Shown here in pieces: positions 1 through 64,000 of a stretch of 64,000 nt of DNA; positions within the stretch are counted from its first letter, which is position 1, and every line of letters starts with the position of its first letter. The stretch comes from Haloterrigena alkaliphila (GTDB lineage Archaea > Halobacteriota > Halobacteria > Halobacteriales > Natrialbaceae). The position numbers were made by a program, and so were the translations under genes. The stretch covers positions 1,674,001 through 1,738,000 of the forward strand of contig NZ_CP071462.1 of assembly GCF_017352155.2 (NCBI RefSeq). Direction: 5' to 3'. Below the pieces are notes generated by a model. The model was given only the letters and a program-made list of their open reading frames with translations. It was not told the origin of the DNA and did no database searches.

Positions 1-69
1 CTCGAGCCAGACGCCGTCGTCGGCGTCGTCGGGCGTTGCCGGCTGATCGGCGGAGAGGCTGAGACTCAT
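1..69 (-). CDS. N-terminal 23 codons of a gene cut by the window edge, possibly threonine synthase
   Basis: The minus strand has an ATG at 69 and stays open to the left edge. The 23 visible residues start MSLSLSADQPATPDD and end in GVWLE. This resembles the N-terminus of haloarchaeal threonine synthases, which continue into a zinc-ribbon-like Cys pair that would lie outside the window. The recognition is from memory of the family and rests on very few residues. An A/T-rich stretch at about 96-102 could be a TATA box 28 bp upstream. The gene points away from argF. Confidence 0.4.
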   Translation of the reverse strand, partial: MSLSLSADQPATPDDADDGVWLE

Positions 70-255
70 TGTCGGTCGAGAGGGGAGCGGAGGAGAAAAA
101 GGACGTGGGTTCGACGCCCGTCGATCGCGGTCAGCGGCGAAGCGACGGCTACTCACGTTCCGATTCGCTCCGCCTCGCACGGAAAAATCCCACGCGGACC
201 CGCGTGGTCGCCGAATCCGCGCGTTCGGTGCCGATACCCCCACCCCCGTACTCGC

Positions 256-333
256 TCACGTCAGGTGTACTGCGATGAGGACCGCCGGCCCCAACAGCAT
301 GAGCAACGCGGCGAGCAGCAGTCTGAACGACAT
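256..333 (-). CDS. possible 25-aa hydrophobic membrane peptide
   Basis: An ATG at 333 opens a 25-codon frame ending in TGA at 256-258. The peptide starts MSFRLLLAALLMLLGP and is almost entirely hydrophobic, so it would form one membrane helix. A TATA-like box (ATTATATG on the minus strand, about 363-369) lies about 30 bp upstream of the ATG, the usual leaderless spacing here. A second strong TATA-like tract (TATATATA, 397-404) lies further out. The coding call rests only on promoter placement and hydrophobicity. I do not recognise a family. Confidence 0.3.
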   Translation of the reverse strand: MSFRLLLAALLMLLGPAVLIAVHLT

Positions 334-668
334 TTTGCCGAGACCGGCTATTCGGCCTCCACATATAATTTCGACAGTTCGTTTACATTCGCGGAGTATA
401 TATAGGTTATCAATACAGTATTTACTTCGATAATGTAGGATTACGGGTCGGAACGGACGGGATGGTCGTTGATCTCCGGCTACGATCGCTCACTCGAGCA
501 GCCAGCTCAGTAGCGCCTTCTGGGCGTGGAGCCGGTTCTACAGCCACCTTTTTCCGTTCGGGTTCGTTCGCTCCACGGCGCTACGCGCCGCGTACCGCTC
601 ACTCACCGCTCACGCAAAAAATCTGGACCAAAAAACCCCGAACGCTCACGGTGTTCGCGTTCGGTCGC
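334..668. other. intergenic region between the small ORF and argF
   Basis: No convincing gene lies in these 335 bases. The left part (360-430) is AT-rich and carries promoter-like sequence for the minus-strand small ORF. The right part holds a second copy of the argF 3' end (486-539). It also has a small perfect palindrome at 76-90 of the 500s (CGGCGC, TAC, GCGCCG at 576-590). The GC-rich filler at 540-660 has no open frame that looks coding. Confidence 0.7.
486..539 (-). repeat. second copy of the argF 3' terminus (54 bp direct repeat of 665-718)
   Basis: Bases 486-539 match 665-718 with three mismatches at an offset of 179. Read on the minus strand in the ArgF frame, both copies encode NRLHAQKALLSWLLE and a stop. 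All three differences are synonymous (AAT/AAC, CTG/CTA, TTG/CTG). The extra copy lies downstream of the intact gene. It looks like the displaced tail of a related argF allele or an attachment-site-like scar. Confidence 0.9.
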
Positions 669-1583
669 TCACTCGAGCAGCCAGCTCAACAGCGCCTTCT
701 GGGCGTGGAGCCGATTCTCCGCCTGATCGAAGACGACCGAGCGCTCGCTCTCGACGACGTCGTCGGTGATCTCCTCGCCGCGGTGGGCGGGCAGACAGTG
801 CATGACCGACGCCTCGGGGGCGTGCTCGAGGAGTTCCGAACCGATCTGAAAGCCCTCGAAGTCGTCCATCCGGACGTCGCGCTCGTCCTCCTGGCCCATG
901 CTGATCCAGACGTCCGTGTAGATGACGTCGGCGTCCGCGGCGGCCTCGACGGGGTCGTGCGTGGTCGTCGGATCGCCGCCGAGGTCGCGGGCGCGCTCGA
1001 GGACCTCGTCGTTGAGCCCGTACCCGTCGGGCGTCGCCACGGTGAGATCGATGTCGGTCAGCGCACAGCCGAGCGCGAACGACTGGGCGACGTTGTTGCC
1101 GTCGCCGATCCAGGCGACGGAGACGTCCTCGAAGCCGCCCTCCTGCTCGCGGATCGTCAGCAGATCCGCCAGCGTCTGGCAGGGGTGGGCGTCGTCGGTG
1201 AGTCCGTTGACCACCGGCACCGAGGAGTACTCGGCGAACACCTCGATGTTCTCGTGTTTGAAGACGCGGGCCATCACCGCGTCGACGTACCGCGAGAGGG
1301 TCCGCGAGGTGTCCTTCAGCGGCTCCCCGCGACCCAGCTGGATGTCGTCCTCGCCGAGGAAGACGGCGTGGCCGCCCAGCTCGGTCATCCCCGTCTCGAA
1401 GGAGACCCGCGTGCGAGTGCTGGGCTTCTGGAAGATCATCCCCAGCGTCTGCCCCTCGAGGTCCTCGTGGTCTTCGCCGGCGTGCTGGGCGCGTTTGTAC
1501 GCGTCCGCGCGCTCGAGGATGGCGTCCAGTTCGGCCGGGGTGACGTCGTCGATGTCGAGGAAGTGGCGGAGTTCGTCGGTCAC
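669..1583 (-). CDS. argF: ornithine carbamoyltransferase ArgF
   Basis: This 304-residue enzyme transfers the carbamoyl group of carbamoyl phosphate to ornithine to give citrulline in the cytoplasmic arginine pathway. The carbamoyl-phosphate loop STRTR is at residues 55-59. HPCQ is at 133-136 and the ornithine-side HCLP at 262-265, so all catalytic signatures are intact and the length is normal for the family. The start is a GTG at 1583 that overlaps the TGA of the upstream deacetylase gene by four bases (GTGA), which implies translational coupling. It is the last gene of the lysW-to-argF run. Its last 16 codons are duplicated 179 bp downstream (486-539). Confidence 0.97.
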   Translation of the reverse strand: MTDELRHFLDIDDVTPAELDAILERADAYKRAQHAGEDHEDLEGQTLGMIFQKPSTRTRVSFETGMTELGGHAVFLGEDDIQLGRGEPLKDTSRTLSRYVDAVMARVFKHENIEVFAEYSSVPVVNGLTDDAHPCQTLADLLTIREQEGGFEDVSVAWIGDGNNVAQSFALGCALTDIDLTVATPDGYGLNDEVLERARDLGGDPTTTHDPVEAAADADVIYTDVWISMGQEDERDVRMDDFEGFQIGSELLEHAPEASVMHCLPAHRGEEITDDVVESERSVVFDQAENRLHAQKALLSWLLE

Positions 1584-2692
1584 GCCTCCTCACCTCCGGA
1601 GAGCGTCGTCGCGACGCGCTCTAAGACCTCGACGGACCGGTCGTACTCGGACAGCGAGAGGCGCTCGTCGGGCGCGTGGTCGAGTTCCGAGTTGCCGGGA
1701 CCGTAGGTAACCATCTGACAGTCCCAGGCGCCGGCGTACAGGTTCATGTCGCTGGTTCCGGTCTTCCGGAGCAGTCGCGGATCGCCCCCTTCCTTTCGGA
1801 TCGCTACGCGAAACGCACGAGCGACCTCGGTTCGGGGGCTCTCCATCACCGGCGGAATCGGCTCGTCCCAGGAGACGGTGCCGATCTCGAGTTCGGCTTC
1901 CGCGGTCTCGCGGACCGACTCGGCGTCCAACGACGGGGGAATCCGCAACTGGACGTCCAGCGTCGCCTCGACGGAGAGGCCGTCCTCGCTGATTCCGCCG
2001 TCCATATCGACGGGCTTGGCGGTCACGCGCTCGAAGACGGCCTGGTACTCGTCGTTCTCGAAGGCGTCCTCGACGCCGGTCCACCAGCCGGTGGCGTGTT
2101 GGATCGCGTTGGGTTCCGGGCGCGAGGTGTGGCCGGATTCGCTCGTCGCGACGTACGTTCCAGCCAGAAAGCCGCGGTAGCCGAGCGTGATCCCCGTCGC
2201 ACCGCTCGGTTCGCCGTTGACGACCGCGTCGGGCTCCTCGCGCTCGGCGACGAGGTGTCGCGCGCCGCGAGAGCTGGTCTCCTCGCCGACGACGCCGACG
2301 AAGGAGACGCCGGTGCGGACGGCGGCGACGGCCATCGCGGCCAGCGGACCGGTGGCGTCGACGCTGCCGCGACCCCGGAGCACGTCCTCGCCGATCTCCT
2401 CGGCGACGTCGGCCTCGACGTCGTCCTCGTCGGCCGACTGCACTTCGACCGGAATCTCGCCGGGGACGGTGTCGATGTGCGAGGTCAGCAGCACCGAGTC
2501 GTCCGCGGGCGCGCGGACGTTGCCGACCTCGTCGATCCACGCCTCGCGGTCGTGGAGTTCGAAGAAGGCCACGAGCCGCTCGGCGGCCTTCCGCTCCTCA
2601 CCGGTCGGCGACGGGATCGAGACGAGGTCGATCAACAACTGTCGCGCTTCGTCGAGCGAGACGTCGGCCGGTTCGGACATGCTCGCGCTCAT
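1580..2692 (-). CDS. lysK: LysW-ornithine/lysine hydrolase (M20 deacetylase)
   Basis: The 370-residue M20-family zinc hydrolase releases ornithine (or lysine) from the LysW carrier at the end of the protected branch. Visible metal and catalytic positions are H72 in SHID, D112 in RGSVDATG and the glutamate pair E137-E138 in VGEETS. The frame is open well upstream, but the start is set at ATG 2692. There it overlaps the stop of the aminotransferase gene by four bases (ATGA) and gives the family-like N-terminus. The same gene is often annotated argE. In haloarchaea lysine is made by the diaminopimelate route, so the likely substrate is LysW-ornithine (inference). Confidence 0.93.
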   Translation of the reverse strand: MSASMSEPADVSLDEARQLLIDLVSIPSPTGEERKAAERLVAFFELHDREAWIDEVGNVRAPADDSVLLTSHIDTVPGEIPVEVQSADEDDVEADVAEEIGEDVLRGRGSVDATGPLAAMAVAAVRTGVSFVGVVGEETSSRGARHLVAEREEPDAVVNGEPSGATGITLGYRGFLAGTYVATSESGHTSRPEPNAIQHATGWWTGVEDAFENDEYQAVFERVTAKPVDMDGGISEDGLSVEATLDVQLRIPPSLDAESVRETAEAELEIGTVSWDEPIPPVMESPRTEVARAFRVAIRKEGGDPRLLRKTGTSDMNLYAGAWDCQMVTYGPGNSELDHAPDERLSLSEYDRSVEVLERVATTLSGGEEA

Positions 2693-3843
2693 GATTCGGC
2701 CTCGGCTTCGGGTGCGATGACCGCGGTCAGCGCGTCCACGAGCCGATCCGCGTCCGCCTCCTCGATCACGAGCGGCGGCAGCAGGCGCAGGACGGTCCGG
2801 CCCGCGGGCAGCGCCAGCACCTGGTGGTTCATCGCCAGATCGCGGGCGACGCGGTTCGCGCCGCGTTTCAACTCGAGGCCGACGAGCAGCCCCTCGCCGC
2901 GGACCTCGCGGATCTCGTCGCCCAGCGCGGACTCGAGTTCCGACGTGAGGTAGTCGCCCATCTCGGCGGCGTGTGCGGGCCACTCTTCTTCGACCAGCGT
3001 CGAGACGGTCGCGTGGACCGCCGCGGCGACCACGGGGCCGCCGCTGAACGTAGCGTTGTGCGAGGCCGCGCCGTCGGCGATCCAGTCTCGCACCGCGACC
3101 GCGCCGACGGGCAGGCCGTTGCCCAGTCCCTTCGCCGTCGTGAGGATATCGGGCGTGACGCCCGCGTTCTGGCAGGCCCACATCGAACCCGTCCGGCCCA
3201 TGCCGGTCTGGACCTCGTCGAGGACGAGCGCCGCGCCGGCCTCGTCGGTGAGCTCGCGGGCGGTCTCGAGGTAGCCCGCGGGCGGGACGTTGATCCCGCC
3301 TTCGCCCTGAATCGGCTCGAGGATCACGGCCGCCGTCTCGTCGTCGACGGCGTCGGCCAGTTCCTCGCCGTCGCCGTAGGGGACGAACTCGACGTCGCCG
3401 GCCAGCGGCTCGTAGGGCTCCTTGTACTTGTCCTTCCAGGTCGCCGCGAGCGCCCCCATCGTCCGGCCGTGGAACGAGCGGGTCGCGGCGACGATCTTCG
3501 ATTCGCCGGTCGCCGACCGGGCGAACTTCAAGGCGGCCTCGTTGGCCTCGGTTCCGGAGTTACAGAACCAAGCGGACTCGAGGCCGTCGGGCGCCGCCGC
3601 GACGAACGCGGCGTAGGCGTCCTCGCGCGACTGGACGGGGTAGGACGAGTCGACGAACGTCAGGTCGCCGACCTGTTCCTGCACGGCCTCGACGACTGCG
3701 GGATGCGAGTGACCCAGCGGCGTGCACGCAAAACTCGCGCCGGCATCTATGTACTCCGTGCCGTCGGCGGTGTAGAGGTGGGGTCCCTCGCCGCGCTCGA
3801 TGCCGATGGGCTTGCTGCCGGAGACGAAATCGAGATCGCTCAT
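2689..3843 (-). CDS. lysJ: LysW-linked glutamate-semialdehyde (acetylornithine-type) aminotransferase
   Basis: This is a class III, PLP-dependent aminotransferase of 384 residues. It converts the carrier-bound semialdehyde to carrier-bound ornithine using glutamate as amino donor. The phosphate-binding SGTEA is at 96-100, the cofactor-contacting DEVQTG starts at D209, and the Schiff-base lysine is K238 in TAKGLGNG. ATG 3843 overlaps the stop of the kinase gene by four bases, and its own TGA overlaps the deacetylase ATG. The alternative name is argD. Nothing is missing. Confidence 0.94.
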   Translation of the reverse strand: MSDLDFVSGSKPIGIERGEGPHLYTADGTEYIDAGASFACTPLGHSHPAVVEAVQEQVGDLTFVDSSYPVQSREDAYAAFVAAAPDGLESAWFCNSGTEANEAALKFARSATGESKIVAATRSFHGRTMGALAATWKDKYKEPYEPLAGDVEFVPYGDGEELADAVDDETAAVILEPIQGEGGINVPPAGYLETARELTDEAGAALVLDEVQTGMGRTGSMWACQNAGVTPDILTTAKGLGNGLPVGAVAVRDWIADGAASHNATFSGGPVVAAAVHATVSTLVEEEWPAHAAEMGDYLTSELESALGDEIREVRGEGLLVGLELKRGANRVARDLAMNHQVLALPAGRTVLRLLPPLVIEEADADRLVDALTAVIAPEAEAES

Positions 3844-4721
3844 TCTGCGGCCTCCTGTGCGGTTTCTTCGTCCGTTTCGTCCGCGAGCACGCCGGGCTCG
3901 AGCGTCGTGCCCTCGCCCGCGAGCGCGCTCGTGATCGGCTCGTCGGCGTTGGCGGTCGCGACGGTAACCGACGCGGCGCCGCCCTCGAGCGCTTCTTCGG
4001 CGGCCATGACCTTCTTCGTCATGAACCCTTCCGCGGCGTCCTTGACGTTCTCGAACTCCGCGGGCGTCGACGCCGAGTCGATCTTGGTGGACTCGTCGTC
4101 GGGGTCCTCGTAGATCCCCGAGACGTCAGTGAGGACGACGAGGTCGGCCTCGAGAACGCCGGCGATCGCGGCCGCGGCGCGGTCGGCGTCGGCGTTGACC
4201 GCGGTGTACCCGCCCGACTTCTCCTTGCCCAGCATGGGGACGGAGACGACGGGCGTGTAGCCGCCCGCGAGGGTCGTCTCGAGCAAATCCGCGTTCACGG
4301 ACTCGATCTTGCCCGAGTGGTCGCCGCGCTTGATCTTCTTCTTGCCGTCCTCCTTGACGCGGACGGCCGATTTGCGCTTGCCCTCGAGCAGTTTGCCGTC
4401 CGTGCCCGAGAGACCCACCGCGTTCACGCCCTCGTTGTGCAGGCTCTCCACCAGATCGGTGTTGAGCTTGCCGGGCATCACCATCTTGAAGACGTCCATC
4501 GTCTCCTCGTCGGTGAACCGCCCGACGACGCCGCCGGGCGTTTCGACGTAGGTGGGTTCCTGGCCGAGCTCCTCGAGGGTCTCGTCGACAGCCGTCGAGC
4601 CGCCGTGCGTGAGCACGACATCCTCGCCGTCCTCGACGAGCGAGGCGACGTCGGCGAGCGCGCCCTCGGGGTCGACAGCGCGTGCGCCGCCGATCTTGAC
4701 GACCACGGTCACTCCGGACAC
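3840..4721 (-). CDS. lysZ: LysW-glutamate (amino-adipate) kinase
   Basis: This amino-acid kinase family protein phosphorylates the gamma-carboxyl of glutamate attached to LysW. The N-terminal KIGGARAV phosphate loop, the HGG segment near residue 39 and a C-terminal VLTDVSGIY nucleotide-binding stretch are all present. The longest frame begins with a GTG at 4721. A second in-frame GTG three codons later (4712) would give MTVVVKIGG, the form I expect from relatives, so the start is uncertain by three codons. An acidic Glu/Asp tail of about 15 residues is typical of halophilic proteins. It is separated from lysY by 48 bases, the only real gap in the lysW-argF run. Confidence 0.92.
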   Translation of the reverse strand: MSGVTVVVKIGGARAVDPEGALADVASLVEDGEDVVLTHGGSTAVDETLEELGQEPTYVETPGGVVGRFTDEETMDVFKMVMPGKLNTDLVESLHNEGVNAVGLSGTDGKLLEGKRKSAVRVKEDGKKKIKRGDHSGKIESVNADLLETTLAGGYTPVVSVPMLGKEKSGGYTAVNADADRAAAAIAGVLEADLVVLTDVSGIYEDPDDESTKIDSASTPAEFENVKDAAEGFMTKKVMAAEEALEGGAASVTVATANADEPITSALAGEGTTLEPGVLADETDEETAQEAAE

Positions 4722-4769
4722 CTCCGTTCCCTGCTCACGGTCGCAGGGGCTCCCGTGAACACCGTCATC

Positions 4770-5846
4770 TCAGGGCGCCCCCACGGGGTGCAGCCCCGTA
4801 AATTCGAGTCCGGCCGTCTCCTCGAGACCGAGCGCGATGTTCGCGGCGTGGACGGCCTGCCCCGCGGACCCCTTCATCATGTTGTCGATCGCCGAGAAGA
4901 CGACGACGCGCTTGTTCGAGGGGTCGAGTTCGAAGCCGACCTCGGCGAGGTTCGTCCCGGCGACGGCCTTCGGTTCGGGGTAGCGGTAGACGCCGGAGCC
5001 GCCGGCGGCCATGCGGACGAACGGCTCGTCCTCGTAACAGTCGCGGTAGGCCTGCCAGAGGTCGCCCTTCGAGACGGGGCCCGACGGGAAGACGTGGTTC
5101 GTCGCGCTGGCACCGCGGATCATGTCCACGGCGTGGCAGGTGAAGGCGACCGAGGTGTCGAGGAACTGCTCGATCTCGGCCTCGTGGCGGTGGCCCGTCG
5201 GCGCGTACGGGCGCACGACGCCCGAGCGCTCGGGGTGGCTCGAGGCCTCGCCGCCGCCGGCGCCGCCCTCCGACGACCCCACTTTCACGTCGACGACCAC
5301 CTGCTCGCCGCCCTCCAGGATGTCGTGCTCGAACAGCGGGTATAGACCGAGAATGGTCGCGGTGGCGTTACAGCCGCCGCCGGCGATCAGGCCCGCGCCT
5401 TTGAGGTTCTCGCGGTTGATCTCGGGCAGCGCGTACTCGGCCTGCTCGAGGTACTCGGGCGCGTCGTGGCCGTCGTACCACTCGTCGTACTGTTGTTCGC
5501 TCTCGAGGCGGAAGTCCGCCGAGAGATCGACGACCGTATCCGCGATCTCGAAAAAGTCGTCGATCCGGCCCATGGAGACGCCGTGGGGCGTCGCCGCGAA
5601 CAGGACGTCGACCGACTCGAGGTCCTCGGGCTCGGTAAAGCGCAGGTCCGACCCGCGAAGCGGCGGGTGGACGGAGCCGACGCTCTTGCCCGCCTTCGAG
5701 CGGCTGGTGACTTCCGTGAGCTCGAAGTTCGGGTGGCCCGCGAGCAGGCGCAGCAGTTCGCCACCTGTGAAGCCGGAGCCGCCGATGACGGTCGCGGTGA
5801 CGGTCTCGGCGTTCGCGTCGGCGCCGGTCTCGGTGCCGACCGCCAT
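4770..5846 (-). CDS. lysY: LysW-glutamyl-phosphate reductase (ArgC-type)
   Basis: This NADPH-dependent semialdehyde dehydrogenase of 358 residues reduces carrier-bound glutamyl phosphate. The Rossmann GGSGFTGGE is at residues 22-30. The catalytic cysteine is C159 in GGGCNATA. The N-terminus carries about 15 extra residues before the first beta strand. ATG 5846 shares one base with the stop codon of lysX (TGATG), so the genes are coupled. The downstream neighbour lysZ starts 48 bases later. Confidence 0.94.
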   Translation of the reverse strand: MAVGTETGADANAETVTATVIGGSGFTGGELLRLLAGHPNFELTEVTSRSKAGKSVGSVHPPLRGSDLRFTEPEDLESVDVLFAATPHGVSMGRIDDFFEIADTVVDLSADFRLESEQQYDEWYDGHDAPEYLEQAEYALPEINRENLKGAGLIAGGGCNATATILGLYPLFEHDILEGGEQVVVDVKVGSSEGGAGGGEASSHPERSGVVRPYAPTGHRHEAEIEQFLDTSVAFTCHAVDMIRGASATNHVFPSGPVSKGDLWQAYRDCYEDEPFVRMAAGGSGVYRYPEPKAVAGTNLAEVGFELDPSNKRVVVFSAIDNMMKGSAGQAVHAANIALGLEETAGLEFTGLHPVGAP

Positions 5847-6730
5847 CAGGCGCTCACCTCGAGTTCCGCTTCGGTCGCGGCCTCGGCTTTCGACTCGAGC
5901 CAGTCGACGACGGTGCCGGCGACGTCGGTGTCGACGGCGCCGTCGAGGGCTTTGAACTCGACCGTGTGGTTGACCTCGTGGACGGTGTACCCGTCTTCAG
6001 TTTCCATCAGGTCGATCCCGAGCAGGCCGCCGCCGACGGCGTCGCTGGCTTTCTGCACCAGCTCTTTCGCTTCCTCGTCGGGCTCGAAGACGTCCGTCTC
6101 GGCGCCCTTCGCGGCGTTGGTGATCCAGTGGTCCGACGAGCGGACCATGCCGGCGATGGGCTCGCCGTCGGTCGCGAGCACGCGGATGTCGCGGCCGGGC
6201 TTCTCGACGAACTCCTGGACGTAGAACACCTTGTGCTCGTAGTGGCCGAGCGTCGCCTTGTGCTCGAGGATGGCCTCCGCGGCGTCCCTCGAGTCGATTT
6301 TGGCCATCAGGCGGCCCCACGACCCGACGACGGGTTTGAGGACGCACGGGTAGCCGAAGGCCTCGATGGCCTCCATCGCGGACTCCTTGGTGAACGCGAC
6401 CTTCGTCGCGGGCGTGGGTACGCCCGCCTTCTCGAGCGCGAGGCTGTTCTTCACCTTATCGGCGCAGATGTCCGCGGTCTCGTGGCTGTTGACCACGGGG
6501 ATGCCGTACGCCTCGAAGAACTGCGTGGCGTACAGGCTCCGACTCGTGGCGAGACAGCGGTCGACGACGATATCGAGGTCCCGAAACTCCTCGGGCGCCT
6601 CGCTGATGTCGAACGTCTGCTTGCGGACGTCGATCTTCTCGATCTCGTGATCGCGCTCGCGTAGCTCGTTGAGCAGGAGCTTCTCGTCCTTACGAATCCG
6701 GGAGTAGAGTATTCCTACTTGCAAGGTCAC
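5846..6730 (-). CDS. lysX: glutamate-LysW ligase, ATP-grasp (RimK-like)
   Basis: This 294-residue ATP-grasp enzyme attaches glutamate to the C-terminal glutamate of LysW, starting the protected pathway. The RimK-like core, with its KPVVGSWGR lysine strand and the metal-binding HEVNHTVEF near the C-terminus, is intact. The start is GTG 6730, overlapping the lysW stop (GTGA). A TTG two codons later would give a start closer to LQVGILYSR in relatives, so the first residues are uncertain. Its position directly after lysW fits a ligase acting on that carrier. Confidence 0.94.
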   Translation of the reverse strand: MTLQVGILYSRIRKDEKLLLNELRERDHEIEKIDVRKQTFDISEAPEEFRDLDIVVDRCLATSRSLYATQFFEAYGIPVVNSHETADICADKVKNSLALEKAGVPTPATKVAFTKESAMEAIEAFGYPCVLKPVVGSWGRLMAKIDSRDAAEAILEHKATLGHYEHKVFYVQEFVEKPGRDIRVLATDGEPIAGMVRSSDHWITNAAKGAETDVFEPDEEAKELVQKASDAVGGGLLGIDLMETEDGYTVHEVNHTVEFKALDGAVDTDVAGTVVDWLESKAEAATEAELEVSA

Positions 6731-6891
6731 TCACCCCAGTCCTCTTCGAGCTCCGGGGCTCGCTCGAGGACTGGCGGCTCGGTGTCGACGACTTCAAGCT
6801 CTGCTCCACAGGTCGTACAGTCAACGATCTCTCCAACTTCCAGATCGTCGTGCAGGGACACCTCAGCCCCACACTCGACGCATTCGGTCAT
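6727..6891 (-). CDS. lysW: LysW amino-group carrier protein
   Basis: This 54-residue acidic protein carries arginine-pathway intermediates covalently on its last residue. The zinc-ribbon cysteines are C4, C7, C25 and C28. The C-terminus reads EEDWGE, matching the EDWGE motif whose final glutamate is the attachment point. It is too short for many gene finders but is unmistakable. ATG 6891 sits 30 bp below a TATA-like box at 6917-6926, so the operon transcript is probably leaderless. It heads lysW-lysX-lysY-lysZ-lysJ-lysK-argF. The stop overlaps the lysX GTG. Confidence 0.95.
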   Translation of the reverse strand: MTECVECGAEVSLHDDLEVGEIVDCTTCGAELEVVDTEPPVLERAPELEEDWGE

Positions 6892-6916
6892 TGTACCTGC
6901 TACTGAGGGCCGATTA

Positions 6917-6926
6917 CCCTTAAAGG
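6917..6926 (-). promoter_or_regulatory. TATA box of the lysW-argF operon
   Basis: CCTTTAAGGG on the minus strand is centred 30 bp upstream of the lysW ATG at 6891. This is the spacing expected for a leaderless haloarchaeal promoter. No clear operator palindrome is seen between it and the start. Confidence 0.6.
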
Positions 6927-7031
6927 CTTCGAACTTAACAGCACGTTTACACTACTCAGACTGCCCGCTAAGAGGATGAAAAGGCGAATACGCGGCAAAT
7001 TTTGACTGACATATCATGTAGTCGGTGTATT

Positions 7032-7099
7032 GTCCCCTCGCGGGGACGGTGGCGAGACCGTCGGTCTCGCCCGCCCGTAGGTTCGTTCCTCACCTACGG
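7032..7099. repeat. three consecutive hairpins between argH and lysW
   Basis: Three perfect inverted repeats lie in 68 bases. They are GTCCCC/GGGGAC (7032-7047, 4-nt loop), GGCGAGACC/GGTCTCGCC (7051-7071, 3-nt loop) and CCGTAGGT/ACCTACGG (7075-7099, 9-nt loop). They sit just downstream of argH on the minus strand and have no T-run, so a simple terminator role is not evident. They resemble other small palindromes inside argH and argG. Confidence 0.8.
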
Positions 7100-7140
7100 A
7101 CGGCGCCAGCGGTCGCGGTAGCGCGAGTGGGAAGCCGGTC

Positions 7141-8703
7141 TCAGACATAGCCGTTCACCTCCTCCCGGAGCGCCTCGTGTGCCGTCTCGAGCGCGTCGTT
7201 CGTCGCTTCGAGCGTGGTCTCGTCGGTCTCGAGTGCGTCGCGAGCAGCCTCGAGTTGGCTGGCAACCGCGTCGGGGGCGGGTCCGCCCTGCGAGTCGCGG
7301 CTCGCGACGCTCTCGACGGGATCGAGCGCGTCTTCGACGGCTCCGGGGTCGACGACCGACTCGAGGGGTTCGCCCAGTACCTCCCTGGCAGCAGCATCGA
7401 TCGCGTCGTAATCCGCTCCGTTTTCCGCGGCGATTGCGACCAGTTCGTGAGCCGTGCGGAACGGCAGTCCGTTCGCGGCCAGCAGGTCGGCGACGCCGGT
7501 CGCCGTCGAGAACCCCTCGCCGGCTTCCGCGGCGAGGATCTCCTCGTTCCAGTCGGCCGTCGCCACCGCACCGGCGGCGACCTCGCTGGCGTCCGTCACG
7601 GCGTCGACGGTCTCCCAAGCGTGGGTCGTCGCCCGCTGGAGGTCGATGTTATAGGCACGTGGCAAGCCCTTGAGCGTCGTCGTCAAGCCCTGGACCGCAC
7701 CCGCCGCGTCGCCCGCGACCGCGCGAACCAACTCGAGCGTGTCGGGGTTCTTCTTCTGGGGCATGATCGACGACGTCGAGGAGTAGTCGTCCGAGATTTC
7801 GACGAAGCCCCGGTTCGCGAAGATGATCAGATCCTCCGCGAGCCCCGACAGCGTCGTCGCGTGCGTTGACAGCGCCTGGGTCGTCTCGAGCAGGAAGTCC
7901 CGGCTCGAGGAGGCGTCCATGGAGTTCTCGACGACAACGGCGGAGCGCTGCTCCGCCGAGCTCCCCCTCGCGCTGCTCGCGGGAACTCCCTCGAAACCGA
8001 GCAGTTCCGCCGTCCGTTCGCGATCGATGTCGAACGTCGTCCCCGCGAAGGCGGCCCCGCCGAGCGGTGACTCGTTGATACGACCGTAGGCCTCGAGCAG
8101 GCGTTTCGTATCGCGGCGCACCGCGCCCTCGTAGGAGAGCGCCCAGTGGGCGACGGTGGTCGGCTGGGCGGGCTGGAGGTGCGTGTAGCCGGGCATGATC
8201 GTCTCCGCGTGAGCCTCGGCCACGTCGACCAGCGACTCGCGCAGCGCCAGCGTCGTCTCGATCGCCTCGAGGACGTCCTCGCGAAGGCGATACCGGATGC
8301 AGGCCGCGACCTCGTCGTTGCGCGAGCGCGCGGTGTGCATCTTGCCGCCCTCCTCGCCGATGCGCTCGATGACGGCCGTTTCGATCGCCTCGTGGACGTC
8401 CTCGCCGTCGGGCAGGGAGCCGTGGCCGTCGACCTCGATAGCGTCCAGCGCCGTGAGAATCTGCCCGGCCACGTCGTCCTCGATGATCCCCTGCTCGGCG
8501 AGCATCACCGTATGCGCCCGGTCGACCTCGAGGTCGGCCTCGAAGATGCGTTCGTCCGCTGCGAGCGAGGAGAGGAAGCTCCGGGCGGGGCCGCCGCTGA
8601 ACCGGTCTCGGCGGACGACACCCTCTCCGTCAGGGTCGGTTCCGCCGTCGGTGGCGGCCTCCGACTCGAACGCGGGCCCGTCGTGAGCGCTCTCCTCGGT
8701 CAT
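7141..8703 (-). CDS. argH: argininosuccinate lyase ArgH, with an unusual internal insertion
   Basis: The 520-residue enzyme splits argininosuccinate into arginine and fumarate, the last pathway step. The fumarase/aspartase-superfamily signature lies at 309-321 (SSIMPQKKNPD). KMHTARSRNDE is near 121-131 and the catalytic-histidine segment GYTHLQPAQ at 172-180. The N-terminal 30 residues are an acidic extension. Between GFEGV (to 240) and VENSMDA (from 258) there are about 17 residues, PASSARGSS onward, that usual family members lack. The DNA of this insertion contains a perfect 9-bp-stem palindrome. ATG 8703 lies two bases after the argG stop, so the genes form one operon. Whether the insertion is tolerated depends on the loop being surface-exposed (inference). 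Confidence 0.95.
   Translation of the reverse strand: MTEESAHDGPAFESEAATDGGTDPDGEGVVRRDRFSGGPARSFLSSLAADERIFEADLEVDRAHTVMLAEQGIIEDDVAGQILTALDAIEVDGHGSLPDGEDVHEAIETAVIERIGEEGGKMHTARSRNDEVAACIRYRLREDVLEAIETTLALRESLVDVAEAHAETIMPGYTHLQPAQPTTVAHWALSYEGAVRRDTKRLLEAYGRINESPLGGAAFAGTTFDIDRERTAELLGFEGVPASSARGSSAEQRSAVVVENSMDASSSRDFLLETTQALSTHATTLSGLAEDLIIFANRGFVEISDDYSSTSSIMPQKKNPDTLELVRAVAGDAAGAVQGLTTTLKGLPRAYNIDLQRATTHAWETVDAVTDASEVAAGAVATADWNEEILAAEAGEGFSTATGVADLLAANGLPFRTAHELVAIAAENGADYDAIDAAAREVLGEPLESVVDPGAVEDALDPVESVASRDSQGGPAPDAVASQLEAARDALETDETTLEATNDALETAHEALREEVNGYV
7938..7958. repeat. palindrome inside argH coding sequence
   Basis: CGGCGGAGC and GCTCCGCCG flank a 3-base loop (GCT), giving a perfect 9-bp stem. 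It lies exactly in the extra segment of ArgH that relatives lack. A palindrome of the same geometry occurs at the 3' end of argG. Confidence 0.85.
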
Positions 8704-8705
8704 CG

Positions 8706-9995
8706 TTATTCCTCGTCTTCCTCTACGTCGGAGCTATGCTCCGACGAGGGTCCGCTCGCTTCGCTCGCGTCACCGCCGCTGCCGTCGGTCGCGAGTTCGA
8801 CTTCCTCGTCGTCGGCGTTGGCCGCGATCGCCTCGTTGGCGAGGCGGCGCTGGAAGCCGTGGTACTTCGCGACGCCGGTGGCGTCTTCCTGTTTGATCTT
8901 GCCGACCGTCTCCGTGTCGAAGGAGGCGTGCTCGGCCGAGTAGGCCGCGAACTTGCTGTCACGGGCGACCGGGCGGGCCTGGCCGCCCTCGAAGCGGATC
9001 GTGACCGTGCCGGTCACGCGCTGCTGGGTCTCGTCGATGAATCCCTCGAGTGCACTCACGAGCGGCGCGTCGATCAGGCCCTCGTAGCCCTTCTTCGACC
9101 ACTTCTGGTCGATCAGCTGCTTGAACTCGCGTTCCTCCTGGGTCAGGACGAGGCTCTCGAGCGCCTCGTGGGCGTTGAGCAGCGTCGTCGCCGCGGGGTG
9201 CTCGTAGTTCTCGCGGACCTTCAGCCCGAGCATGCGGTCTTCCATCGAGTCGGTGCGGCCGACGCCGTAGGCCCCGGCCACGCCGTTGAGATGCTCGATG
9301 AGCTCGACGGGCTCGTACTCGACGCCGTCGACGGCGACGGGGTACCCCTCCTCGAACTCGATCTCGATCTCCTGGGTCTCGCCGGTCGGCGCCTGCGTCC
9401 AGGCGTAGATCTCCTCCGGCGGGACGTAGTTGGGATCCTCGAGGTCGTCGCCCTCGACGGAGCGACTCCAGAGGTTGGTGTCGATCGACCAGTCGCCGCC
9501 GCTGCCGCCCTCGACGGGGAGGTCGCGCTCGGCGGCGTACTCCTGTTCCCACTCGCGCGTGAGTCCGAGTTCGCGCACGGGGGCGATGACCTCGAGGTCG
9601 GAGTCGCGCCAGACGGCCTCGAACCGGAGCTGGTCGTTGCCCTTGCCGGTACAGCCGTGGGCGATGCCGGTACAGTCCTGTTCTTCGGCGACCTCGAGGA
9701 TCGCCGTCGCGATCACGGGGCGGGCCAGCGCGGTGCCGAGCGGGTAGCCCTGGTAGGTCGCGTTCGCGCGAACGCCCTCGAGACAGAGGTCGGCGAACTC
9801 GTCTTTCGCGTCGACGACGTAGTGCTCGAGGCCGAGCGCCTCGGCGGTCTCTTCGGCTTCCTCGAACTCGGACGCCGGCTGACCGACGTCGACCGTGACG
9901 CCGATCACGTCGTCGTATCCGTACTCTTCCTCGAGCAGCGGGACGCAGACAGTCGTGTCCAGGCCGCCCGAGAACGCAAGTGCGACGCGTGTCAT
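8706..9995 (-). CDS. argG: argininosuccinate synthase ArgG, with C-terminal extension
   Basis: The enzyme joins citrulline and aspartate using ATP to give argininosuccinate. The PP-loop ATP motif AFSGGLDTT is at residues 7-15, and the conserved GCTGKGNDQLRFE segment is present around 115-127. At 429 residues it is about 30 longer than usual. The extra tail is a Gly/Ser/Asp/Glu-rich stretch (from about 395) whose DNA carries a 9-bp-stem palindrome at 8726-8746. ATG 9995 follows a TATA-like box by about 32 bp. argH follows after two bases. Confidence 0.95.
   Translation of the reverse strand: MTRVALAFSGGLDTTVCVPLLEEEYGYDDVIGVTVDVGQPASEFEEAEETAEALGLEHYVVDAKDEFADLCLEGVRANATYQGYPLGTALARPVIATAILEVAEEQDCTGIAHGCTGKGNDQLRFEAVWRDSDLEVIAPVRELGLTREWEQEYAAERDLPVEGGSGGDWSIDTNLWSRSVEGDDLEDPNYVPPEEIYAWTQAPTGETQEIEIEFEEGYPVAVDGVEYEPVELIEHLNGVAGAYGVGRTDSMEDRMLGLKVRENYEHPAATTLLNAHEALESLVLTQEEREFKQLIDQKWSKKGYEGLIDAPLVSALEGFIDETQQRVTGTVTIRFEGGQARPVARDSKFAAYSAEHASFDTETVGKIKQEDATGVAKYHGFQRRLANEAIAANADDEEVELATDGSGGDASEASGPSSEHSSDVEEDEE
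8726..8746. repeat. palindrome in the argG 3' extension
   Basis: CGTCGGAGC and GCTCCGACG flank a 3-base loop (TAT). The 9-bp stem, 3-nt loop and GGAGC/GCTCC core match the palindrome inside argH. It falls in codons that relatives of ArgG lack. Confidence 0.85.
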
Positions 9996-10024
9996 ATCGT
10001 ATCCGAGGAAAGCGTCAGGAGGGC

Positions 10025-10030
10025 CTTAAG
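10025..10030 (-). promoter_or_regulatory. TATA-like box for argGH
   Basis: CTTAAG on the minus strand lies about 32 bp upstream of the argG ATG (9995). A TTTTAAT tract at about 10039 is an alternative that would give a short leader. Confidence 0.45.
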
Positions 10031-10143
10031 CTCATTGGTTTTAATACCGTAAATTAACGATAGAGCGACTGCTAACTGGGAATTCTGCGTTTGCTGGAAC
10101 GTTGGAACGAACCTGGTCGATGGGTGGGAGATAGTAGTCGGGC

Positions 10144-10236
10144 TCAGAGGCCCGGCCGTCGCCGTCGCGGTCGCCGCGGAGAAACAGCCCCGTCGGTAGC
10201 GGCAGCGCCGCCCGTGGTGCCGACGGAGTGACTCAT
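10144..10236 (-). CDS. possible 30-aa Arg-rich small ORF in the argG-HTH intergenic region
   Basis: An ATG at 10236 opens 30 codons starting MSHSVGTTGG and ending in a run of arginines. An ATTTAAGG box on the minus strand, at about 10258-10265, sits 25 bp upstream, the right spacing for a leaderless message. This promoter is the main support. No family is recognised. The rest of 9996-10456 (about 460 bases) shows only GC-rich sequence and the argG promoter. Confidence 0.25.
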   Translation of the reverse strand: MSHSVGTTGGAAATDGAVSPRRPRRRRPGL

Positions 10237-10456
10237 TAGTGGTCCTATCGCAGTCCTCCGCCTTAAATCCTGCTGAACCGCAAATATTTCGGGTGTCGGT
10301 CACCCGCGAACGGCGCTCGAGGGGACTGTCGGCGCAGTGTCGTCACAACGCCGGCGCGGCGCTCGTCTCCCGCCGGCGACGAGACCGCGAGCGTCGTCGA
10401 CGAGACCGCGAGCGTCAGCAACGGTGATCGCGAACCGCTACCGACGGAACCGACGG

Positions 10457-11563
10457 CTACACCTCGGTTTCGTCCTCCTCCGGCAGGGCGAGCACGTTCT
10501 CCCGGCCGATTCGGAAGACATCGATCTCGCCGTCCTCGCGCAACCCGCTGACGACCTGGCTCGTCTTGGCCTCTGTCCAGTCCAGTTCCGAGACGACCTC
10601 CTGCTGTTTGATCCGCCCGCCCCGGTCCTCGAGCAGGCGGAGGACGCGTTCCTCGTTGCTGAGCAGTTCCCGGGGCGGCGCGCTCGAGTCGGTCGCGGGA
10701 GTCGGCCCGGTCGCCACGGCGTCGCCGGCCGGTGCGTCGGTCGTCGCGTCGTCGCCGTGGACGCGTCTGAGCCACCAGCCGACGGCGCCGGCGGACGCGA
10801 GGAGCACGACGGCGGCCGGGACGACCAGCCACAGCGGTGACGACCCCCCGTCCGATTCGACGTCGGACTCGGGCGAGGACGAGGCCGATTCGTTGCTCTC
10901 CTCGATCATGAGAACCATCGGCGGATCCGACGAGAACGGATCGCCGTCGCTGAGCCAGTAGACCGACTGCTCGTCCCCGCCTTCCGGCTCCGGCGTGGCT
11001 TCGTCGATTTCGTACCCCTCCGGCGCGTTGATCTGCAACGACGTGTCGCTGGGGAACGTAAAGCCCAGCAGCGAGTTCTCGACTTGGATCTGATTCAACT
11101 GCACGTAGGCGAACTTCGTCCAGTCGAAGGTGACGCGAACGTGTCCGAGCTCTCGGGGGGCAGAGCTCGTGTCGGTGGCGACGGAGACGTTCTCGATCGT
11201 CATCTCCCGTTCCGTCTGGTTGTTCCCCTCGGCGAGTTCCTCGTTCCACCGGCGCTCCTCGCTGGCGGCGTAGGTGCCCGGATTCGATTCGACGTCCTCG
11301 CGGAGCGATTCCCACTCGCCGCCGGAGACGTTCTCGAACCGATAGTCGACGACGAACCTCGCGGAGCCGTTCTCCTGAACGTAGACGTCGATGTGGATCT
11401 CGTCGGCGTCGCTCAACTGTTCGCCCGCGGGGTCCTCCTGCAGCATCGCTCCGTCGGCACTGACGGCGCCGACCGCGCCGACAGGACCCAGCGAGAGCAC
11501 GGCGAGCACGCAACCGATACCCACGAGCACCCGGACCAGGGCCCACAGCCCCTTGGTATCCAT
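10457..11563 (-). CDS. membrane-anchored HTH regulator (DUF7345/DUF7343-like)
   Basis: The 368-residue protein has a signal peptide (about residues 1-35, rich in Leu/Val/Gly). An extracytoplasmic domain of about 210 residues with beta-rich YxFENVS-type segments follows. A single transmembrane helix (LWLVVPAAVVLLASAGAVG) lies near residue 250. The cytoplasmic C-terminal winged helix-turn-helix starts around LLSNEERVLRLLEDRGG. The architecture is that of haloarchaeal regulators which sense outside the cell and bind DNA inside. The start at ATG 11563 is chosen because the signal peptide begins there and a CATATTTG box lies 28 bp upstream. Its ligand and target genes are unknown. Confidence 0.75.
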   Translation of the reverse strand: MDTKGLWALVRVLVGIGCVLAVLSLGPVGAVGAVSADGAMLQEDPAGEQLSDADEIHIDVYVQENGSARFVVDYRFENVSGGEWESLREDVESNPGTYAASEERRWNEELAEGNNQTEREMTIENVSVATDTSSAPRELGHVRVTFDWTKFAYVQLNQIQVENSLLGFTFPSDTSLQINAPEGYEIDEATPEPEGGDEQSVYWLSDGDPFSSDPPMVLMIEESNESASSSPESDVESDGGSSPLWLVVPAAVVLLASAGAVGWWLRRVHGDDATTDAPAGDAVATGPTPATDSSAPPRELLSNEERVLRLLEDRGGRIKQQEVVSELDWTEAKTSQVVSGLREDGEIDVFRIGRENVLALPEEDETEV

Positions 11564-11586
11564 TACAGTGAAATGCCGTATCCGAC

Positions 11587-11594
11587 CAAATATG
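11587..11594 (-). promoter_or_regulatory. TATA box of the HTH regulator gene
   Basis: CATATTTG on the minus strand is centred 28 bp from the ATG at 11563. It supports that start over the longer open frame to 11707. Confidence 0.55.
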
Positions 11595-11649
11595 TCTTTC
11601 CGACGCGCAAAGCGGTGAATTTTTGGGACAGTCACGAGTAGACGAAGGT

Positions 11650-11844
11650 ATGATCGATCGCCGCGCCGAACTCGAGGTCGAGACGCTCCTGAAGATCGTC
11701 CTCGCACTGATCGCCGTCTTGCTCATCCTGCAGATCGTACAGGCAGTGATCGGTAGCATCGCGAGTCTGCTCGGGCCGTTCTTCTTCGTCGTTCAGGTGG
11801 CGATCGCCGCGCTGATCGTCCTCTGGCTCCTCGAGAAGATCTGA
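11650..11844 (+). CDS. 64-aa haloarchaeal membrane protein (DUF7554-like)
   Basis: The product begins MIDRRAELEVETLLK, followed by two long hydrophobic helices separated by a short GPFF turn and ending in LLEKI. It should insert as a helical hairpin in the cytoplasmic membrane. It fits a small haloarchaeal membrane family (DUF7554, from memory) of unknown role. The ATG at 11650 is the only good start. Confidence 0.65.
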   Translation: MIDRRAELEVETLLKIVLALIAVLLILQIVQAVIGSIASLLGPFFFVVQVAIAALIVLWLLEKI

Positions 11845-11898
11845 ATCGACCGATCGGACCAGCACACTGATACGGGAACGCGCCCAAGCCCGACCGAA

Positions 11899-12399
11899 GT
11901 GTACAGCGTCAACGTTCCGGTTCCCGGCCGCGTTCGGACCGTCGCCAACGAGCTCTATCCCGATCTCGTGGGCTTCGACCGCGTCCGCGAGGACCACTCG
12001 TGTCTGCTCAAACGGCTCGGCGAGGCCGACCACGTCGCCCAACTGCAACACCGCGCCCACCGCGCGCTCGAGGGGACCCCCGCCGTCGAAGCCGAGATTA
12101 CGGGCATCGACTACTTCGAAGCGCCGCCGCTGGGGTCGGCACCGGTCGTCTATCTGGCCGTCGAGAGTCCCGGTCTCGAGCGAATTCACGTCGACCTCAC
12201 CGACGCCTTCGAGACCGTCGCGGGACTCGAGGGGAGCGACTACGTCCCCCACGTCACGCTGGCCCGCGGCGGCGACGTCGCGACCGCGAAGCGACTGGCC
12301 GACCGCGAGATCGAGCCGATCCGGTGGACGGTCAGCGAACTCGAGTTCTGGGACGGCACCGACAAGCTGTCGGTCAGTCGCGTCTCGCTGCCCGCCTGA
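11899..12399 (+). CDS. 2'-5' RNA ligase family (2H phosphoesterase-like) protein
   Basis: This 166-residue LigT-like protein begins at a GTG. The second active-site motif is intact (PHVTLARG near residue 116). The first is HSCL at 34-37, with Cys in place of the usual Thr of the HxT motif. Relatives act on 2'-5' linkages or cyclic phosphates of RNA, and the changed first motif leaves the activity uncertain. It is a single gene with no clear operon partner. Confidence 0.75.
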   Translation: MYSVNVPVPGRVRTVANELYPDLVGFDRVREDHSCLLKRLGEADHVAQLQHRAHRALEGTPAVEAEITGIDYFEAPPLGSAPVVYLAVESPGLERIHVDLTDAFETVAGLEGSDYVPHVTLARGGDVATAKRLADREIEPIRWTVSELEFWDGTDKLSVSRVSLPA

Positions 12400-12467
12400 C
12401 TCGAGTCGGAAATCGAACCGTGAGTCGTCCGGTAGCTATTACCCCGCGGTCTCGCTATCTCGTAGCC

Positions 12468-12836
12468 ATGTACCGTCGCGCGGTTCTCGCGAGTTCGACA
12501 ACGATACTGCTCGCGGGTTGTAGTGAACTCACGAGCATGAAGGACGATGGCTACGTCGACGAGACGCTGCAGGACGAGCAGACGGGCGAGTTCAGCGCCG
12601 AGGCCGGCGAAGAGCTGACCGTCTCGATCGAGAACGTGGACGTGGCCGAGGCGGACGACGAGCAGGTTCAGTCCGACGCGATCAGTTTCCGACTCGATCA
12701 CGCCGACGACGGACCGATACTGACGCGGTCGGTCTCGGAACCGGAGACGCTCGACGTAACCATCGAAAAGAGCGGCACGCACCTCGTGATCGTCACTAAC
12801 GGCGCCGCCGACGTGACGATCGAACCGAGCGAGTAA
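12468..12836 (+). CDS. small secreted lipoprotein, function unknown
   Basis: The start is taken at ATG 12468, where a signal sequence begins MYRRAVLASSTTI and ends in the lipobox LAGC. The cysteine at about residue 19 would be lipid-modified. The remaining 100 residues are acidic, predicted beta-rich, with no recognised domain. The mature protein would sit on the outer face of the membrane. The frame is open further upstream, but that part has no start with a signal peptide. Confidence 0.65.
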   Translation: MYRRAVLASSTTILLAGCSELTSMKDDGYVDETLQDEQTGEFSAEAGEELTVSIENVDVAEADDEQVQSDAISFRLDHADDGPILTRSVSEPETLDVTIEKSGTHLVIVTNGAADVTIEPSE

Positions 12837-12953
12837 TCATTCGGAGCCCCTCCCAGACAGTTCAGTACGGATAGCGGCGTGACTGCTGTGGTCGCGACGA
12901 GAAAACGGTACGTCAGCGGACGAACTGCGTACCCCTGCGGATATCTGCTATCA

Positions 12954-13373
12954 CTACGCGTTCGCTTCGTCCCTGCTCGCATCGGGTGTGGAAAGTGGGA
13001 GATCTACCTCGATCGTCTCGTACCAGACGGTCGGTCTCTTTCGTTGCCCGTCCCGTTCGAGTTCGATCAAGTGCAGTTCCGCGAGTTCTTCGAGGTTCGT
13101 GTGGACCTGTCGGACGTCCCGATCGACGAGCCGTGCGGTCTCTCGAATGCTTTCGGGTTCGTGCTGGGCGATCGTCCGAAGCAATTCGAGGTTCTTCGGG
13201 CGCGTAACGCGGTGAATATCGTCGGGATCGTCGAAAACGACCTCGAAGTGTGGTGCGGGCGTCTCGCCCCGATCGAGTGCTCGAAGGGCGTCTCTGAGTC
13301 CGTCCTCGTCACCGCGCTGAAAGCGGACGTACATCGTTCGCTCGCCGTCGGTCGGGTTACCAGTGTTCTCCAT
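12954..13373 (-). CDS. HVO_A0114-family DNA-binding protein (antitoxin-like, TumA-type)
   Basis: The 139-residue protein carries a MarR-like winged helix in its centre (NLELLRTIAQHEPESI through RDVRQVHTNLEEL) and a basic wing, RDGQRKRPTVWYET. It overlaps the 3' end of the preceding TumE-family gene by 17 bases, so the two are translated together. In other haloarchaea this family accompanies TumE-like toxins and is thought to bind the operon promoter. A palindrome just upstream of the pair is a candidate target. Confidence 0.75.
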   Translation of the reverse strand: MENTGNPTDGERTMYVRFQRGDEDGLRDALRALDRGETPAPHFEVVFDDPDDIHRVTRPKNLELLRTIAQHEPESIRETARLVDRDVRQVHTNLEELAELHLIELERDGQRKRPTVWYETIEVDLPLSTPDASRDEANA

Positions 13374-13671
13374 GATTTCGAACCTCCGCTTTGAATCGGT
13401 CGAAGAGCGCTTCGATTCCCTCGACCTCGACGTCTTGGACCGTTTCGTCTGCCAGATGCTTGTGGTGGGGAGCAGCGTCCGGGTGGTCCGGAAAGTTGTC
13501 GTATCGGACGATCGTCTCTCCGTCCGTCGTCCCGTACTGCATCGAGTACTTCAACCCGTCGGGATACCGATCGGACTCCGGAACAGCCCACGCTCGAACC
13601 TCGGCATACGTCTCGCCGAAGTCCTTCGTGACGCTGATCAGTGGGGCGGCTTCCTCGTCGTTCCCACCCAT
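13357..13671 (-). CDS. TumE-family toxin-like protein (DUF6516)
   Basis: The 104-residue protein has the compact family signatures YxMQYG, VRYDNFPDH and the histidine-rich PHHKHL before a C-terminal helix. ATG 13671 is preceded by GGAGGTGAT (13685-13693), a near-perfect complement of the archaeal 16S 3' end. Such a strong ribosome site is unusual in this mostly leaderless genome and implies a real 5' leader. It is the first gene of a two-gene toxin-antitoxin-like operon. The toxic activity is inferred from family naming only. Confidence 0.75.
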   Translation of the reverse strand: MGGNDEEAAPLISVTKDFGETYAEVRAWAVPESDRYPDGLKYSMQYGTTDGETIVRYDNFPDHPDAAPHHKHLADETVQDVEVEGIEALFDRFKAEVRNHGEHW

Positions 13672-13684
13672 CGACCGTTGTTAT

Positions 13685-13707
13685 CACCTCCAACAGAATA
13701 ACTGTTG
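13685..13707 (-). promoter_or_regulatory. ribosome-binding site and palindromic operator of the TA pair
   Basis: GGAGGTGAT (minus strand, 13685-13693) is a strong Shine-Dalgarno site. It abuts the inverted repeat CAACAG-5 nt-CTGTTG (13691-13707). The repeat is well placed for autorepression by the winged-helix partner. Confidence 0.6.
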
Positions 13708-13771
13708 TGGGTAGGGACAACAGCCGGCGGATCGTCGCAACTGCCAGGGTACAACGTGACTGGACTCGAGT

Positions 13772-15943
13772 CTACGGCGCCGGCGCCTCGCCGTCGTAGG
13801 CGTCGTGGTCGCCGTAGAAGTTGAGCATCGCGAACTTCAGCTTCTCGGGGGCGAGATCGATCAGTTCCTCGCGCTCTTCGTGGGGGAAGGTGCCGTTGAC
13901 GCTGTAGCGGCCGAGATCCGACTTCGCGGAGCGCGAGTAGCGACTGTCGAGCAGCGCGCGGACGCCGACGTCCTCGGGAGAGCGGAGCACGCGGCCCAGC
14001 GCCTGTCTGGTCTTCCGAACGGTGGGAATCTCGACCGCGTAGCGCCAGCCCGTCTCGGTCCCCTCGAAGGCCGCGTCGTAGGCCTCCTGGACCGCCTCGG
14101 CGCGGTCGTCCAGGTGGGGGTAGGGGACGCCGACGACCAGCACCGTGTGGGCGTCGTCGCCGTCGAAACTGACGCCTTCCGCCAGCGTGCCCCAGAGGGA
14201 GGTACAGAGCACGGCGCCGTCGGCCGCGACGAACTCCTGGCGAATCTCCTCGACGGACGTTCCCGGTTCGTCCAGATAGACCGTCTTCTCGATGAGCCCC
14301 TCGAGTCGGTCGGCGTACCGCCCGGCCTCGCCGTAGTTGGGGAAGAAGGCGAGCGTGTTCCCCGGCGTCATCCGGACGGCGTCGCGTATGGTGTCGGTGA
14401 CCCGTTCTTGCACCGCGGGGTCGTCGCGATCCGACGCGAACAGCGGCGGCGTCTCCACGGCGTAGGTGCGGCGCTTCTCCTCGGGGAACTGGAGCCCGTA
14501 GGCCATCGTGACGGGGTCCTCGAGCCCCAGCACGTTCTCGGTGACCTCGAAGGGCTGGAGCGTCGCGCTCATCAGCACCGTCGCGTACACCTCCTCGAAC
14601 AGTCGGCCCGTCACCTGTCGCGGGAGACAGGAGTACAGTTCCGCGCGGCCGTAGATTTCGTCCGTGCCGGCGTCGCGGGTCACGGTGACGACCGGGTACA
14701 GCCCCTCCGCGGAGCCCTCGTTCATCCAGGCGCTGACGAACGCCGCGGCCTGCAGGGTCTGACACTCCGTGCGCGTCGCGGTCTCGCCCTCCCGATACGC
14801 TTCCTCGTACTGCTCGTCTAGCTCCTGGCCGAGTTTCATCGCGGCCTCGAGGTCGTCCTCGATCCCCCGCCCGGAGTAGCGCTGGAGAAACTCGAGCGTG
14901 AGGTCGTCCTTCCGGCCCTCGTTGGCGATGGAGACGTCCTCCCAGTTCTCGCCGATGCGCTCGCGCTCGCCGAAGCCGAAGGAGTCCTCGTAGGTCTCGA
15001 CCAGCGCGCGGTGGAACGCCGAGAGCACGTTCGCGGCGTCCTCCGAGCGGGGGTCGTCGGTGTCGGCCAATTCGTCTAGCGCAGAGTCGAACGTCCGCTC
15101 GGAACAGGTTCGCGTCGCGTGCTCGCGGGCGGCGTCCTCGACGTTGTGGGCCTCGTCGAAGACGGCGATCACGTCCTCCGGGTCGCGGCCGAGCCAGCGG
15201 AAGAACTGCTCTCGAATGGTGGAGTCGAGCAGGTGGTGGTAGTTGCAGACGACCAGATCGACCCCCTCGATCCCCTCCTTCAGGAGTTCGTAGCCGCAGA
15301 ATTGCTGATTCTCGGCGTGCTCGTAGATCTCGTCGGGGGTGCGGACGTCCTCGAAGAGCCACGCGAAGAAGTCGTCCGTGTCTTCGGTCAGGTTGTTCCG
15401 GTAGTAGTCGCAAACGTTCTGCTCCTCGAGATCGTCCAGTCGCTCCTCGATAGACTCGAGTTCGTCCATCACCGCCGAGCGGGCGTCGGCCGCGCCGCCG
15501 TCGCCCTCCTGGCTCTCGGCGAGGAGTTCGCGCTGGCGGCGCTCGAGTTGCCGTTTGTCGCGTTCGGCGTCGACGACGGCGCGGGTGTTGTCCCGCAGGG
15601 CCTGACACTCCTCGTAGCCGACGTCGATGTGGCACATCGACGACTTTCCTTTGAACACGATCGCGCGAATGTCCTCTTCGCGGGTGATCGCGCGGGCTTC
15701 GGCGACGAACTGGCGCATCTGCTGGTGGACGTTGGTCGTGATGACGACCGTCTTGTCGTGCTCGCGGGCCACGTCGAGGGCCGGCACGAGCGACGAGAGG
15801 GTCTTGCCGGTCCCGCAGGCCCCCTCGAAGAGGACGTTCTGTCCCCGGTGGAGGGAGTTGTGGATGCGGTCCATCGCCTCGCGCTGGTTCTCGTACGGCT
15901 GGTCGTACGGGAAAAAGCGCATGTACCCGGCAGTCTCGGACAC
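13772..15943 (-). CDS. XPD/Rad3-like (DinG-type) ATP-dependent DNA helicase
   Basis: This superfamily 2 helicase of 723 residues has a Walker A motif (GACGTGKT, 41-48), DEAH at 263-266 and a C-terminal ALGRVLRSPED motif VI. Four cysteines (C104, C113, C178, C216) between motifs I and II match the iron-sulfur domain of XPD-type helicases. The expected role is DNA repair or unwinding of damaged or structured DNA. The longest start is GTG 15943. The ATG at 15922 (MRFFPYDQ) is also plausible. It is a lone gene. Confidence 0.92.
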   Translation of the reverse strand: MSETAGYMRFFPYDQPYENQREAMDRIHNSLHRGQNVLFEGACGTGKTLSSLVPALDVAREHDKTVVITTNVHQQMRQFVAEARAITREEDIRAIVFKGKSSMCHIDVGYEECQALRDNTRAVVDAERDKRQLERRQRELLAESQEGDGGAADARSAVMDELESIEERLDDLEEQNVCDYYRNNLTEDTDDFFAWLFEDVRTPDEIYEHAENQQFCGYELLKEGIEGVDLVVCNYHHLLDSTIREQFFRWLGRDPEDVIAVFDEAHNVEDAAREHATRTCSERTFDSALDELADTDDPRSEDAANVLSAFHRALVETYEDSFGFGERERIGENWEDVSIANEGRKDDLTLEFLQRYSGRGIEDDLEAAMKLGQELDEQYEEAYREGETATRTECQTLQAAAFVSAWMNEGSAEGLYPVVTVTRDAGTDEIYGRAELYSCLPRQVTGRLFEEVYATVLMSATLQPFEVTENVLGLEDPVTMAYGLQFPEEKRRTYAVETPPLFASDRDDPAVQERVTDTIRDAVRMTPGNTLAFFPNYGEAGRYADRLEGLIEKTVYLDEPGTSVEEIRQEFVAADGAVLCTSLWGTLAEGVSFDGDDAHTVLVVGVPYPHLDDRAEAVQEAYDAAFEGTETGWRYAVEIPTVRKTRQALGRVLRSPEDVGVRALLDSRYSRSAKSDLGRYSVNGTFPHEEREELIDLAPEKLKFAMLNFYGDHDAYDGEAPAP

Positions 15944-16169
15944 GCTAGACGATCAGTTCCCGATACGATAAAAGCGTTCGTCTCGATTCGCCGTCGACTC
16001 CGCGTCGCCACCTGTTCTGTCACCGGAACGGGCGCCGGACCGGACGAGGGGGGTCGGCCGTCGGCGGCTTCTCACGAGTAGCCGCCCCGACCCGCCGCCC
16101 CGCCTCGGTCATCACCGGCCGGCTATCGCGCGGTACAGCGACAACCGTGTCGCGTCCCTCGCCTCAACC

Positions 16170-16580
16170 ATGGCCATCCCCGGGTACGATTCGAGCAACG
16201 TCGCGGAGTACACACTCGAGCACGTCGGCGCCCGCGTCGCCGTCGTCGCGGGCGTCGTCCCCGACGCGTTCGGCCTCGCGAAGAGCGGGGACGACCCGCC
16301 GGTCGACGCCCTCGGCGACCCCGTCGAACTGACGGCCGTCGAGGAACTGAAGGCCGTCGAGGCCGTCGAGATTACGCTCGTCTACGACCCCGGGAAGCTC
16401 CCGCCGGGCGCGAGTCCGACCGACGTGGCCGTCGCCGTGGAGACGGACGACGGATGGGAGCCGCTCGAGTCGACGGTCGATCTCGAGGAGACGACGGTGA
16501 CGGCACTCCTGAACGACCGGCCGCCGGGGCCGACGGTGGTGGCGGGGTACGACGACCGTTCCGGCGAGGCGACCGATTAA
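16170..16580 (+). CDS. 136-aa protein with a PGF-pre-PGF-like beta domain, function unknown
   Basis: The protein begins MAIPGYDSSNVAEY and has no signal peptide or membrane helix. The second half (VYDPGKLPPGASPTDVAV, GWEPLESTVDLEETTV) recalls the beta-sandwich repeats seen before PGF motifs in haloarchaeal surface proteins, a weak resemblance. Its stop overlaps that of the convergent CDF transporter by four bases. Confidence 0.6.
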   Translation: MAIPGYDSSNVAEYTLEHVGARVAVVAGVVPDAFGLAKSGDDPPVDALGDPVELTAVEELKAVEAVEITLVYDPGKLPPGASPTDVAVAVETDDGWEPLESTVDLEETTVTALLNDRPPGPTVVAGYDDRSGEATD

Positions 16581-17536
16581 CGGGTCGCATCCTGTACTTC
16601 CGGCTCGATGTAGATCCGCTGGAGTTGGTCGTCGTGCTCCGTCAACGCGCGCTCGAGTTCCGTGATGCGCTCGTTGATCTCCTCGGCGTCGAGAACCGGA
16701 TCGAACGCGATGTCGGCCGTGAGGAGCAGTTCCTCGGCACCGAAGTAGACGGTTCGGAGGTCGACGAGTTCGGTGACGCCCTCCCAGTCGGCGATGATCC
16801 GTCTGAGTTCGTCCTCGTCTTCCTTCGCGAGACTCTCGCCGAGGATGAGTCGCTTGTTCTCCACGGCGAGCGCGACGGCGAACCCCATGAGCATGATCCC
16901 GATGACGAGGGCGGAGCCGGCGTCGTAGACGGGATTTCCGGTGGTTCGGGTGAGGTAGACGCCGAAGAGGGCGATTCCGGCGCCCGCCAGCGCGATGGTG
17001 TCCTCGGTGAGCGCGGTCAGGGTCGTCACGTCGCTAGTCTTGCTGAACGCCTCGCGGAGGCTCGTCCAGCCGTGGTCGTCCATCTGGCGGCTGATTCCCT
17101 GATAGGCCTTCCAGAGCGCGTAGGACTCGAAGGCGATCGCCCCGAGCAACACCGCGTAGTTGACGTAGACCGGATCGAACGTCGCCCCGAGCAGCGTGAC
17201 GTCCTCGCTGGCGCGGTGGACGCCGCCCTCTCTCAACGCGCTCACGCCGTGACGGGCGCTCTCCCAGCCGGCGATGCCGAACAGCATGACGCTGACGAGG
17301 AGGCTGTAGAAGAACTGCGCCTTCCCGTGGCCGAACGGGTGGCTCCGGGTGGCCTCCTGGGCGCCGTACTTGATCCCGACGAGCAGGAATACCTGGTTGC
17401 CCGTATCCGAGACCGAGTGGTACGTCTCCGACAGCATCGCGGGACTACCCGTGAGCAGATATCCACCGAACTTCATGATCGCGATCGCGCCGTTCGCGAA
17501 CAGTGCGGCGAGGACGACGGAGGTGCTACTGGCCAT
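16577..17536 (-). CDS. cation diffusion facilitator (divalent metal efflux)
   Basis: This 319-residue CDF-family transporter has six hydrophobic segments. Metal-site residues are in helix II (HSVSD near residue 40) and helix V (LVIGIMLMGFAVA region), and a cytoplasmic ferredoxin-like C-terminal domain is present. It would exchange Zn or another divalent cation for protons at the cytoplasmic membrane. ATG 17536 is preferred over the GTG directly before it. The first metal pair reads H-x3-D, as in the family. Confidence 0.85.
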   Translation of the reverse strand: MASSTSVVLAALFANGAIAIMKFGGYLLTGSPAMLSETYHSVSDTGNQVFLLVGIKYGAQEATRSHPFGHGKAQFFYSLLVSVMLFGIAGWESARHGVSALREGGVHRASEDVTLLGATFDPVYVNYAVLLGAIAFESYALWKAYQGISRQMDDHGWTSLREAFSKTSDVTTLTALTEDTIALAGAGIALFGVYLTRTTGNPVYDAGSALVIGIMLMGFAVALAVENKRLILGESLAKEDEDELRRIIADWEGVTELVDLRTVYFGAEELLLTADIAFDPVLDAEEINERITELERALTEHDDQLQRIYIEPEVQDATR

Positions 17537-17687
17537 CACCGGGGACTACGGAGGGTCGATCCTAAAATGTAAGGCGCTCTAGAGCCGGTTTCTTCCGTCT
17601 CGAGCGATCTGGACGACTCTCGAACGATCCGGACGCCGGCGCGACCGCATCCGAAAGGGACCTGTCACCGACGGTCGAAGGGCGGCC

Positions 17688-18224
17688 ATGATCGCCATCT
17701 TCTCGGACACGCACAGCAGCGACGGCCACGAACTCGAGGGCGAGGCCCTGACCGCGGCCCGCGAGGCCGACGTCGTGATTCACGCCGGCGATTTCACGAG
17801 CGAGGCGGCCCTCGAGGCCTTCCAAGCCGAGTGCGGCCCGCTCTACGCCGTCCACGGCAACGCCGATAGCGCCGCCGTCCGGGAGCGCCTGCCGACGGCC
17901 CGCGTCGTCGAGGCCGGCGGCCTCCGGTTCGCCGTCACCCACCGCCGGGACGGCGGCGAGACGGGGCTGGCGATGTTCGGCCGCTCGCGGGACGCCGACG
18001 TCGTCGTCTTCGGCCACAGCCACCGGCCAACGGCCGTCGAGACCGAGGACGTTCTCCTGTTGAACCCCGGGAGCCACGCCGACCCGCGTGGAAACCGGCC
18101 GGGCTTCGCCGTGCTCGAGGCGCGCGCGGACGACGCGGGCGGCGGACTCGAGGGCGAGATTCGCGATCCGGACGGAACGCTCCTCGAGACGTTCGAACTC
18201 CCTGGGGCAGGAGCGGACGCGTAG
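17688..18224 (+). CDS. metallophosphoesterase (YfcE/MJ0936-type phosphodiesterase)
   Basis: The 178-residue protein shows every metal-binding motif of the family. These are DTH (7-9), GDF near 35, GNAD near 58, TH near 80, GHSH near 106 and NPGS near 123. Relatives hydrolyse phosphodiesters with Mn or Ni and are cytoplasmic. The start ATG 17688 begins directly at the first strand (MIAIFSDTHS). Confidence 0.9.
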   Translation: MIAIFSDTHSSDGHELEGEALTAAREADVVIHAGDFTSEAALEAFQAECGPLYAVHGNADSAAVRERLPTARVVEAGGLRFAVTHRRDGGETGLAMFGRSRDADVVVFGHSHRPTAVETEDVLLLNPGSHADPRGNRPGFAVLEARADDAGGGLEGEIRDPDGTLLETFELPGAGADA

Positions 18225-18279
18225 CGATTTCCCGTCGTCGTGTTGAACTTTATACGGGAACGGGAACGAACGCAGCCGT

Positions 18280-18645
18280 ATGAACGATCCCGATTGGAAA
18301 CTGGATCGGCGCGAGGGGGTGACGTTCGTCTCGGCGATCGTCACGAACACGCAAACGACGCCGCAACGGACCCGCCTCGAGAGCCGACTCGAGGGGCCGA
18401 CGTGGCCGCCGCGACGCGACGGGGCCACGCGCCCCGAGTGGAAGGACCACTGCTGGGAGGGGACCGTCGAACCGGGGCGCAGTCGAGGGATCGGCTTCGC
18501 CAGCCCCGCGCCGCCGGTGGAGCCGCCGGTCGAAATCGTCGCGGCGGAGCGTGCGACCGACGAGCCGACCCGATCGACCGACGACGTGATCGCCGGGTTG
18601 GACGGGTGGGCGCCACCAACCGACGTCCTCACGCGAGGGCCATGA
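18280..18645 (+). CDS. DUF7857-like haloarchaeal protein
   Basis: The 121-residue protein begins MNDPDWKLDRREGV and is rich in Arg, Pro and Trp in its first half. Its stop TGA overlaps the ATG of the MinD-like gene (ATGA), so the two are coupled. It matches, from memory, the DUF7857 family found beside MinD-like ATPases in haloarchaea. No catalytic motif is visible and its role is unknown. Confidence 0.6.
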   Translation: MNDPDWKLDRREGVTFVSAIVTNTQTTPQRTRLESRLEGPTWPPRRDGATRPEWKDHCWEGTVEPGRSRGIGFASPAPPVEPPVEIVAAERATDEPTRSTDDVIAGLDGWAPPTDVLTRGP

Positions 18646-19340
18646 TCGTCGCCGTCAGCGGCGGCAAGGGCGGCGTCGGCAAATCGACCGTCTCGGTAAA
18701 CCTCGGGCGAGAACTCGACGCCGTCGTCGTCGACGCGGATCTGGCGACTGCGGACCTCCCGCGCGGAATCGGGCCGGACCTCCACGACGTCCTCGCGAAC
18801 CGTGCCGATCCGCTCGAGGCCGTCGAATCGATCGGCCCGGTCAGGTTCCTTCCCTGCGGCCGGACCCTCGCCGGCGCCCGCGCAGCGGATCTGGACCGAT
18901 TTCCGCGGGTCGTCGAGCGACTCGAACGGGAGGCGGGCCGCGTCGTGATCGACTGTCCGGCGGGGCTGGCGCGTGACGTCGGCGTGCAACTCGAGACCGC
19001 CGACGTCGCGGTCCTGGTCACCGTCCCCTCCGAGGCGGCGATCGTCGACGCGCTCCGGACCCGACAGGTCGCGCTCGATCTCGAGACGCCGATCGCGTCG
19101 ATCGTCCTCAATCGGGCGACGGTCGACGAGACTGACGTCCTCGCGAACCGCGTCGAACGGACGTTCGGCGCACCGACGGCGGTGATTGAGGAGTTGCCGA
19201 CCGTTGACGATGCGATGGAACGGGGGCGTCCGGTCCGAGATGTTCACCCCGAGTGTCCGGCGATCGATGCGTTCGACGCCGTCGCAGAGTCGGTCGACCG
19301 CTACGCGACGCGACTCGCCGACGGACCCACCGTTCTCTGA
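18642..19340 (+). CDS. MinD/ParA-type ATPase
   Basis: The 232-residue P-loop protein has the deviant Walker A motif GGKGGVGKST at residues 7-16 with the signature lysine. A VVDADLATADL Walker A' region and VIDCPAG follow. It lacks an obvious C-terminal amphipathic helix, so membrane binding is uncertain. It may position something rather than the division site. The start ATG 18642 lies within a longer open frame and is chosen by the four-base overlap with the upstream gene. The downstream 200 bases hold a broken TFB fragment on the other strand. Confidence 0.85.
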   Translation: MIVAVSGGKGGVGKSTVSVNLGRELDAVVVDADLATADLPRGIGPDLHDVLANRADPLEAVESIGPVRFLPCGRTLAGARAADLDRFPRVVERLEREAGRVVIDCPAGLARDVGVQLETADVAVLVTVPSEAAIVDALRTRQVALDLETPIASIVLNRATVDETDVLANRVERTFGAPTAVIEELPTVDDAMERGRPVRDVHPECPAIDAFDAVAESVDRYATRLADGPTVL

Positions 19341-19344
19341 CTGA

Positions 19345-19487
19345 ACGACGCCCGCGAGATCGGCGACCGCCGCCTGCGTGACGTCGACGCCGTGATCGGA
19401 GGCCACCCGAATGCGACAGGCGGCTGCGACACCGCTCGGATTCTTTCCGCCGACGCGACCGCTCTCCAGCAACCACGTCGCATACTC
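19345..19487 (-). pseudogene. remnant of a transcription factor B (TFB) cyclin repeat
   Basis: On the minus strand the frame reads EYATWLLESGRVGGKNPSG, then VAAAC, a short degenerate stretch, and DVTQAAVADLAGV. The GK(N/S)PxGxAAA and TQxxVADxAGV elements are hallmarks of the second cyclin fold of TFB/TFIIB. A TGA at 19488-19490 closes the frame just upstream. At the other end the similarity stops where the MinD-like gene ends. No start, zinc ribbon or first cyclin repeat is present, so this is a fragment. Confidence 0.5.
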
Positions 19488-19546
19488 TCACGTCCGACTC
19501 TCGATGTCTGCCTCGAGGCCGTGATCGACACTCGAGGCGAGCGGCC

Positions 19547-21265
19547 TCAGAGAGCCATCTCGACGAGCCCGACCGTGAGCGCGTACAGGACCATCGAAGA
19601 GACCAGCGCGCGGCCGACGTGATAGCCGAAGAGGGCCCGATCGACGCCGTGTCGGAGGGCGATCGAGAGCGGGATCAGGATACAACACAGCGCGATCAGG
19701 TAGACTCCGACGACGACGGCCAGCGATTCGGCCGGGAAGGCGGCGGGATCGAACTCCGTCCCGGCACCCAGGTTCTCGCTGGACATCATCGCGGCCATCG
19801 CGATCGTCGCGCCGGCGACCAGCGGCCCGAAGTACGCCGCCGTGTTGTCGAGCGTTCCGGTCACCTGCTTCAGGCTCCGCTTGGTCCTGGCTTCGACCTC
19901 CTCGAGCTCCTCCAGGTGGTCGGCCATCGAGACGATCGCCCGGCCGGCGGGTTTCCCCTCGTCGGCGGCGATCGCCAGCAGCGCGGCCGTCCCGCGGGCT
20001 CGCGGACTGGGAACGTCCCGGAGCGCTCCGTACTCGCCGAGAAACGCCGCCTCGACGCCGGCGTGAAGGCGGCGCTGTACGCCGGCAGCGTGTTCGAACA
20101 CCGCGCCGGTCTCGGCGGGAACCCGCTCGGCCGCGAGTGCGATCGCCGACTCGACGGACTCGCCTTCCGCGACCTGTCGGCCGACGATGTAGAGGGCGTC
20201 CGTGAGGTGTTCCTCCACGTTCCGGACGTCGTTGCGGACCTCGAGGATCGGACCGAAGACGGCCAGCAGCGCGGCGCCGAGGGCGAGACCGATCGCCACG
20301 ATCGGGGCCAGATGGGCGAGCCCGACGGCGGTCGTGATCGCGTACCCGGCCACCCCCGCGAGGATTCCCCACAGGCCGCGCAGCCAGAGACGATCCGGAA
20401 CGTTGGGGTGGTCGCGACCGACCGTCGGCGGCGGGAACGCGACCGGACGGCGGACGAGCAGCCAGAGGCTCGCCGCGACGAGAATCCCCGGGAGCACGAC
20501 GTTGTACAGCAGGACGAAGATCCAGATGTTGATCGAGACGTCGGCGAGCATCGGCACGGCGGGGACGAGCGCGATCAGCGCCAGCGGGATCATGATCCCG
20601 AAGGCGAACAGGGCCGTCGTCGGTCCGCGAATGGCGGCGGTGAAATCGGCCATCTGGTTTCGCGTTCCGTTGAGGACCGCCGAGAGCGACCGATCGAGCG
20701 TTCGCACGCGCTCGCCCTCCGGCGCGTCCTGAGCGGACGCGAGCAGGTGTGCGGACCGTCGCAGCGCGGGGAACCACTCGGCCCACTCCGCGGTGAACGA
20801 TAGCAGCCCCGTGTCCGAGGTCCCGATCGACCGGTCGATGTGGGCCTCGAGACTGTCCGAGAGCGGCCCCTCGCCGGTGTCGGCGGCGAACCGCACCGCG
20901 CTCTCGAGAGCCGGCTGGACCTGCATCCGCAGGACCGCGCGCCCGATGAGGTTCGGCGTGTCGCCGAGGGCCTCCGTGCGGCGAAACGCCGCCTGCAGGT
21001 GGGGCAGCGAGTGCACGCCGTGGATCGCCGCCACGGGGATCACGAGCACGAAGAACAGAACGAACGTGATCGGTGCCGGCGTGAGCAACAGCGGCAGCGG
21101 CAGGAGGGCGCCGACGATGCCGGCGCCGTAGCCCGCACGGACGATCGTCTCGTCGTCGTGTGGCGATTCGATGAACGAGAGCGAGTCGACGAGTTCGTCG
21201 CTCCCGTCGACGTCGTAGGGGTACAGTGCGGCCAGATAGCCGATGAACTCCGTTAACAGCGCCAT
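19547..21265 (-). CDS. TadC/PilC-like inner membrane platform protein (T2SSF family)
   Basis: The 572-residue protein has two T2SSF-type halves, each with a cytoplasmic helical region and a group of hydrophobic helices (around residues 60-95, 220-285, 310-350 and the C-terminal 60 residues). It would form the membrane platform on which the adjacent ATPase acts to assemble pilin-like filaments. ATG 21265 lies seven bases after the ATPase stop, indicating one operon. The adjacent DUF7310/7311 genes point to a variant haloarchaeal type IV pilus system without its own prepilin peptidase here. Confidence 0.88.
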   Translation of the reverse strand: MALLTEFIGYLAALYPYDVDGSDELVDSLSFIESPHDDETIVRAGYGAGIVGALLPLPLLLTPAPITFVLFFVLVIPVAAIHGVHSLPHLQAAFRRTEALGDTPNLIGRAVLRMQVQPALESAVRFAADTGEGPLSDSLEAHIDRSIGTSDTGLLSFTAEWAEWFPALRRSAHLLASAQDAPEGERVRTLDRSLSAVLNGTRNQMADFTAAIRGPTTALFAFGIMIPLALIALVPAVPMLADVSINIWIFVLLYNVVLPGILVAASLWLLVRRPVAFPPPTVGRDHPNVPDRLWLRGLWGILAGVAGYAITTAVGLAHLAPIVAIGLALGAALLAVFGPILEVRNDVRNVEEHLTDALYIVGRQVAEGESVESAIALAAERVPAETGAVFEHAAGVQRRLHAGVEAAFLGEYGALRDVPSPRARGTAALLAIAADEGKPAGRAIVSMADHLEELEEVEARTKRSLKQVTGTLDNTAAYFGPLVAGATIAMAAMMSSENLGAGTEFDPAAFPAESLAVVVGVYLIALCCILIPLSIALRHGVDRALFGYHVGRALVSSMVLYALTVGLVEMAL

Positions 21266-21272
21266 CGATCGA

Positions 21273-23198
21273 TCACTCCTGCCCCCGATCCGCGTAGACC
21301 GCGGCGACCTCGGGTGGATTCGTTCGCCCGTCGGCTGCGAGCCTCGAGAGGAGTTCCGTCCGGTCCGCGATAGCCCGACGGACCGTCGCGTACTCCTCGG
21401 TCGACCTGGTGAGCCGATCGACGAGGTGGCTCTCGCCGCGGTCGATCCGGCCGGTCGGTGCGGCCTGCTCGCCGTCGAGTTCGTACAACGGTTCGAACCA
21501 GATGTCGTCGCCCTTGGCGATCACCTCCTCGATCCGGGCGACCCGCCGCTTCCGGCCGTTCGGCGTGCGGTAGGACTCGACGGTCACGACGAGGTCGGTC
21601 GCCCCGAACGAGGACGGTTCGACATCGAGGTCCGAGACGACCCGTTCGTAGATCTCGTCGGCGCCGTCGCCGTGGATCGTTCCGAGGACGGCGTTCGCGT
21701 TCGCGCCGACCCGCATCGCCTCGTAGAGGACCCGCGCTTCTTCCCCCCGAATTTCACCGAGGACGAGCGCTCCGTCTCCGAGCCGGAGCGCGGTCCGAAG
21801 GGCCGCTTCGGGGGTGATCTCCGGCCCGTCGCCGGTACCGGTCCGGAGCGCCTGAACGTCCCGATCGACGGCCTGTAGCGGCTCGACCGGGAGTTCCGGC
21901 GTGTCCTCGATCAGTACGGTTCGGGTTTCCGGCGGTAGTTCGTACAGCAACGTCCCCAGCAGCGTCGTCTTCCCCGATCCACGCGTCCCGGCGATCAGCG
22001 TCGCCGCGTTGCGTTCGATGGCGACGGAGAGAAACGCCGCGACCTCCGCGCTCATGGTGTCGTTGGCGACCAGACCGGGCAGCGTGAACCGATCGTCCGC
22101 TTCTTCGCGGAACGCGAACGCGACCCCCTCCGCGACGGGATCGGTGACGCCGGCGACGCGGACGCCGGTCCCGTTCTCGAGGGCCGCCGTCGCGTCGACC
22201 GTCGGGTTCGCCCGCGAGAACGCCCGCCCGCTCGTCCGGCGGACGCGAGACGCCAGCGCCTGCGCCCCGTCCGGCGTCAGGTGGATGTTCGTCGTCATCG
22301 ACTCGCCGTCGACGACGATCCGGATCGGGTTCTTCGAGACCGGCGAGGTGACGTAGACGTCGGTCACCCGCGGATCCGCGAAGAGGTCCTCGAGGACGCC
22401 GTATCCGTTCGTATGCTTCGACAGCACCCGCGTCAGGAGCGGATCCGCCGGTTCGTCCGTCGCGTACTCGATCGCCCGGGAGGCCGCGCGATCCCCCTCG
22501 ACGATCCCCTCCGCGATAGCCTCGTACCCCTCGACGAGGTGGTTCCGCTCCGGCTCCGAGAGCGTCCCGTCCACCACGTCGAGCGCGTACAGAGCGACGC
22601 CGTCCTCGCGCGAGTAGATTCGCGCTTCGCTGCCGGTCTCGAGGGTTTCGACGTCTCGGAGCCGCGCATCGTCGTCGATCCGTCGGTCCACGAAGTAGTG
22701 GCCGATCGTGAGGCCGACGGTCGACGTCAGCGCCGATCCGTAGCGGTCGATGTCAGCCGCGGCCTCGAGGAGCCCGGCGTCGACGGCGACGTCGGCGACC
22801 GGTCCGATCTGGCGCTCCAGTTCCGTGGCGACCTCGAGGGGATTTTCCGCGGCGGCCGCGGCCAACTCCTCGTCTCGATCGCCGAGCAGTCCGACGAACC
22901 GGCCGGCCGCGCCGAGCAGTTCGACGCCCAGTCGCTCGTACCGTCTCTCGATCCCGTTCGATCGCGTGACGATCGCCGACGCGTCGCGTTCGGTGAGCGC
23001 CTCGACGACGGTTCGCCGACAGGCCGCTACCGTCTCGAGGTCGCCGTCACAGTCGCTCGCGTCGACGACGAGGTGATCCTCGTCGAAGGACACGCGGCAC
23101 GCACACGGCGCCTTCGTCTGGTCTCCCCCGAGGAGCGATCCGAGACCGAGTTCGTCGAGAACTGATCGAAACGCGCTCGCGACCCCGTCCTGAGACAT
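21273..23198 (-). CDS. TadA/PilB-like type II/IV secretion ATPase
   Basis: The 641-residue cytoplasmic ATPase powers filament assembly. GTRGSGKTT (Walker A) is at about 404-412 and LGEIRGEEAR (Walker B region) near 480. The His box TIHGDGADEIYERV follows near 507. A large N-terminal domain precedes the motor. ATG 23198 (MSQDGVAS) is selected because a TTTAAA box sits 27 bp upstream. The upstream reading frame would include that promoter. The partner is the TadC-like platform gene immediately downstream. Confidence 0.9.
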   Translation of the reverse strand: MSQDGVASAFRSVLDELGLGSLLGGDQTKAPCACRVSFDEDHLVVDASDCDGDLETVAACRRTVVEALTERDASAIVTRSNGIERRYERLGVELLGAAGRFVGLLGDRDEELAAAAAENPLEVATELERQIGPVADVAVDAGLLEAAADIDRYGSALTSTVGLTIGHYFVDRRIDDDARLRDVETLETGSEARIYSREDGVALYALDVVDGTLSEPERNHLVEGYEAIAEGIVEGDRAASRAIEYATDEPADPLLTRVLSKHTNGYGVLEDLFADPRVTDVYVTSPVSKNPIRIVVDGESMTTNIHLTPDGAQALASRVRRTSGRAFSRANPTVDATAALENGTGVRVAGVTDPVAEGVAFAFREEADDRFTLPGLVANDTMSAEVAAFLSVAIERNAATLIAGTRGSGKTTLLGTLLYELPPETRTVLIEDTPELPVEPLQAVDRDVQALRTGTGDGPEITPEAALRTALRLGDGALVLGEIRGEEARVLYEAMRVGANANAVLGTIHGDGADEIYERVVSDLDVEPSSFGATDLVVTVESYRTPNGRKRRVARIEEVIAKGDDIWFEPLYELDGEQAAPTGRIDRGESHLVDRLTRSTEEYATVRRAIADRTELLSRLAADGRTNPPEVAAVYADRGQE

Positions 23199-23221
23199 GG
23201 CGACACTGGCCGCCCCTTCTG

Positions 23222-23229
23222 ATTTAAAT
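23222..23229 (-). promoter_or_regulatory. TATA box of the pilus ATPase gene
   Basis: ATTTAAAT is centred 27 bp upstream of the ATG at 23198. It lies inside the final codons-to-spacer gap after DUF7311, which suggests a separate leaderless transcript for the ATPase and platform genes. Confidence 0.55.
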
Positions 23230-23694
23230 TCACACATGTCGGGCGACGATCACCGGCTCCCCGTCGTCGTCTTCCAGAAGGACGAGCGCGAGCCGCTGGG
23301 TCCCGGTCCCGCCGATTTCCGTCGTCTCGTTCGTCGCGGGATCGTTCCAGACGATTTTCTCATCGATCACGTCCTCCCGGGTCGTGCCGTCCTCGAGCAC
23401 GTATCGGGCGTGCGTATGGCTCCCGTTCTCGTAGGGAACCAGTTCGAAGTGGTCGACGGGTGTGGTCGTCAGCGACTCCTTCGGGAGCGTCACCTCGACG
23501 ACGCGCTGGGGATCGGGATGCCCCTCGGGCGTCACCTCCTCGTGTTCGATCAGCGACGTCGCGGCGTCGTCGATGGCCGCGAGGCTCGCGTCCACCTGTC
23601 GCTGGCTGTTCATCGATGCGCCCGTGTCGATGGCGGGGATCGAAATCACCAGCAGCGCGAGCGCCAGCAGCGCTGCGAGGACGTATCGGATCAC
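23230..23694 (-). CDS. pilin-like DUF7311 protein
   Basis: The 154-residue protein starts with a GTG at 23694 overlapping the DUF7310 stop (GTGA). A hydrophobic N-terminal helix (IRYVLAALLALALLVISIP) is followed by a soluble beta-rich domain. This layout resembles pilins or minor pilins, although no clear prepilin peptidase site precedes the helix. It sits between the coiled-coil gene and the ATPase, so it is probably a structural part of the secretion module. The family name is from memory. Confidence 0.6.
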   Translation of the reverse strand: MIRYVLAALLALALLVISIPAIDTGASMNSQRQVDASLAAIDDAATSLIEHEEVTPEGHPDPQRVVEVTLPKESLTTTPVDHFELVPYENGSHTHARYVLEDGTTREDVIDEKIVWNDPATNETTEIGGTGTQRLALVLLEDDDGEPVIVARHV

Positions 23695-24401
23695 GGGAGT
23701 CGGTCGCGAAGCGATGCGAACAGAGTAGTCGATTCTCCGTCCGACTCCGTCGACGCGTTGTCGAGCACGTCGTCACCGTCCGCTCCGTCGGCGGTCGACC
23801 CGGTCTCCGCGGCGGTCGCCTCGAGGAGCGTACCGGCGGTCTCTTCCAGCCCGGCCGTTTCTTCCGGCCCGGCCCCCTCTTCCGCCTCAGCCGGTTCCCC
23901 GAACGGGGCGTCGTCGACGGTCCCACCGGACGCCGATGACGCCACATCATGGTCGTCGAACCGCGTCGTCTGACTCGAGTCGTCGGACCGATTCGCGGCC
24001 GTTTCGTCGCCCTCGGGACGCTCGAGTGTCGGCGGGTTTCCGCTCGGCTCGCCGGTTTCAACCCTCCCGTCCCGACCCTTCGAGACGCCGCGTTTCTCGA
24101 GCACTCGCTCGAATTCTTCGATCCGATACTCGAGCCGATCGACGGCGGCGATCGCGGCGTCGGCCTGCCGTTCGACGTCTCCGTTGACCGACTCGACGTT
24201 GCCGACGAAGCCGTCGATCGCGTCGACGGTTCCTTCCAGCTCCGCGAGTCGCCGGTCGTGTTCCTCGAGCCGGGCCTCGAGGCGCTCGAGATCCGCGGCG
24301 AGCGCCGCGAGATCGGCGAGTTCGTCGAGTTCGACGTCGCAGTCGACGACCGCTCGCTCGACCGCGGATAGTCGCTGATCGATCCGATCGATGTCGCTCA
24401 T
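23691..24401 (-). CDS. coiled-coil DUF7310 protein of the pilus module
   Basis: The 236-residue protein has an N-terminal coiled coil (about residues 1-100, heptad-rich with IDRIDQRLSAVE and LERLEARLEEHDRRL). An acidic, Ser/Glu/Ala-rich disordered tail ends in LFASLRDRLP. The start is ATG 24401, 28 bp below a TTTAAATA box at 24426-24433. The open frame upstream of this box is not used. It is coupled to DUF7311 and may scaffold the assembly machine. Confidence 0.65.
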   Translation of the reverse strand: MSDIDRIDQRLSAVERAVVDCDVELDELADLAALAADLERLEARLEEHDRRLAELEGTVDAIDGFVGNVESVNGDVERQADAAIAAVDRLEYRIEEFERVLEKRGVSKGRDGRVETGEPSGNPPTLERPEGDETAANRSDDSSQTTRFDDHDVASSASGGTVDDAPFGEPAEAEEGAGPEETAGLEETAGTLLEATAAETGSTADGADGDDVLDNASTESDGESTTLFASLRDRLP

Positions 24402-24425
24402 ACCGTCTGTGGCCGAGCTATCGTA

Positions 24426-24433
24426 TTTAAATA
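24426..24433 (-). promoter_or_regulatory. TATA box of the DUF7310-DUF7311 transcript
   Basis: TATTTAAA on the minus strand is centred 28 bp upstream of the ATG at 24401, which fixes the start codon. Confidence 0.6.
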
Positions 24434-24491
24434 TCAGCGCCCGCCGCGTCGCGGCCACCGGTGCGGTCGGTGGCCAGGTCGCGCTCCGGCG

Positions 24492-25553
24492 CTACTCGTC
24501 TGCGACGATGTCACTCGCGCGCGGACTGTCGCCGCCGTGTGGCGTCTCGCGCGGGCGGATCCGTGCGGCGTGGACCGTCTCCGTCGCGTCGTCGATGATG
24601 ACGACGTCGCCCGTGGACTCCGGCAGCCGGTCCGCGTCGGCCAGCGAGACGTTCATGTACGTCGGCTGGGCCGCCTGGAGCGCCTCGAGGTCGTCCCGGG
24701 AGGTCAGTCGATGCGAGATCAGGACGTCCGACTGCGAGATCCCCACCTCCGGGACCGCGCTCGGCCGCTGTGTCGCCGAGACGAGGCTCACGCCCGGCGC
24801 GCGACCGCGCGTGAGAATCGTCCGGAGCGCCGGTTCGGCCACTCCGTCGAAGAACGTGTGGGCCTCGTCGAGCAACAGCCACGGGAGCCGATCGATCGAC
24901 CCGGTGACCCGCGCGCGGTACAGCGTCTCCGCGACCCCGCGACAGACTGCGCTCATCGGTGCCGACTCGAGGCCGGAGACGTCGACGACCGTCACCTCGG
25001 AGCCGCCCAGGTCCGTCGCGTCGATGCCGTCGACGTCGAAGACGCCCCACGAGTCGGCCAGCCGGAGGTGGTTCACCGCCGCCCTCGCGTCGCTGTCCGG
25101 CGCGTCGGTCGCCTCGACCCGGTCGCACATCCCATCGAGGGTCGATTCCGCCTGTGCGGCTCGCCAGACGAGCCCGCCAGGGCCGCTCTCCGGCGAGAGA
25201 CCGAGCATCGTACACCACGACCGGGGATCCAGCGACGTCGGCGTGACCGCCGGCTCGTCGACCACCGAAGCTGAGACGCCCGGGCCGGGGGTCGACTCGG
25301 CGAGGGTGTCGAACACGCCCATCGGATCGACGATCACCGGAGCGACGCCGTTCGCCCGAGCGAGCCCCTCGGCGAGTACGCCCATCGTGTACGACTTCCC
25401 GTAGCCGCGCTTGCCGACGATCAACATCGCGTGTGGGCCGTCGAAGTCGAGGTGCAACGTCGCGCCCCGACTCCCGTCGCGGGCCCGATAGGCGCCGAGG
25501 TGGCCGACGGGACCGCTCTCGAGATCGTCACCGCGTCCGATTACGAAGCTCAT
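24492..25553 (-). CDS. HerA-like (DUF87-type) ATP-binding protein
   Basis: The 353-residue P-loop ATPase has GKRGYGKSY at 47-55, WLLLDEAHTFF (Walker B) near 230 and a sensor-like ISHRLTS segment. It belongs to the HerA/FtsK-like group of DNA or polymer pumps. The start ATG 25553 gives MSFVIGRGDD, and a TTAAA box at about 25599-25606 allows a short leader. It lies 90 bases upstream of the pilus genes on the same strand, so a link to that system is possible but not shown. Confidence 0.8.
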   Translation of the reverse strand: MSFVIGRGDDLESGPVGHLGAYRARDGSRGATLHLDFDGPHAMLIVGKRGYGKSYTMGVLAEGLARANGVAPVIVDPMGVFDTLAESTPGPGVSASVVDEPAVTPTSLDPRSWCTMLGLSPESGPGGLVWRAAQAESTLDGMCDRVEATDAPDSDARAAVNHLRLADSWGVFDVDGIDATDLGGSEVTVVDVSGLESAPMSAVCRGVAETLYRARVTGSIDRLPWLLLDEAHTFFDGVAEPALRTILTRGRAPGVSLVSATQRPSAVPEVGISQSDVLISHRLTSRDDLEALQAAQPTYMNVSLADADRLPESTGDVVIIDDATETVHAARIRPRETPHGGDSPRASDIVADE

Positions 25554-25816
25554 GCGCGGAACTCGTCGCGCCTTCGGTCTTGTAGTCCCGGACGAGGGTT
25601 TAAGGGAGAAGATCCGGCCAGAGTCGGCATGCTCTCGGAGAATCGACCGTCGAGGCGAACCGAGGGGGACCGTTCGCAACGAACGTTCCCGCGCACTGAC
25701 CGCGGAATCGATCGAACGCCGGCTCAGCCCGTAACCGGGGGATCCGCCAGCGTTCCGTCCGAATTCGAACGTCTCATCGCCATTGCGACCGCTGACCGTC
25801 CCCGTCGTATCCGAAC

Positions 25817-27136
25817 GTGCCGATGAACCCGCTGTCTCTCACGCCGATCGAACTGCTCACCGGCGTTTCGTTCGGCCTCTCGTTCGGTGTGGTCACCGCG
25901 GTACTCGTCGGGTGCGTGAGCTTCGCGGCCAGCGCTCTCGTCGGGGCCCGGTTGCCGTCGATCGCCGGCGGCGTGGTCACCGTCGCAGTCACTGCGGGGA
26001 CGCTCTCCGCCGCGGACGTCCTCGACGCGAGCAGCGTTCAGCCCGGGCTCCTCCTCGCGCTCGGAGTCGGCTTCGTCCTCGGACTGTACGCGACGAGCTG
26101 GGGCGTTCAATTCGCCGACGCCCTTCCGCGACTCGCTGTCGGCACTGTCGAACGGACCCGACCGCTGTCCGCGGATGCGATCGACGCGGTCGACGCGATA
26201 GGTCAGATAACGATCCGGTCGAGCGGTGGCGTCCGCGAGTTCGAGGGGTATCCGCCGCTCGATCCGGAACTCCGGGCAGCCCTCGAGGACGGCGCCTGGC
26301 GACTCCCGGCCGATCTCCCGCTCTCGGAACTCGAGGCGCGTCTCGAGGACCGGTTGCGGACGACCGACGACTTCGAGGCGGTGTCGGTTGCCGTCGACGG
26401 TCGGGGGCGGGCGACGATCACCGCCGCGCCGCCGGCGAACGGCGTTGCGGGGCAGGTACCCGAGGGCTGGCGTGCCGTCTCGGTGCGGGCGCTCCTCCCC
26501 ACGGGGCTCTGCACGGGCGACGACGTACTCGCGGTGACTGGGTCGACGACGGTCGCCGGGACCGTACTCAGTACGAACGACGCCCCCGTCGCGGACGGCG
26601 GCCGGATCGATGCGGGGGTGGCTGGTGCTGACGCGGCCGCCGACGGTACCGATACCTTCGGCCCGGATTTCGGTCCCACTGCTCCGTCGCGCGGCGGCGA
26701 GGGGCAGGTTACCGTCGCCGTGCCGACGACCGACGCCGAGACGCTCCTCGAGGCCCGCCGCGTGCGTATCGCCGTCACTCCGGGTGAGACGACCCACGAG
26801 TTCGACGCCGTCTCGGTGCTCGAACGGGACGGGACGGCGATCCGGAAGGCGACGCTGACCGAGCCGATACTGGCGGCGATCGACAACGACGTCACCGACC
26901 TCGAGATATTCGCCCTTCGCGGCGCCGATGCGCCCGACTCGACGGTTGAGGGGGAGTGGCAGTTCGACCCCGACGCGGAAGCGGTCGCGGTTGGCGCCGA
27001 GGCGTTTCTGCTGGGGACCGACGGGGACGCCGTCGAGACCGGATCCGGCGCGGGAGACGCCTCTGTCGAATCGGACGCCGGAGACGACCATACCGTACCG
27101 GACGCGGGTGACGACCGCGTGGAGGTGAGTCACTGA
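25817..27136 (+). CDS. membrane TrkA-C-type potassium regulator (first of pair)
   Basis: The 439-residue protein starts at a GTG (MPMNPLSL). It has three hydrophobic helices in the first 100 residues and then repeated cytoplasmic segments of the WRLPADLPLSELEARLEDRL and VRALLPTGLCTGDDVL type, the latter matching TrkA-C (RCK_C) ligand domains. Haloarchaeal genomes carry two such genes in tandem beside a PhoU/TrkA-C gene. Here that partner is at 59986. It probably gates or senses K+ or c-di-AMP (inference). The tail is acidic and His-containing. The next gene follows after one base. Confidence 0.7.
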   Translation: MPMNPLSLTPIELLTGVSFGLSFGVVTAVLVGCVSFAASALVGARLPSIAGGVVTVAVTAGTLSAADVLDASSVQPGLLLALGVGFVLGLYATSWGVQFADALPRLAVGTVERTRPLSADAIDAVDAIGQITIRSSGGVREFEGYPPLDPELRAALEDGAWRLPADLPLSELEARLEDRLRTTDDFEAVSVAVDGRGRATITAAPPANGVAGQVPEGWRAVSVRALLPTGLCTGDDVLAVTGSTTVAGTVLSTNDAPVADGGRIDAGVAGADAAADGTDTFGPDFGPTAPSRGGEGQVTVAVPTTDAETLLEARRVRIAVTPGETTHEFDAVSVLERDGTAIRKATLTEPILAAIDNDVTDLEIFALRGADAPDSTVEGEWQFDPDAEAVAVGAEAFLLGTDGDAVETGSGAGDASVESDAGDDHTVPDAGDDRVEVSH

Positions 27137-27137
27137 G

Positions 27138-28367
27138 ATGACGGCGACGCTCCTGCTCGAGGCGTTCGGCGCGGCCGAACCGCTCCAGAGCGCCGGCTCG
27201 GCGTCGATCAAGTGGACGCGTACGGCCCTGCTCAGCATCCTCGGGTACGGGCTGCTGGCGGGCGCTGGCGCGCTCGCGGTCGCGTTCGGGTATCGGGCGC
27301 TGACCGTCCGGAAACTGCCGGCCGGCCCGGCCGTCCTCGTCGGCCTCGCGCTGCCGACGGGGTGGCTGACGATCGGGGCGGTTCGGCAGGGTACGGTCGT
27401 CGCCGAGTCGCCGCTGCTCCACTACACGTCGAGCGTCTTCCTGCTCGGCGTGGTCGCCGCCGGAACGCTCGCCGCGGCCGGCGGCCACCGCCTGGGCGAC
27501 CACCTCGCGTGTGGTGTCTTCGACGTGCGACCACTCGAGCGCAGCGGGCCGGTCGCGGATCTCGTCCGGTCTGCCGGCCTCGCCGTCGCGGTCACGCTGC
27601 CCGACACCATCGACGACGCCGACGGCTATCCGACCGTCGACGCGGCCCGCAAACGCGAACTCGCGGGCCGGCGGTTCCTGTTTCCCAGCGACCTGTCGGT
27701 GTCGGAACTGCAGGCCAGACTCGAGGCCCGGATCGAGTCCGATTTCGACGTCGGCTACGTCTGCGCCGAGTTAGACGAGGACGGCAGCGCGGTCGGCGTC
27801 GCGGTGGGCGATCGGCAGGTCGGCGTCAGCCCCACGCTGGGCCCCGACCAGGTTGCCGTCGCGATCGCCGCCGACCCGCCGTCGCGGGCCAGTACCGGGG
27901 ATCCCGTCGAAATCTGGACGACCGGCGACGGGCAGAACGGATTCGTCGCGACGGGCACGTTGCGAGCGAGTGCGGGGTCGGCGACGACGCTGCTCGTCGA
28001 CGCGGACGACGCGACGGCCTTCGAGGCCGGCCGACGATATCGGCTCACGACGCGGCCCGAGACGCCGAGCGACGGGCACGCGCTCGTCTCGGCGATCCGC
28101 GCCGCGGACGAGACCGTCACGGTACGGACGGTCGACGAGGGTGGGCCCCTCGAGAACGAGTTTGCCGGCTGGGTTCCGGGACGCGTGCTCGCGATCGAAC
28201 GCGGCGACGAGATCATCTCGCTGCCGGCCGACAGGGAACCGCTCGAGGCCGGCAACATGGTCTACGCCTTCGGGACGCCCGTCGAACTAGAAGCACCATC
28301 GTCGGTCCTCGAGGAGTCGGTAAATTCGGACATCGCTCCGGAAGCGGTGTCAGAGACAGCAGAGTGA
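27138..28367 (+). CDS. membrane TrkA-C-type potassium regulator (second of pair)
   Basis: This 409-residue paralogue of the preceding protein has N-terminal membrane helices (about 30-55, 65-85, 95-120). PVDAARKRELAGRRFLFP-like and LSVSELQARLEARIESDF segments follow, then a TrkA-C-like C-terminus (GRVLAIERGDEIISLPADREPLEAGNMVYAFG). It starts one base after the previous stop and must be cotranscribed. It is known in databases as a TrkA-family potassium transporter subunit. Transport is not demonstrated. Confidence 0.75.
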   Translation: MTATLLLEAFGAAEPLQSAGSASIKWTRTALLSILGYGLLAGAGALAVAFGYRALTVRKLPAGPAVLVGLALPTGWLTIGAVRQGTVVAESPLLHYTSSVFLLGVVAAGTLAAAGGHRLGDHLACGVFDVRPLERSGPVADLVRSAGLAVAVTLPDTIDDADGYPTVDAARKRELAGRRFLFPSDLSVSELQARLEARIESDFDVGYVCAELDEDGSAVGVAVGDRQVGVSPTLGPDQVAVAIAADPPSRASTGDPVEIWTTGDGQNGFVATGTLRASAGSATTLLVDADDATAFEAGRRYRLTTRPETPSDGHALVSAIRAADETVTVRTVDEGGPLENEFAGWVPGRVLAIERGDEIISLPADREPLEAGNMVYAFGTPVELEAPSSVLEESVNSDIAPEAVSETAE

Positions 28368-28487
28368 TCGCCCCGTATTGGACGATTCCGACCGACGCGA
28401 TTGACGGTTCTCGTGTGATCTCGACAATTCGTGTCTCTCCTCGACGACTTGGGATTTGCTATTGTATATAACTGCTGATGCTGGAGT

Positions 28488-28496
28488 TTATATAAT
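28488..28496 (+). promoter_or_regulatory. TATA box of the surface adhesin gene
   Basis: TTTATATAA is centred 27 bp upstream of the ATG at 28519 in a locally AT-rich stretch (28455-28518), giving a leaderless transcript. Confidence 0.65.
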
Positions 28497-28518
28497 TTAA
28501 CACAACATAAATTGAACC

Positions 28519-30795
28519 ATGAAAAGAATACCACAGCTAACAATGGTTCTAAGCGTCCTTCTCCTCGGTGCCGGTGTCCTCTTCACTGGCGCTGTCGCTG
28601 CGGAGGAGTCAACGCTTGAGGGAATGGAAGGCAACGGAACAGAAGCGGATCCATACGTGATCACCGACGTTGAGGAGTTACAGGCGATGAACGAGGATCG
28701 GTACGGTCATTATGTTCTTAGTGGCGATATTAGCGCTGAGGAGACTGCGGCGTGGGGCCGAGGGACGGGATTCAAACCAGTCGGCGATCAATCGAGTCCG
28801 TTCCACGGCTCCCTCGACGGGAAGAATCATACGATTGAGGGTCTCACGATCGATCGAGCGACTGCAGGTGATGTCGGACTGTTCGGAGTGATCGAGGGAT
28901 CAGTCCACCATCTCCAATTCGAAGCGGCCGATATTCACGGCGGCAACGATGCAGGAGTGATCGCCGGTGAGAACTTCGGGGAAATCAGTTCCGTCTATGC
29001 GGTCGGAACCGTGGAGGGATCCCGGACGGGTGGGTTAGTCGGAGTGATGATCGGTGGCCGCATCGAAGATTCAGGTGCCGATGTCACCGTTACTGGTGAT
29101 GGTTATGCAGGTGGGGTAGTCGGTTCATTACGGAACGGCGAGGTCGTTAGCGTGTATGCGACAGGCGATGTTGAAGGGTCGGACGCGGGCGGTCTAGCCG
29201 GTCAGGTCTCCCGACAGGGCGGGGAACTTCGGTTAGCGTACGCGACGGGTGATGTACGAGGTGACCGGATAGCAGGTTCTCTGAACGGACGCAATTACGG
29301 ACCGACCAGTCTCGTATTCGCAACGGGCGAAGTCACGGGCGGTGAAACCAGTGGATTAGTCGGACGCAACGACGCAGATTACATTCAAAACCACGGCACA
29401 GTAACGTATGGTTATTGGGACGTTGACACAACGGGTCAGACTGCGACCGATTCGTACGATGATATCGGCGTTCCGCTCACGAACGAGGAAATAACTGGGG
29501 CGGAATCGAAAGACAACTTAGACGGATTCAACTTCGAGCACTTCTGGGTCGCGACTGACGACTATCCCGTCTTCGACTGGCAGGTCGAAGACGTCTCAGT
29601 TACCGTCACGGAACCGTCAGTACAGGAAGGCCATCAGACGGATGTGACGGTGACGCTGACGCTGGATGACGGTTCGACGGTTACGGCTTCAGAAACAGCC
29701 GACTACGAGACTGACGATCTCGCCGCCGTCGACGCTGGCGTCGTCGAAGCCCACGAGCAGGGCACGACCGAAATCACAGCTACGGTCGCTGGCCACAGTG
29801 ACACCGCAAAACTCGAGATCACCGAGCCACCGAACATCGAACTCGAGGACGCGTCGCTCGAGGCGCTTGCCGTCGTCAACGGAACCGAAAGCGAAGCGAC
29901 GGCAACGTACGCGAACGACGGCGGGCCCGGTGGGCATACGGCCGAACTAACCGTCGACGGGGAAACCATCGCTACCGAGCGGGTCTGGCTCGGGGCCGAC
30001 GACGAGACGATGGTGACGTTCGAGTGGACGCCCGACGGTGACGCCGGGACCGAATACGACGTCGCGGTCGACGAGACCGACCTCGGTACACTCACCGTCG
30101 TCGACGCGGAAACGGTTTCCCTCGAGTCACTCTCCGCTCCCGACCAGATCAGCCCCGGAACACCGTACGAAGTGACGGTCGACCTCGCGACCGACCGCGA
30201 CGAACCGGTCCGTACGAGCGTCTCCTACGAGTTCGGTACCGAGCACAGCGTAACGGAATCGGTCGTGATCGAGCCCTCGGACTCGACGGTTGGCTTCGAA
30301 CACGTTCACGACGCCACTCCTGGCGTGTCGCTTCCCCACACGGTGGCCCTCGAGGGTGAGACGTTCGAGACGATCAGTGAGGTCGTCGAACCACCGACAT
30401 TCGAGATCACAGATGTCGATGTGCCTGAAGAGGTTCCGATCGACGAGACGTTCGAACTGGCAGTCTCCGTCGAGAACACCGGCGACCTCGATGGAACGCA
30501 GTCAATCGCTGTCGAGGGCGCGGATGCCGAACTCGCGAACGAGGAACTGACCGTCGGTACAAATACGACCGAGACCGTGTCGGCGACCGTGACCGAATCG
30601 GTGGCCGGCGACTACGAATACACCGTCTCGAGCGCCGATGACGAGCGCACTGTGTCAGTCGCGATCGAAGGGGACGATGACGGGTCCGAATCGAGTGCTA
30701 CCGAGAATAGTGATGGCTCGGATGGCGTGCCCGGGTTCGGTCCGATCGCAGCGCTTGTTACCCTCTCGCTTGTCGCGCCGCTCGTGCGGCGCTAA
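28519..30795 (+). CDS. PGF-CTERM surface adhesin with GLUG repeats and CARDB-like domains
   Basis: The 758-residue secreted protein has a signal peptide (residues 1-29, ending GAVAA). A right-handed beta-type region with GLUG-like repeats lies at about 120-300 (GGLVGVMIGG, GGVVGSLRNG, GGLAGQ, SGLVGRN). A Big-like domain near 380-430 and two or three CARDB-like domains to about 710 follow. It ends in a Ser/Glu linker, PGFG, a hydrophobic helix and RR. That tail is the PGF-CTERM signal for archaeosortase processing and lipid attachment to the S-layer surface. The 5' half is visibly less GC-rich than its neighbours. Its ligand is unknown. Confidence 0.85.
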   Translation: MKRIPQLTMVLSVLLLGAGVLFTGAVAAEESTLEGMEGNGTEADPYVITDVEELQAMNEDRYGHYVLSGDISAEETAAWGRGTGFKPVGDQSSPFHGSLDGKNHTIEGLTIDRATAGDVGLFGVIEGSVHHLQFEAADIHGGNDAGVIAGENFGEISSVYAVGTVEGSRTGGLVGVMIGGRIEDSGADVTVTGDGYAGGVVGSLRNGEVVSVYATGDVEGSDAGGLAGQVSRQGGELRLAYATGDVRGDRIAGSLNGRNYGPTSLVFATGEVTGGETSGLVGRNDADYIQNHGTVTYGYWDVDTTGQTATDSYDDIGVPLTNEEITGAESKDNLDGFNFEHFWVATDDYPVFDWQVEDVSVTVTEPSVQEGHQTDVTVTLTLDDGSTVTASETADYETDDLAAVDAGVVEAHEQGTTEITATVAGHSDTAKLEITEPPNIELEDASLEALAVVNGTESEATATYANDGGPGGHTAELTVDGETIATERVWLGADDETMVTFEWTPDGDAGTEYDVAVDETDLGTLTVVDAETVSLESLSAPDQISPGTPYEVTVDLATDRDEPVRTSVSYEFGTEHSVTESVVIEPSDSTVGFEHVHDATPGVSLPHTVALEGETFETISEVVEPPTFEITDVDVPEEVPIDETFELAVSVENTGDLDGTQSIAVEGADAELANEELTVGTNTTETVSATVTESVAGDYEYTVSSADDERTVSVAIEGDDDGSESSATENSDGSDGVPGFGPIAALVTLSLVAPLVRR

Positions 30796-30920
30796 TCGTC
30801 CCACTGCGTGGGCTTCTCGAGACTCGTTCTCTGCCCCGCTTCTCCTCCGAAACCGTGATCGAGGTGTAACGGACGCACCAAGGGCAATAGCTTTCGGCCC
30901 CCTGATCACAATATACGCGT

Positions 30921-31874
30921 ATGTCCGAACTCCGTGCCGCCGCAGAGACGGCCGTCCGGCAGTGTCTCGCGCTCGAGGAAGACGAATCCTGTGTCGTCGT
31001 CACCGACGACGAGCGCGAACCGATCGGCGAATCGCTGTACGCGGTCGCCAGCGAGATCACCGACGACGCGGTCGTCGTCCGCTATCCGCCCGGCGAGACT
31101 CACGGGAGCGAACCGCCCGAACCCGTCGCGGCGGCGATGACCGGCGCGGACGTCGTACTCGCACCGACGACGAAGAGTCTGAGTCACACGCGGGCCCGTA
31201 CCGAAGCGAACGAGGCCGGCGCCCGCGTCGCGACGCTGCCGGGGATCACCGCGGACATCTTCACGACGGGGTTGAGTGCCGACTACGAGTCGATCGCGGC
31301 CCACTGTGCGGACGTGCTCGAGCAGGTCGCCGACGCCGACGAGATCCGCGTCACGACCCCCGCCGGCACGGACATCACCTTCGGCATCGGCGACCGGGAG
31401 TGGCTCTCGGATACGGGCATCGTCCACGAGGCCGGCCGGATGTCGAACCTACCTGCGGGCGAGGTGTTCGTCAGCCCCGAGACCGCCGACGGGACCTTCG
31501 TCGTGGACGGGACCATGCGTCCCCACGGGCTGCTCGAGGACGGCCACGAACTCACCTTCGAGGTCGAGGACGGACTGGTCACGCACATCTCCGACGACGA
31601 GATCCGCGAGACGGTCGAGGGTGCCGCCGAGGAGGCCGGCGACGCCGCGTACAACCTCGCGGAACTGGGGATCGGAACGAACGTCGCGGTCACCGACCTC
31701 GTCGGCTCCGTGCTCCTCGACGAGAAGGCCGGCGGCACCGTCCACATCGCCATCGGCGACAACGCGGGAATCGGTGGCGAGACGGAGGCGCCGATCCACC
31801 TCGACGGCATTCTGCGGGAGCCGACGGTCTACGCCGACGGGGAGGTCGTCGACCTCCCAACGAGCGAGCGGTGA
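30921..31874 (+). CDS. M29-like aminopeptidase
   Basis: The 317-residue protein has the M29 (AmpS/thermophilic metalloprotease) features NLPAGEVFVSPE, GELxF-like EVEDG and AELGIGTN. The paired HIAIGDN and PIHLDGI segments, which carry metal-binding residues, are near the C-terminus. It would remove N-terminal residues from peptides in the cytoplasm. The N-terminal 120 residues form the family's Rossmann-like domain. A CAATATAC tract lies only about 14 bp upstream, so the promoter is not clear. Confidence 0.85.
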   Translation: MSELRAAAETAVRQCLALEEDESCVVVTDDEREPIGESLYAVASEITDDAVVVRYPPGETHGSEPPEPVAAAMTGADVVLAPTTKSLSHTRARTEANEAGARVATLPGITADIFTTGLSADYESIAAHCADVLEQVADADEIRVTTPAGTDITFGIGDREWLSDTGIVHEAGRMSNLPAGEVFVSPETADGTFVVDGTMRPHGLLEDGHELTFEVEDGLVTHISDDEIRETVEGAAEEAGDAAYNLAELGIGTNVAVTDLVGSVLLDEKAGGTVHIAIGDNAGIGGETEAPIHLDGILREPTVYADGEVVDLPTSER

Positions 31875-32017
31875 AACCGTAAGCAGGTGCGGACGTGGAA
31901 CGTTCACGGGCGTAGCCGAGCGGCCCACCCCCGAGCGTTCGATACGACCGTGCGGACCCGTACCGTCCGACGGACGGGTCCAATCGCCTTTTAGGTGTGT
32001 GGCGTCTACGTCGTGCT

Positions 32018-32677
32018 ATGAACGACATTCCGGATCGAGTGCCGACGCCCTGTCCGTCCTGCTCGCCGGACCTCGAGACGGTCCACGAGGTCCTGACGGC
32101 GACGGAGGGCGGCGGCACCGTCACGGTTCGCTGCAGCGAGTGTAGCCACGTCCACAAGATTCAGCCCGAACGGGAGCGCGAGGTGACCCTCGACGTGGTC
32201 GTCTCCCAGGGCGGCGAGTCCTTCGCGGCCAACGTGACGACCCCCGAGGACGAGACGATCGAGACCGGCGACGAGTTCATCCTCGAGACCGAGGAGGTGC
32301 TCTCGACGGTTCGCGTGACGAGTATCGAACTCGACGGCCAGAAACGGCGGGAGGAAGCCGTCGCCGAGGACATCGAGACCGTCTGGACCCGGGAGGTCGA
32401 CAACGTCGCGGTCAACGTCACGGTCCATCCCCAGGACGGTTCCCGTGACGACAGCCGAAGCATCACGGTCCACGTCCCCGGCGACTACGAGTTCGAGGTC
32501 GGCGAGGTCGAGACGTTCGGCGAGGACGAGTTCGAGATCGACGCCTTCGTCGTTCGGGACGACGCCGCCGACTACGATCGGGACCGCTACGAGATGGAAG
32601 GCGATCGGATCCTCGCGAAAGACGCCAAGCGGGTCTACGCGTACGACGAGCAGACCAGCGCCTGGTCGGCCTGGTAG
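32018..32677 (+). CDS. HVO_0476-family zinc finger protein
   Basis: The 219-residue protein has an N-terminal zinc ribbon, CPSC near residue 12 and CSEC near residue 43, then about 160 residues of acidic beta-strand sequence. It is a conserved haloarchaeal family without known function. ATG 32018 lies 27 bp below a CTTTTAGG box (31987-31994), so the start is secure. The frame is open for seven codons upstream, but they lie in the promoter. Confidence 0.8.
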   Translation: MNDIPDRVPTPCPSCSPDLETVHEVLTATEGGGTVTVRCSECSHVHKIQPEREREVTLDVVVSQGGESFAANVTTPEDETIETGDEFILETEEVLSTVRVTSIELDGQKRREEAVAEDIETVWTREVDNVAVNVTVHPQDGSRDDSRSITVHVPGDYEFEVGEVETFGEDEFEIDAFVVRDDAADYDRDRYEMEGDRILAKDAKRVYAYDEQTSAWSAW

Positions 32678-32757
32678 CGACGCTGGCGTCGCGATCCGGA
32701 CGCCGGCCCAGCACTCGCCACCCGCGTTCTATTCCTCTCGAGGGCGTACGTCGGACC

Positions 32758-33426
32758 ATGTTCGGCAACTTCGGCTCTAGCTCCGGCCCCGGCCCCGACC
32801 CCGACGACTTCGAGGCAGCCCGCGAGCAGATGATCAGGACCGTCGCCCCGCGGGTCGACGACGACCGCGTTCTCGAGGCCATGGAGTCGGTCCCTCGCCA
32901 CGCCTTCGTCCCGTCGAATCGGCGGGACAGCGCCTACGAGGACCGTCCGCTGCCGATCGGCGACGGGCAAACGATCAGCGCGCCGCACATGGTCGCGATC
33001 ATGGCCGACGAACTCGACCTCGAGGACGACGAGGACGTCCTCGAGATCGGCACCGGCCGTGGCTATCATGCCGCGGTCACGGCCGAAATCGTCGGCGAGG
33101 AGAACGTTTACACCGTCGAGTACGGCGAGGAACTCGCCGAACGGGCGCGCGAACGGCTCGCCGACGTCGGCTACGAGGGAATCGCCGTTCGAACCGGCGA
33201 CGGCCGCGAGGGCTGGGCCGAGCACGCCCCCTACGACGCGGCCTACTTCACGTGTGCGGCCCCGGACTTCCCCGACTCCGTCGTCGAACAGGTGCGCTCG
33301 GGCGGGCGTCTCCTCGCGCCAATCGGCAGCCGAACCCAGACGCTCGTCGAGGCAACGAAACGCGACGACGGTCGACTCGAGCGCACCGACCACGGCGGCG
33401 TCCGGTTCGTCGAATTACGGGGGTAG
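32758..33426 (+). CDS. pcm: protein-L-isoaspartate O-methyltransferase
   Basis: The 222-residue SAM-dependent methyltransferase repairs isoaspartyl residues. The active-site loop GDGQTISAPHM lies near residue 71. The SAM-binding motif LEIGTGRGYHAAV lies near 95, followed by VEYGEELA and an RTGDGREG segment. The N-terminus has a Gly/Pro-rich leader (SSSGPGPDPDD). The last codons are duplicated just downstream, and a second, diverged PCMT gene follows 100 bases later. Confidence 0.92.
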   Translation: MFGNFGSSSGPGPDPDDFEAAREQMIRTVAPRVDDDRVLEAMESVPRHAFVPSNRRDSAYEDRPLPIGDGQTISAPHMVAIMADELDLEDDEDVLEIGTGRGYHAAVTAEIVGEENVYTVEYGEELAERARERLADVGYEGIAVRTGDGREGWAEHAPYDAAYFTCAAPDFPDSVVEQVRSGGRLLAPIGSRTQTLVEATKRDDGRLERTDHGGVRFVELRG

Positions 33427-33456
33427 GGGCGTCCGATTCGTCGATTACGGGGGTAG
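33397..33456 (+). repeat. tandem duplication of the pcm 3' end
   Basis: About 30 bases ending in the pcm stop codon (33397-33426) recur at 33428-33456 with one substitution and one deletion, including the TAG. The second copy is outside the gene. Confidence 0.85.
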
Positions 33457-33523
33457 TAATCGCCCATTACCGGCCGGGCGGCGCAAGCGCGCCTTTGATA
33501 ACGACCGGCGCGATACCCCGAAT

Positions 33524-34285
33524 ATGGACCCCGCGGTACTGCGAGAGGACATGGTCGACGGCCTCGAGTCCCCCGCTAAGGACGTGCTGGCGGACGAGGC
33601 CGTCGCCGTCGCGATGCGCGACGTTCCGCGCCACGAGTTCTTCGAGGACGACCGGTCGGCGTACGCCGATCGCGAACACGAGGCGCTGGGGACCCGCGTG
33701 CTCGCTCCGAGTACGGTCGCTCGCCTGTTACAGACGCTAGCCCTCGAGGACGACGCGGACGTCCTGATCGTCGGCGCGGGCGTCGGCTACACGGCCGCCG
33801 TCGCGGCCGAGATCGTCGGTGAAACGAACGTTCACGCCGTCGACATCTCCCGACCGCTGGTCGTCGAAGCCCGTCAGAACCTCGCTCGAGCGCGCTACGA
33901 GGGCGTTCTGGTCGACTGCCGAGACGGCGCGAACGGCCTCCCCGAGTACGCGCCGTTCGACCGCATTCTGCTCGAGGCCGCCGCCGTCGACCCGCCGCGA
34001 GCGCTCCTCGAGCAACTGCGGGACGACGGCCGCCTTGTCTTCCCTCGCGGGAGCCAGCCACAGCACCTCGAGGCCGTGACGGCAGAGGGCGACCGAATTC
34101 GTTCCGGAACGGTCTCGTTCGATCCGTTGCTGGTCGAGGGAGAACAGTCGGGGTCGATCGAACGAAACCGAACGGCTCGCGAGGACCGCGAGCACGCGAT
34201 CCGCCGCGCCGAATCGCGACGCGGCTGGGAGCAAGAGTGGATCGAGTGGGACGATTCGATCGGGTCTCACGGCTCGTTACGATAG
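33524..34285 (+). CDS. PCMT-like methyltransferase paralogue
   Basis: This 253-residue relative of the preceding gene keeps a SAM-binding LIVGAGVGYTAAV motif near residue 83, VDISRPLVVEA and VDCRDGANGL. The canonical active-site loop (GQTISAP) is replaced by GTRVLAPST, so isoaspartate repair is doubtful. The C-terminus is an extra charged tail ending SIGSHGSLR. The start at ATG 33524 is chosen over the long open frame running back through pcm, because it begins at the conserved helix MDPAVLREDM. Confidence 0.8.
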   Translation: MDPAVLREDMVDGLESPAKDVLADEAVAVAMRDVPRHEFFEDDRSAYADREHEALGTRVLAPSTVARLLQTLALEDDADVLIVGAGVGYTAAVAAEIVGETNVHAVDISRPLVVEARQNLARARYEGVLVDCRDGANGLPEYAPFDRILLEAAAVDPPRALLEQLRDDGRLVFPRGSQPQHLEAVTAEGDRIRSGTVSFDPLLVEGEQSGSIERNRTAREDREHAIRRAESRRGWEQEWIEWDDSIGSHGSLR

Positions 34286-34322
34286 AATTCGGACGGATAG
34301 CTGGCGCTTGGAGCGCGACTTC

Positions 34323-34423
34323 GGGGGAAAAGTGGGGGGTGGGGGATTGGGGGTGGCGATAGTCTATCGCAGATCGCCATCTATTCGTACGTTCTGTCGG
34401 GGGTTAACTATACCTTCTAACTG
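34323..34423. repeat. G-rich direct repeat, copy 1
   Basis: This 101-bp element matches 34745-34845 at a constant offset of 422. The first 57 bases are identical, the middle diverges, and CTTCTAACTG is shared at the end. It holds four G-runs of five or six bases. A hairpin GCGATAG-T-CTATCGC lies inside a longer GGCGAT...ATCGCC repeat. Confidence 0.9.
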
Positions 34424-34744
34424 ATTAGTGGATAGGAAGGCATCACCACTAGATAATTAGAGTAGCTAGAAGCAACGTCGAGAATTAATCGAACGGCGCC
34501 ATCGGTCGATGCCGAACGCAGCGGTAATCGGCCTCCACGCGCCGGTAACCGGTCTCCAGTAGTACCCGATTTCACACCGCGACAACCCGGATCGGGCGCC
34601 GCCCTCGATCGACGTTCCCAACAGCTGCTCGTCGAAACGGTGCTTCGAGCGTTGCGGATTCAGGTCCAGCACGAGGTACCCGGACAGGTTCGCTTGGGCG
34701 AAGGATCCGCGAGAGACCGTCGGCACTCGAGATCGTATCGTTCG
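34424..34744. other. spacer between the two G-rich repeats
   Basis: About 320 bases have no gene I can support. The left part is AT-rich with short TAATTAG motifs. The right part is GC-rich and holds an 86-codon minus-strand frame (34466-34726) without recognisable similarity or a promoter. It could be a decayed gene. Confidence 0.6.
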
Positions 34745-34845
34745 GGGGGAAAAGTGGGGGGTGGGGGATTGGGGGTGGCGATAGTCTATCGCAGATCGCC
34801 ACTTATGGATAGGAACCCACGGATGGTAAATATATCTTCTAACTG
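34745..34845. repeat. G-rich direct repeat, copy 2
   Basis: This is the second copy of the element at 34323-34423, ending about 30 bases from the stop codon of the Bat-type regulator on the minus strand. On that strand it reads as a C-rich tract with one T4 run. A termination or anti-termination role is conceivable but unproven. Confidence 0.9.
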
Positions 34846-34873
34846 TTTGTATGTCGGGTATCTGTGTTACTAA

Positions 34874-36979
34874 TTATTTAGTCTCTCCGTCGAACGCCAG
34901 CGTAACGAGCTTGCGTTCGGCCGCTCGCAGATGGTAATGATACGTTGGCGACGAAACGCCGAGGGCGTCCGCGAGATCCTCGCCGGTGCTCTCGCGAGGC
35001 CACTCGAAGAACCCGCTGTAATGGGCCGCCTGTAGCGCCTCGAACTGCTTCTCCGTGAGTCGCTCCTCGAGATGCGTGTCGAGTTGTCGCGCCGAGGGGG
35101 TGCTGGTCGTTTCGCGTCGCGCCTCGAGTTCCGTCTCGGGATACCGCTCCCTGATCGCCTCGACCAGCGACCGCGCCTCGACCTGCTGGGGTACCTCGAG
35201 GACGAGATTCGTCGTCCCGTGTTCGGCCCTCGCGGTCCGCAACTGGACGTCGTAGGTGCGCAGGACGTCCAGAAACGGTAACGAGGAGACCGTTAGTTCA
35301 CAGAGGAGTTCGTCGTCCCCCTCGGAGACGACGGAGACTGCCTCGACCGACGCCCACTGGTCGAACGCCGCGAGATCGGCGTCCGTCGGTGCGCTGATGA
35401 ACACGACGACCTCGTCGTCCCGATCGATCACCCCCTCGACGGTGATCGCGCCGTCGATGTGGTCTGCGAGGCGGTTCAACAACAGTCGCGAGTCGTGGCA
35501 CGCGAGTTCGAGTTCGAGCTGACTGTCCGTCAGCATCGCTCGCGTGCGTTCGACCGATCGGATCGCGTGGCCGATCGTCTCTCCGAGTTCGCCGAGCACC
35601 TCCCGCTCGCTGTCGCCCATCGAGTCGGCGCCGGCCACGTGGACGAGCAACGCGCCGTACTGGCGCTCGTCGTCGGCCAGCGGCACCGCGAGGAGCGTCT
35701 GGTAGCCGTGGGTTAAGGCCTCCTTTCGGCGCCGGTCCCAGCCGTCGGCCTCGAGGACGTTTCGGACGACCTGCACCGCTTCGGCCTCGAGTGCCTCCCT
35801 GACCAGTCCGATCTCGGGGGCGCAATCGCCGTCCTCCTGGACTCTGTCGATGAAGGCCGCGTCGACCCCGGCCCAGGCCGTCGGCTCCGGGGGATCGTCG
35901 CTCGAGGCGATCCAGGCGAAACAGTACCGTTCGGTGTCGGCGAGTCGTTCACAGACCCGCGTCTCGATTTCCGTCCGCGTCGACGCCTGGGCGACGCCGT
36001 GGTTGATCTCCCGAACGATCTCGTTCGTGTGGTTGAGCCGCGTCAGCTCCTCGTTTTGCCGGGTGAGCGTCCGGTCGTGTTCCCTGAGCAGTTGCTCGCG
36101 TTCCGCTCGATCCAGCGCCGCTTCGGTGTTCGCCGCCAGAATGTGGAGCAACTCCGTCATCGTCTCGTCGAACCCGTCGACGTCCTCGGTTCCCGCGACC
36201 AACACCCCGTGGGTCCCCAGCGGGACGATCAACTCGCTGCGACTCACCGTCTTGACGTCCGTCTGCGGATCCCGCGTTACGTCCTCGTAGTAGGCGCTCT
36301 CCCCCTCCGAGAACACCTCCCAGACGTTGCCTTCGCCCTGCTCGAAGTGTCGCTCCGGATCGACGAGCTCCCGCGATTCCCGCGTCGACGCCGCGTGCTC
36401 GAGTCTCCCTTCGGTGGGTTCGAACGCGTACGCGGCCGCGATGGGCACGTCGAGGATCGCCCCCGCGGTATCGACCGCCGACTGGTAGATCTCGCGTTTC
36501 GTCCCCGCGCGCATCAGATCCCGCGTCGTCTCGTGGAGCGTCGTCAGCGTCCGCTCGTACCGGCGCTCGCTCTCGCGGAGTTCCGTCTCGGTCCGATACT
36601 GGGAGACCGCGTTCGTGATCTGGTTGGCCAGCAGGGCGTACTGCTCCTCGCCCGACTCCTTCTGGAGGTACTGGGTCACGCCCGCGGCGATCGCCTCGCT
36701 GGCGATCTCTTCGGATCCCCGACCCGTAAAGAGGATGAAAGGCAGGTCCGGATCGTCCTCGCGAACTCGTTCTAACAGCTCGAGGCCGGTCATCTTCGGC
36801 ATCTCGTAGTCGCTGACGATACAGTCGATCGAACGCTCGTCGATCGATGCCAGTGCCGCCTCGGCGTCCGTCGCCGTCTCGGCGACGATCGCCTCGCGCT
36901 CGCGCTCGAGCATCTCGCCGGCCAGATCCGCAAAGCCCGGTTCGTTGTCGACGATGAGGACGGTGATCGGTTTCGTCAT
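34874..36979 (-). CDS. Bat-type response regulator with GAF sensors and HTH output
   Basis: The 701-residue protein has a receiver domain (1-120, phospho-acceptor D57, K107, but D11-N12-E13 at the acidic pocket). Two GAF-like sensor domains lie at about 140-290 and 315-475, separated by a coiled coil. A bacterio-opsin-activator-like domain (about 480-630) and a C-terminal HTH_10 (LTEKQFEALQAAHY to about 692) follow. It probably turns phosphorylation and small-molecule or redox signals into transcription control. An adjacent histidine kinase is absent. TATTTAG at about 37031-37037 is a likely promoter. Confidence 0.87.
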   Translation of the reverse strand: MTKPITVLIVDNEPGFADLAGEMLEREREAIVAETATDAEAALASIDERSIDCIVSDYEMPKMTGLELLERVREDDPDLPFILFTGRGSEEIASEAIAAGVTQYLQKESGEEQYALLANQITNAVSQYRTETELRESERRYERTLTTLHETTRDLMRAGTKREIYQSAVDTAGAILDVPIAAAYAFEPTEGRLEHAASTRESRELVDPERHFEQGEGNVWEVFSEGESAYYEDVTRDPQTDVKTVSRSELIVPLGTHGVLVAGTEDVDGFDETMTELLHILAANTEAALDRAEREQLLREHDRTLTRQNEELTRLNHTNEIVREINHGVAQASTRTEIETRVCERLADTERYCFAWIASSDDPPEPTAWAGVDAAFIDRVQEDGDCAPEIGLVREALEAEAVQVVRNVLEADGWDRRRKEALTHGYQTLLAVPLADDERQYGALLVHVAGADSMGDSEREVLGELGETIGHAIRSVERTRAMLTDSQLELELACHDSRLLLNRLADHIDGAITVEGVIDRDDEVVVFISAPTDADLAAFDQWASVEAVSVVSEGDDELLCELTVSSLPFLDVLRTYDVQLRTARAEHGTTNLVLEVPQQVEARSLVEAIRERYPETELEARRETTSTPSARQLDTHLEERLTEKQFEALQAAHYSGFFEWPRESTGEDLADALGVSSPTYHYHLRAAERKLVTLAFDGETK

Positions 36980-37086
36980 TGGTTGGCGTGTCGTCGTGAC
37001 GGTCGTTGCCGATGGATGACCGAACAGATACTAAATAATTAGCATTTCACGGCGATCTACCCGTGGTAGTTTTAGCTCGGTACCGA

Positions 37087-37516
37087 TCACGAGGGCTCGT
37101 TTGAACTGGGAAGATTCCCGTCGAATTCGTACGCTTCGGCCCAGTTTATCGACGGATGATCGATTTCGGATTCGAATCGCAGTTCCATCTTTTGCTCCGT
37201 GGCCTCGGTCGCATCGATCCAGTAGAACGTTTCTTCTGGCGGGTAATAAACCAGAAACGCGTCAATCTCTCCGTGATACGTGTGTTCGTGATAGGCGCCG
37301 TTTTTGGTCGTCTGCGAGTGGGTATTGAACCGAAACGTGTCGTCTTTGTTCGACCACGCCGTTTTACACTGAACCCGATAGAGGATGCCCCCGTCATCGA
37401 CGACGAGATCGTATCTGTCGTTGTCCCCGAACGGGATCGAGACGCTGTATCCCCATTCGATCAACTTCGAGAGCGCTTTCGACTCGGTCTCGTCCCCGAC
37501 GCTTCGAATTACGCAT
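37087..37516 (-). pseudogene. PD-(D/E)XK endonuclease-like gene with a frame break near its start
   Basis: The reading frame from about 37502 to 37087 encodes VGDETESKAL, IPFGDNDRYDLVVDD and LYRVQCKTAW. These are the E, D and (D/Q)CK catalytic features of the archaeal Holliday-junction-resolvase-like or group I-intron-type PD-(D/E)XK family. The C-terminus (EIDHPSINWAEAYEF) is also typical. That frame has no ATG or GTG upstream of the motif. The only good start, ATG 37516 (MRNSKRR), is in another frame and would join it if one G were missing from the GGGG run. An internal TTG would lose the first catalytic residue. Confidence 0.65.
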
Positions 37517-37661
37517 ACGCCCGTTGCGTCCCTTCTCGGATAAGAACCGTCGGCTGTCGAATACTGCTCGCCGAATCGAACGGGTGGATGTACCGAGGTT
37601 CGGCAACCGTTTCGCCGAAATCAGTCACTCGTTCGTTCCGTGGTTCAAATCCCTTTTAGGA

Positions 37662-37723
37662 TTCTCTCGATTTCAGCCTCACTCGTCGCTACGCTCCTCG
37701 CTCGAGAGTTGAAATCGAGAGAA
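37662..37723 (-). terminator. long hairpin directly 3' of tRNA-Asp copy 1
   Basis: TTCTCTCGATTTCA (37662-37675) and its exact complement (37710-37723) form a 14-bp stem that abuts the tRNA discriminator base. In copy 2 the distal arm is mutated. It could mark transcript termination or processing, or be the scar of an insertion. There is no long T-run. Confidence 0.4.
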
Positions 37724-37796
37724 CGCCCGGAGCGGGATTTGAACCCGCGTCACAACCGTGACAGGGTTGTATGATGGGCCACTACACCATCCGGGC
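37724..37796 (-). tRNA. tRNA-Asp (GTC), copy 1
   Basis: The 73-nt gene folds as a cloverleaf with a GCCCGGA/TCCGGGC acceptor stem, discriminator G and no encoded CCA. The anticodon loop CTGTCAC gives anticodon GTC. The T arm is GCGGG-TTCAAAT-CCCGC. A CTTAAG box at 37825-37830 lies about 31 bp upstream of the 5' end. The sequence is identical to copy 2. Confidence 0.95.
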
Positions 37797-37820
37797 TCGC
37801 AACTCATCGTTTCCCGGTGA

Positions 37821-38027
37821 AACTCTTAAGGGTTCTGTTCCGACTATCATTCGAATTTCTTACTATACAGTGTGGGACGCTTCTCTGTCGACTGTTCTAC
37901 ACTCGAGAGACGTGCCACCAACTCACACTACTCCGCGGATATCGGGTTCTCCCCTCGTTTCCTCAAAATGGATGAGTGCGGGATTTGAACTACGGTTATT
38001 TCGCACATGACGTTCGCCTCACTTCTC
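37821..38027. other. unique spacer between the tRNA-Asp copies
   Basis: No gene is seen in these 207 bases. On the minus strand, 37971-37995 contains GTTCAAATCCCGCACTCATC, which looks like the T arm and 3' acceptor strand of a tRNA and may be a remnant of another tRNA end. Confidence 0.6.
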
Positions 38028-38206
38028 GGTTCAAATCCCTTTTGGGTTCTCTCGCTTTTAGCCCTCGCTCGTCGCTACGCTCCTCGCTCGAGAGTTGAAA
38101 TCGAGAGAACGCCCGGAGCGGGATTTGAACCCGCGTCACAACCGTGACAGGGTTGTATGATGGGCCACTACACCATCCGGGCTCGCAACTCATCGTTTCC
38201 CGGTGA
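38028..38206 (-). repeat. tRNA-Asp segment duplication, copy 2
   Basis: This is the second copy of the segment at 37642-37820. The 3' hairpin arm has drifted (TTCTCTCGCTTTTA), so the 14-bp stem of copy 1 is imperfect here. Confidence 0.9.
38110..38182 (-). tRNA. tRNA-Asp (GTC), copy 2
   Basis: The gene is identical to the copy at 37724-37796, with the same GTC anticodon and no encoded CCA. A TTAAG box at 38212-38216 lies 32 bp upstream, so both copies have a promoter. Confidence 0.95.
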
Positions 38207-38495
38207 CGGTATTAAGACTTTCCAATCGACAACCGTGTGGTACGGTGAATCGAGCCACGAACCGCGACTCGAGCCTCCGTCGTGCTACTCCGTCACACTC
38301 CCCACAAGGAATTTAACGGATACCGGGTAACTGTCGCACGTGATCGGCTCCCTCCGATCAGGGTTGCCCTGGGCGGATAGCCGTGCTTCTCGATCGAGTT
38401 AGTAACCGTTAAATGCGTCCCGCCGCTATTTCGCTGTAGTATCTCGTGACAGCCGCTTCTCTCCCGATAGCCGACACGCACACCAACCCCAACAC
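38207..38495. promoter_or_regulatory. divergent promoter region of tRNA-Asp and the rpo operon
   Basis: The rpoH-side TATA-like box GTTAAATG is at 38408-38415. Transcription would start near 38435 and leave a leader of about 60 nt before the rpoH ATG. That is unusual in a window where most genes look leaderless. No coding frame is present. Confidence 0.5.
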
Positions 38496-38723
38496 ATGGT
38501 AGACGTAAGCCAACACGAACTCGTACCGGAGCACACGCTCCTCGAGGACGACGAACTCGAGGAGGTCCTCTCCGAGTACGACATCGACAGCACAGACTTA
38601 CCGAAGATCAAGCGCACCGATCCCGCTCTGCCGGACGAGGCGGAGGCCGGCGACGTCATCAAGATCGTTCGCGACTCGCGGACGACCGATCAATCGATCG
38701 TATACCGACTCGTGGTGGAATAA
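38496..38723 (+). CDS. rpoH: RNA polymerase subunit H (Rpb5 C-terminal homologue)
   Basis: The 75-residue archaeal subunit H corresponds to the C-terminal domain of eukaryotic Rpb5 and sits in the lower jaw of the polymerase. [27 protein letters not shown] and [19 protein letters not shown] are the family blocks. It heads rpoH-B''-B'-A'-A''-nusA, and its TAA is followed at once by the next ATG. Confidence 0.97.
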
Positions 38724-40298
38724 ATGGCAATGGAACTCGACCGCGACAACCGACGAGACATCTCGCGCGAATACTTCTCGAAGGAACGCCTCGCCGAACA
38801 CCACTACCGGTCGTTCAACGCCTTCCTCAACCGGGGGATGCAGGAGGTCGTCGACGAGAAGGAGACGATCGACACGGACATCGGCGACAAGGAAGGCGAG
38901 GAGCCGGTCCACGTCGAACTCGGTGACGTCCGCGTCGTCACTCCCCGCGTTCGGGAGGCCGACGGGTCGGAGGAACTGCTCTACCCGCAGGAGGCCCGCC
39001 TTCGGAACATCACCTACTCCGCGCCGGTGTTCATGGAGATGTCCATCGTCAAGGGCGAGGAGGGCGACGAGCGGGTCGTCGACTCGACGGAGACCAAGAT
39101 CGGCCGGATGCCGATCATGGTCGGTTCGGACAAGTGTAACATCGCCGGCTTCTCCGACGAGGAACTGATCGAGATCGGTGAAGACCCGGCCGACCCGGGC
39201 GGCTACTTCATCGTCAACGGCTCCGAGCGAGTCCTGATGACCAGCGAGGACCTCGCACCCAACAAGATCCTCGCGGAGTACGACACCAAGTACGGCGACG
39301 AGATCCAGGTCGCGAAGACCTTCTCGCAGCGCCGTGGCTACCGCGCCCTCGTACTCTGTGAACGCACTCGCGACGGGCTGCTCGAGGTCTCGTTCCCCTC
39401 GGTTTCGGGCTCGATCAACTTCGTCACCCTCGTGCGCGCACTCGGGCTCGAATCGGACGAGGAGATCGTCCACAAGGTCTCGAACGACCCCGAGGTCGTC
39501 AAGTACATGCTCGAGAACCTGGAGGAAGCGGAGGTCCAGTCCGAGGAGGAGGCCATCGAGGAACTCGGGAAACGCGTCGCCTCCGGGCAGGGCAAGAACT
39601 ACCAGCTCAAGCGGGCCAACTACGTCATCGACCGCTACCTCCTGCCGCACCTCCACGAGGACGGCGTCGAGGAGGAAGACGTCCGGATCAACAAGGCCCA
39701 CTACCTCTGTCGGATGGCCGAGGCCTGCTTCGAACTCGCGCTCGGACGGCGCGAATCCGACGACAAGGACCACTACGCCAACAAGCGCCTGAAGGTCAGC
39801 GGCGACCTGATGAAGGACCTGTTCCGGACCGCGCTGAACAAGCTGGCCCGGGACGTGAAGTACCAGCTCGAGCGCGCCAACATGCGCAACCGGAACCTCT
39901 CGGTCTCGACGGTCGTCCGCTCGGACGTCCTGACCGAGCGCCTCGAGCACCCGATCGCGACGGGGAACTGGGTCGGGGGCCGCTCGGGCGTCTCCCAGCT
40001 GGTCGACCGAACGGACTTCATGGGCGTGCTCTCACACCTTCGCCGGCTGCGCTCGCCGCTGTCGCGCAGTCAGCCCCACTTCGAGGCGCGGGACCTACAC
40101 GCGACCCAGTGGGGTCGCATCTGCCCCTCCGAGACGCCCGAAGGGCCGAACTGTGGGCTGGTGAAGAACTTCGCGCAGGCGATGGAGCTCTCACAGAACG
40201 TCGAGGACGAACAGGAACTCAAACGCGAACTGGCATCGATGGGCGTCGAGGGGATTCCGGGCCTCGAGGGCATCGAACGATCGACCGCAGACGACTAA
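38724..40298 (+). CDS. rpoB2: RNA polymerase subunit B'' (N-terminal half of B)
   Basis: This 524-residue subunit corresponds to the N-terminal half of bacterial beta and Rpb2 (protrusion, lobe and fork). FIVNGSERVLMTSE, the fork-loop region GNWVGGRSGVSQLVDRTDF and the terminal RRLRSPLSRSQPHFEARDLH to PSETPEGPNCGLVKN blocks are intact. The split of B into B'' and B' is characteristic of methanogens and haloarchaea. Six bases separate it from rpoB'. Confidence 0.97.
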   Translation: MAMELDRDNRRDISREYFSKERLAEHHYRSFNAFLNRGMQEVVDEKETIDTDIGDKEGEEPVHVELGDVRVVTPRVREADGSEELLYPQEARLRNITYSAPVFMEMSIVKGEEGDERVVDSTETKIGRMPIMVGSDKCNIAGFSDEELIEIGEDPADPGGYFIVNGSERVLMTSEDLAPNKILAEYDTKYGDEIQVAKTFSQRRGYRALVLCERTRDGLLEVSFPSVSGSINFVTLVRALGLESDEEIVHKVSNDPEVVKYMLENLEEAEVQSEEEAIEELGKRVASGQGKNYQLKRANYVIDRYLLPHLHEDGVEEEDVRINKAHYLCRMAEACFELALGRRESDDKDHYANKRLKVSGDLMKDLFRTALNKLARDVKYQLERANMRNRNLSVSTVVRSDVLTERLEHPIATGNWVGGRSGVSQLVDRTDFMGVLSHLRRLRSPLSRSQPHFEARDLHATQWGRICPSETPEGPNCGLVKNFAQAMELSQNVEDEQELKRELASMGVEGIPGLEGIERSTADD

Positions 40299-40304
40299 TA
40301 AACA

Positions 40305-42134
40305 ATGAGCAGCCAAAAGCGAGAAGCCAAGGTGTACGTCAACGGGTCGCTGGTGGGAACACACCCGAACCCGCACGAACTGGCAGAACAGATCCGCGAG
40401 GCGCGACGCATCGGCGACGTCAGCGAGATGGTCAACGTCTCGGTGAAAGACCGCACCCGCGAAGTGATCGTCAACGCCGACGCGGGACGGGCCCGACGGC
40501 CCCTGCTGGTCGTCGAGGACGGCGAGGCTCGCATCTCCGAGCAGGAGATCGAGGCGCTGCGGGAGGGTGACCTCGAGTTCGAGGATCTCGTCGACCACGG
40601 CTACATCGAGTTCATCGACGCCGAGGAGGAAGAGGACATCCTCGTGGCCGTCGACGAGGACGATCTGACCGAGAAACACACCCACCTCGAGATCGACCCG
40701 TCGCTGATCTTCGGGATCGGCGCGGGGATGATCCCCTACCCCGAGCACAACGCGAGTCCGCGTATTACGATGGGGGCGGGGATGGTCAAGCAGTCGCTGG
40801 GCCTGCCCAGCGCGAACTACCGGATCCGGCCGGACACGCGCCAGCACCTGCTGCACTACCCGCAGCTCTCGATGGTGAAGACCCAGACGACCGAACAGAT
40901 CGGCTTCGACGAGCGACCCGCGGCCCAGAACTTCGTCGTCGCCGTGATGAGCTACGAGGGGTTCAACATCGAGGACGCGCTGGTCATGAACAAAGCCAGC
41001 GTCGAGCGCGCGCTCGCCCGCTCGCACTTCTTCCGGACCTACGAGGGCGAGGAACGCCGGTACCCGGGCGGTCAGGAGGACCGCTTCGAGATCCCCTCCC
41101 AGGACGTCCGCGGGGCCCGCGGCGAGGAAGCGTACAACCACCTGGACGAGGACGGTCTCGTCAATCCCGAGACGGCGGTCGACGAGAACAGCGTCCTGCT
41201 CGGGAAGACCTCCCCGCCGCGATTCTTGGAGGAGCCCGACGACATGGGTGGTCTCTCGCCCCAGAAGCGACGTGAGACCTCCGTTACGATGCGCTCGGGC
41301 GAGTCGGGCGTCGTCGACACCGTCACCCTGATGGAGGGCGAGGACGGCTCGAAGCTCTCGAAGGTCTCCGTGCGCGACGAGCGGATCCCCGAACTCGGGG
41401 ACAAGTTCGCGAGCCGGCACGGTCAGAAGGGGGTCGTCGGCCACCTCGCGCCCCAGGAGGACATGCCCTTTACCGAGGAGGGGGTCGTCCCCGACCTCGT
41501 GCTCAATCCGCACGCGCTGCCGTCGCGGATGACCGTCGGCCACATCCTCGAGATGATCGGCGGTAAACTCGGCGCGATGGAGGGGCGTCGCGTCGACGGG
41601 ACGCCGTTCCTCGGCGAGGACGAGGACGAACTCCGCGACGGCCTCGAGGAGATCGGCTTCAACTCGGCGGGCAAGGAGACCATGTACTCGGGGATCTCCG
41701 GCGAGAAGATCGAGGCCGAGATCTTCGTCGGGATCATCTTCTACCAGAAGCTCTACCACATGGTCTCGAACAAACTGCACGCCCGCTCGCGCGGGCCGGT
41801 GCAGGTGCTGACCCGCCAGCCCACGGAGGGTCGCGCCCGCGAAGGCGGCCTCCGTATCGGGGAGATGGAACGCGACGTGTTCATCGGCCACGGGGCCGCG
41901 ATGACGCTGAAAGAACGACTCCTCGACGAGTCCGACCGCGAGTTCATCCACGTCTGTGCGAACTGCGGGATGAGCGCGGTCGAGAACGTCGAACAGCGGC
42001 GTGTCTACTGTCCGAACTGCGACGAGGAGACCGATATCCACGAGATCGAGATGAGTTACGCCTTCAAACTCCTGCTCGACGAGATGAAGGCGCTGGGTAT
42101 CGCGCCGCGACTGGAACTGGAGGACGCCGTCTAA
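40305..42134 (+). CDS. rpoB1: RNA polymerase subunit B' (C-terminal half of B)
   Basis: The 609-residue C-terminal half of B contains the hybrid-binding and active-site lysine region. [19 protein letters not shown] is near residue 157, and [15 protein letters not shown] (catalytic lysines) near 365. The anchor/clamp zinc ribbon is CANCG...CPNC near 547-567. The length is normal. rpoA' starts three bases after its stop. Confidence 0.97.
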
Positions 42135-42137
42135 CCC

Positions 42138-45065
42138 ATGCAAACGAGTACACCCAAAGACATCGGATCGATCTCCTTCGGGCTCATGGAGCCCGAGGAG
42201 TATCGGGAGATGAGTGCGACGAAGATCATCACCGCCGACACCTACGACGACGACGGATTCCCCATCGACATGGGGTTGATGGACCCGCGACTCGGCGTGA
42301 TCGACCCCGGCCTCGAGTGCAAGACCTGCGGCAAACACTCGGGGTCGTGTAACGGCCACTTCGGTCACATCGAACTGGCCGCGCCCGTCATTCACGTCGG
42401 CTTCACGAAGCTCATCCGGCGGCTCCTGCGAGGGACCTGTCGGGAGTGTTCGAAGCTGCTCCTGACGGAGGACGAACGCGACGAGTTCCGCGCGGACATC
42501 ACGGAATCGCGCAAGCTCGGTCGGGACTTAAACGACGTCACCAAGGCCGCGATCCGGCAGGCTCGGAAGAAGGATCGCTGCCCGTTCTGCGGCGAGATTC
42601 AGTACGACATCGACCACGAGAAGCCGACCACTTACTACGAGGTCCAGCAGGTCCTGACCAGCGAGTACTCCCAGCGCATCGCGGGAGCGATGCAGGGCGA
42701 CGAGGAGGAGGGCGTCGAGCGAACGACGCCGGACGAACTCGCCGAGAAGACCGACATCGAACTCACTCGGATCAACGAGATCCTCTCGGGCTCCTTCCGT
42801 CCGCGCGAAAGTCAGCGGAAGGCGATCGAGAAGGCCCTGGACATCGACCTGACCGAGGAGGACACGAACAAGCTGATGCCCAGCGACATCCGGGACTGGT
42901 TCGAGAACATCCCGGACGAGGACATCGAAGTGCTGGGAATCGATCCCGCGAAGTCCCGGCCGGAGTGGATGATCCTCACCGTCCTCCCGGTACCGCCGGT
43001 CACCGCGCGGCCGTCGATCACGCTCGACAACGGCCAGCGCTCCGAGGACGACCTGACACACAAGCTGGTCGACATCATCCGGATCAACCAGCGGTTCATG
43101 GAGAACCGCGAGGCCGGCGCCCCGCAACTGATCATCGAGGACCTCTGGGAACTGCTCCAGTACCACGTCACCACGTTCATGGACAACGAGATCTCGGGCA
43201 CGCCGCCGGCACGACACCGCTCGGGCCGGCCGCTGAAGACCCTCTCCCAGCGGCTGAAGGGCAAGGAGGGCCGCTTCCGGGGCTCGCTGTCCGGGAAGCG
43301 TGTGAACTTCTCGGCCCGAACCGTCATCTCGCCGGACCCGACCCTCTCGCTCAACGAGGTCGGCGTCCCCGACCGCGTCGCCAAGGAGATGACCCAGACG
43401 ATGAACGTCACCGAGCGCAACCTCGAGGACGCTCGACGGTTCGTCTCGAACGGCCCAGAGGGCCACCCCGGCGCGAACTACGTTCGCCGACCGGACGGCC
43501 GTCGACTGAAGGTGACCGAGAAGAACTGCGAGCAGCTCGCGGAGAAGGTCGAGGCCGGCTGGGAAGTGAACCGCCACCTCATCGACGGCGACATCGTCAT
43601 CTTCAACCGGCAGCCGTCGCTCCACCGGATGTCGATCATGGCCCACGAGGTCGTGGTCATGCCGTACAAGACGTTCCGTCTGAACACCGTCGTCTGTCCG
43701 CCGTACAACGCCGACTTCGACGGCGACGAGATGAACATGCACGCGCTGCAAAACGAGGAGGCCCGCGCCGAAGCGCGCGTCCTCATGCGCGTGCAGGAAC
43801 AGATCCTGAGCCCGCGGTTCGGCGAGAACATCATCGGGGCCATCCAGGACCACATCAGTGGGATGTACCTGCTGACCGCCGACAACCCCCGATTCAACGA
43901 GACCCAGGCGCTCGACCTCCTGCGCGCGACCCGGATCGACGAACTGCCCGAACCCAGCGGGATCGACGACGAGGGCAAGCCGTTCTGGACCGGCTACGAC
44001 GTCTTCTCCGAACTGCTGCCCGACGATCTGAACCTCGAGTTCACGGGCACCATCGGCGAGCCGGTCGTCATCGAAGACGGCCAGCTGATCGAGGGCACCA
44101 TCGCCGAGGACGAGGTCGGCGAGTTCGGCGGCGAGATCGTCGACACCATCACGAAGGTCTACGGCAACACCCGCGCCCGGATCTTCATCAACGAGGTCTC
44201 GACGCTGGCGATGCGTGCGATCATGCACTTCGGGTTCTCGATCGGGATCGACGACGAAACGATCCCGGAGGAGGCTCGGGAACGCATCGACGAGACGATC
44301 GACGACGCCAACGACCGCGTCGAAGAGCTGATCGAAGCCTACGAGAACAACGAACTCGAGAGCCTCCCGGGGCGGACGATCGACGAGACCCTCGAGATGA
44401 AGATCATGCAGACGCTCTCGCGTGCGCGTGACAACGCCGGGAACATCGCCGACGAGCACTTCGACGACGAGAACCCGGCGGTCGTCATGGCCAACTCCGG
44501 TGCCCGCGGATCGATGCTCAACCTGACCCAGATGGCCGGCGCCGTCGGCCAGCAGGCGGTTCGGGGCGAGCGGATCAACCGCGGCTACGAGGACCGCACC
44601 CTCTCCCACTACGAACCCAACGACCTCTCCGCGGAGGCCCACGGCTTCGTCGAGAACTCCTACACCAGCGGCCTCACCCCGCGGGAGTTCTTCTTCCACG
44701 CGATGGGCGGCCGCGAGGGACTGGTCGACACCGCCGTTCGAACGTCGAAGTCCGGTTACCTGCAGCGTCGACTGATCAACGCGCTGTCGGAACTCGAGAC
44801 CCAGTACGACGGCACCGTCCGGGACACCTCGGACACCATCGTCCAGTTCGAGTTCGGCGAGGACGGCACCTCGCCGGTCAAGGTTTCCTCGGGCGACGAC
44901 AACGAGATCGACGTCGAGGCGATCGCCGATCGCGTCATCGACTCCGAGTTCGCTTCCGAGGCGGAGCGAGACGAGTTCCTCGGCATCAGGACCGAGCCGA
45001 CGAATCTCTCCGAGCACGCCGACGATCGACTCACCGAGGGACGGGAGGTGACCTCCGATGACTGA
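42138..45065 (+). CDS. rpoA1: RNA polymerase subunit A' (N-terminal part of A)
   Basis: The 975-residue catalytic subunit has the clamp zinc site CKTCG...[10 protein letters not shown] (about 60-77), a second CRECS/CPFCG pair, and lid/rudder regions. The Mg-binding active-site motif [12 protein letters not shown] is near residue 527. The bridge helix lies around [25 protein letters not shown]. The last eight bases overlap rpoA''. There is no intein or intron in the usual polymerase insertion sites. Confidence 0.97.
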
Positions 45066-46251
45066 GGTGGCCTACGACGTCGACGACGACACCATCGCGG
45101 TCGTCGAGGACACCGACCTCCCGCGGCGACTCAAAGACGAGGTCTACGAGACGCTCGAGGGTCGCGCCGACGCGACCGTCGAGGACGCCGACGAACTCGC
45201 GAAGGCCGTCGAGGACCGCTACGTCGACACGCGGGTCGATCCGCTCGATCCCGTCGGCACCGTCTCGGCCCAGTCGATCGGCGAACCCGGCACCCAGCTG
45301 ACGATGAACACGTTCCACTACGCGGGGGTCGCCGAGATCGACGTGACCCAGGGGCTGCCGCGACTGATCGAACTGGTCGACGCCCGGAAGACCCCGGACA
45401 CGCCGATGATGACCGTCTACCTCGAGGACGAGTACGCGACCGAGCGCGAGAAGGCCCACGAGGTCGTCTGGAACATCGAAGCCACGCAGATCCTCGCGCT
45501 GGGTGACGTCTCGACGAACGTCGCGGACATGCGCGTCCAGATCTCGCTCAACGAGGATACGCTGCGCGAGCGGATGATCGAACCGGAGGAGGTCGCCGAG
45601 ATCATCGAGGACAACCTCGGTGTGACCGCGATCCAGCAGGGAACCGAGATCCAGTTCGGCCCCGAGGAACCCTCGTATCGGGATCTCCTGCAACTGGTCG
45701 AGGAACTGCGCGATATCACGTTCAAGGGGATCGAGGAGATCTCCCGGGTCGTCATCCGCCGCGAGGAACTCGACGAGGGCGAGCAGTTCGTCCTCTACAC
45801 CGAGGGATCGGCCTTCGGCGACGTCCTAGAGATCGAGGGCGTCGACGCCTCGCGAACCACCTGTAACAACATCCACGAGATCCACCGTAACCTCGGCATC
45901 GAGGCGGCCCGCGAGGCCATCATCGAGGAGACGAACAACACGCTGGCCGAGCAGGGGCTGGACGACGTCAACGTTCGCCACCTGATGCTGGTCGCCGACA
46001 TCATGACCAACCGCGGCGAGATCGAATCGATCGGCCGCCACGGCATCTCGGGTTCGAAGGACTCTGTCCTCGCCCGCGCGGCGTTCGAGGTGACGGTCAA
46101 CCACCTGCTCAACGCCGCGATCCACGGGGAGATCGACGAACTGGACGGCGTCACGGAGAACGTCATCGTCGGCAAACCGATCAAGCTCGGCACCGGCGAC
46201 GTCGACCTCCGGATGGGATCGACGAGTTCCGGCAGCAGTCAGGCCGACTGA
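45058..46251 (+). CDS. rpoA2: RNA polymerase subunit A'' (C-terminal part of A)
   Basis: The 397-residue subunit carries the trigger loop and jaw. [22 protein letters not shown] (about 70-90) is the trigger-loop signature. The cleft segment [21 protein letters not shown] is near the C-terminus. It begins inside the end of rpoA' (8-base overlap), so translation is coupled. A short Ser/Gly tail ends the protein. Confidence 0.97.
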
Positions 46252-46254
46252 TCG

Positions 46255-46698
46255 ATGGGCGTCACCTTAGACGACGACGCTCGGCAGTACCTCGCCGCGT
46301 TCGAGGACGTGACCGGCGTGGACGGGCAGGACTGTCTCGTCCTCGCGGCCGGCGACGCCGCGGACGCGGACGAGCGGCTCGTCGTCGTCGTCTCGAGCGG
46401 ACGGATGAGCGAGGCGATCGGTCCCGGGGGCCGAACCGTCGGCCGCTACGAAGACCGCGTCGGCGTGCCCGTCAGGCTCGTCGAAGACGCCGACGATCCC
46501 GAGGCGTTCGTCGCGAACGCGTTCTCGCCCGCGGCGGTCTACAACGTCACGATCAGCGAGAACGAGGACACCGTCGCCTACGTCGAGGTGGCCGAGGAGG
46601 ACCGCGGCGTCGCCATCGGCTCGAACGGTCGCACGATCGAGGACGTACGCAGGCTCGCGGCGCGTCACTTCGACATCGACGACGTCCAGTTGCTCTGA
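46255..46698 (+). CDS. nusA: NusA-like KH-domain transcription factor
   Basis: The 147-residue protein consists of two KH domains without the bacterial NusA N-terminal and S1 domains. GPGGRTVGRYEDRVG and GSNGRTIEDVRRLA are the two RNA-binding GxxG loops. It sits between the polymerase and ribosomal genes, as in other archaea, and probably binds nascent RNA. The start lies three bases after rpoA''. A T6 run follows its stop. Confidence 0.93.
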   Translation: MGVTLDDDARQYLAAFEDVTGVDGQDCLVLAAGDAADADERLVVVVSSGRMSEAIGPGGRTVGRYEDRVGVPVRLVEDADDPEAFVANAFSPAAVYNVTISENEDTVAYVEVAEEDRGVAIGSNGRTIEDVRRLAARHFDIDDVQLL

Positions 46699-46704
46699 TT
46701 TTTT
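46699..46704 (+). terminator. T-run after nusA
   Basis: Six T residues directly follow the TGA of nusA. This is an archaeal-type intrinsic terminator that could end the polymerase transcript before the separate rpsL promoter. Confidence 0.45.
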
Positions 46705-46893
46705 CGGGGCGGTCGCTTCGAATCCGCTCCTGCGCGGCGGGCGGACCGTTTCGGCTCCCGTACGGAAACCTCTCGGCCGCCGAGCGTCGCTCCCACGTTC
46801 TCCGCCCGTAACTCGAGCACCGAAACGCCCGCAGATTCGGCGAGCGGGGTAGCTCGAGCGCTCTCGAGCCGTCACGCCGACTCGAAACGGGTC

Positions 46894-46901
46894 GCTTAAG
46901 T
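46894..46901 (+). promoter_or_regulatory. TATA box of rpsL-rpsG
   Basis: GCTTAAGT is centred 30 bp upstream of the rpsL ATG (46928), giving the ribosomal protein genes their own leaderless promoter. Confidence 0.55.
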
Positions 46902-46927
46902 GCCTTCGTCGGATAGCGACGGGTACT

Positions 46928-47356
46928 ATGGCAAACGGCAAATACGCCGCGCGCAAGCTCAAGAAGGACCGCCAGGAGCAGCGGTGGTCCGACTCCGACT
47001 ACGCGCGCCGCGCACGGGGCCTCCGCGAGAAGTCCGACCCGCTCGAGGGCGCTCCGCAGGGCCGCGGTATCGTCCTCGAAAAGGTAGGCATCGAAGCGAA
47101 ACAGCCCAACTCGGCGATCCGAAAGTGCGTCCGAGTGCAACTGATCAAGAACGGCAAACAGGTCACCGCGTTCTGTCCCGGTGACGGCGCGATCAGCTTC
47201 ATCGACGAACACGACGAAGTCACCATCGCCGGGATCGGTGGTGCAAAGGGTCGTGCGATGGGTGACCTCTCCGGCGTCAACTACAAGGTCGACAAGGTCA
47301 ACGGCGTCGCGCTGAAGGAACTCGTTCGCGGAAACGCGGAGAAACCGGTGCGATAA
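46928..47356 (+). CDS. rpsL: 30S ribosomal protein S12 (uS12)
   Basis: The 142-residue uS12 protein of the decoding centre shows [20 protein letters not shown], in which the PNSA loop contacts the A site. [14 protein letters not shown] and [11 protein letters not shown] follow. The N-terminus ([16 protein letters not shown]) is of archaeal/eukaryotic type. rpsG starts three bases after the stop. Confidence 0.97.
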
Positions 47357-47358
47357 CC

Positions 47359-47967
47359 ATGGCTGCAGAAGACCAACCCGACCCGGACGCCCCCGCTGGT
47401 GGCGCAGACGTCGGCGCGAAACTGTTCGGCACCTGGGAGATCGACGAGATCGCCTACGAGGATCCGTCGACCGAACGCTACATCGCGGTGACGCCGGTCG
47501 CACACACCGCCGGCCGTCACGCGAGCAAGCAGTTCCAGAAGTCCCAGATCTCGATCGTCGAGCGCTTCATCAATCGTCTCATGCAGACGGAGGAGAACAC
47601 GGGCAAGAAACAGCAGTCGCTCAACCACGTCCGTGAAGCGTTCGAACTCATCCACGAGCGCACCGACGAGAACCCCGTTCAGGTGCTCGTGACCGCCGTC
47701 GAGAACGCCGCTCCACGCGAGGAGACCGTCCGCCTGAAGTACGGTGGGATTTCGGTCCCCAAGGCCGTCGACGTCGCACCGCAGCGTCGCGTCGATCAGG
47801 CCCTGAAGTTCCTCGCCGAAGGCGTCTACAACGCCTCGTTCAAGACCACGACCGACGTCGAGGAGGCCATCGCCAACCAGCTCGTCGGCGCCGCCAACTA
47901 CGACGTCCAGACCTACGCGGTCAGCCAGAAGGAAGAGAAAGAGCGCGTCGCGGCGGCTGCACGCTAA
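47359..47967 (+). CDS. rpsG: 30S ribosomal protein S7 (uS7)
   Basis: The 202-residue uS7 protein of the 30S head has the archaeal acidic N-terminal extension (about 20 residues) before KLFGTWEIDE. RYIAVTPVAHTAGRHASKQF and ENAAPREETVRLKYGGI are conserved blocks. The downstream neighbour in most haloarchaea is the EF-2 region. Here about 6 kb of accessory genes intervene, starting 70 bases after the stop. Confidence 0.97.
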   Translation: MAAEDQPDPDAPAGGADVGAKLFGTWEIDEIAYEDPSTERYIAVTPVAHTAGRHASKQFQKSQISIVERFINRLMQTEENTGKKQQSLNHVREAFELIHERTDENPVQVLVTAVENAAPREETVRLKYGGISVPKAVDVAPQRRVDQALKFLAEGVYNASFKTTTDVEEAIANQLVGAANYDVQTYAVSQKEEKERVAAAAR

Positions 47968-48038
47968 CCGATCGACGTTTTCGGCTGCGTTCGTTTTCGC
48001 TGGCTTCGGATACTAGATGCAGAGCAATGTGCCTCTAC

Positions 48039-50075
48039 TCACAGTTCACTCGTTTTGATCTCAGCACTCCAGCGGAGTTCTCCGTCAAGAAAGACTGGCA
48101 TTTGTTCCAAATCTATAAATCTAAGAAATTCCGCTTTAGTCAGCGTGTACGGGCCGATTTGCTGGGGTACAACGTAATACTCGTCAACCCCATCAATATA
48201 GGGAGTGAACAGGCCCCCTTTCTTTGTCTTTGATCCTGCATACGACGTGATGAAGACTTCAAGACGATCGCTTTTACGGGTAACAGAACAAACATTCGGC
48301 GAACCGCTATCAGATTGTGCTATGATTTGTCTCCCATCACCGACGATGTGATATCGATTTGCAACATCCGCTTCCATTCGCGCAATATCGAGCGCAGCAT
48401 AGAGCGAATACCCTCTATTCAACAGAGACGATATCGTACGGCCGACTCGGACTGCTTCCCTGTTACAAACCTCATCAGTCGTAACGATTCCTCCAATGCT
48501 TCCCGCCTCGATGAGTCTCACCCCCTGTTCATGGGATTGACACCCATTAAGAAGAAATGCTTTTGTACCGATTTTTTCGATATTTCCTGCGTCTAATACT
48601 CCGTCTGAACACCGGAATCCATCCGAATCAATGTGGCCAATATAATGTAGGAAGTCGTTCTCTCGAGACAACACCTCCTGAAGACGGTTCGTTGTAAGGT
48701 CGTGGTGAATAGTGATGTCAAACGGAACATCGTCACGGTCGCCATATATACTATAGACCGTGATAAGTTCCTCATTCATAGCTGAATCATTGCAAACGAT
48801 CTCGATCTCGAGGGGACCATCTTTTGGGGTCTGATCAACAGCCTGATGGAACGCTGATAGCACAGCTGTACTAGTAATTTCACTCCCATCTCCCTGACTC
48901 CACGTCTGCGGCACTACCGTTTTTTCCGAGACTATTTTCCCTATATACTCAGCGTTGTCTGGACTTTCTGGTAGCTGATTCGGTATTGAGGACTGATTCG
49001 ATGATGTCGCTTGATTATTTCCTTGTTCTATCGTGATGGTGCCGAGATCAATAACTGCAAACGGTAAAAAGCCAATATGGTCTGGAATCGCTTGGAGCTT
49101 GGTTGTACGCTGCCACTTTGGAATACATGGTTCTACTGTCGAATAGGAAACGTTGAGATAGCGTTCCAGTTGTGCCATGTTAGACAGATCACACAACTCA
49201 TTTATGTCTAGGTCAAGAGAAGGCTCGATTTCTTGCCTTTCGTATGATTTTAGCGGCGTCGTCCCCTCGGTTCGTACAATGCAATCGAGCAGAAATGTTT
49301 GATTGAGTATCCGCTCTACCGTCGTTTCGAACCCTTCTTTCCTATCTAGTGAGTAGGAGAACCCAGTCTCGGTGACTATCTGGGGCTTTGACGCAGGAAC
49401 AACTTCTGCAGCCAAATAGTATGCCAGTGGTGCAACGACGAAAATATGGCGCAATGTCGACGGGATCTCGATTTGAACGCCTGTCTCAGGTGGAGTTAAC
49501 GTATCTGGGATGTCAAGGTGGTCAGCTATCGATACTATCGGGGGATGGGCACGATGTGTTGGGTACGAATGTTCCGCCCCTGTCGTCTTCAGCGCAGATC
49601 CAAACCGCGAAACGGATTTCATCACGGCCGTTGGGTCAGTTGTCGTTTTGATGGTTTCTCTCGGGCGGGTATGGTACGACCGTGCACCGATGGTGATCGA
49701 GCTCGGTTTACCAAATGAAACAGTTGTTTTGTGGTTAGCGATCCGTATTCTAATCGCACTTTCAACATATACATAGACTTTCAATGTACGGGATATATCA
49801 AGGATATATTCGGACTCTGGAAGGTCAGTACATTCGTTCGGCTGTATCTCAGTAATTAGTGAACCACCGCGGTCGCGCACATATACCGTACTATTAGTTG
49901 GCAGGGTGAGATCGGCAGTCGTTATTTGTACTGCTTTTTCTATCGGATATGGTATTTCGTTAGCAGTAGCTGATTCAGGTGTAACTGTCGTACCAGTTTC
50001 AACTGGGTATCGTCCACGTCCAACCGGATCAATAATAACTAACCTATCTTTCGTGACTTCGAATTTCGGTTTCAT
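48039..50075 (-). CDS. CHAT-domain (caspase-like) protease, paralogue 1
   Basis: The 678-residue protein ends in a CHAT peptidase domain. The catalytic histidine is H481 in HYIGHID and the cysteine C512 in LLNGCQS, followed by the family-like GSIGGIVTTDEV. About 350 N-terminal residues form an unrecognised domain starting MKPKFEVTKD, with ARSYHTRP and FGSALKT. A Ser/Asn-rich linker (near 380-400) joins the two. The start is ATG 50075, because the paralogue at 51091-53157 has the same MKPKFE start. The frame is open further to 50162. Codon use is AT-richer than in the flanking ribosomal genes, which suggests transfer. It converges on rpsG. CHAT proteases often cleave partner effectors. The target here is unknown. 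Confidence 0.8.
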   Translation of the reverse strand: MKPKFEVTKDRLVIIDPVGRGRYPVETGTTVTPESATANEIPYPIEKAVQITTADLTLPTNSTVYVRDRGGSLITEIQPNECTDLPESEYILDISRTLKVYVYVESAIRIRIANHKTTVSFGKPSSITIGARSYHTRPRETIKTTTDPTAVMKSVSRFGSALKTTGAEHSYPTHRAHPPIVSIADHLDIPDTLTPPETGVQIEIPSTLRHIFVVAPLAYYLAAEVVPASKPQIVTETGFSYSLDRKEGFETTVERILNQTFLLDCIVRTEGTTPLKSYERQEIEPSLDLDINELCDLSNMAQLERYLNVSYSTVEPCIPKWQRTTKLQAIPDHIGFLPFAVIDLGTITIEQGNNQATSSNQSSIPNQLPESPDNAEYIGKIVSEKTVVPQTWSQGDGSEITSTAVLSAFHQAVDQTPKDGPLEIEIVCNDSAMNEELITVYSIYGDRDDVPFDITIHHDLTTNRLQEVLSRENDFLHYIGHIDSDGFRCSDGVLDAGNIEKIGTKAFLLNGCQSHEQGVRLIEAGSIGGIVTTDEVCNREAVRVGRTISSLLNRGYSLYAALDIARMEADVANRYHIVGDGRQIIAQSDSGSPNVCSVTRKSDRLEVFITSYAGSKTKKGGLFTPYIDGVDEYYVVPQQIGPYTLTKAEFLRFIDLEQMPVFLDGELRWSAEIKTSEL

Positions 50076-50241
50076 TTGTAGTGAAATGATAGTGGGATAT
50101 TCAGAGCAATTTATCTCATATCGGATCGAATGTGAACTATCGATAGTATATATTAGAGACATTATTTATATCTCTCTGTTTCGACGATAGTCTGATCCAG
50201 TTGACTTCTGACTACATTTAATAGTATCTACTCTCCCAGTA

Positions 50242-50820
50242 GTGGTAGGAACTGTGTTACTGGAATCTACTTCCCACCTGTTCATCGTTCATCGATCCCT
50301 CTCCCTTCCCGATCTGTATTCGGATCGATCACGAGTTTCTGCGACCATACATCAGGCCGATTTAGATCAGTCGATCCTCGAGCAGATCGACGACCACTAC
50401 GACCTGCTCGTTCTCGACTGGGGCCTCGAGACGCGCGATCCGCGTGGAGTCCTCGATACCTTCCAACAGCGTGCACCGGACACGCAGGTGCTCGTCCTTG
50501 CCGACGACGTTCCGACGGACGATCCCGTGGATCGCGGTGCGGACGAACTCCTCGTCACACCGGTTTCTGACGAGCGGTTGCAGTCGACGATCGAACGATT
50601 ACTTCTGCAACAGGCCTACGAGGAAGCGATGAACGAGTTCTTCCGACTGTCGACAGAGCGTGCCCTGCTCGAAAGCGAACTCCAGTCCGGCCTCGATGTT
50701 GCGGATCGGTACGAGGCTGTCGTCCGTGATCTCTCCGAGTATCGGCGTCGAACCGCTGCGATTCGCGATGAACTTTCGAACGAGGAGTTCGATCAGGCGC
50801 TTCGGCAGTTGCTCGAGTAG
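50242..50820 (+). CDS. HalX-domain protein with a degenerate receiver
   Basis: The 192-residue protein has a receiver-like first half and a HalX helical domain from about residue 120 (QQAYEEAMNEFFRLSTERALLE, then DRYEAVVRDLSEYRRR). D59 in VLDWGLE is at the phosphorylation position. The acidic pair of the receiver pocket is H17-R18, and the conserved lysine is T106 in LVTPVS. It therefore probably does not act as a normal phospho-switch. It starts at a GTG, divergent from the first CHAT gene. The HalX family is known only from haloarchaeal regulators. It may be a constitutive or ligand-bound partner in the island. Confidence 0.75.
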   Translation: MVGTVLLESTSHLFIVHRSLSLPDLYSDRSRVSATIHQADLDQSILEQIDDHYDLLVLDWGLETRDPRGVLDTFQQRAPDTQVLVLADDVPTDDPVDRGADELLVTPVSDERLQSTIERLLLQQAYEEAMNEFFRLSTERALLESELQSGLDVADRYEAVVRDLSEYRRRTAAIRDELSNEEFDQALRQLLE

Positions 50821-50967
50821 TTCGTTTCGCACGTTATTGCGCCTCAGACCCGTCAGAGGCCTTAAATCCGATTTGGAACAGCTATGCTATTCTATAACAC
50901 TATCATTTATTAATCGGATATATTAAAATAAATTTATAATAATCGCGCCCCATGGATAAAACGCACC

Positions 50968-51096
50968 ATGAGCAACCTAACCCACTACCTGAAGAATCAC
51001 CCACGAATGATCGGCGTCCTGTTCACGATCCTGCTTGCCCTATCGCAGGCTGGGTCTGCCGCTGCTGGCGGAATGGGCGGCTTCGCAGGATTATAA
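50968..51096 (+). CDS. 42-aa DUF7503-family hydrophobic peptide
   Basis: The peptide starts MSNLTHYLKNHPRMIGV and continues through a hydrophobic helix (LFTILLALSQ) to a Gly/Ala-rich end, GGMGGFAGL. NHPRMIGxLF is the signature of the haloarchaeal DUF7503 family. It would insert in, or pass, the membrane. An AT-rich promoter tract (TTTATAATA near 50930-50938) lies about 35 bp upstream. Its last six bases (TTATAA) also form the stop of the convergent CHAT gene. The function is unknown. Its placement makes it a candidate effector or substrate of the proteases. Confidence 0.8.
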   Translation: MSNLTHYLKNHPRMIGVLFTILLALSQAGSAAAGGMGGFAGL

Positions 51097-53157
51097 TTCG
51101 TCAGCCGGAATTTCGCTGCTCCATTTTAACGACCCATTCATAATAACTGGAAAGTCCCCCATATTAAAAAAGTCGGATATTTGTTCCTCAGTTGCTTTAA
51201 ACGGCCCTTGTTCCCCCGATGTTAAAAAGTACATCTCATTCTCCTCTAAATAAGGGATACACACGCTCCCTTTTTGTAACCCAGTTGTCGTATATGTTTC
51301 CATGCGAATGTTAAACTTATGCTCATTACTGTTGGTCTCACATACAAACGGCGGTCCCGTTTCTGATTGAGCAATTGTCGTCATTCCATCCCCCGCTATG
51401 AGGTATTGTTGCCCAACAATGTTTTCCCTTCGTACAACATCAAGTGCGGCATAGAGTGGGAAACCTTGGTTTAGCAAACGAGCAACTGATCCCCCAACTT
51501 TAATCGCTCCACTATTAATTATGTCATGAATAGTTACAATTCCTCCAATACTACCTGATTCTACTAACTGTATCCCTTGATCATATGATTGACATGCATT
51601 AAGGAAGAATGCTTTTACACCGACACACTCTATTTCTGACACGTCTAATTTTCCGTTCGAACATTCAAATCCATCTCTGTCAATATGTCCGATAAAATGC
51701 ATAAAATCGATATTCTTTGCTAAAACATTCTCTAACTCACCCGTCTTCAGGTTATAATGGAAAGTCACGTCAAACGGTAGCTCTTCTCGAACTCCATAGA
51801 CACTATTTACCGCCTCGAGTTCTTCTCTCATTTCCGAATCATTACACACAACTTCTATTTCGATAGGATCCTCCCTGGGAGTCCGACTCCTACTGTGGTG
51901 GAATGCCGAAAGAGGTACCATACTCCTTATATCAGATGAATTAATACTGTTCCATGACTGTTTTATTGTTGGTATGTCTGATTGCTCAATGGATGAACCC
52001 GCGGATCGTGAGCTTCGAGTTGAATTTGCACTTCGCGTATAGCTATTTCGCATGAAATCCTCAACTGCTTGCATTTCAGCAGGTGACGATAATTCTCCCC
52101 TATTCTCTTGAATTTTAACTATTGATAGACCATCAGCTATATATGGGAGAAATTCGATAATTTCATCAGTTATAGACAAATATGTCTTACATCTCCACTC
52201 CGGGAAATACGGCTCTACCGTACTAAACGCAACTGAAAGATATCTTTCAATCTGCCCCGGTAGTTTCTGATGATATGTCTCTTCGATATTGAATCCCAAC
52301 TTTTGCTCAACTGCCTCTCGTTCATACAAGGGGAGCGGTGTAATCCCTTCAGTTCTGACTATACAATCGAGAAAGAAAACTTGCTTTAACACATCCTCTA
52401 CTGTTCTCTCAAGATCCCCTTCCTTCTCAAGATCGCATGTGAATCCATTCTTAGTGCTGAGCTGAGGCGATTCTCCTGGAACGACTTCAGCACTTAGATA
52501 ATATGCTAAAGGGGTAACAACAGATACGTGTCGGAGCGTTGGTGGTATTTCTATTTGAATACCTGTCTCTGGCGATTTTATTTCTTTGGGAATATCCAAC
52601 TCTTCACCAAGTTTGATAGCGGCGGGGTGTCCTCGATGAGTTGGGTATGAGCGTTCCGGCGTTGTTGATTTCAATGCAGACCCAAAGGCAGAGACCGCTT
52701 CCATTACATCGGTTGGTTCTACTGAAGTTGTAATTGTTCCGGCTGGACGCCTGTGATACGATCGTGCACCGATTGTGACTGGCACTGTTTCTTCGAATGT
52801 TATGTACGTTCGATCTCTATCAGAATAAATATATACTTGACTCTCTACAAGCGCATAAACTTTCAACGGGCCAGACAAGTCGAGTGTATAGTTGTCAGCC
52901 GGTAATGATACTTGCTTACTCGGACGAACTTCTGCAATCATAGATCCACTACCATCACGGACATAGACGCTCTCATTCGTCGGCAACGTAATCATCTCAG
53001 TTGAGACCTCGACGGCTGACGCCACTGGGAACTGAATTCGTTCCGTATCAACAGGCTCTGGATCGACCGACTCGTGGGTCGTCAGCCGATACCGATGTCG
53101 TTCGATCGGATCGATAATCTCGAGGCCGTCGTCAGTCGGTTCGAATTTCGGTTTCAT
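51091..53157 (-). CDS. CHAT-domain (caspase-like) protease, paralogue 2
   Basis: The 688-residue protein is clearly homologous to the CHAT protein at 48039-50075 along its whole length. The catalytic dyad is H491 (HFIGHID) and C522 (FLNACQS). The N-terminal domain starts MKPKFEPTDD and shares GARSYHxRP, FGSALKxT and YPTHRxHP with the paralogue. The Ser/Arg-rich linker near 375-400 differs most. The gene is the most AT-rich of the window. ATG 53157 is preferred over the codons at 53172. Its stop overlaps that of the DUF7503 gene tail to tail. The DUF7504 gene lies 78 bases upstream on the same strand, so cotranscription is likely. Confidence 0.8.
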   Translation of the reverse strand: MKPKFEPTDDGLEIIDPIERHRYRLTTHESVDPEPVDTERIQFPVASAVEVSTEMITLPTNESVYVRDGSGSMIAEVRPSKQVSLPADNYTLDLSGPLKVYALVESQVYIYSDRDRTYITFEETVPVTIGARSYHRRPAGTITTSVEPTDVMEAVSAFGSALKSTTPERSYPTHRGHPAAIKLGEELDIPKEIKSPETGIQIEIPPTLRHVSVVTPLAYYLSAEVVPGESPQLSTKNGFTCDLEKEGDLERTVEDVLKQVFFLDCIVRTEGITPLPLYEREAVEQKLGFNIEETYHQKLPGQIERYLSVAFSTVEPYFPEWRCKTYLSITDEIIEFLPYIADGLSIVKIQENRGELSSPAEMQAVEDFMRNSYTRSANSTRSSRSAGSSIEQSDIPTIKQSWNSINSSDIRSMVPLSAFHHSRSRTPREDPIEIEVVCNDSEMREELEAVNSVYGVREELPFDVTFHYNLKTGELENVLAKNIDFMHFIGHIDRDGFECSNGKLDVSEIECVGVKAFFLNACQSYDQGIQLVESGSIGGIVTIHDIINSGAIKVGGSVARLLNQGFPLYAALDVVRRENIVGQQYLIAGDGMTTIAQSETGPPFVCETNSNEHKFNIRMETYTTTGLQKGSVCIPYLEENEMYFLTSGEQGPFKATEEQISDFFNMGDFPVIMNGSLKWSSEIPADEL

Positions 53158-53235
53158 GGAATTAGAGAGCAAGCAGCGAGTGGAGATGGTCGTCGAACGG
53201 GATACGCAACGTGACGCTAGAGGTCCGGATAGGTG

Positions 53236-53967
53236 TTACGACTGCGAAATCGAAATCCAGCCGGAGCTGAGATCGCCGTCGTTGATCGACCAGCGTTCCT
53301 GGAAGGTCCCGTTCTGTTCCCGGAGCTCGATGACGATATCGAACAGCGGTGTCAGGACCGAGACGACGTCGGAGTTGCGGTCCATGGGGAGGTGATAGTG
53401 GATCATGCCGTCGGTGTCTCGCGTCCGGCCGTTCGTCAGATGGACGAACTTGAAGACGCGTTCGGCACCGTACTCCTCGATGAGTGGGACCAGCGAGTCG
53501 ACGCCGACGCGGAGTTCCGCGGGAGCGAGGCCGTCGGCCTCGGTTTCGAATCCTTCGATCGCACTCGAGATAGCGATACCGAGGTCGGCGAGGGTGGTCG
53601 TCGTCACCGGGCTCTCGTCGGCCGATGGGGAGATTGGGCCGGGTCCACTCGAAGCGGTTTCACTGGCCGCAGTTTCACTTGTTGCACTTCGAGCCTGCGT
53701 CGCGTAGTTGACGCGTGTGAGCGTTTCCGACGACTCGGTCTCGTCCTCGGCGAGGTGGGTGTGGGTTGCACCGGTCGTCGAGACGAGCACGCGTCGGCGT
53801 GGTTGGGAGGTCGCCTGCCCCAGGAGCCGTCGACTGACGTCCCGTCGCTGCTCGGTTCGTACGGAACCGACGACGAGAACGCTCGCTCCCTGTCGTTTCA
53901 ACTGCGAGAGTTCGTCGGTGAATCGGTCGTCACCCGACCCGCCACCCCAGTCTTTGCGCGAAAGCAT
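53236..53967 (-). CDS. DUF7504 (HTR-like, RecA-fold) protein
   Basis: The 243-residue protein begins at ATG 53967. Its early KRQGASVLVVGSV and EQRRDVSRRLLGQ segments and later VFKFVHLTNGRTRDTDGMIHYHLP match the haloarchaeal DUF7504/HTR-like family, which has a degenerate RecA/KaiC-like fold. A Walker A motif is not evident, so ATP binding is doubtful. A Ser/Ala/Thr-rich linker sits in the middle. It is more GC-rich than the CHAT genes it precedes. A palindrome AACATTAAATGTT (53998-54010) lies just upstream. Confidence 0.65.
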   Translation of the reverse strand: MLSRKDWGGGSGDDRFTDELSQLKRQGASVLVVGSVRTEQRRDVSRRLLGQATSQPRRRVLVSTTGATHTHLAEDETESSETLTRVNYATQARSATSETAASETASSGPGPISPSADESPVTTTTLADLGIAISSAIEGFETEADGLAPAELRVGVDSLVPLIEEYGAERVFKFVHLTNGRTRDTDGMIHYHLPMDRNSDVVSVLTPLFDIVIELREQNGTFQERWSINDGDLSSGWISISQS

Positions 53968-53997
53968 CAATATATGTTATCCAATTAGTGGGATCAA

Positions 53998-54010
53998 ACA
54001 TTAAATGTTC
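53998..54010 (-). promoter_or_regulatory. palindromic promoter element upstream of DUF7504
   Basis: AACATT-A-AATGTT is a perfect inverted repeat that overlaps a TTTAAT tract about 35 bp upstream of the DUF7504 ATG. It could combine TATA and operator functions for the DUF7504-CHAT transcript. Confidence 0.4.
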
Positions 54011-54056
54011 GGGTTGAAGTGAACTCGATTGCCTCCCGTATGCAATCCGTCGGGGC

Positions 54057-54812
54057 TCAGTCCGCTGCCGGTCCCTCGCCGCCGACGTACGCCCGGGTCG
54101 CGTCGACGAGGACCTGCCGGTACGTACTCGAGTCGGGGTCGCGGACGAGTTCGCGGAAGCGGCGCTTGAATCCCTGAAAGTCCACCTGCGGGGCGTCCAT
54201 CGCAGCGGCGTGGGCGAGGTCGTACAGTCGGTGGTTCTCGTCGACCAGTTCGTGGCGTTCGGCGAGCGCCAGCGCGAACGCGGCGTTGACCGCCGTGATC
54301 TCGGGGTCGGCACTCGCCGAGAGTCGCTGGAAGCCCGGTCGGGACGGGGTCTCGGGACGATCGGCGACCGCCATCGCGAGACTGGACTCGAGAAAGGAGA
54401 GCAGTTTCTCGCCGGGGTCGACCGAGAGCGTGATGTCGTCGGCGTAGATGTCTTTCATGTGGTTGGCGATCTGGTAACAGTGGGAGAGTTTGCGCCGCTC
54501 GACGCTCTTGCCGGCCAGCGCGAGGTAGAGCACTTCCTCGGTCGACTGGGTGTGGGAGGGGTGTTCCTGCTCGTGTCTGGCCATGTGTGCGAACTCGTGG
54601 AGGGCGAGTTCGCGGGCCATGGCGCTCGAGGCGGCCTGTCGAGAGATGTTCAGCACGTGGTGGTCGTCGTAGTGGGCGGCCCAGGTGCGTTCGTCGGGGT
54701 CGTCCCGGAGGTGCACGCGGACCGGCAACGAGAGGTCGTGTTCGGTTTCGAAGAGATCGCGGGCGCTGAGGAATGGAGAGGTCGGGCCCGGTCCCTGTAC
54801 GCGTATATCCAT
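54057..54812 (-). CDS. DUF5781 protein with a zincin-type HExxH motif
   Basis: The 251-residue protein contains HEFAH at 72-76 (ELALHEFAHMARHE), a metallopeptidase-like zinc motif. Conserved SHTQSTEEVLYLALAGKS and IANHMKDIYADD segments follow. It is a haloarchaeal family of unknown substrate, often next to EF-2, with which it is divergent here. ATG 54812 (MDIRVQ) is preferred to the codons five positions upstream, because the conserved sequence starts there. There is no signal peptide, so it acts in the cytoplasm. Confidence 0.75.
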   Translation of the reverse strand: MDIRVQGPGPTSPFLSARDLFETEHDLSLPVRVHLRDDPDERTWAAHYDDHHVLNISRQAASSAMARELALHEFAHMARHEQEHPSHTQSTEEVLYLALAGKSVERRKLSHCYQIANHMKDIYADDITLSVDPGEKLLSFLESSLAMAVADRPETPSRPGFQRLSASADPEITAVNAAFALALAERHELVDENHRLYDLAHAAAMDAPQVDFQGFKRRFRELVRDPDSSTYRQVLVDATRAYVGGEGPAAD

Positions 54813-55290
54813 GTGTGGTAGTGGCAAGGGTCTCGCGGGGTTTGACTCTTTTGTGCGGTTGCACGGAGTCGAACTCGGACCGATAGCGTTCGCGCCCGAC
54901 GTGGATCGAATCGCGTTCGCGGTTCTCTGCTCGAACTCGATCTCGTTCCGAAGACGGCGGTCTCGGAATCGAATCCCGGGACGGCGTTCAGGCGGCGGGC
55001 GATCCCCGCTTCCCCATCGCGATTCCGCTCGAGAGGAACGCTCATCGACTCGAGCTGGTCACGTCACCTGAATCCTCTTCCACGGCGTAACGAACGTTGT
55101 TGCCGCGGTCCGGCGTCGAGAGTCTCGGTTAGCGGTAGCCGGTCGTTTCCGACTGGCGGCATCCCCACAAATATGAGTGGCATTCACTCACTCAAACTGG
55201 ATATTCTAGCGTTCGAACGGGGAACGACGACGAATTCCGGCGCCGACGAAACACTACCCTTTTGACCCCGCTGGCGGTAATGGGGGGTAT
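54813..55290. other. divergent intergenic region between DUF5781 and EF-2
   Basis: No supported gene lies in these 478 bases. A CCCTTTTG tract at about 55256-55263 is about 30 bp upstream of the EF-2 ATG, and a GGATATTC tract lies near 55199. A CAAAAGAG tract at about 54846-54853 may serve DUF5781. The middle is plain GC-rich sequence. Confidence 0.55.
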
Positions 55291-57477
55291 ATGGGCCGAC
55301 GCAAAAAGATCGTCCAAGAGTGTGAACGGTTGATGGACGAACCGGAGAACATCCGGAACATCGCCATCGCCGCTCACGTCGACCACGGGAAAACGACCCT
55401 CACGGACAACCTGCTGGCCGGTGCCGGCATGATCTCCGACGACACCGCCGGCGAACAGTTGGCGATGGACACGGAGGAAGACGAGCAGGAACGCGGGATC
55501 ACCATCGACGCGGCCAACGTCTCGATGACCCACGAGTACGAGGACAAGAACCACCTCATCAACCTCATCGACACGCCGGGCCACGTCGACTTCGGTGGCG
55601 ACGTCACCCGCGCGATGCGGGCCGTCGACGGTGCCCTCGTGGTCGTCGACGCCGTCGAAGGGGCTATGCCCCAGACCGAGACGGTGCTCCGACAGGCGCT
55701 GCGGGAGGGCGTCAAGCCGACCCTGTTCATCAACAAGGTCGACCGCCTGATCTCCGAACTGCAGGAGGGTCCGGAGGAGATGCAACAGCGTCTCCTCTCG
55801 GTCATCCACGACGTCAACGAACTCATCCGCGGGATGACCCAGGACATGGACGACATCGAGGACTGGACCGTCTCCGTCGAAGAGGGGACCGTCGGGTTCG
55901 GCTCCGCACTGTACAAGTGGGGCGTCTCCATGCCGTCGATGCAACGCACCGGGATGGATTTCGGCGAGATCATGGAACTCGAGCGCAACGACAAGCGCCA
56001 GGAACTCCACGAGCGGACGCCGCTGTCGGACGTCGTCCTCGACATGGTCTGTGAACACTTCCCGAACCCGCTCGACGCCCAGCCCCGTCGTATCCCGCGC
56101 ATCTGGCGCGGCGACGACGAGACCGAACTCGCGGAGTCGATGCGACTCGTCGACGAGGACGGCGACGTCGTCCTGATGGTCACCGACATCGGGGTCGACC
56201 CCCACGCCGGCGAAATCGCTGCGGGCCGCGTCTTCTCGGGTACCCTCGAGAAGGGCCAGGAACTGTACGTCTCCGGGACCGCGGGCAAGAACCGCGTCCA
56301 GTCCGTCGGGATCTACATGGGTGGCGAGCGCGAGGAAGTCGACGAAGTTCCCGCCGGGAACATCGCCGCGGTGACGGGGCTGAAAGACGCCATCGCCGGC
56401 TCGACCGTCTCGGGCGTCGAGATGACGCCCTTCGAGTCGATCGAACACATCTCCGAGCCGGTCATCACGAAGGCCGTCGAGGCCCAGACCATGGACGACC
56501 TGCCGAAGCTCATCGAGACGCTCCGACAGGTCTCCAAGGAGGACCCGACGATCCAGATCGAGATCAACGAGGACACCGGCGAACACCTGATCTCCGGACA
56601 GGGTGAACTCCACCTCGAGGTCATCACCCAGCGCATCGAGAAGAACCAGGGCATTCCGGTCAACACCGGCGAACCGATCGTCGTCTTCCGCGAGCAACCC
56701 CAGCAGCCCAGCGACGAAGTGGAGGGCATCTCGCCGAACCGGCACAACCGCTTCTACATCTCCATCGAGCCGATGACGGACGACCTCGTCGAGACCATCA
56801 AGCGCGGCGAGGCCTCGATGGACATGCCCGAGCAGGAACGCCGCGAGGCCCTGCAGGAGGCCGGCATGGACAAGGACACGTCCCAGAACGTCGAGCACAT
56901 CCACGGGACGAACATCCTCATCGACGACACGAAAGGGATCCAGCACTTGAACGAGACGATGGAACTCGTCATCGAGGGGCTCGAGGAGGCCCTCGACAAC
57001 GGTCCGCTGGCCAACGAGCCGGTCCAGGGGACGCTCGTCCGCCTACACGACGCGCGACTCCACGAGGACACCATCCACCGCGGTCCGGCACAGGTCATCC
57101 CCGCGGCCCGCGAGGCCGTCCACAAGGCCCTGATCGACGGGCAGATCAAGATGCTCGAGCCGATGCAGGACGTCCGCATCGACGTGCCCAACGACCACAT
57201 GGGCGCCGCCTCGGGCGAGATTCAGGGTCGTCGTGGCCGCGTCGACGACATGTACCAGGAAGGCGACCTCATGGTCGTCGAGGGCATCGCGCCCGTCGGC
57301 GAAATGATCGGCTTCGCCTCGGACATCCGGAGCGCGACCGAGGGTCGCGCCTCCTGGAACACCGAGAACGCCGGCTTCGAGGTCATGTCCGACTCCCTCC
57401 AGCGCGACAAGATCATGGAGATCCGCGAGCGCAAGGGCATGAAGCTCGAGCTGCCGCCGAGCATCGACTACATCTAA
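55291..57477 (+). CDS. fusA: translation elongation factor EF-2
   Basis: The 728-residue GTPase drives ribosomal translocation. [14 protein letters not shown] (G1, near 30), [12 protein letters not shown] (G3) and NKVDRL (G4) are intact. The diphthamide-site histidine is about H596, in [12 protein letters not shown]. The DUF5781 gene stands between it and the island, in opposite orientation. The start [23 protein letters not shown] is the archaeal consensus N-terminus. Confidence 0.97.
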
Positions 57478-57645
57478 GCGACCGATTCGACGGGTACCGG
57501 CCCGTCGCTCGTGCGTTATTCGTTTTCTTTCGACTGTGGGCTCGAGCGACTGCGTTTTGCCATCTCGTTCCACATCGATCGCGCGAATTGCGACGGAGCA
57601 GTCGTCCCTATCAGACAGCGTGACTGAGTCAGTGATTGATCGAAG

Positions 57646-57674
57646 TAACACCGGTGTAATCAGCTAACACCGGT
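57646..57674 (+). promoter_or_regulatory. putative operator upstream of the LUD-domain gene
   Basis: TAACACCGGT occurs at 57646-57655 and again at 57665-57674. The first copy extends into the perfect palindrome ACACCGGTGT (57648-57657). A CGCTTAAGG TATA box follows at about 57685-57692. The layout suggests a repressor or activator site directly upstream of the box. Confidence 0.5.
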
Positions 57675-57729
57675 ATCCGCGAGCGCTTAAGGCGGTCTCA
57701 CCACAATGCTCCGGTACGGATCCATCGTA

Positions 57730-58386
57730 ATGTCCCAGCAGAAATCAGAGTACGTAGCCGACGCCGATATCGACGCAACGCTCGACGAACTGCCGACCGA
57801 CGAGGCCATCGAGGAGGCCGTCGAAAACCTCGAGGCCAACGGCTTCGACGTCGTCGTCGCCGACTCGGCCGAGGAGGCCCTGGAGACGCTGCAGTCGCTG
57901 ATCCCCGCCGGCGCGTCGGTGATGAACGGCCACTCCACGACGCTCGAGGAGATCGGCTTCGTCGACCACCTGACCGAGGGCGACCACGAGTGGGAGAGTC
58001 TCCCGGACGAGATCTGGGGTATCGACGACGATGCGAAGCGGCAGACCGCTCGTCGGGAGTCACAGACGGCCGACTACTTCCTCGGCGGTATCAACGCGAT
58101 TTCCCAGACCGGCGAACTCGTCGCGGCCGACCGCTCCGGCAGTCGGATCGGCGCGTATCCCTTCGCCGCGAGTAACGTCGTCATCGTCAGTGGCGTAAAC
58201 AAGATCGTGCCGACGCTCGACGATGCGCTCGATCGCCTGGAATCCGTGGCCTACCCCCTCGAAAACGAACGAGCGAAGGAGGCCTACGGCGTCGATTCCG
58301 CGATCGCCAAGCAACTCATTTTCCGGCAGGAACTCGAAGACGGCCGTACGACCGTCGTGCTAATCCGCGATCAGCTCGGGTACTAG
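57730..58386 (+). CDS. LUD-domain (LutC-like) lactate-utilization protein
   Basis: The 218-residue protein shows LUD/LutC elements: VMNGHSTTLEEIGF, SQTADYFLGGINAISQTGELVAADRSGSRIGAYPF and VIVSGVNKIVPTLDDALDR. It is expected in lactate oxidation or a related redox pathway. No lutA or lutB lies nearby. ATG 57730 is chosen because the TATA box at about 57685-57692 would start transcription near 57714, after the alternative ATG at 57706. Its final codons are duplicated immediately downstream. Confidence 0.82.
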   Translation: MSQQKSEYVADADIDATLDELPTDEAIEEAVENLEANGFDVVVADSAEEALETLQSLIPAGASVMNGHSTTLEEIGFVDHLTEGDHEWESLPDEIWGIDDDAKRQTARRESQTADYFLGGINAISQTGELVAADRSGSRIGAYPFAASNVVIVSGVNKIVPTLDDALDRLESVAYPLENERAKEAYGVDSAIAKQLIFRQELEDGRTTVVLIRDQLGY

Positions 58387-58403
58387 CGGCTCGGGTACTA
58401 GCG
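58374..58403 (+). repeat. tandem 15-bp repeat of the LUD gene 3' end
   Basis: GCTCGGGTACTAGCG is present twice in direct succession. The first copy contains the last codons and the TAG stop of the LUD gene. It parallels the duplicated ends of argF and pcm. Confidence 0.9.
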
Positions 58404-58439
58404 AGTCGACCGCGCGTAGATAGTACGGCGGACGATCGG

Positions 58440-59819
58440 TTACTCCCGCTCGCCCGCGCCGAGCGCCGACTCGCCGACCTTTTCGTGGCCCGCGATGACC
58501 TCCTGGCCGCCCATGTACGGCCGCAGGGGCTCGGGAATCGTGACGGTGCCGTCCTCGTTCTGGTAGTACTCGAGGATGGCCACCATCACGCGCGGAATCG
58601 CCACGCCCGAGGCGTTCAGCGTGTGGAGGTACTCGGCCGATTCGTGGCGTTCGGGCCGGTAGCGGAGGCCGGCGCGGCGGGCCTGGAAGTCCTCGAAGTT
58701 CGAGGCCGTCGAGACCTCGAGCCAGCGGCCGCCCTCCTCGGGGCCGTCGTCCATGTCGTCGCCGGGGGCCCACACCTCGAGGTCGATCTGCTTGGCGGCC
58801 TTGAACCCGAGGTCGCCGGTACAGAGGTCGAGCACGCGGTAGGGCAGAGCGAGTCTGCGGAGCACTTCCTCGGCCTCCCCGAGCAGTTCCTCGAGGCGGT
58901 CGTAGCTGTCCTCCGGTTCGACGAAGTTGACGAGTTCGACCTTGTTGAACTGGTGGACGCGGACGATGCCCCGGGTCTCGGTGCCGTGCTCGCCGGCCTC
59001 GCGCCGGAAGTTGGGCGTGTAGGCCTGGTGTTTCAGCGGGAGGTCGTCGGCCAGCAGGATGTCGTCGGCGTACATGTTGGTGACCGGAACCTCGGCGGTC
59101 GGGCAGAGCCAGAGGTCGTCTTCGTCGTAGGCCTCCTCGTTGCTACCGCCGATGCGGTAGGCGTCGTCGGTGAACTTCGGGAACTGGCCGGTACCGCGCA
59201 TCGACGCGCTGTTGATCGGGACCGGGGGGAAGATATCGACGTAGTCCTGCTCTCGGTGGACGTCGAGCATGAACTGGATCAGCGCGTGCTCGAGGCGGGC
59301 GCCGTCGCCCTTGAGGAAGTAGAAGCCGGCGCCGGTGGTCTTGGCGCCGCGGGCCTCGTCGATGATGTCCATCTCCTCGCCGAGTTCGTAGTGGGGGGTG
59401 ACGTCGTCGGGAACGTCGCGCAGGTCGTCGAAGCCCCAGCGCCGGTCCTCGACGTTGTGGCGCTCGTCGACCCCCCGCGGAACGCTCTCGTGGGGAATCT
59501 GCGGGATCTCGAGCAGGCGTTCCTCGAGTTCGTCCTGCAGGTCTTCGGCCTCGCCCTCGACGTCCTCGATCTCGGCTTTGAGCTCCCGCGAGCGCTGGAT
59601 CGCCTCCTCGCGCTCCTCGTCCTTCCCGTCGGCGACCAGTTCGCCGATCTTCTTGGTGATCTGATTGCGGTCGTGGCGGAGTTCGTCGCCGCGGGCCTTC
59701 AGTTCGCGCCAGCGCTCGTCGATCTCGAGGATCTCGTCGAGGTCGACGTCGGCGCCGCGATGCTCGAGGGCCTCACGCACCTCCTCGGGGTTCTCCCGCA
59801 GATAGGTCCGGTCGATCAT
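58440..59819 (-). CDS. serS: seryl-tRNA synthetase
   Basis: The 459-residue class II synthetase charges tRNA-Ser. An N-terminal antiparallel coiled-coil arm (about 30-105) binds the long variable arm of the tRNA. The core has TAEVPVTN, motif 2 (FRREAGEHGTETRGIVRVHQF) and motif 3 (PYMGGQEVI near the end). It is of the bacterial/haloarchaeal type, not the rare methanogenic form. The frame stays open far upstream, but ATG 59819 gives the normal start MIDRTYLRENP. Confidence 0.97.
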   Translation of the reverse strand: MIDRTYLRENPEEVREALEHRGADVDLDEILEIDERWRELKARGDELRHDRNQITKKIGELVADGKDEEREEAIQRSRELKAEIEDVEGEAEDLQDELEERLLEIPQIPHESVPRGVDERHNVEDRRWGFDDLRDVPDDVTPHYELGEEMDIIDEARGAKTTGAGFYFLKGDGARLEHALIQFMLDVHREQDYVDIFPPVPINSASMRGTGQFPKFTDDAYRIGGSNEEAYDEDDLWLCPTAEVPVTNMYADDILLADDLPLKHQAYTPNFRREAGEHGTETRGIVRVHQFNKVELVNFVEPEDSYDRLEELLGEAEEVLRRLALPYRVLDLCTGDLGFKAAKQIDLEVWAPGDDMDDGPEEGGRWLEVSTASNFEDFQARRAGLRYRPERHESAEYLHTLNASGVAIPRVMVAILEYYQNEDGTVTIPEPLRPYMGGQEVIAGHEKVGESALGAGERE

Positions 59820-59985
59820 TGCCCGTGGGTTCACCTCGCCGGTCCAAAACCGTGTCGAAGTCCCCTCCTTTCGTTCCGACTTCCGACGCTCGTCGTCGGG
59901 CCGCCATCCCGGCGTCGACCCCGGAACCGCCGGGTTCAGCCGCCGCGGGAAACGTTTTTTTCGCCGCGGGTCGGAGATTCCACCT

Positions 59986-61206
59986 ATGGACCCGCTCGAG
60001 GGCGAAGCGTCGGCGGTATCGATCGAGTACGAGCCGGTCAGCGTCAAGGACGTCCTCGTCGAGATGAAGGACACGGCGGAGCTGCTCATCGGCCTCTCGT
60101 ACTCGGCGGTGCTCCACCGCAACGCCGACCTCGCGCGGGAAGTCCTCCGCCTCGAGGAGCGGATGAACGTCCTCGAACTGAGGGCGCGGATGAGCCTCAT
60201 GATGGCCGTCCGGAAGCCCTCGGACGCGGAGGAACTCGCCCCCGTCATGGGCATCGTCGCCGCCGCCGACGAGATCAGCGACGCCGCCGGCGACATCGCG
60301 AAGATCGTCCTCGAGGAGATGGGGCTGCCAGAGGCCATGCGCGCGGCCCTGCCGGAGGCCACCGAGTCCCTCGTCCGCGGCGTCGTCGATCCCGACTCCG
60401 AGTACGCCGACCGGACGCTGAAGGACATCGACCTCGAGTCCGAGACGGGCGTGCGCGTGATCGCGCTCCGCCGGGGCGACGACTGGCTGCTCAACCCCGG
60501 GCCGGAGACGACGGTCGCGAGCAACGACGTCGCGCTCCTCCGGGGGCCCGACACGGCGATCGGTGACGTCTGCGAGGTCCTGACGGGCGAGGTCTACGAG
60601 ACGCCGACCGTCGACGACCCCGGGATTCCGGACCTCGAGCGGGCGGTGGACACGATCATCCACATGAAGAACCTCTCGGAGTTGGCGGTCGACCTCGCCT
60701 ACAGCAGCGTGCTCTTCGACAGCGCCGAGCTGGCGGAGGAGGTCCGCAACCTCGAGGTCGAGGTCGACGCCATGCAGTCGCGCTTCGAGGCCTGGACGCT
60801 CCGGGCGGCCGCGGACGCCGAGGATCCGGTGGTGCTGCGCGGACTCATTCGGCTGGGGAGCAGCACGGAGGTCATCAGCGACGCGGCGATCGACATCAGC
60901 GAGGGCGTGCTGCGGGACATCGACGTCCACCCGGTCGTGCAGCTGGCGGTCCAGGAGAGCGACGAGATCATCACCCGCGTCGAGGTCGAACCGGGCAGCG
61001 AACTCGACGGGACGGCGGTGGCGGGCGGCGTTCCCGACGTCGAGTCGACGATGTCGGTGATCGCGATCCGCCGCCCCGACGAGGGGTGGCTGCTGGTCAC
61101 CGGCGCCGACGCCGAACTCCAGGGCGGCGACGTGCTAATCTCGAAGGGCACCCGGACGGCGGCGGCAGCGTTCGAAGAGCTGGCTCGGACCGGATCGTCG
61201 GAGTGA
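59986..61206 (+). CDS. PhoU/TrkA-C potassium regulatory protein
   Basis: The 406-residue cytoplasmic protein has two copies of a PhoU-like helical half (about 15-120 and 215-315), each followed by a TrkA-C (RCK_C) domain (about 135-200 and 325-395, VIALRRGDDWLLNPG and VIAIRRPDEGWLLV). In haloarchaea this gene usually stands next to two membrane TrkA-C genes. In this chromosome they are 32 kb away (25817-28367). It likely controls K+ uptake or efflux through the membrane partners. Confidence 0.85.
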   Translation: MDPLEGEASAVSIEYEPVSVKDVLVEMKDTAELLIGLSYSAVLHRNADLAREVLRLEERMNVLELRARMSLMMAVRKPSDAEELAPVMGIVAAADEISDAAGDIAKIVLEEMGLPEAMRAALPEATESLVRGVVDPDSEYADRTLKDIDLESETGVRVIALRRGDDWLLNPGPETTVASNDVALLRGPDTAIGDVCEVLTGEVYETPTVDDPGIPDLERAVDTIIHMKNLSELAVDLAYSSVLFDSAELAEEVRNLEVEVDAMQSRFEAWTLRAAADAEDPVVLRGLIRLGSSTEVISDAAIDISEGVLRDIDVHPVVQLAVQESDEIITRVEVEPGSELDGTAVAGGVPDVESTMSVIAIRRPDEGWLLVTGADAELQGGDVLISKGTRTAAAAFEELARTGSSE

Positions 61207-61240
61207 CGCCGCTGATGGGCAGTCTGTAGTCGTCGGCGTG

Positions 61241-61297
61241 TCCGTAGTCGGCGGCGCCGTCCGTAGTCGGCGGCGCCGTCCGCAGTCGGCGGCGCCG
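61241..61297. repeat. three tandem 19-bp repeats
   Basis: A unit TCCGTAGTCGGCGGCGCCG occurs three times in succession, the third with one T-to-C change. Each unit contains the palindrome GGCGCC. It fills the space between the PhoU/TrkA-C gene and the small membrane protein gene. Confidence 0.9.
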
Positions 61298-61303
61298 TCC
61301 CCG

Positions 61304-61444
61304 TCAGCCGACGTACTCGAGCAGGGCCGTCACGAGTTCGAGGTAGAGGACGGCGCCGAGGACGACGACGAGGAGGGCCAGGACGAACGGAAGGAACGGT
61401 TGTCCCTCTTTCCGGATCGGCATCGTTCGGAGGAACCCGATCAT
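61304..61444 (-). CDS. 46-aa single-helix membrane protein
   Basis: The peptide begins MIGFLRTMPIRKEGQPF, has one strong transmembrane helix (FVLALLVVVLGAVLYL) and ends TALLEYVG. The positive residues before the helix predict a cytoplasmic N-terminus. An upstream promoter is not obvious. The frame is open further upstream, but with low-complexity Pro/Arg repeats that do not look coding. No family is recognised with confidence. Confidence 0.5.
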   Translation of the reverse strand: MIGFLRTMPIRKEGQPFLPFVLALLVVVLGAVLYLELVTALLEYVG

Positions 61445-61827
61445 CGGCACCGACCCCTGTCGTGGAGCGCGTTCCGGCGGTGGCGGTCGCGGGGCGCGTT
61501 CCGGCGGTTGCGGTGCAGTCGGGTGTGGCGTTGCGAGTCGGGGACCATACTGGATTGCCCCACGGTCTCTCACTTGAAACTCAGTCAGACGCCCGACTGA
61601 CGGTCCGACGCGCGACGGACGCGAGACCGAGGGTCGTCTCATTCGCGGTCTCGAGGCCCGATCGGCGCGGCGTTCCTCAGCGCAGCGTCCCTCGAGGCCC
61701 GCTCGAGAACGATTTCTCGAGGATCGGGCTCGATCCGCTCGAGCGGTCACGTCCGTACGCTGCTCGAGCGGCCATGCCCATACAGGCCTCGAGCGCAAGG
61801 CCGCAGGCCCCGTCGGTCGGACGAACC
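61445..61827. other. intergenic region with an imperfect GC-rich tandem repeat
   Basis: No supported gene lies in these 383 bases. A unit like GCGCGTTCCGGCGGTGGCGGT recurs (about 61467-61520) as two imperfect copies. The remainder is Arg/Pro-coding in every frame and shows no start signals except those of the downstream dehydrogenase. Confidence 0.5.
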
Positions 61828-62919
61828 ATGAACGCAGACCTGAAGCCGCTCGCGGAGCAGGTGATCGTGATCACCGGCGCGTCGTCGGGGATCGGACTGA
61901 CGACCGCGCGGATGGCCGCCGACCGCGGCGCGCGCGTGGTGGTCGCCGCCCGGAGCGAGGGCGCCTTGCGGGAGCTGGTCGAAGAGATCGAGGCCGAGGG
62001 CGGCGAGGCGACCGCCGTCGCCGCGGACGTGAGCGACCGCGAGGACGTTCGGGAGATCCGACGGGTCGCCGAGGAAACCTACGGCGGCTTCGACACCTGG
62101 GTCAACGGCGCGGCGGTCCCCATCTACGGCGAACTCGAGGCCGTCCCGGTCGAGGAGATGCGCGAGCAGTTCGACGTCAACGTCTGGGGGCTGCTCTACG
62201 GCTCGCTCGAGGCCGCAGACTACTTCAAATCGCGGGATCGAGACGGTGCGATACTCAACATCGGGAGCATCGTCTCCGAGCGCGCGATCCCGCTACAGGG
62301 CAGCTACTCGGCCTCGAAACACGCCGTGAAGGGGTTCACCGAAGCCTTCCGGATGGAACTCGAGAAGGAGGGCGCGCCGGTCTCGGTGACGCTGATCAAA
62401 CCCAGCGCGATCGACACGCCGTACTCCGAACACGCGAAAAATCACATGGACGAAGGGGCGACGCTGCCGCCGCCGGTTTACGCGCCGGAGACGGTCGCCC
62501 GGGCGATCTGCCACGCCGCCGAGCACCCCCAGCACGAGGTGACCGTCGGCGCCGGCGGGAAGGGGATGACCGCCCTCGGCGAGTTCGCTTCGCGACTGAT
62601 GGATCGGGTCATGGAGGCCGTCTTCTACGACCAGCAGCGCACGGGCGACCCGCCGCGTTCCGACGCCGCTGCCCTCGAGGAACCCGTCGGTGACCTCGAG
62701 GCCCGCGGCGACTACGACGGCCACGTGTCGGAGACGAGCCTCTACACCAGTCTCCGACAGCGTCGGTCGCTTCCGGGATCGAACGCGATCGGGATCGGAC
62801 TCGTCGCGACGGCCGCCTACGCGACGTATCGACTGTTCCGGCGGGACGACGACTCGGGCGGCGAGGTCACGGAAACTGCGTCGGAACGCCGACGGCTCGA
62901 GGACCGCATCGAACTGTAG
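61828..62919 (+). CDS. short-chain dehydrogenase/reductase with a C-terminal membrane tail
   Basis: The 363-residue NAD(P)-dependent oxidoreductase has the cofactor motif TGASSGIGL near residue 16. The catalytic serine segment NIGSIVSE is near 150, and YSASK (Tyr and Lys) near 168. After the 260-residue catalytic domain comes an extension with a helix VATAAYATYRLFRR near 325-340 and a charged tail, so it may attach to the membrane. The substrate is unknown. ATG 61828 is chosen because the conserved fold begins there. The long upstream frame is low-complexity. Confidence 0.85.
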   Translation: MNADLKPLAEQVIVITGASSGIGLTTARMAADRGARVVVAARSEGALRELVEEIEAEGGEATAVAADVSDREDVREIRRVAEETYGGFDTWVNGAAVPIYGELEAVPVEEMREQFDVNVWGLLYGSLEAADYFKSRDRDGAILNIGSIVSERAIPLQGSYSASKHAVKGFTEAFRMELEKEGAPVSVTLIKPSAIDTPYSEHAKNHMDEGATLPPPVYAPETVARAICHAAEHPQHEVTVGAGGKGMTALGEFASRLMDRVMEAVFYDQQRTGDPPRSDAAALEEPVGDLEARGDYDGHVSETSLYTSLRQRRSLPGSNAIGIGLVATAAYATYRLFRRDDDSGGEVTETASERRRLEDRIEL

Positions 62920-62974
62920 CGTCGGCGGGTCGACGGCCGAGGGGATCGCCGCGAGTCCGCGGTGCCGTCGCGAC

Positions 62975-63343
62975 TCACGGCGATCCGATCGCGACGAGCG
63001 CCCACGCGAGACCGACCGCAGACAGGGAGAGCGCGAGGTTGCCCGCCGCGTTCGCGACGGCGAGGCGCCGGTCGCCGCGCTCGTACAACTGGACGGTCTC
63101 GACCGAGAACGACGAGAACGTCGTGAAGGCGCCGCAGATTCCGGTCCCGACCAGCCGAAGGGTCGACTCGCTCGCGCCCGCGAAGAGGGCGAGCGCGAAC
63201 CCGAAACTGCCGAGGACGTTGACCGCGAGCGTCGGCCACGGGAACCGCCGGCTGGCCAGGCGCAGCGACACCCAGTGGCGCAGGACGGCTCCGATCGCAG
63301 CGCCGACCCCCACGACGAGGGCGGGGTCGGCCGGCCCGTTCAC
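62975..63343 (-). CDS. crcB: fluoride channel CrcB (second subunit)
   Basis: This 122-residue Fluc-family channel protein has four hydrophobic helices. The pore-lining GSFGFALALFAG and GICGAFTTFSSFSVETVQL segments contain the conserved Phe and Thr/Ser residues. It starts with a GTG at 63343 that overlaps the stop of the preceding crcB by four bases. Haloarchaea often encode two non-identical subunits that form a heterodimer exporting fluoride. Confidence 0.9.
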   Translation of the reverse strand: MNGPADPALVVGVGAAIGAVLRHWVSLRLASRRFPWPTLAVNVLGSFGFALALFAGASESTLRLVGTGICGAFTTFSSFSVETVQLYERGDRRLAVANAAGNLALSLSAVGLAWALVAIGSP

Positions 63344-63753
63344 GCCGTCTCACCGCCCGTTCGGGACTCGAGGGCGTCGCCGAGTCGTCGCGCGACGGCC
63401 CGGCCGCCGAGGACGCCGGCGAAGCCGAGACCGTAGTTGCCGGCGACGATAGCGACGACTGCGACCAGGTCGGTCGCCATCGCGGTCTGGACGGCGAACG
63501 TGCTGTAGGTCGTCAGCGACGAGAGCAGTCCCGTCGAGAGGAGGAGCCGCGACTCCCGTCCCAGGCACCCCGCGTACTCGGCCTCGTAGACCACCACGCC
63601 GAGCGCGAAACTCCCGAGGACGTTGACGACCAGCACCGCCCCGACGTCCGACCCGAGCCCTATCGCGAGGTATCGGAGGTTCGCGCCGACGACGGCGCCG
63701 ACGGCGATCAGCGCGATGGTCTCGAGTCGAGCGAGCAGGGAGTCGGTCGTCAT
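63340..63753 (-). CDS. crcB: fluoride channel CrcB (first subunit)
   Basis: The 137-residue Fluc subunit has LNV-type VVNVLGSFALGVVVYE and STGLLSSLTTYSTFAVQTA, the equivalents of the pore motifs. ATG 63753 (MTTDSLLARLE) is preferred to the open frame running to 63993, whose N-terminal part is low-complexity. I saw no clear fluoride-riboswitch core upstream. It is coupled to the second crcB. Confidence 0.88.
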   Translation of the reverse strand: MTTDSLLARLETIALIAVGAVVGANLRYLAIGLGSDVGAVLVVNVLGSFALGVVVYEAEYAGCLGRESRLLLSTGLLSSLTTYSTFAVQTAMATDLVAVVAIVAGNYGLGFAGVLGGRAVARRLGDALESRTGGETA

Positions 63754-63968
63754 GGCTGTCTCCGGTCCGGTGCCCGTTCCCGCCGCGTCGGTTGTTCCCA
63801 CCGCCTTCTCGTCGGGCGCGTCGTCCGGATGGGTCGCGGTTCTCGTAGCGCCGCCATGAGAATTGCGGAACGCGGGCCCGAGCGGGTGTTCGGGATCGAA
63901 ACGCGTTCCGGAAGTAAACCGCCGGGTTCGATCGTCCGCTGCCGGCGGCGAAAGGAAAAGAGCCAAGG

Positions 63969-63983
63969 TTAGACTGCCTCTAA
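63969..63983. promoter_or_regulatory. TTAGA-N5-TCTAA palindrome, possible metal-repressor box
   Basis: TTAGA, CTGCC, TCTAA form a perfect 5-bp inverted repeat. It ends nine bases before an ATG (63992) at the window edge. It resembles DtxR-type (SirR/Idr) iron boxes of haloarchaea, TTAGG...CCTAA, but lacks the G/C of the consensus. Confidence 0.35.
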
Positions 63984-63991
63984 TCCGACCC

Positions 63992-64000
63992 ATGGCGACC
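63992..64000 (+). CDS. first codons of a gene cut by the right edge
   Basis: ATG GCG ACC at the end of the window could begin a plus-strand gene under the palindrome at 63969-63983. Only three codons are visible, so the call is speculative. Confidence 0.2.

Follow-up and report, generated by a model that had tools for sequence, protein, structure and literature searches.

The window analysed here is a stretch of 64 000 nucleotides of a haloarchaeal chromosome, that of Haloterrigena alkaliphila (G000:C1:1674001-1738000). The part of it described below lies to the left of a group of RNA polymerase genes, the first of which is a short ORF at 38496 that we read, from its translation, as rpoH. Here ARAGORN finds two tRNA-Asp(GTC) genes, both on the minus strand, of the same sequence and with starts 386 bp apart, which bears out the first-pass annotation of this DNA in calling the two genes identical. 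Behind each of them, reading with the tRNA, comes a hairpin and then GGATTTGAA, which is the reverse complement of the tRNA's own T-loop, TTCAAATCC; downstream of the second tRNA gene, and in the same direction, lies a gene for a PDDEXK_5 endonuclease. In window coordinates the features are:

38110..38182, minus strand: tRNA-Asp(GTC) copy A, the one nearer the putative rpoH (ARAGORN; Rfam tRNA, 62.4 bits)
38046..38109, minus strand: hairpin 1 of the unit behind tRNA-Asp A (inverted repeat I3)
38030..38038, minus strand: inverted copy of tRNA nt 54-62, the left arm of hairpin 2 of unit A (GGATTTGAA on the minus strand)
37991..38029, minus strand: decayed core of hairpin 2 of unit A (the sequence between both arms)
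37970..37990, minus strand: decayed direct copy of the tRNA-Asp 3' end, unit A (identical to the tRNA tail at 15 of 21 nt)
37724..37796, minus strand: tRNA-Asp(GTC) copy B (ARAGORN)
37662..37723, minus strand: hairpin 1 of the unit behind tRNA-Asp B (perfect 14-nt inverted repeat I9)
37644..37652, minus strand: inverted T-loop copy behind tRNA-Asp B (sequence pattern)
37087..37536, minus strand: PDDEXK_5 (PD-(D/E)XK homing-type) endonuclease gene (Pfam PF11645)

The surroundings of the two tRNA genes are duplicated as well. Repeats of 179 bp had been proposed, and repeats 386 bp apart are indeed present, near-identical rather than identical: 154 nt at 97% (37677-37830 and 38063-38216) and, at the repeat edge, 19 nt at 95% (37642-37660 and 38028-38046). 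Such high identity would fit gene conversion. Also as first described, a T-arm-like piece lies in the spacer (37970-37990) and a T-arm-like GGTTCAAATCCC stands on the opposite strand at each repeat edge (37642 and 38028); these ‘remnants’ are parts of one small unit behind each tRNA. Behind tRNA-Asp A, the arms of I3 (38046-38067 and 38089-38110) are 82% complementary and match in position the hairpin 1 of other units, and the hairpin signature that we define as GGATTTGAA-N25..55-TTCAAATCC matches at G000:C1:1711981-1712038 (window 37981-38038). Behind tRNA-Asp B the remainder of the unit is degenerate and a closing copy of the tRNA tail was not recognised. Both units are degenerate, and neither of the two passes our strict unit test, namely a direct copy of at least 15/20 together with an inverted arm of at least 7/9. 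Two lone ARAGORN calls elsewhere in the window, tRNA-Ser(CGA) at 15509-15606 and tRNA-Ala(AGC) at 40506-40599 (overlapping the ORF at 40305-42134), lack the T-loop motif at the expected place and are probably false; they were left out, as was a tRNA-Pro(GGG) call in locus L053 that also lacks the motif.

These two units are decayed members of a genome-wide class of small non-coding units of ~100-200 bp. In the 4.27 Mb of the own genome GGTTCAAATCCC occurs 22 times, while a reversed control pattern occurs nowhere; this recurrence is not chance. Most of the occurrences belong to tRNA genes or to the units that follow them, many of the places being tRNA genes with a second copy ~80-220 nt behind. 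Forty-six places in the genome match RF00005, and 37 genes were analysed: the gene's own 3' 20 nt are copied within 330 nt downstream at 15/20 or better in 23 of the 37 and at 17/20 or better in 20, as compared with 7.1% and 1.3% of 1324 control pairs that used the ends of other tRNAs. Given the mismatched-pair rate of 7.1%, two to three of the 23 tail copies could be chance. Across the 23 genes, the acceptor part of the copy is on average identical to the gene's own tRNA at 10.26 of 11 nt and to other tRNAs at 4.33. By the strict test (36 own genes kept), a unit is carried by 20 of 36, 15 of 37 and 20 of 37 tRNA genes in three genus members. Also seen, ~1.6 kb behind tRNA-Gly(TCC) and its own unit, was another unit (G000:C1:2722750-2722890; loci L045, L297) whose tRNA-Gly tail is partial.

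The anatomy of the units was taken from 96 of them among 185 tRNA records (loci L001-L188), a unit-enriched set in which many loci had been fetched by the signature. Their order is hairpin 1, an inverted T-loop copy of 9-10 nt, a hairpin core, and a direct copy of tRNA nt 53-73. As each unit ends in a direct tail copy, it is bounded by two copies of the tail of its host tRNA, which itself stays whole. Both edges of the direct copy are sharp over the 96 units, identity rising on the left from 0.34 at nt 51 through 0.79 at nt 52 to 0.98 at nt 53 and falling on the right from 0.91 at nt 73 to 0.56 at the next base; the inverted copy covers tRNA nt 54-62 or 63 with equally sharp edges. The median period is 131 nt and the median distance from arm to copy is 50.5 nt. 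While the usual arms read TTTGAAC/GTTCAAA, there are 15 units whose tRNA departs from TTCAAATCC, and here the arm is exact in 11 and has the tRNA-specific bases in 14, the exception being a tRNA-Lys-CTT unit (L117) with an arm of the common form. Inspected by eye, the printed units have no common ends except the T-loop arm. Such an anatomy means that the tRNA tail is acted upon, with nt 53-73 duplicated and the tRNA itself left intact.

The cores are themselves structured. The tRNA-sense strand of 16 representative cores folds with short steps and mismatches, with recurrent 2-bp steps that carry G.A mismatches. Among 92 distinct cores, RNAfold gives a C(GNA)G triloop as the apical loop in 42 (GAA 21, GGA 9, GCA 6, GTA 6), the C(GNA)G pattern is counted 47 times on the sense strand and 6 times on the antisense strand, and the sense strand is the more stable of the two in 75, by RNA and DNA parameters alike; near the middle of the core the pattern is found 62 versus 12 times in 120 cores. 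The DNA sequence d(GCGNAGC) forms an unusually stable single-strand hairpin, and GCGAAGC hairpins have been used in at least some published work; the stable sense-strand fold of the cores would fit either a folded DNA strand or an RNA. Orientation of the core relative to the tRNA was the usual one in 103 of 120 distinct cores and undecided in 14, while three are reversed, which rules out a strictly fixed orientation. Compared with their nearest relatives, the reversed cores are those at tRNA-Phe (L057), tRNA-Asp (L020) and tRNA-Ser(TGA) (L130).

The better folding of the tRNA-sense strand, the recurrence of C(GNA)G caps and G.A-mismatch steps, and the mostly fixed orientation would all suit units that function as RNA, that is, as tRNA 3' trailers under selection for termination, processing or a tRNA-like signal, with copies kept alike by gene conversion. 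However, 16 of 36, 22 of 37 and 17 of 37 tRNA genes in the three genus members fail the strict test (some of these hold decayed or displaced units), dissimilar cores replace one another within the genus, and three of the 120 cores are inverted. Moreover, the acceptor half of the direct copy lies outside hairpin 2, and Rfam covariance models run on 10 loci found the tRNA alone plus one match below the gathering score, and no family to which the units might belong. Because the units are absent, replaced and inverted, a trailer function is hard to reconcile with the data, and we give it little chance of being right.

The signature is nearly confined to the order to which this genome belongs, which the named records point to as Halobacteriales. 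It was found in 36 of 41 related genomes, with a reversed control in none of the 41, and in a phylum-wide sample it was present in 34 of 43 genomes of the order as opposed to one of 203 outside it, again with no control matches. A scan of named genomes gave 120 stretches among the matches listed, of which the 80 with a title were used and the 40 without one left out; 56 of the 80, among the matches listed, were classed as haloarchaeal by title (one, L341, is titled only Euryarchaeota). Among these listed matches, a tRNA points at the hairpin from within 450 nt in 52 of the 56 haloarchaeal stretches when ARAGORN allows introns (51 when it does not), the hairpin lying at the end of the stretch in all four misses; the corresponding figures for non-haloarchaeal stretches are two and one of 24, and no listed stretch has only the 5' side of a tRNA near the hairpin. 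The tRNAs that carry units are of many kinds. The general arm pattern was also matched in two Bifidobacterium genomes. Virus-borne units were considered too, and set aside: of 107 matching stretches from a viral collection, the subset with G+C of at least 50% or with GAGCG/CGCTC held no haloarchaeal unit that could be recognised by eye. Six viral contigs (L224, L239, L253, L256, L281, L292) do have palindromes with T-loop arms GGATTTGAACC...GGTTCAAATCC around a core of the CCTCTGG type; in just one of them does ARAGORN call a tRNA, at a position overlapping the palindrome.

Within one genus, units differ between species in presence, in number and in core. At Ala-CGC, the tRNA is bare in G002 and followed by a unit in the own genome (G000), with the shared flank resuming after the copy. 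At Arg-TCT, G004 has an extra unit of 124 bp that adjoins the tRNA, ahead of the unit that it shares with G002. Over the three pairs of genomes, 9, 14 and 13 isoacceptors have a unit on one side only by the strict test, although some of the flanks scored as absent hold decayed pieces, and in such pairwise comparisons a unit lost through slippage between the 21-bp repeats would leave the same picture as one gained. Where both genomes have units, the core is common to two of 14 isoacceptors between G000 and G002, two of nine between G000 and G004, and seven of nine between G002 and G004. These differences suggest that a form of mobile or replaceable DNA, so far unrecognised, occupies the ends of tRNA genes.

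Cores also recur behind different tRNAs. In the own genome, those behind the His and Val tRNAs are 97% alike despite differing arms and tails. More broadly, alike cores (score at least 0.7) make up 9.7% of 667 pairs from the same tRNA in different genomes, 6.1% of 197 pairs from different tRNAs of one genome, and 3.3% of 3596 other pairs, a pattern of weak descent by tRNA with much switching; at 9.7% of same-tRNA pairs alike, core type was rejected as a marker of descent. Tandem arrays of units have the tRNA at their head: Natrarchaeobius chitinivorans (L333) has three tandem units at tRNA-Asp with exact 21-nt copies, and T-arm motifs are spaced by 157 bp three times in L026 and by 165 bp twice in L024. 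Nothing mobile would be needed had tandem duplication with template switching at the T-arm made the copies locally, given that a double switch yields the order direct, inverted, direct and that recombination between the repeats explains changes in copy number. Yet such an origin does not lead one to expect core types shared behind different tRNAs and in many genera, nor a constant architecture with exact edges, and we therefore regard it as very unlikely.

The nuclease gene in the window offers another possible agent. It matches PF11645 with an E-value of 1.5e-39 (135.6 bits; cut-off 26.1) and PDB 2ost (2ost_A), which we take to be I-Ssp6803I, with an E-value of 3.7e-8, and it lies in an open frame of 177 aa without stops. 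One plasmid record (from Halorubrum) and 38 phage records, with Halorubrum and Haloarcula viruses among them, match this nuclease at E-values up to 1e-3, all at less than 60% identity. Elsewhere in the family, locus L159 seems to be a more decayed version of the arrangement at L154 described below, and the gene inside a tRNA-Lys gene at L148 (G034:C14, 1433-1959), apparently within an intron near the anticodon loop, is possibly an intron-borne putative homing endonuclease in an archaeal tRNA gene.

If PDDEXK_5 enzymes cut tRNA genes near their 3' ends, break repair through short stretches of tail homology might make, spread and reshuffle the units. Much about the placement of the genes agrees with this: 24 of 31 PDDEXK_5 loci have the gene on the same strand as a tRNA gene and at most 800 nt behind it, both PDDEXK_5 genes of the own genome lie behind tRNA genes, the gene at L154 (locus reverse strand, 1344-1935) has tRNA-Gly(TCC) on one side and on the other a direct repeat of that tRNA's tail (20 of 21 nt), and that at L148 sits intron-like within its tRNA gene. 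The numbers agree less well, as the nuclease is present in 31 of 79 genomes of the order versus units in 36 of 41 genomes of another sample, and the own genome has two nuclease genes versus 23 tRNA genes with a tail copy. We consider homing of this kind improbable as the source of the units.

The history of the tRNA-Asp pair itself can be followed through its relatives. Two tRNA-Asp genes stand upstream of rpoH in all six genus members sampled, the own genome included. Among 30 rpoH loci, at least two tRNA-Asp genes lie within 1.5 kb in 16 (one of which, L015, has assembly gaps), one in 11 and none in three. Since the pair is common to six of six genus members and to 16 of the 30 loci overall, it is old but not invariant, an invariance among all relatives being what the first-pass annotation had said would speak against its proposal that the locus is a scar left by an excised element. 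That proposal stands in part: the pieces are what insertion at a tRNA 3' end leaves, but reading the repeat as the scar of one excised element is conjectural. That an element had left its scar between these two tRNA-Asp genes was rejected in view of the pair's presence in all six genus members and of the 313-bp spacer, in which no inserted element was recognised. An element may nonetheless once have stood between such pairs, given that two tRNA-Asp genes flank the nuclease gene in six of 31 PDDEXK_5 loci.

Much larger insertions are found at the same tRNA ends. In the own genome the unit of tRNA-Pro(TGG) is displaced by ~19 kb (G000:C1:1647835 to ~1667230; L296, L133), where a tail copy is followed by hairpin 1, inverted arm and core, and a Phage_integrase match (1666522-1666830) lies beside the far end; these ~19 kb are probably an integrative element. 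The unit of tRNA-Arg(TCG) is displaced by ~54 kb (G000:C1 ~2514800 to 2569144; L132, L121), with a tail copy of just 14 nt and integrase matches at 2515280 and 2519654. Both displacements look like large integrative elements inserted between a tRNA and its unit. In all, nine places in the own genome match Phage_integrase, and three of them are within ~1 kb of a unit, at tRNA-Lys(TTT) and at the displaced Pro and Arg units. At tRNA-Lys(TTT) (G000:C1:1150845-1152401), there are two tandem units, and the match lies ~0.9 kb after the first tail copy.

Our favoured reading, to which we give a little less than an even chance, is that the units are non-autonomous insertions moved in trans by a site-specific recombinase at the tRNA tail. 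A unit would move as a cassette by site-specific recombination there, probably through a tyrosine recombinase from integrative elements that insert at these tRNA ends. Hairpin 2 would serve as the folded site of recombination, and an incoming unit would enter next to the tRNA. We favour this because large integrase-bearing elements use the same tRNA ends, because arrays have their head at the tRNA and a folded site ending each module, and because a few cores are inverted, an outcome to be expected if the inverted arms recombine. The three inverted cores among 120 raised our confidence in recombination slightly and lowered that in the trailer RNA by as little. Against it count the tail copies of the large Pro and Arg elements, which begin at nt 59-61 and not at nt 53; likewise, an acceptor copy that nearly always fits the local tRNA speaks against a circle arriving from another tRNA. 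No circle, enzyme or mobilising element for the units was seen.

This fit of the acceptor copy to each tRNA is better explained by an insertion that duplicates its target, whether of a transposase, Cas1-like integrase or reverse-transcription type. The element would then be hairpin 1, inverted arm and core, guided by pairing of the 9-nt arm with the T-loop, and a cut staggered by 21 nt would duplicate nt 53-73. Such an insertion also accounts for near-identical cores behind different tRNAs and for an arm complementary to the target. It requires, however, an unusual duplication, 21 nt being long for known DDE transposases; no linked enzyme gene is known from the profiles searched (PDDEXK_5 and Phage_integrase), and the arm would still need adapting to each tRNA. 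We rate it as unlikely.

We tentatively propose, as a minority possibility, a new mobile system in which tRNA genes throughout the order head cassette arrays of non-coding folded-DNA units, each fitted to its tRNA by the 9-nt T-loop arm. An enzyme with specificity for the folded strand would move and occasionally invert them. In each of the three genus members compared, about one tRNA gene in two is followed by a DNA unit that has precise boundaries and changes fast. Such units matter for the annotation of tRNA genes, for how integration sites are chosen and what their past has been, and possibly for the processing of tRNA 3' ends; haloarchaeal PDDEXK_5 nucleases are now tied to the ends of tRNA genes; and the question of which enzyme duplicates tRNA tails and fits the arm to each tRNA has become testable. 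No description of such units was found in searches of open-licence PMC papers.

Several known systems resemble the units in part. The MITE, PATE and SMR elements of Haloquadratum, and REP elements, are likewise short, non-coding, palindromic DNA, the former of haloarchaea, and SMRs and PATEs are reported to cause no target duplication (PMC3119063). In contrast, the units lie at tRNA 3' ends and have a 21-nt tail copy and an arm fitted to the target. With CRISPR arrays and casposons the units share a copy of the target sequence between modules and, in one comparison, an extra module next to the head; they differ in that the repeat is a tRNA tail and the modules are structured hairpins of shared types. 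The PDDEXK_5 homing endonucleases (2ost) are of the same family as the window gene, which is also sited at a tRNA gene; this gene is, however, free-standing behind the tRNA, with no group I intron seen, and its link to unit movement is putative.

Integron attI/attC arrays are alike in being modular tandem arrays with a fixed head site, each module of which closes with an imperfect hairpin whose tip varies (compare the 16 folded cores and the loops of 92). The unit arrays that were read, on the other hand, have no integrase gene inside them and no cassette genes, and their target is a tRNA gene. The R-box of attC reads RYYYAAC/GTTRRRY, which by eye the unit arms TTTGAAC/GTTCAAA do not fit. Integrons have been reported in Archaea (PMC9668308). 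Finally, tyrosine-recombinase integrative elements (proviruses and plasmids), such as those of the haloarchaeal SNJ2 type, use att sites at tRNA 3' ends (PMC8371274). The units differ from these in carrying no gene, being at ~100-200 bp too short for an integrase gene of their own, in containing two hairpins plus an inverted T-loop arm, and in standing behind many tRNA genes simultaneously. They resemble them in being inserted at a tRNA 3' end, where the tRNA is left whole and its tail recurs beyond the insert: nt 53-73 are repeated on both sides with sharp edges in the 96 units, and Ala-CGC is seen both empty and filled.
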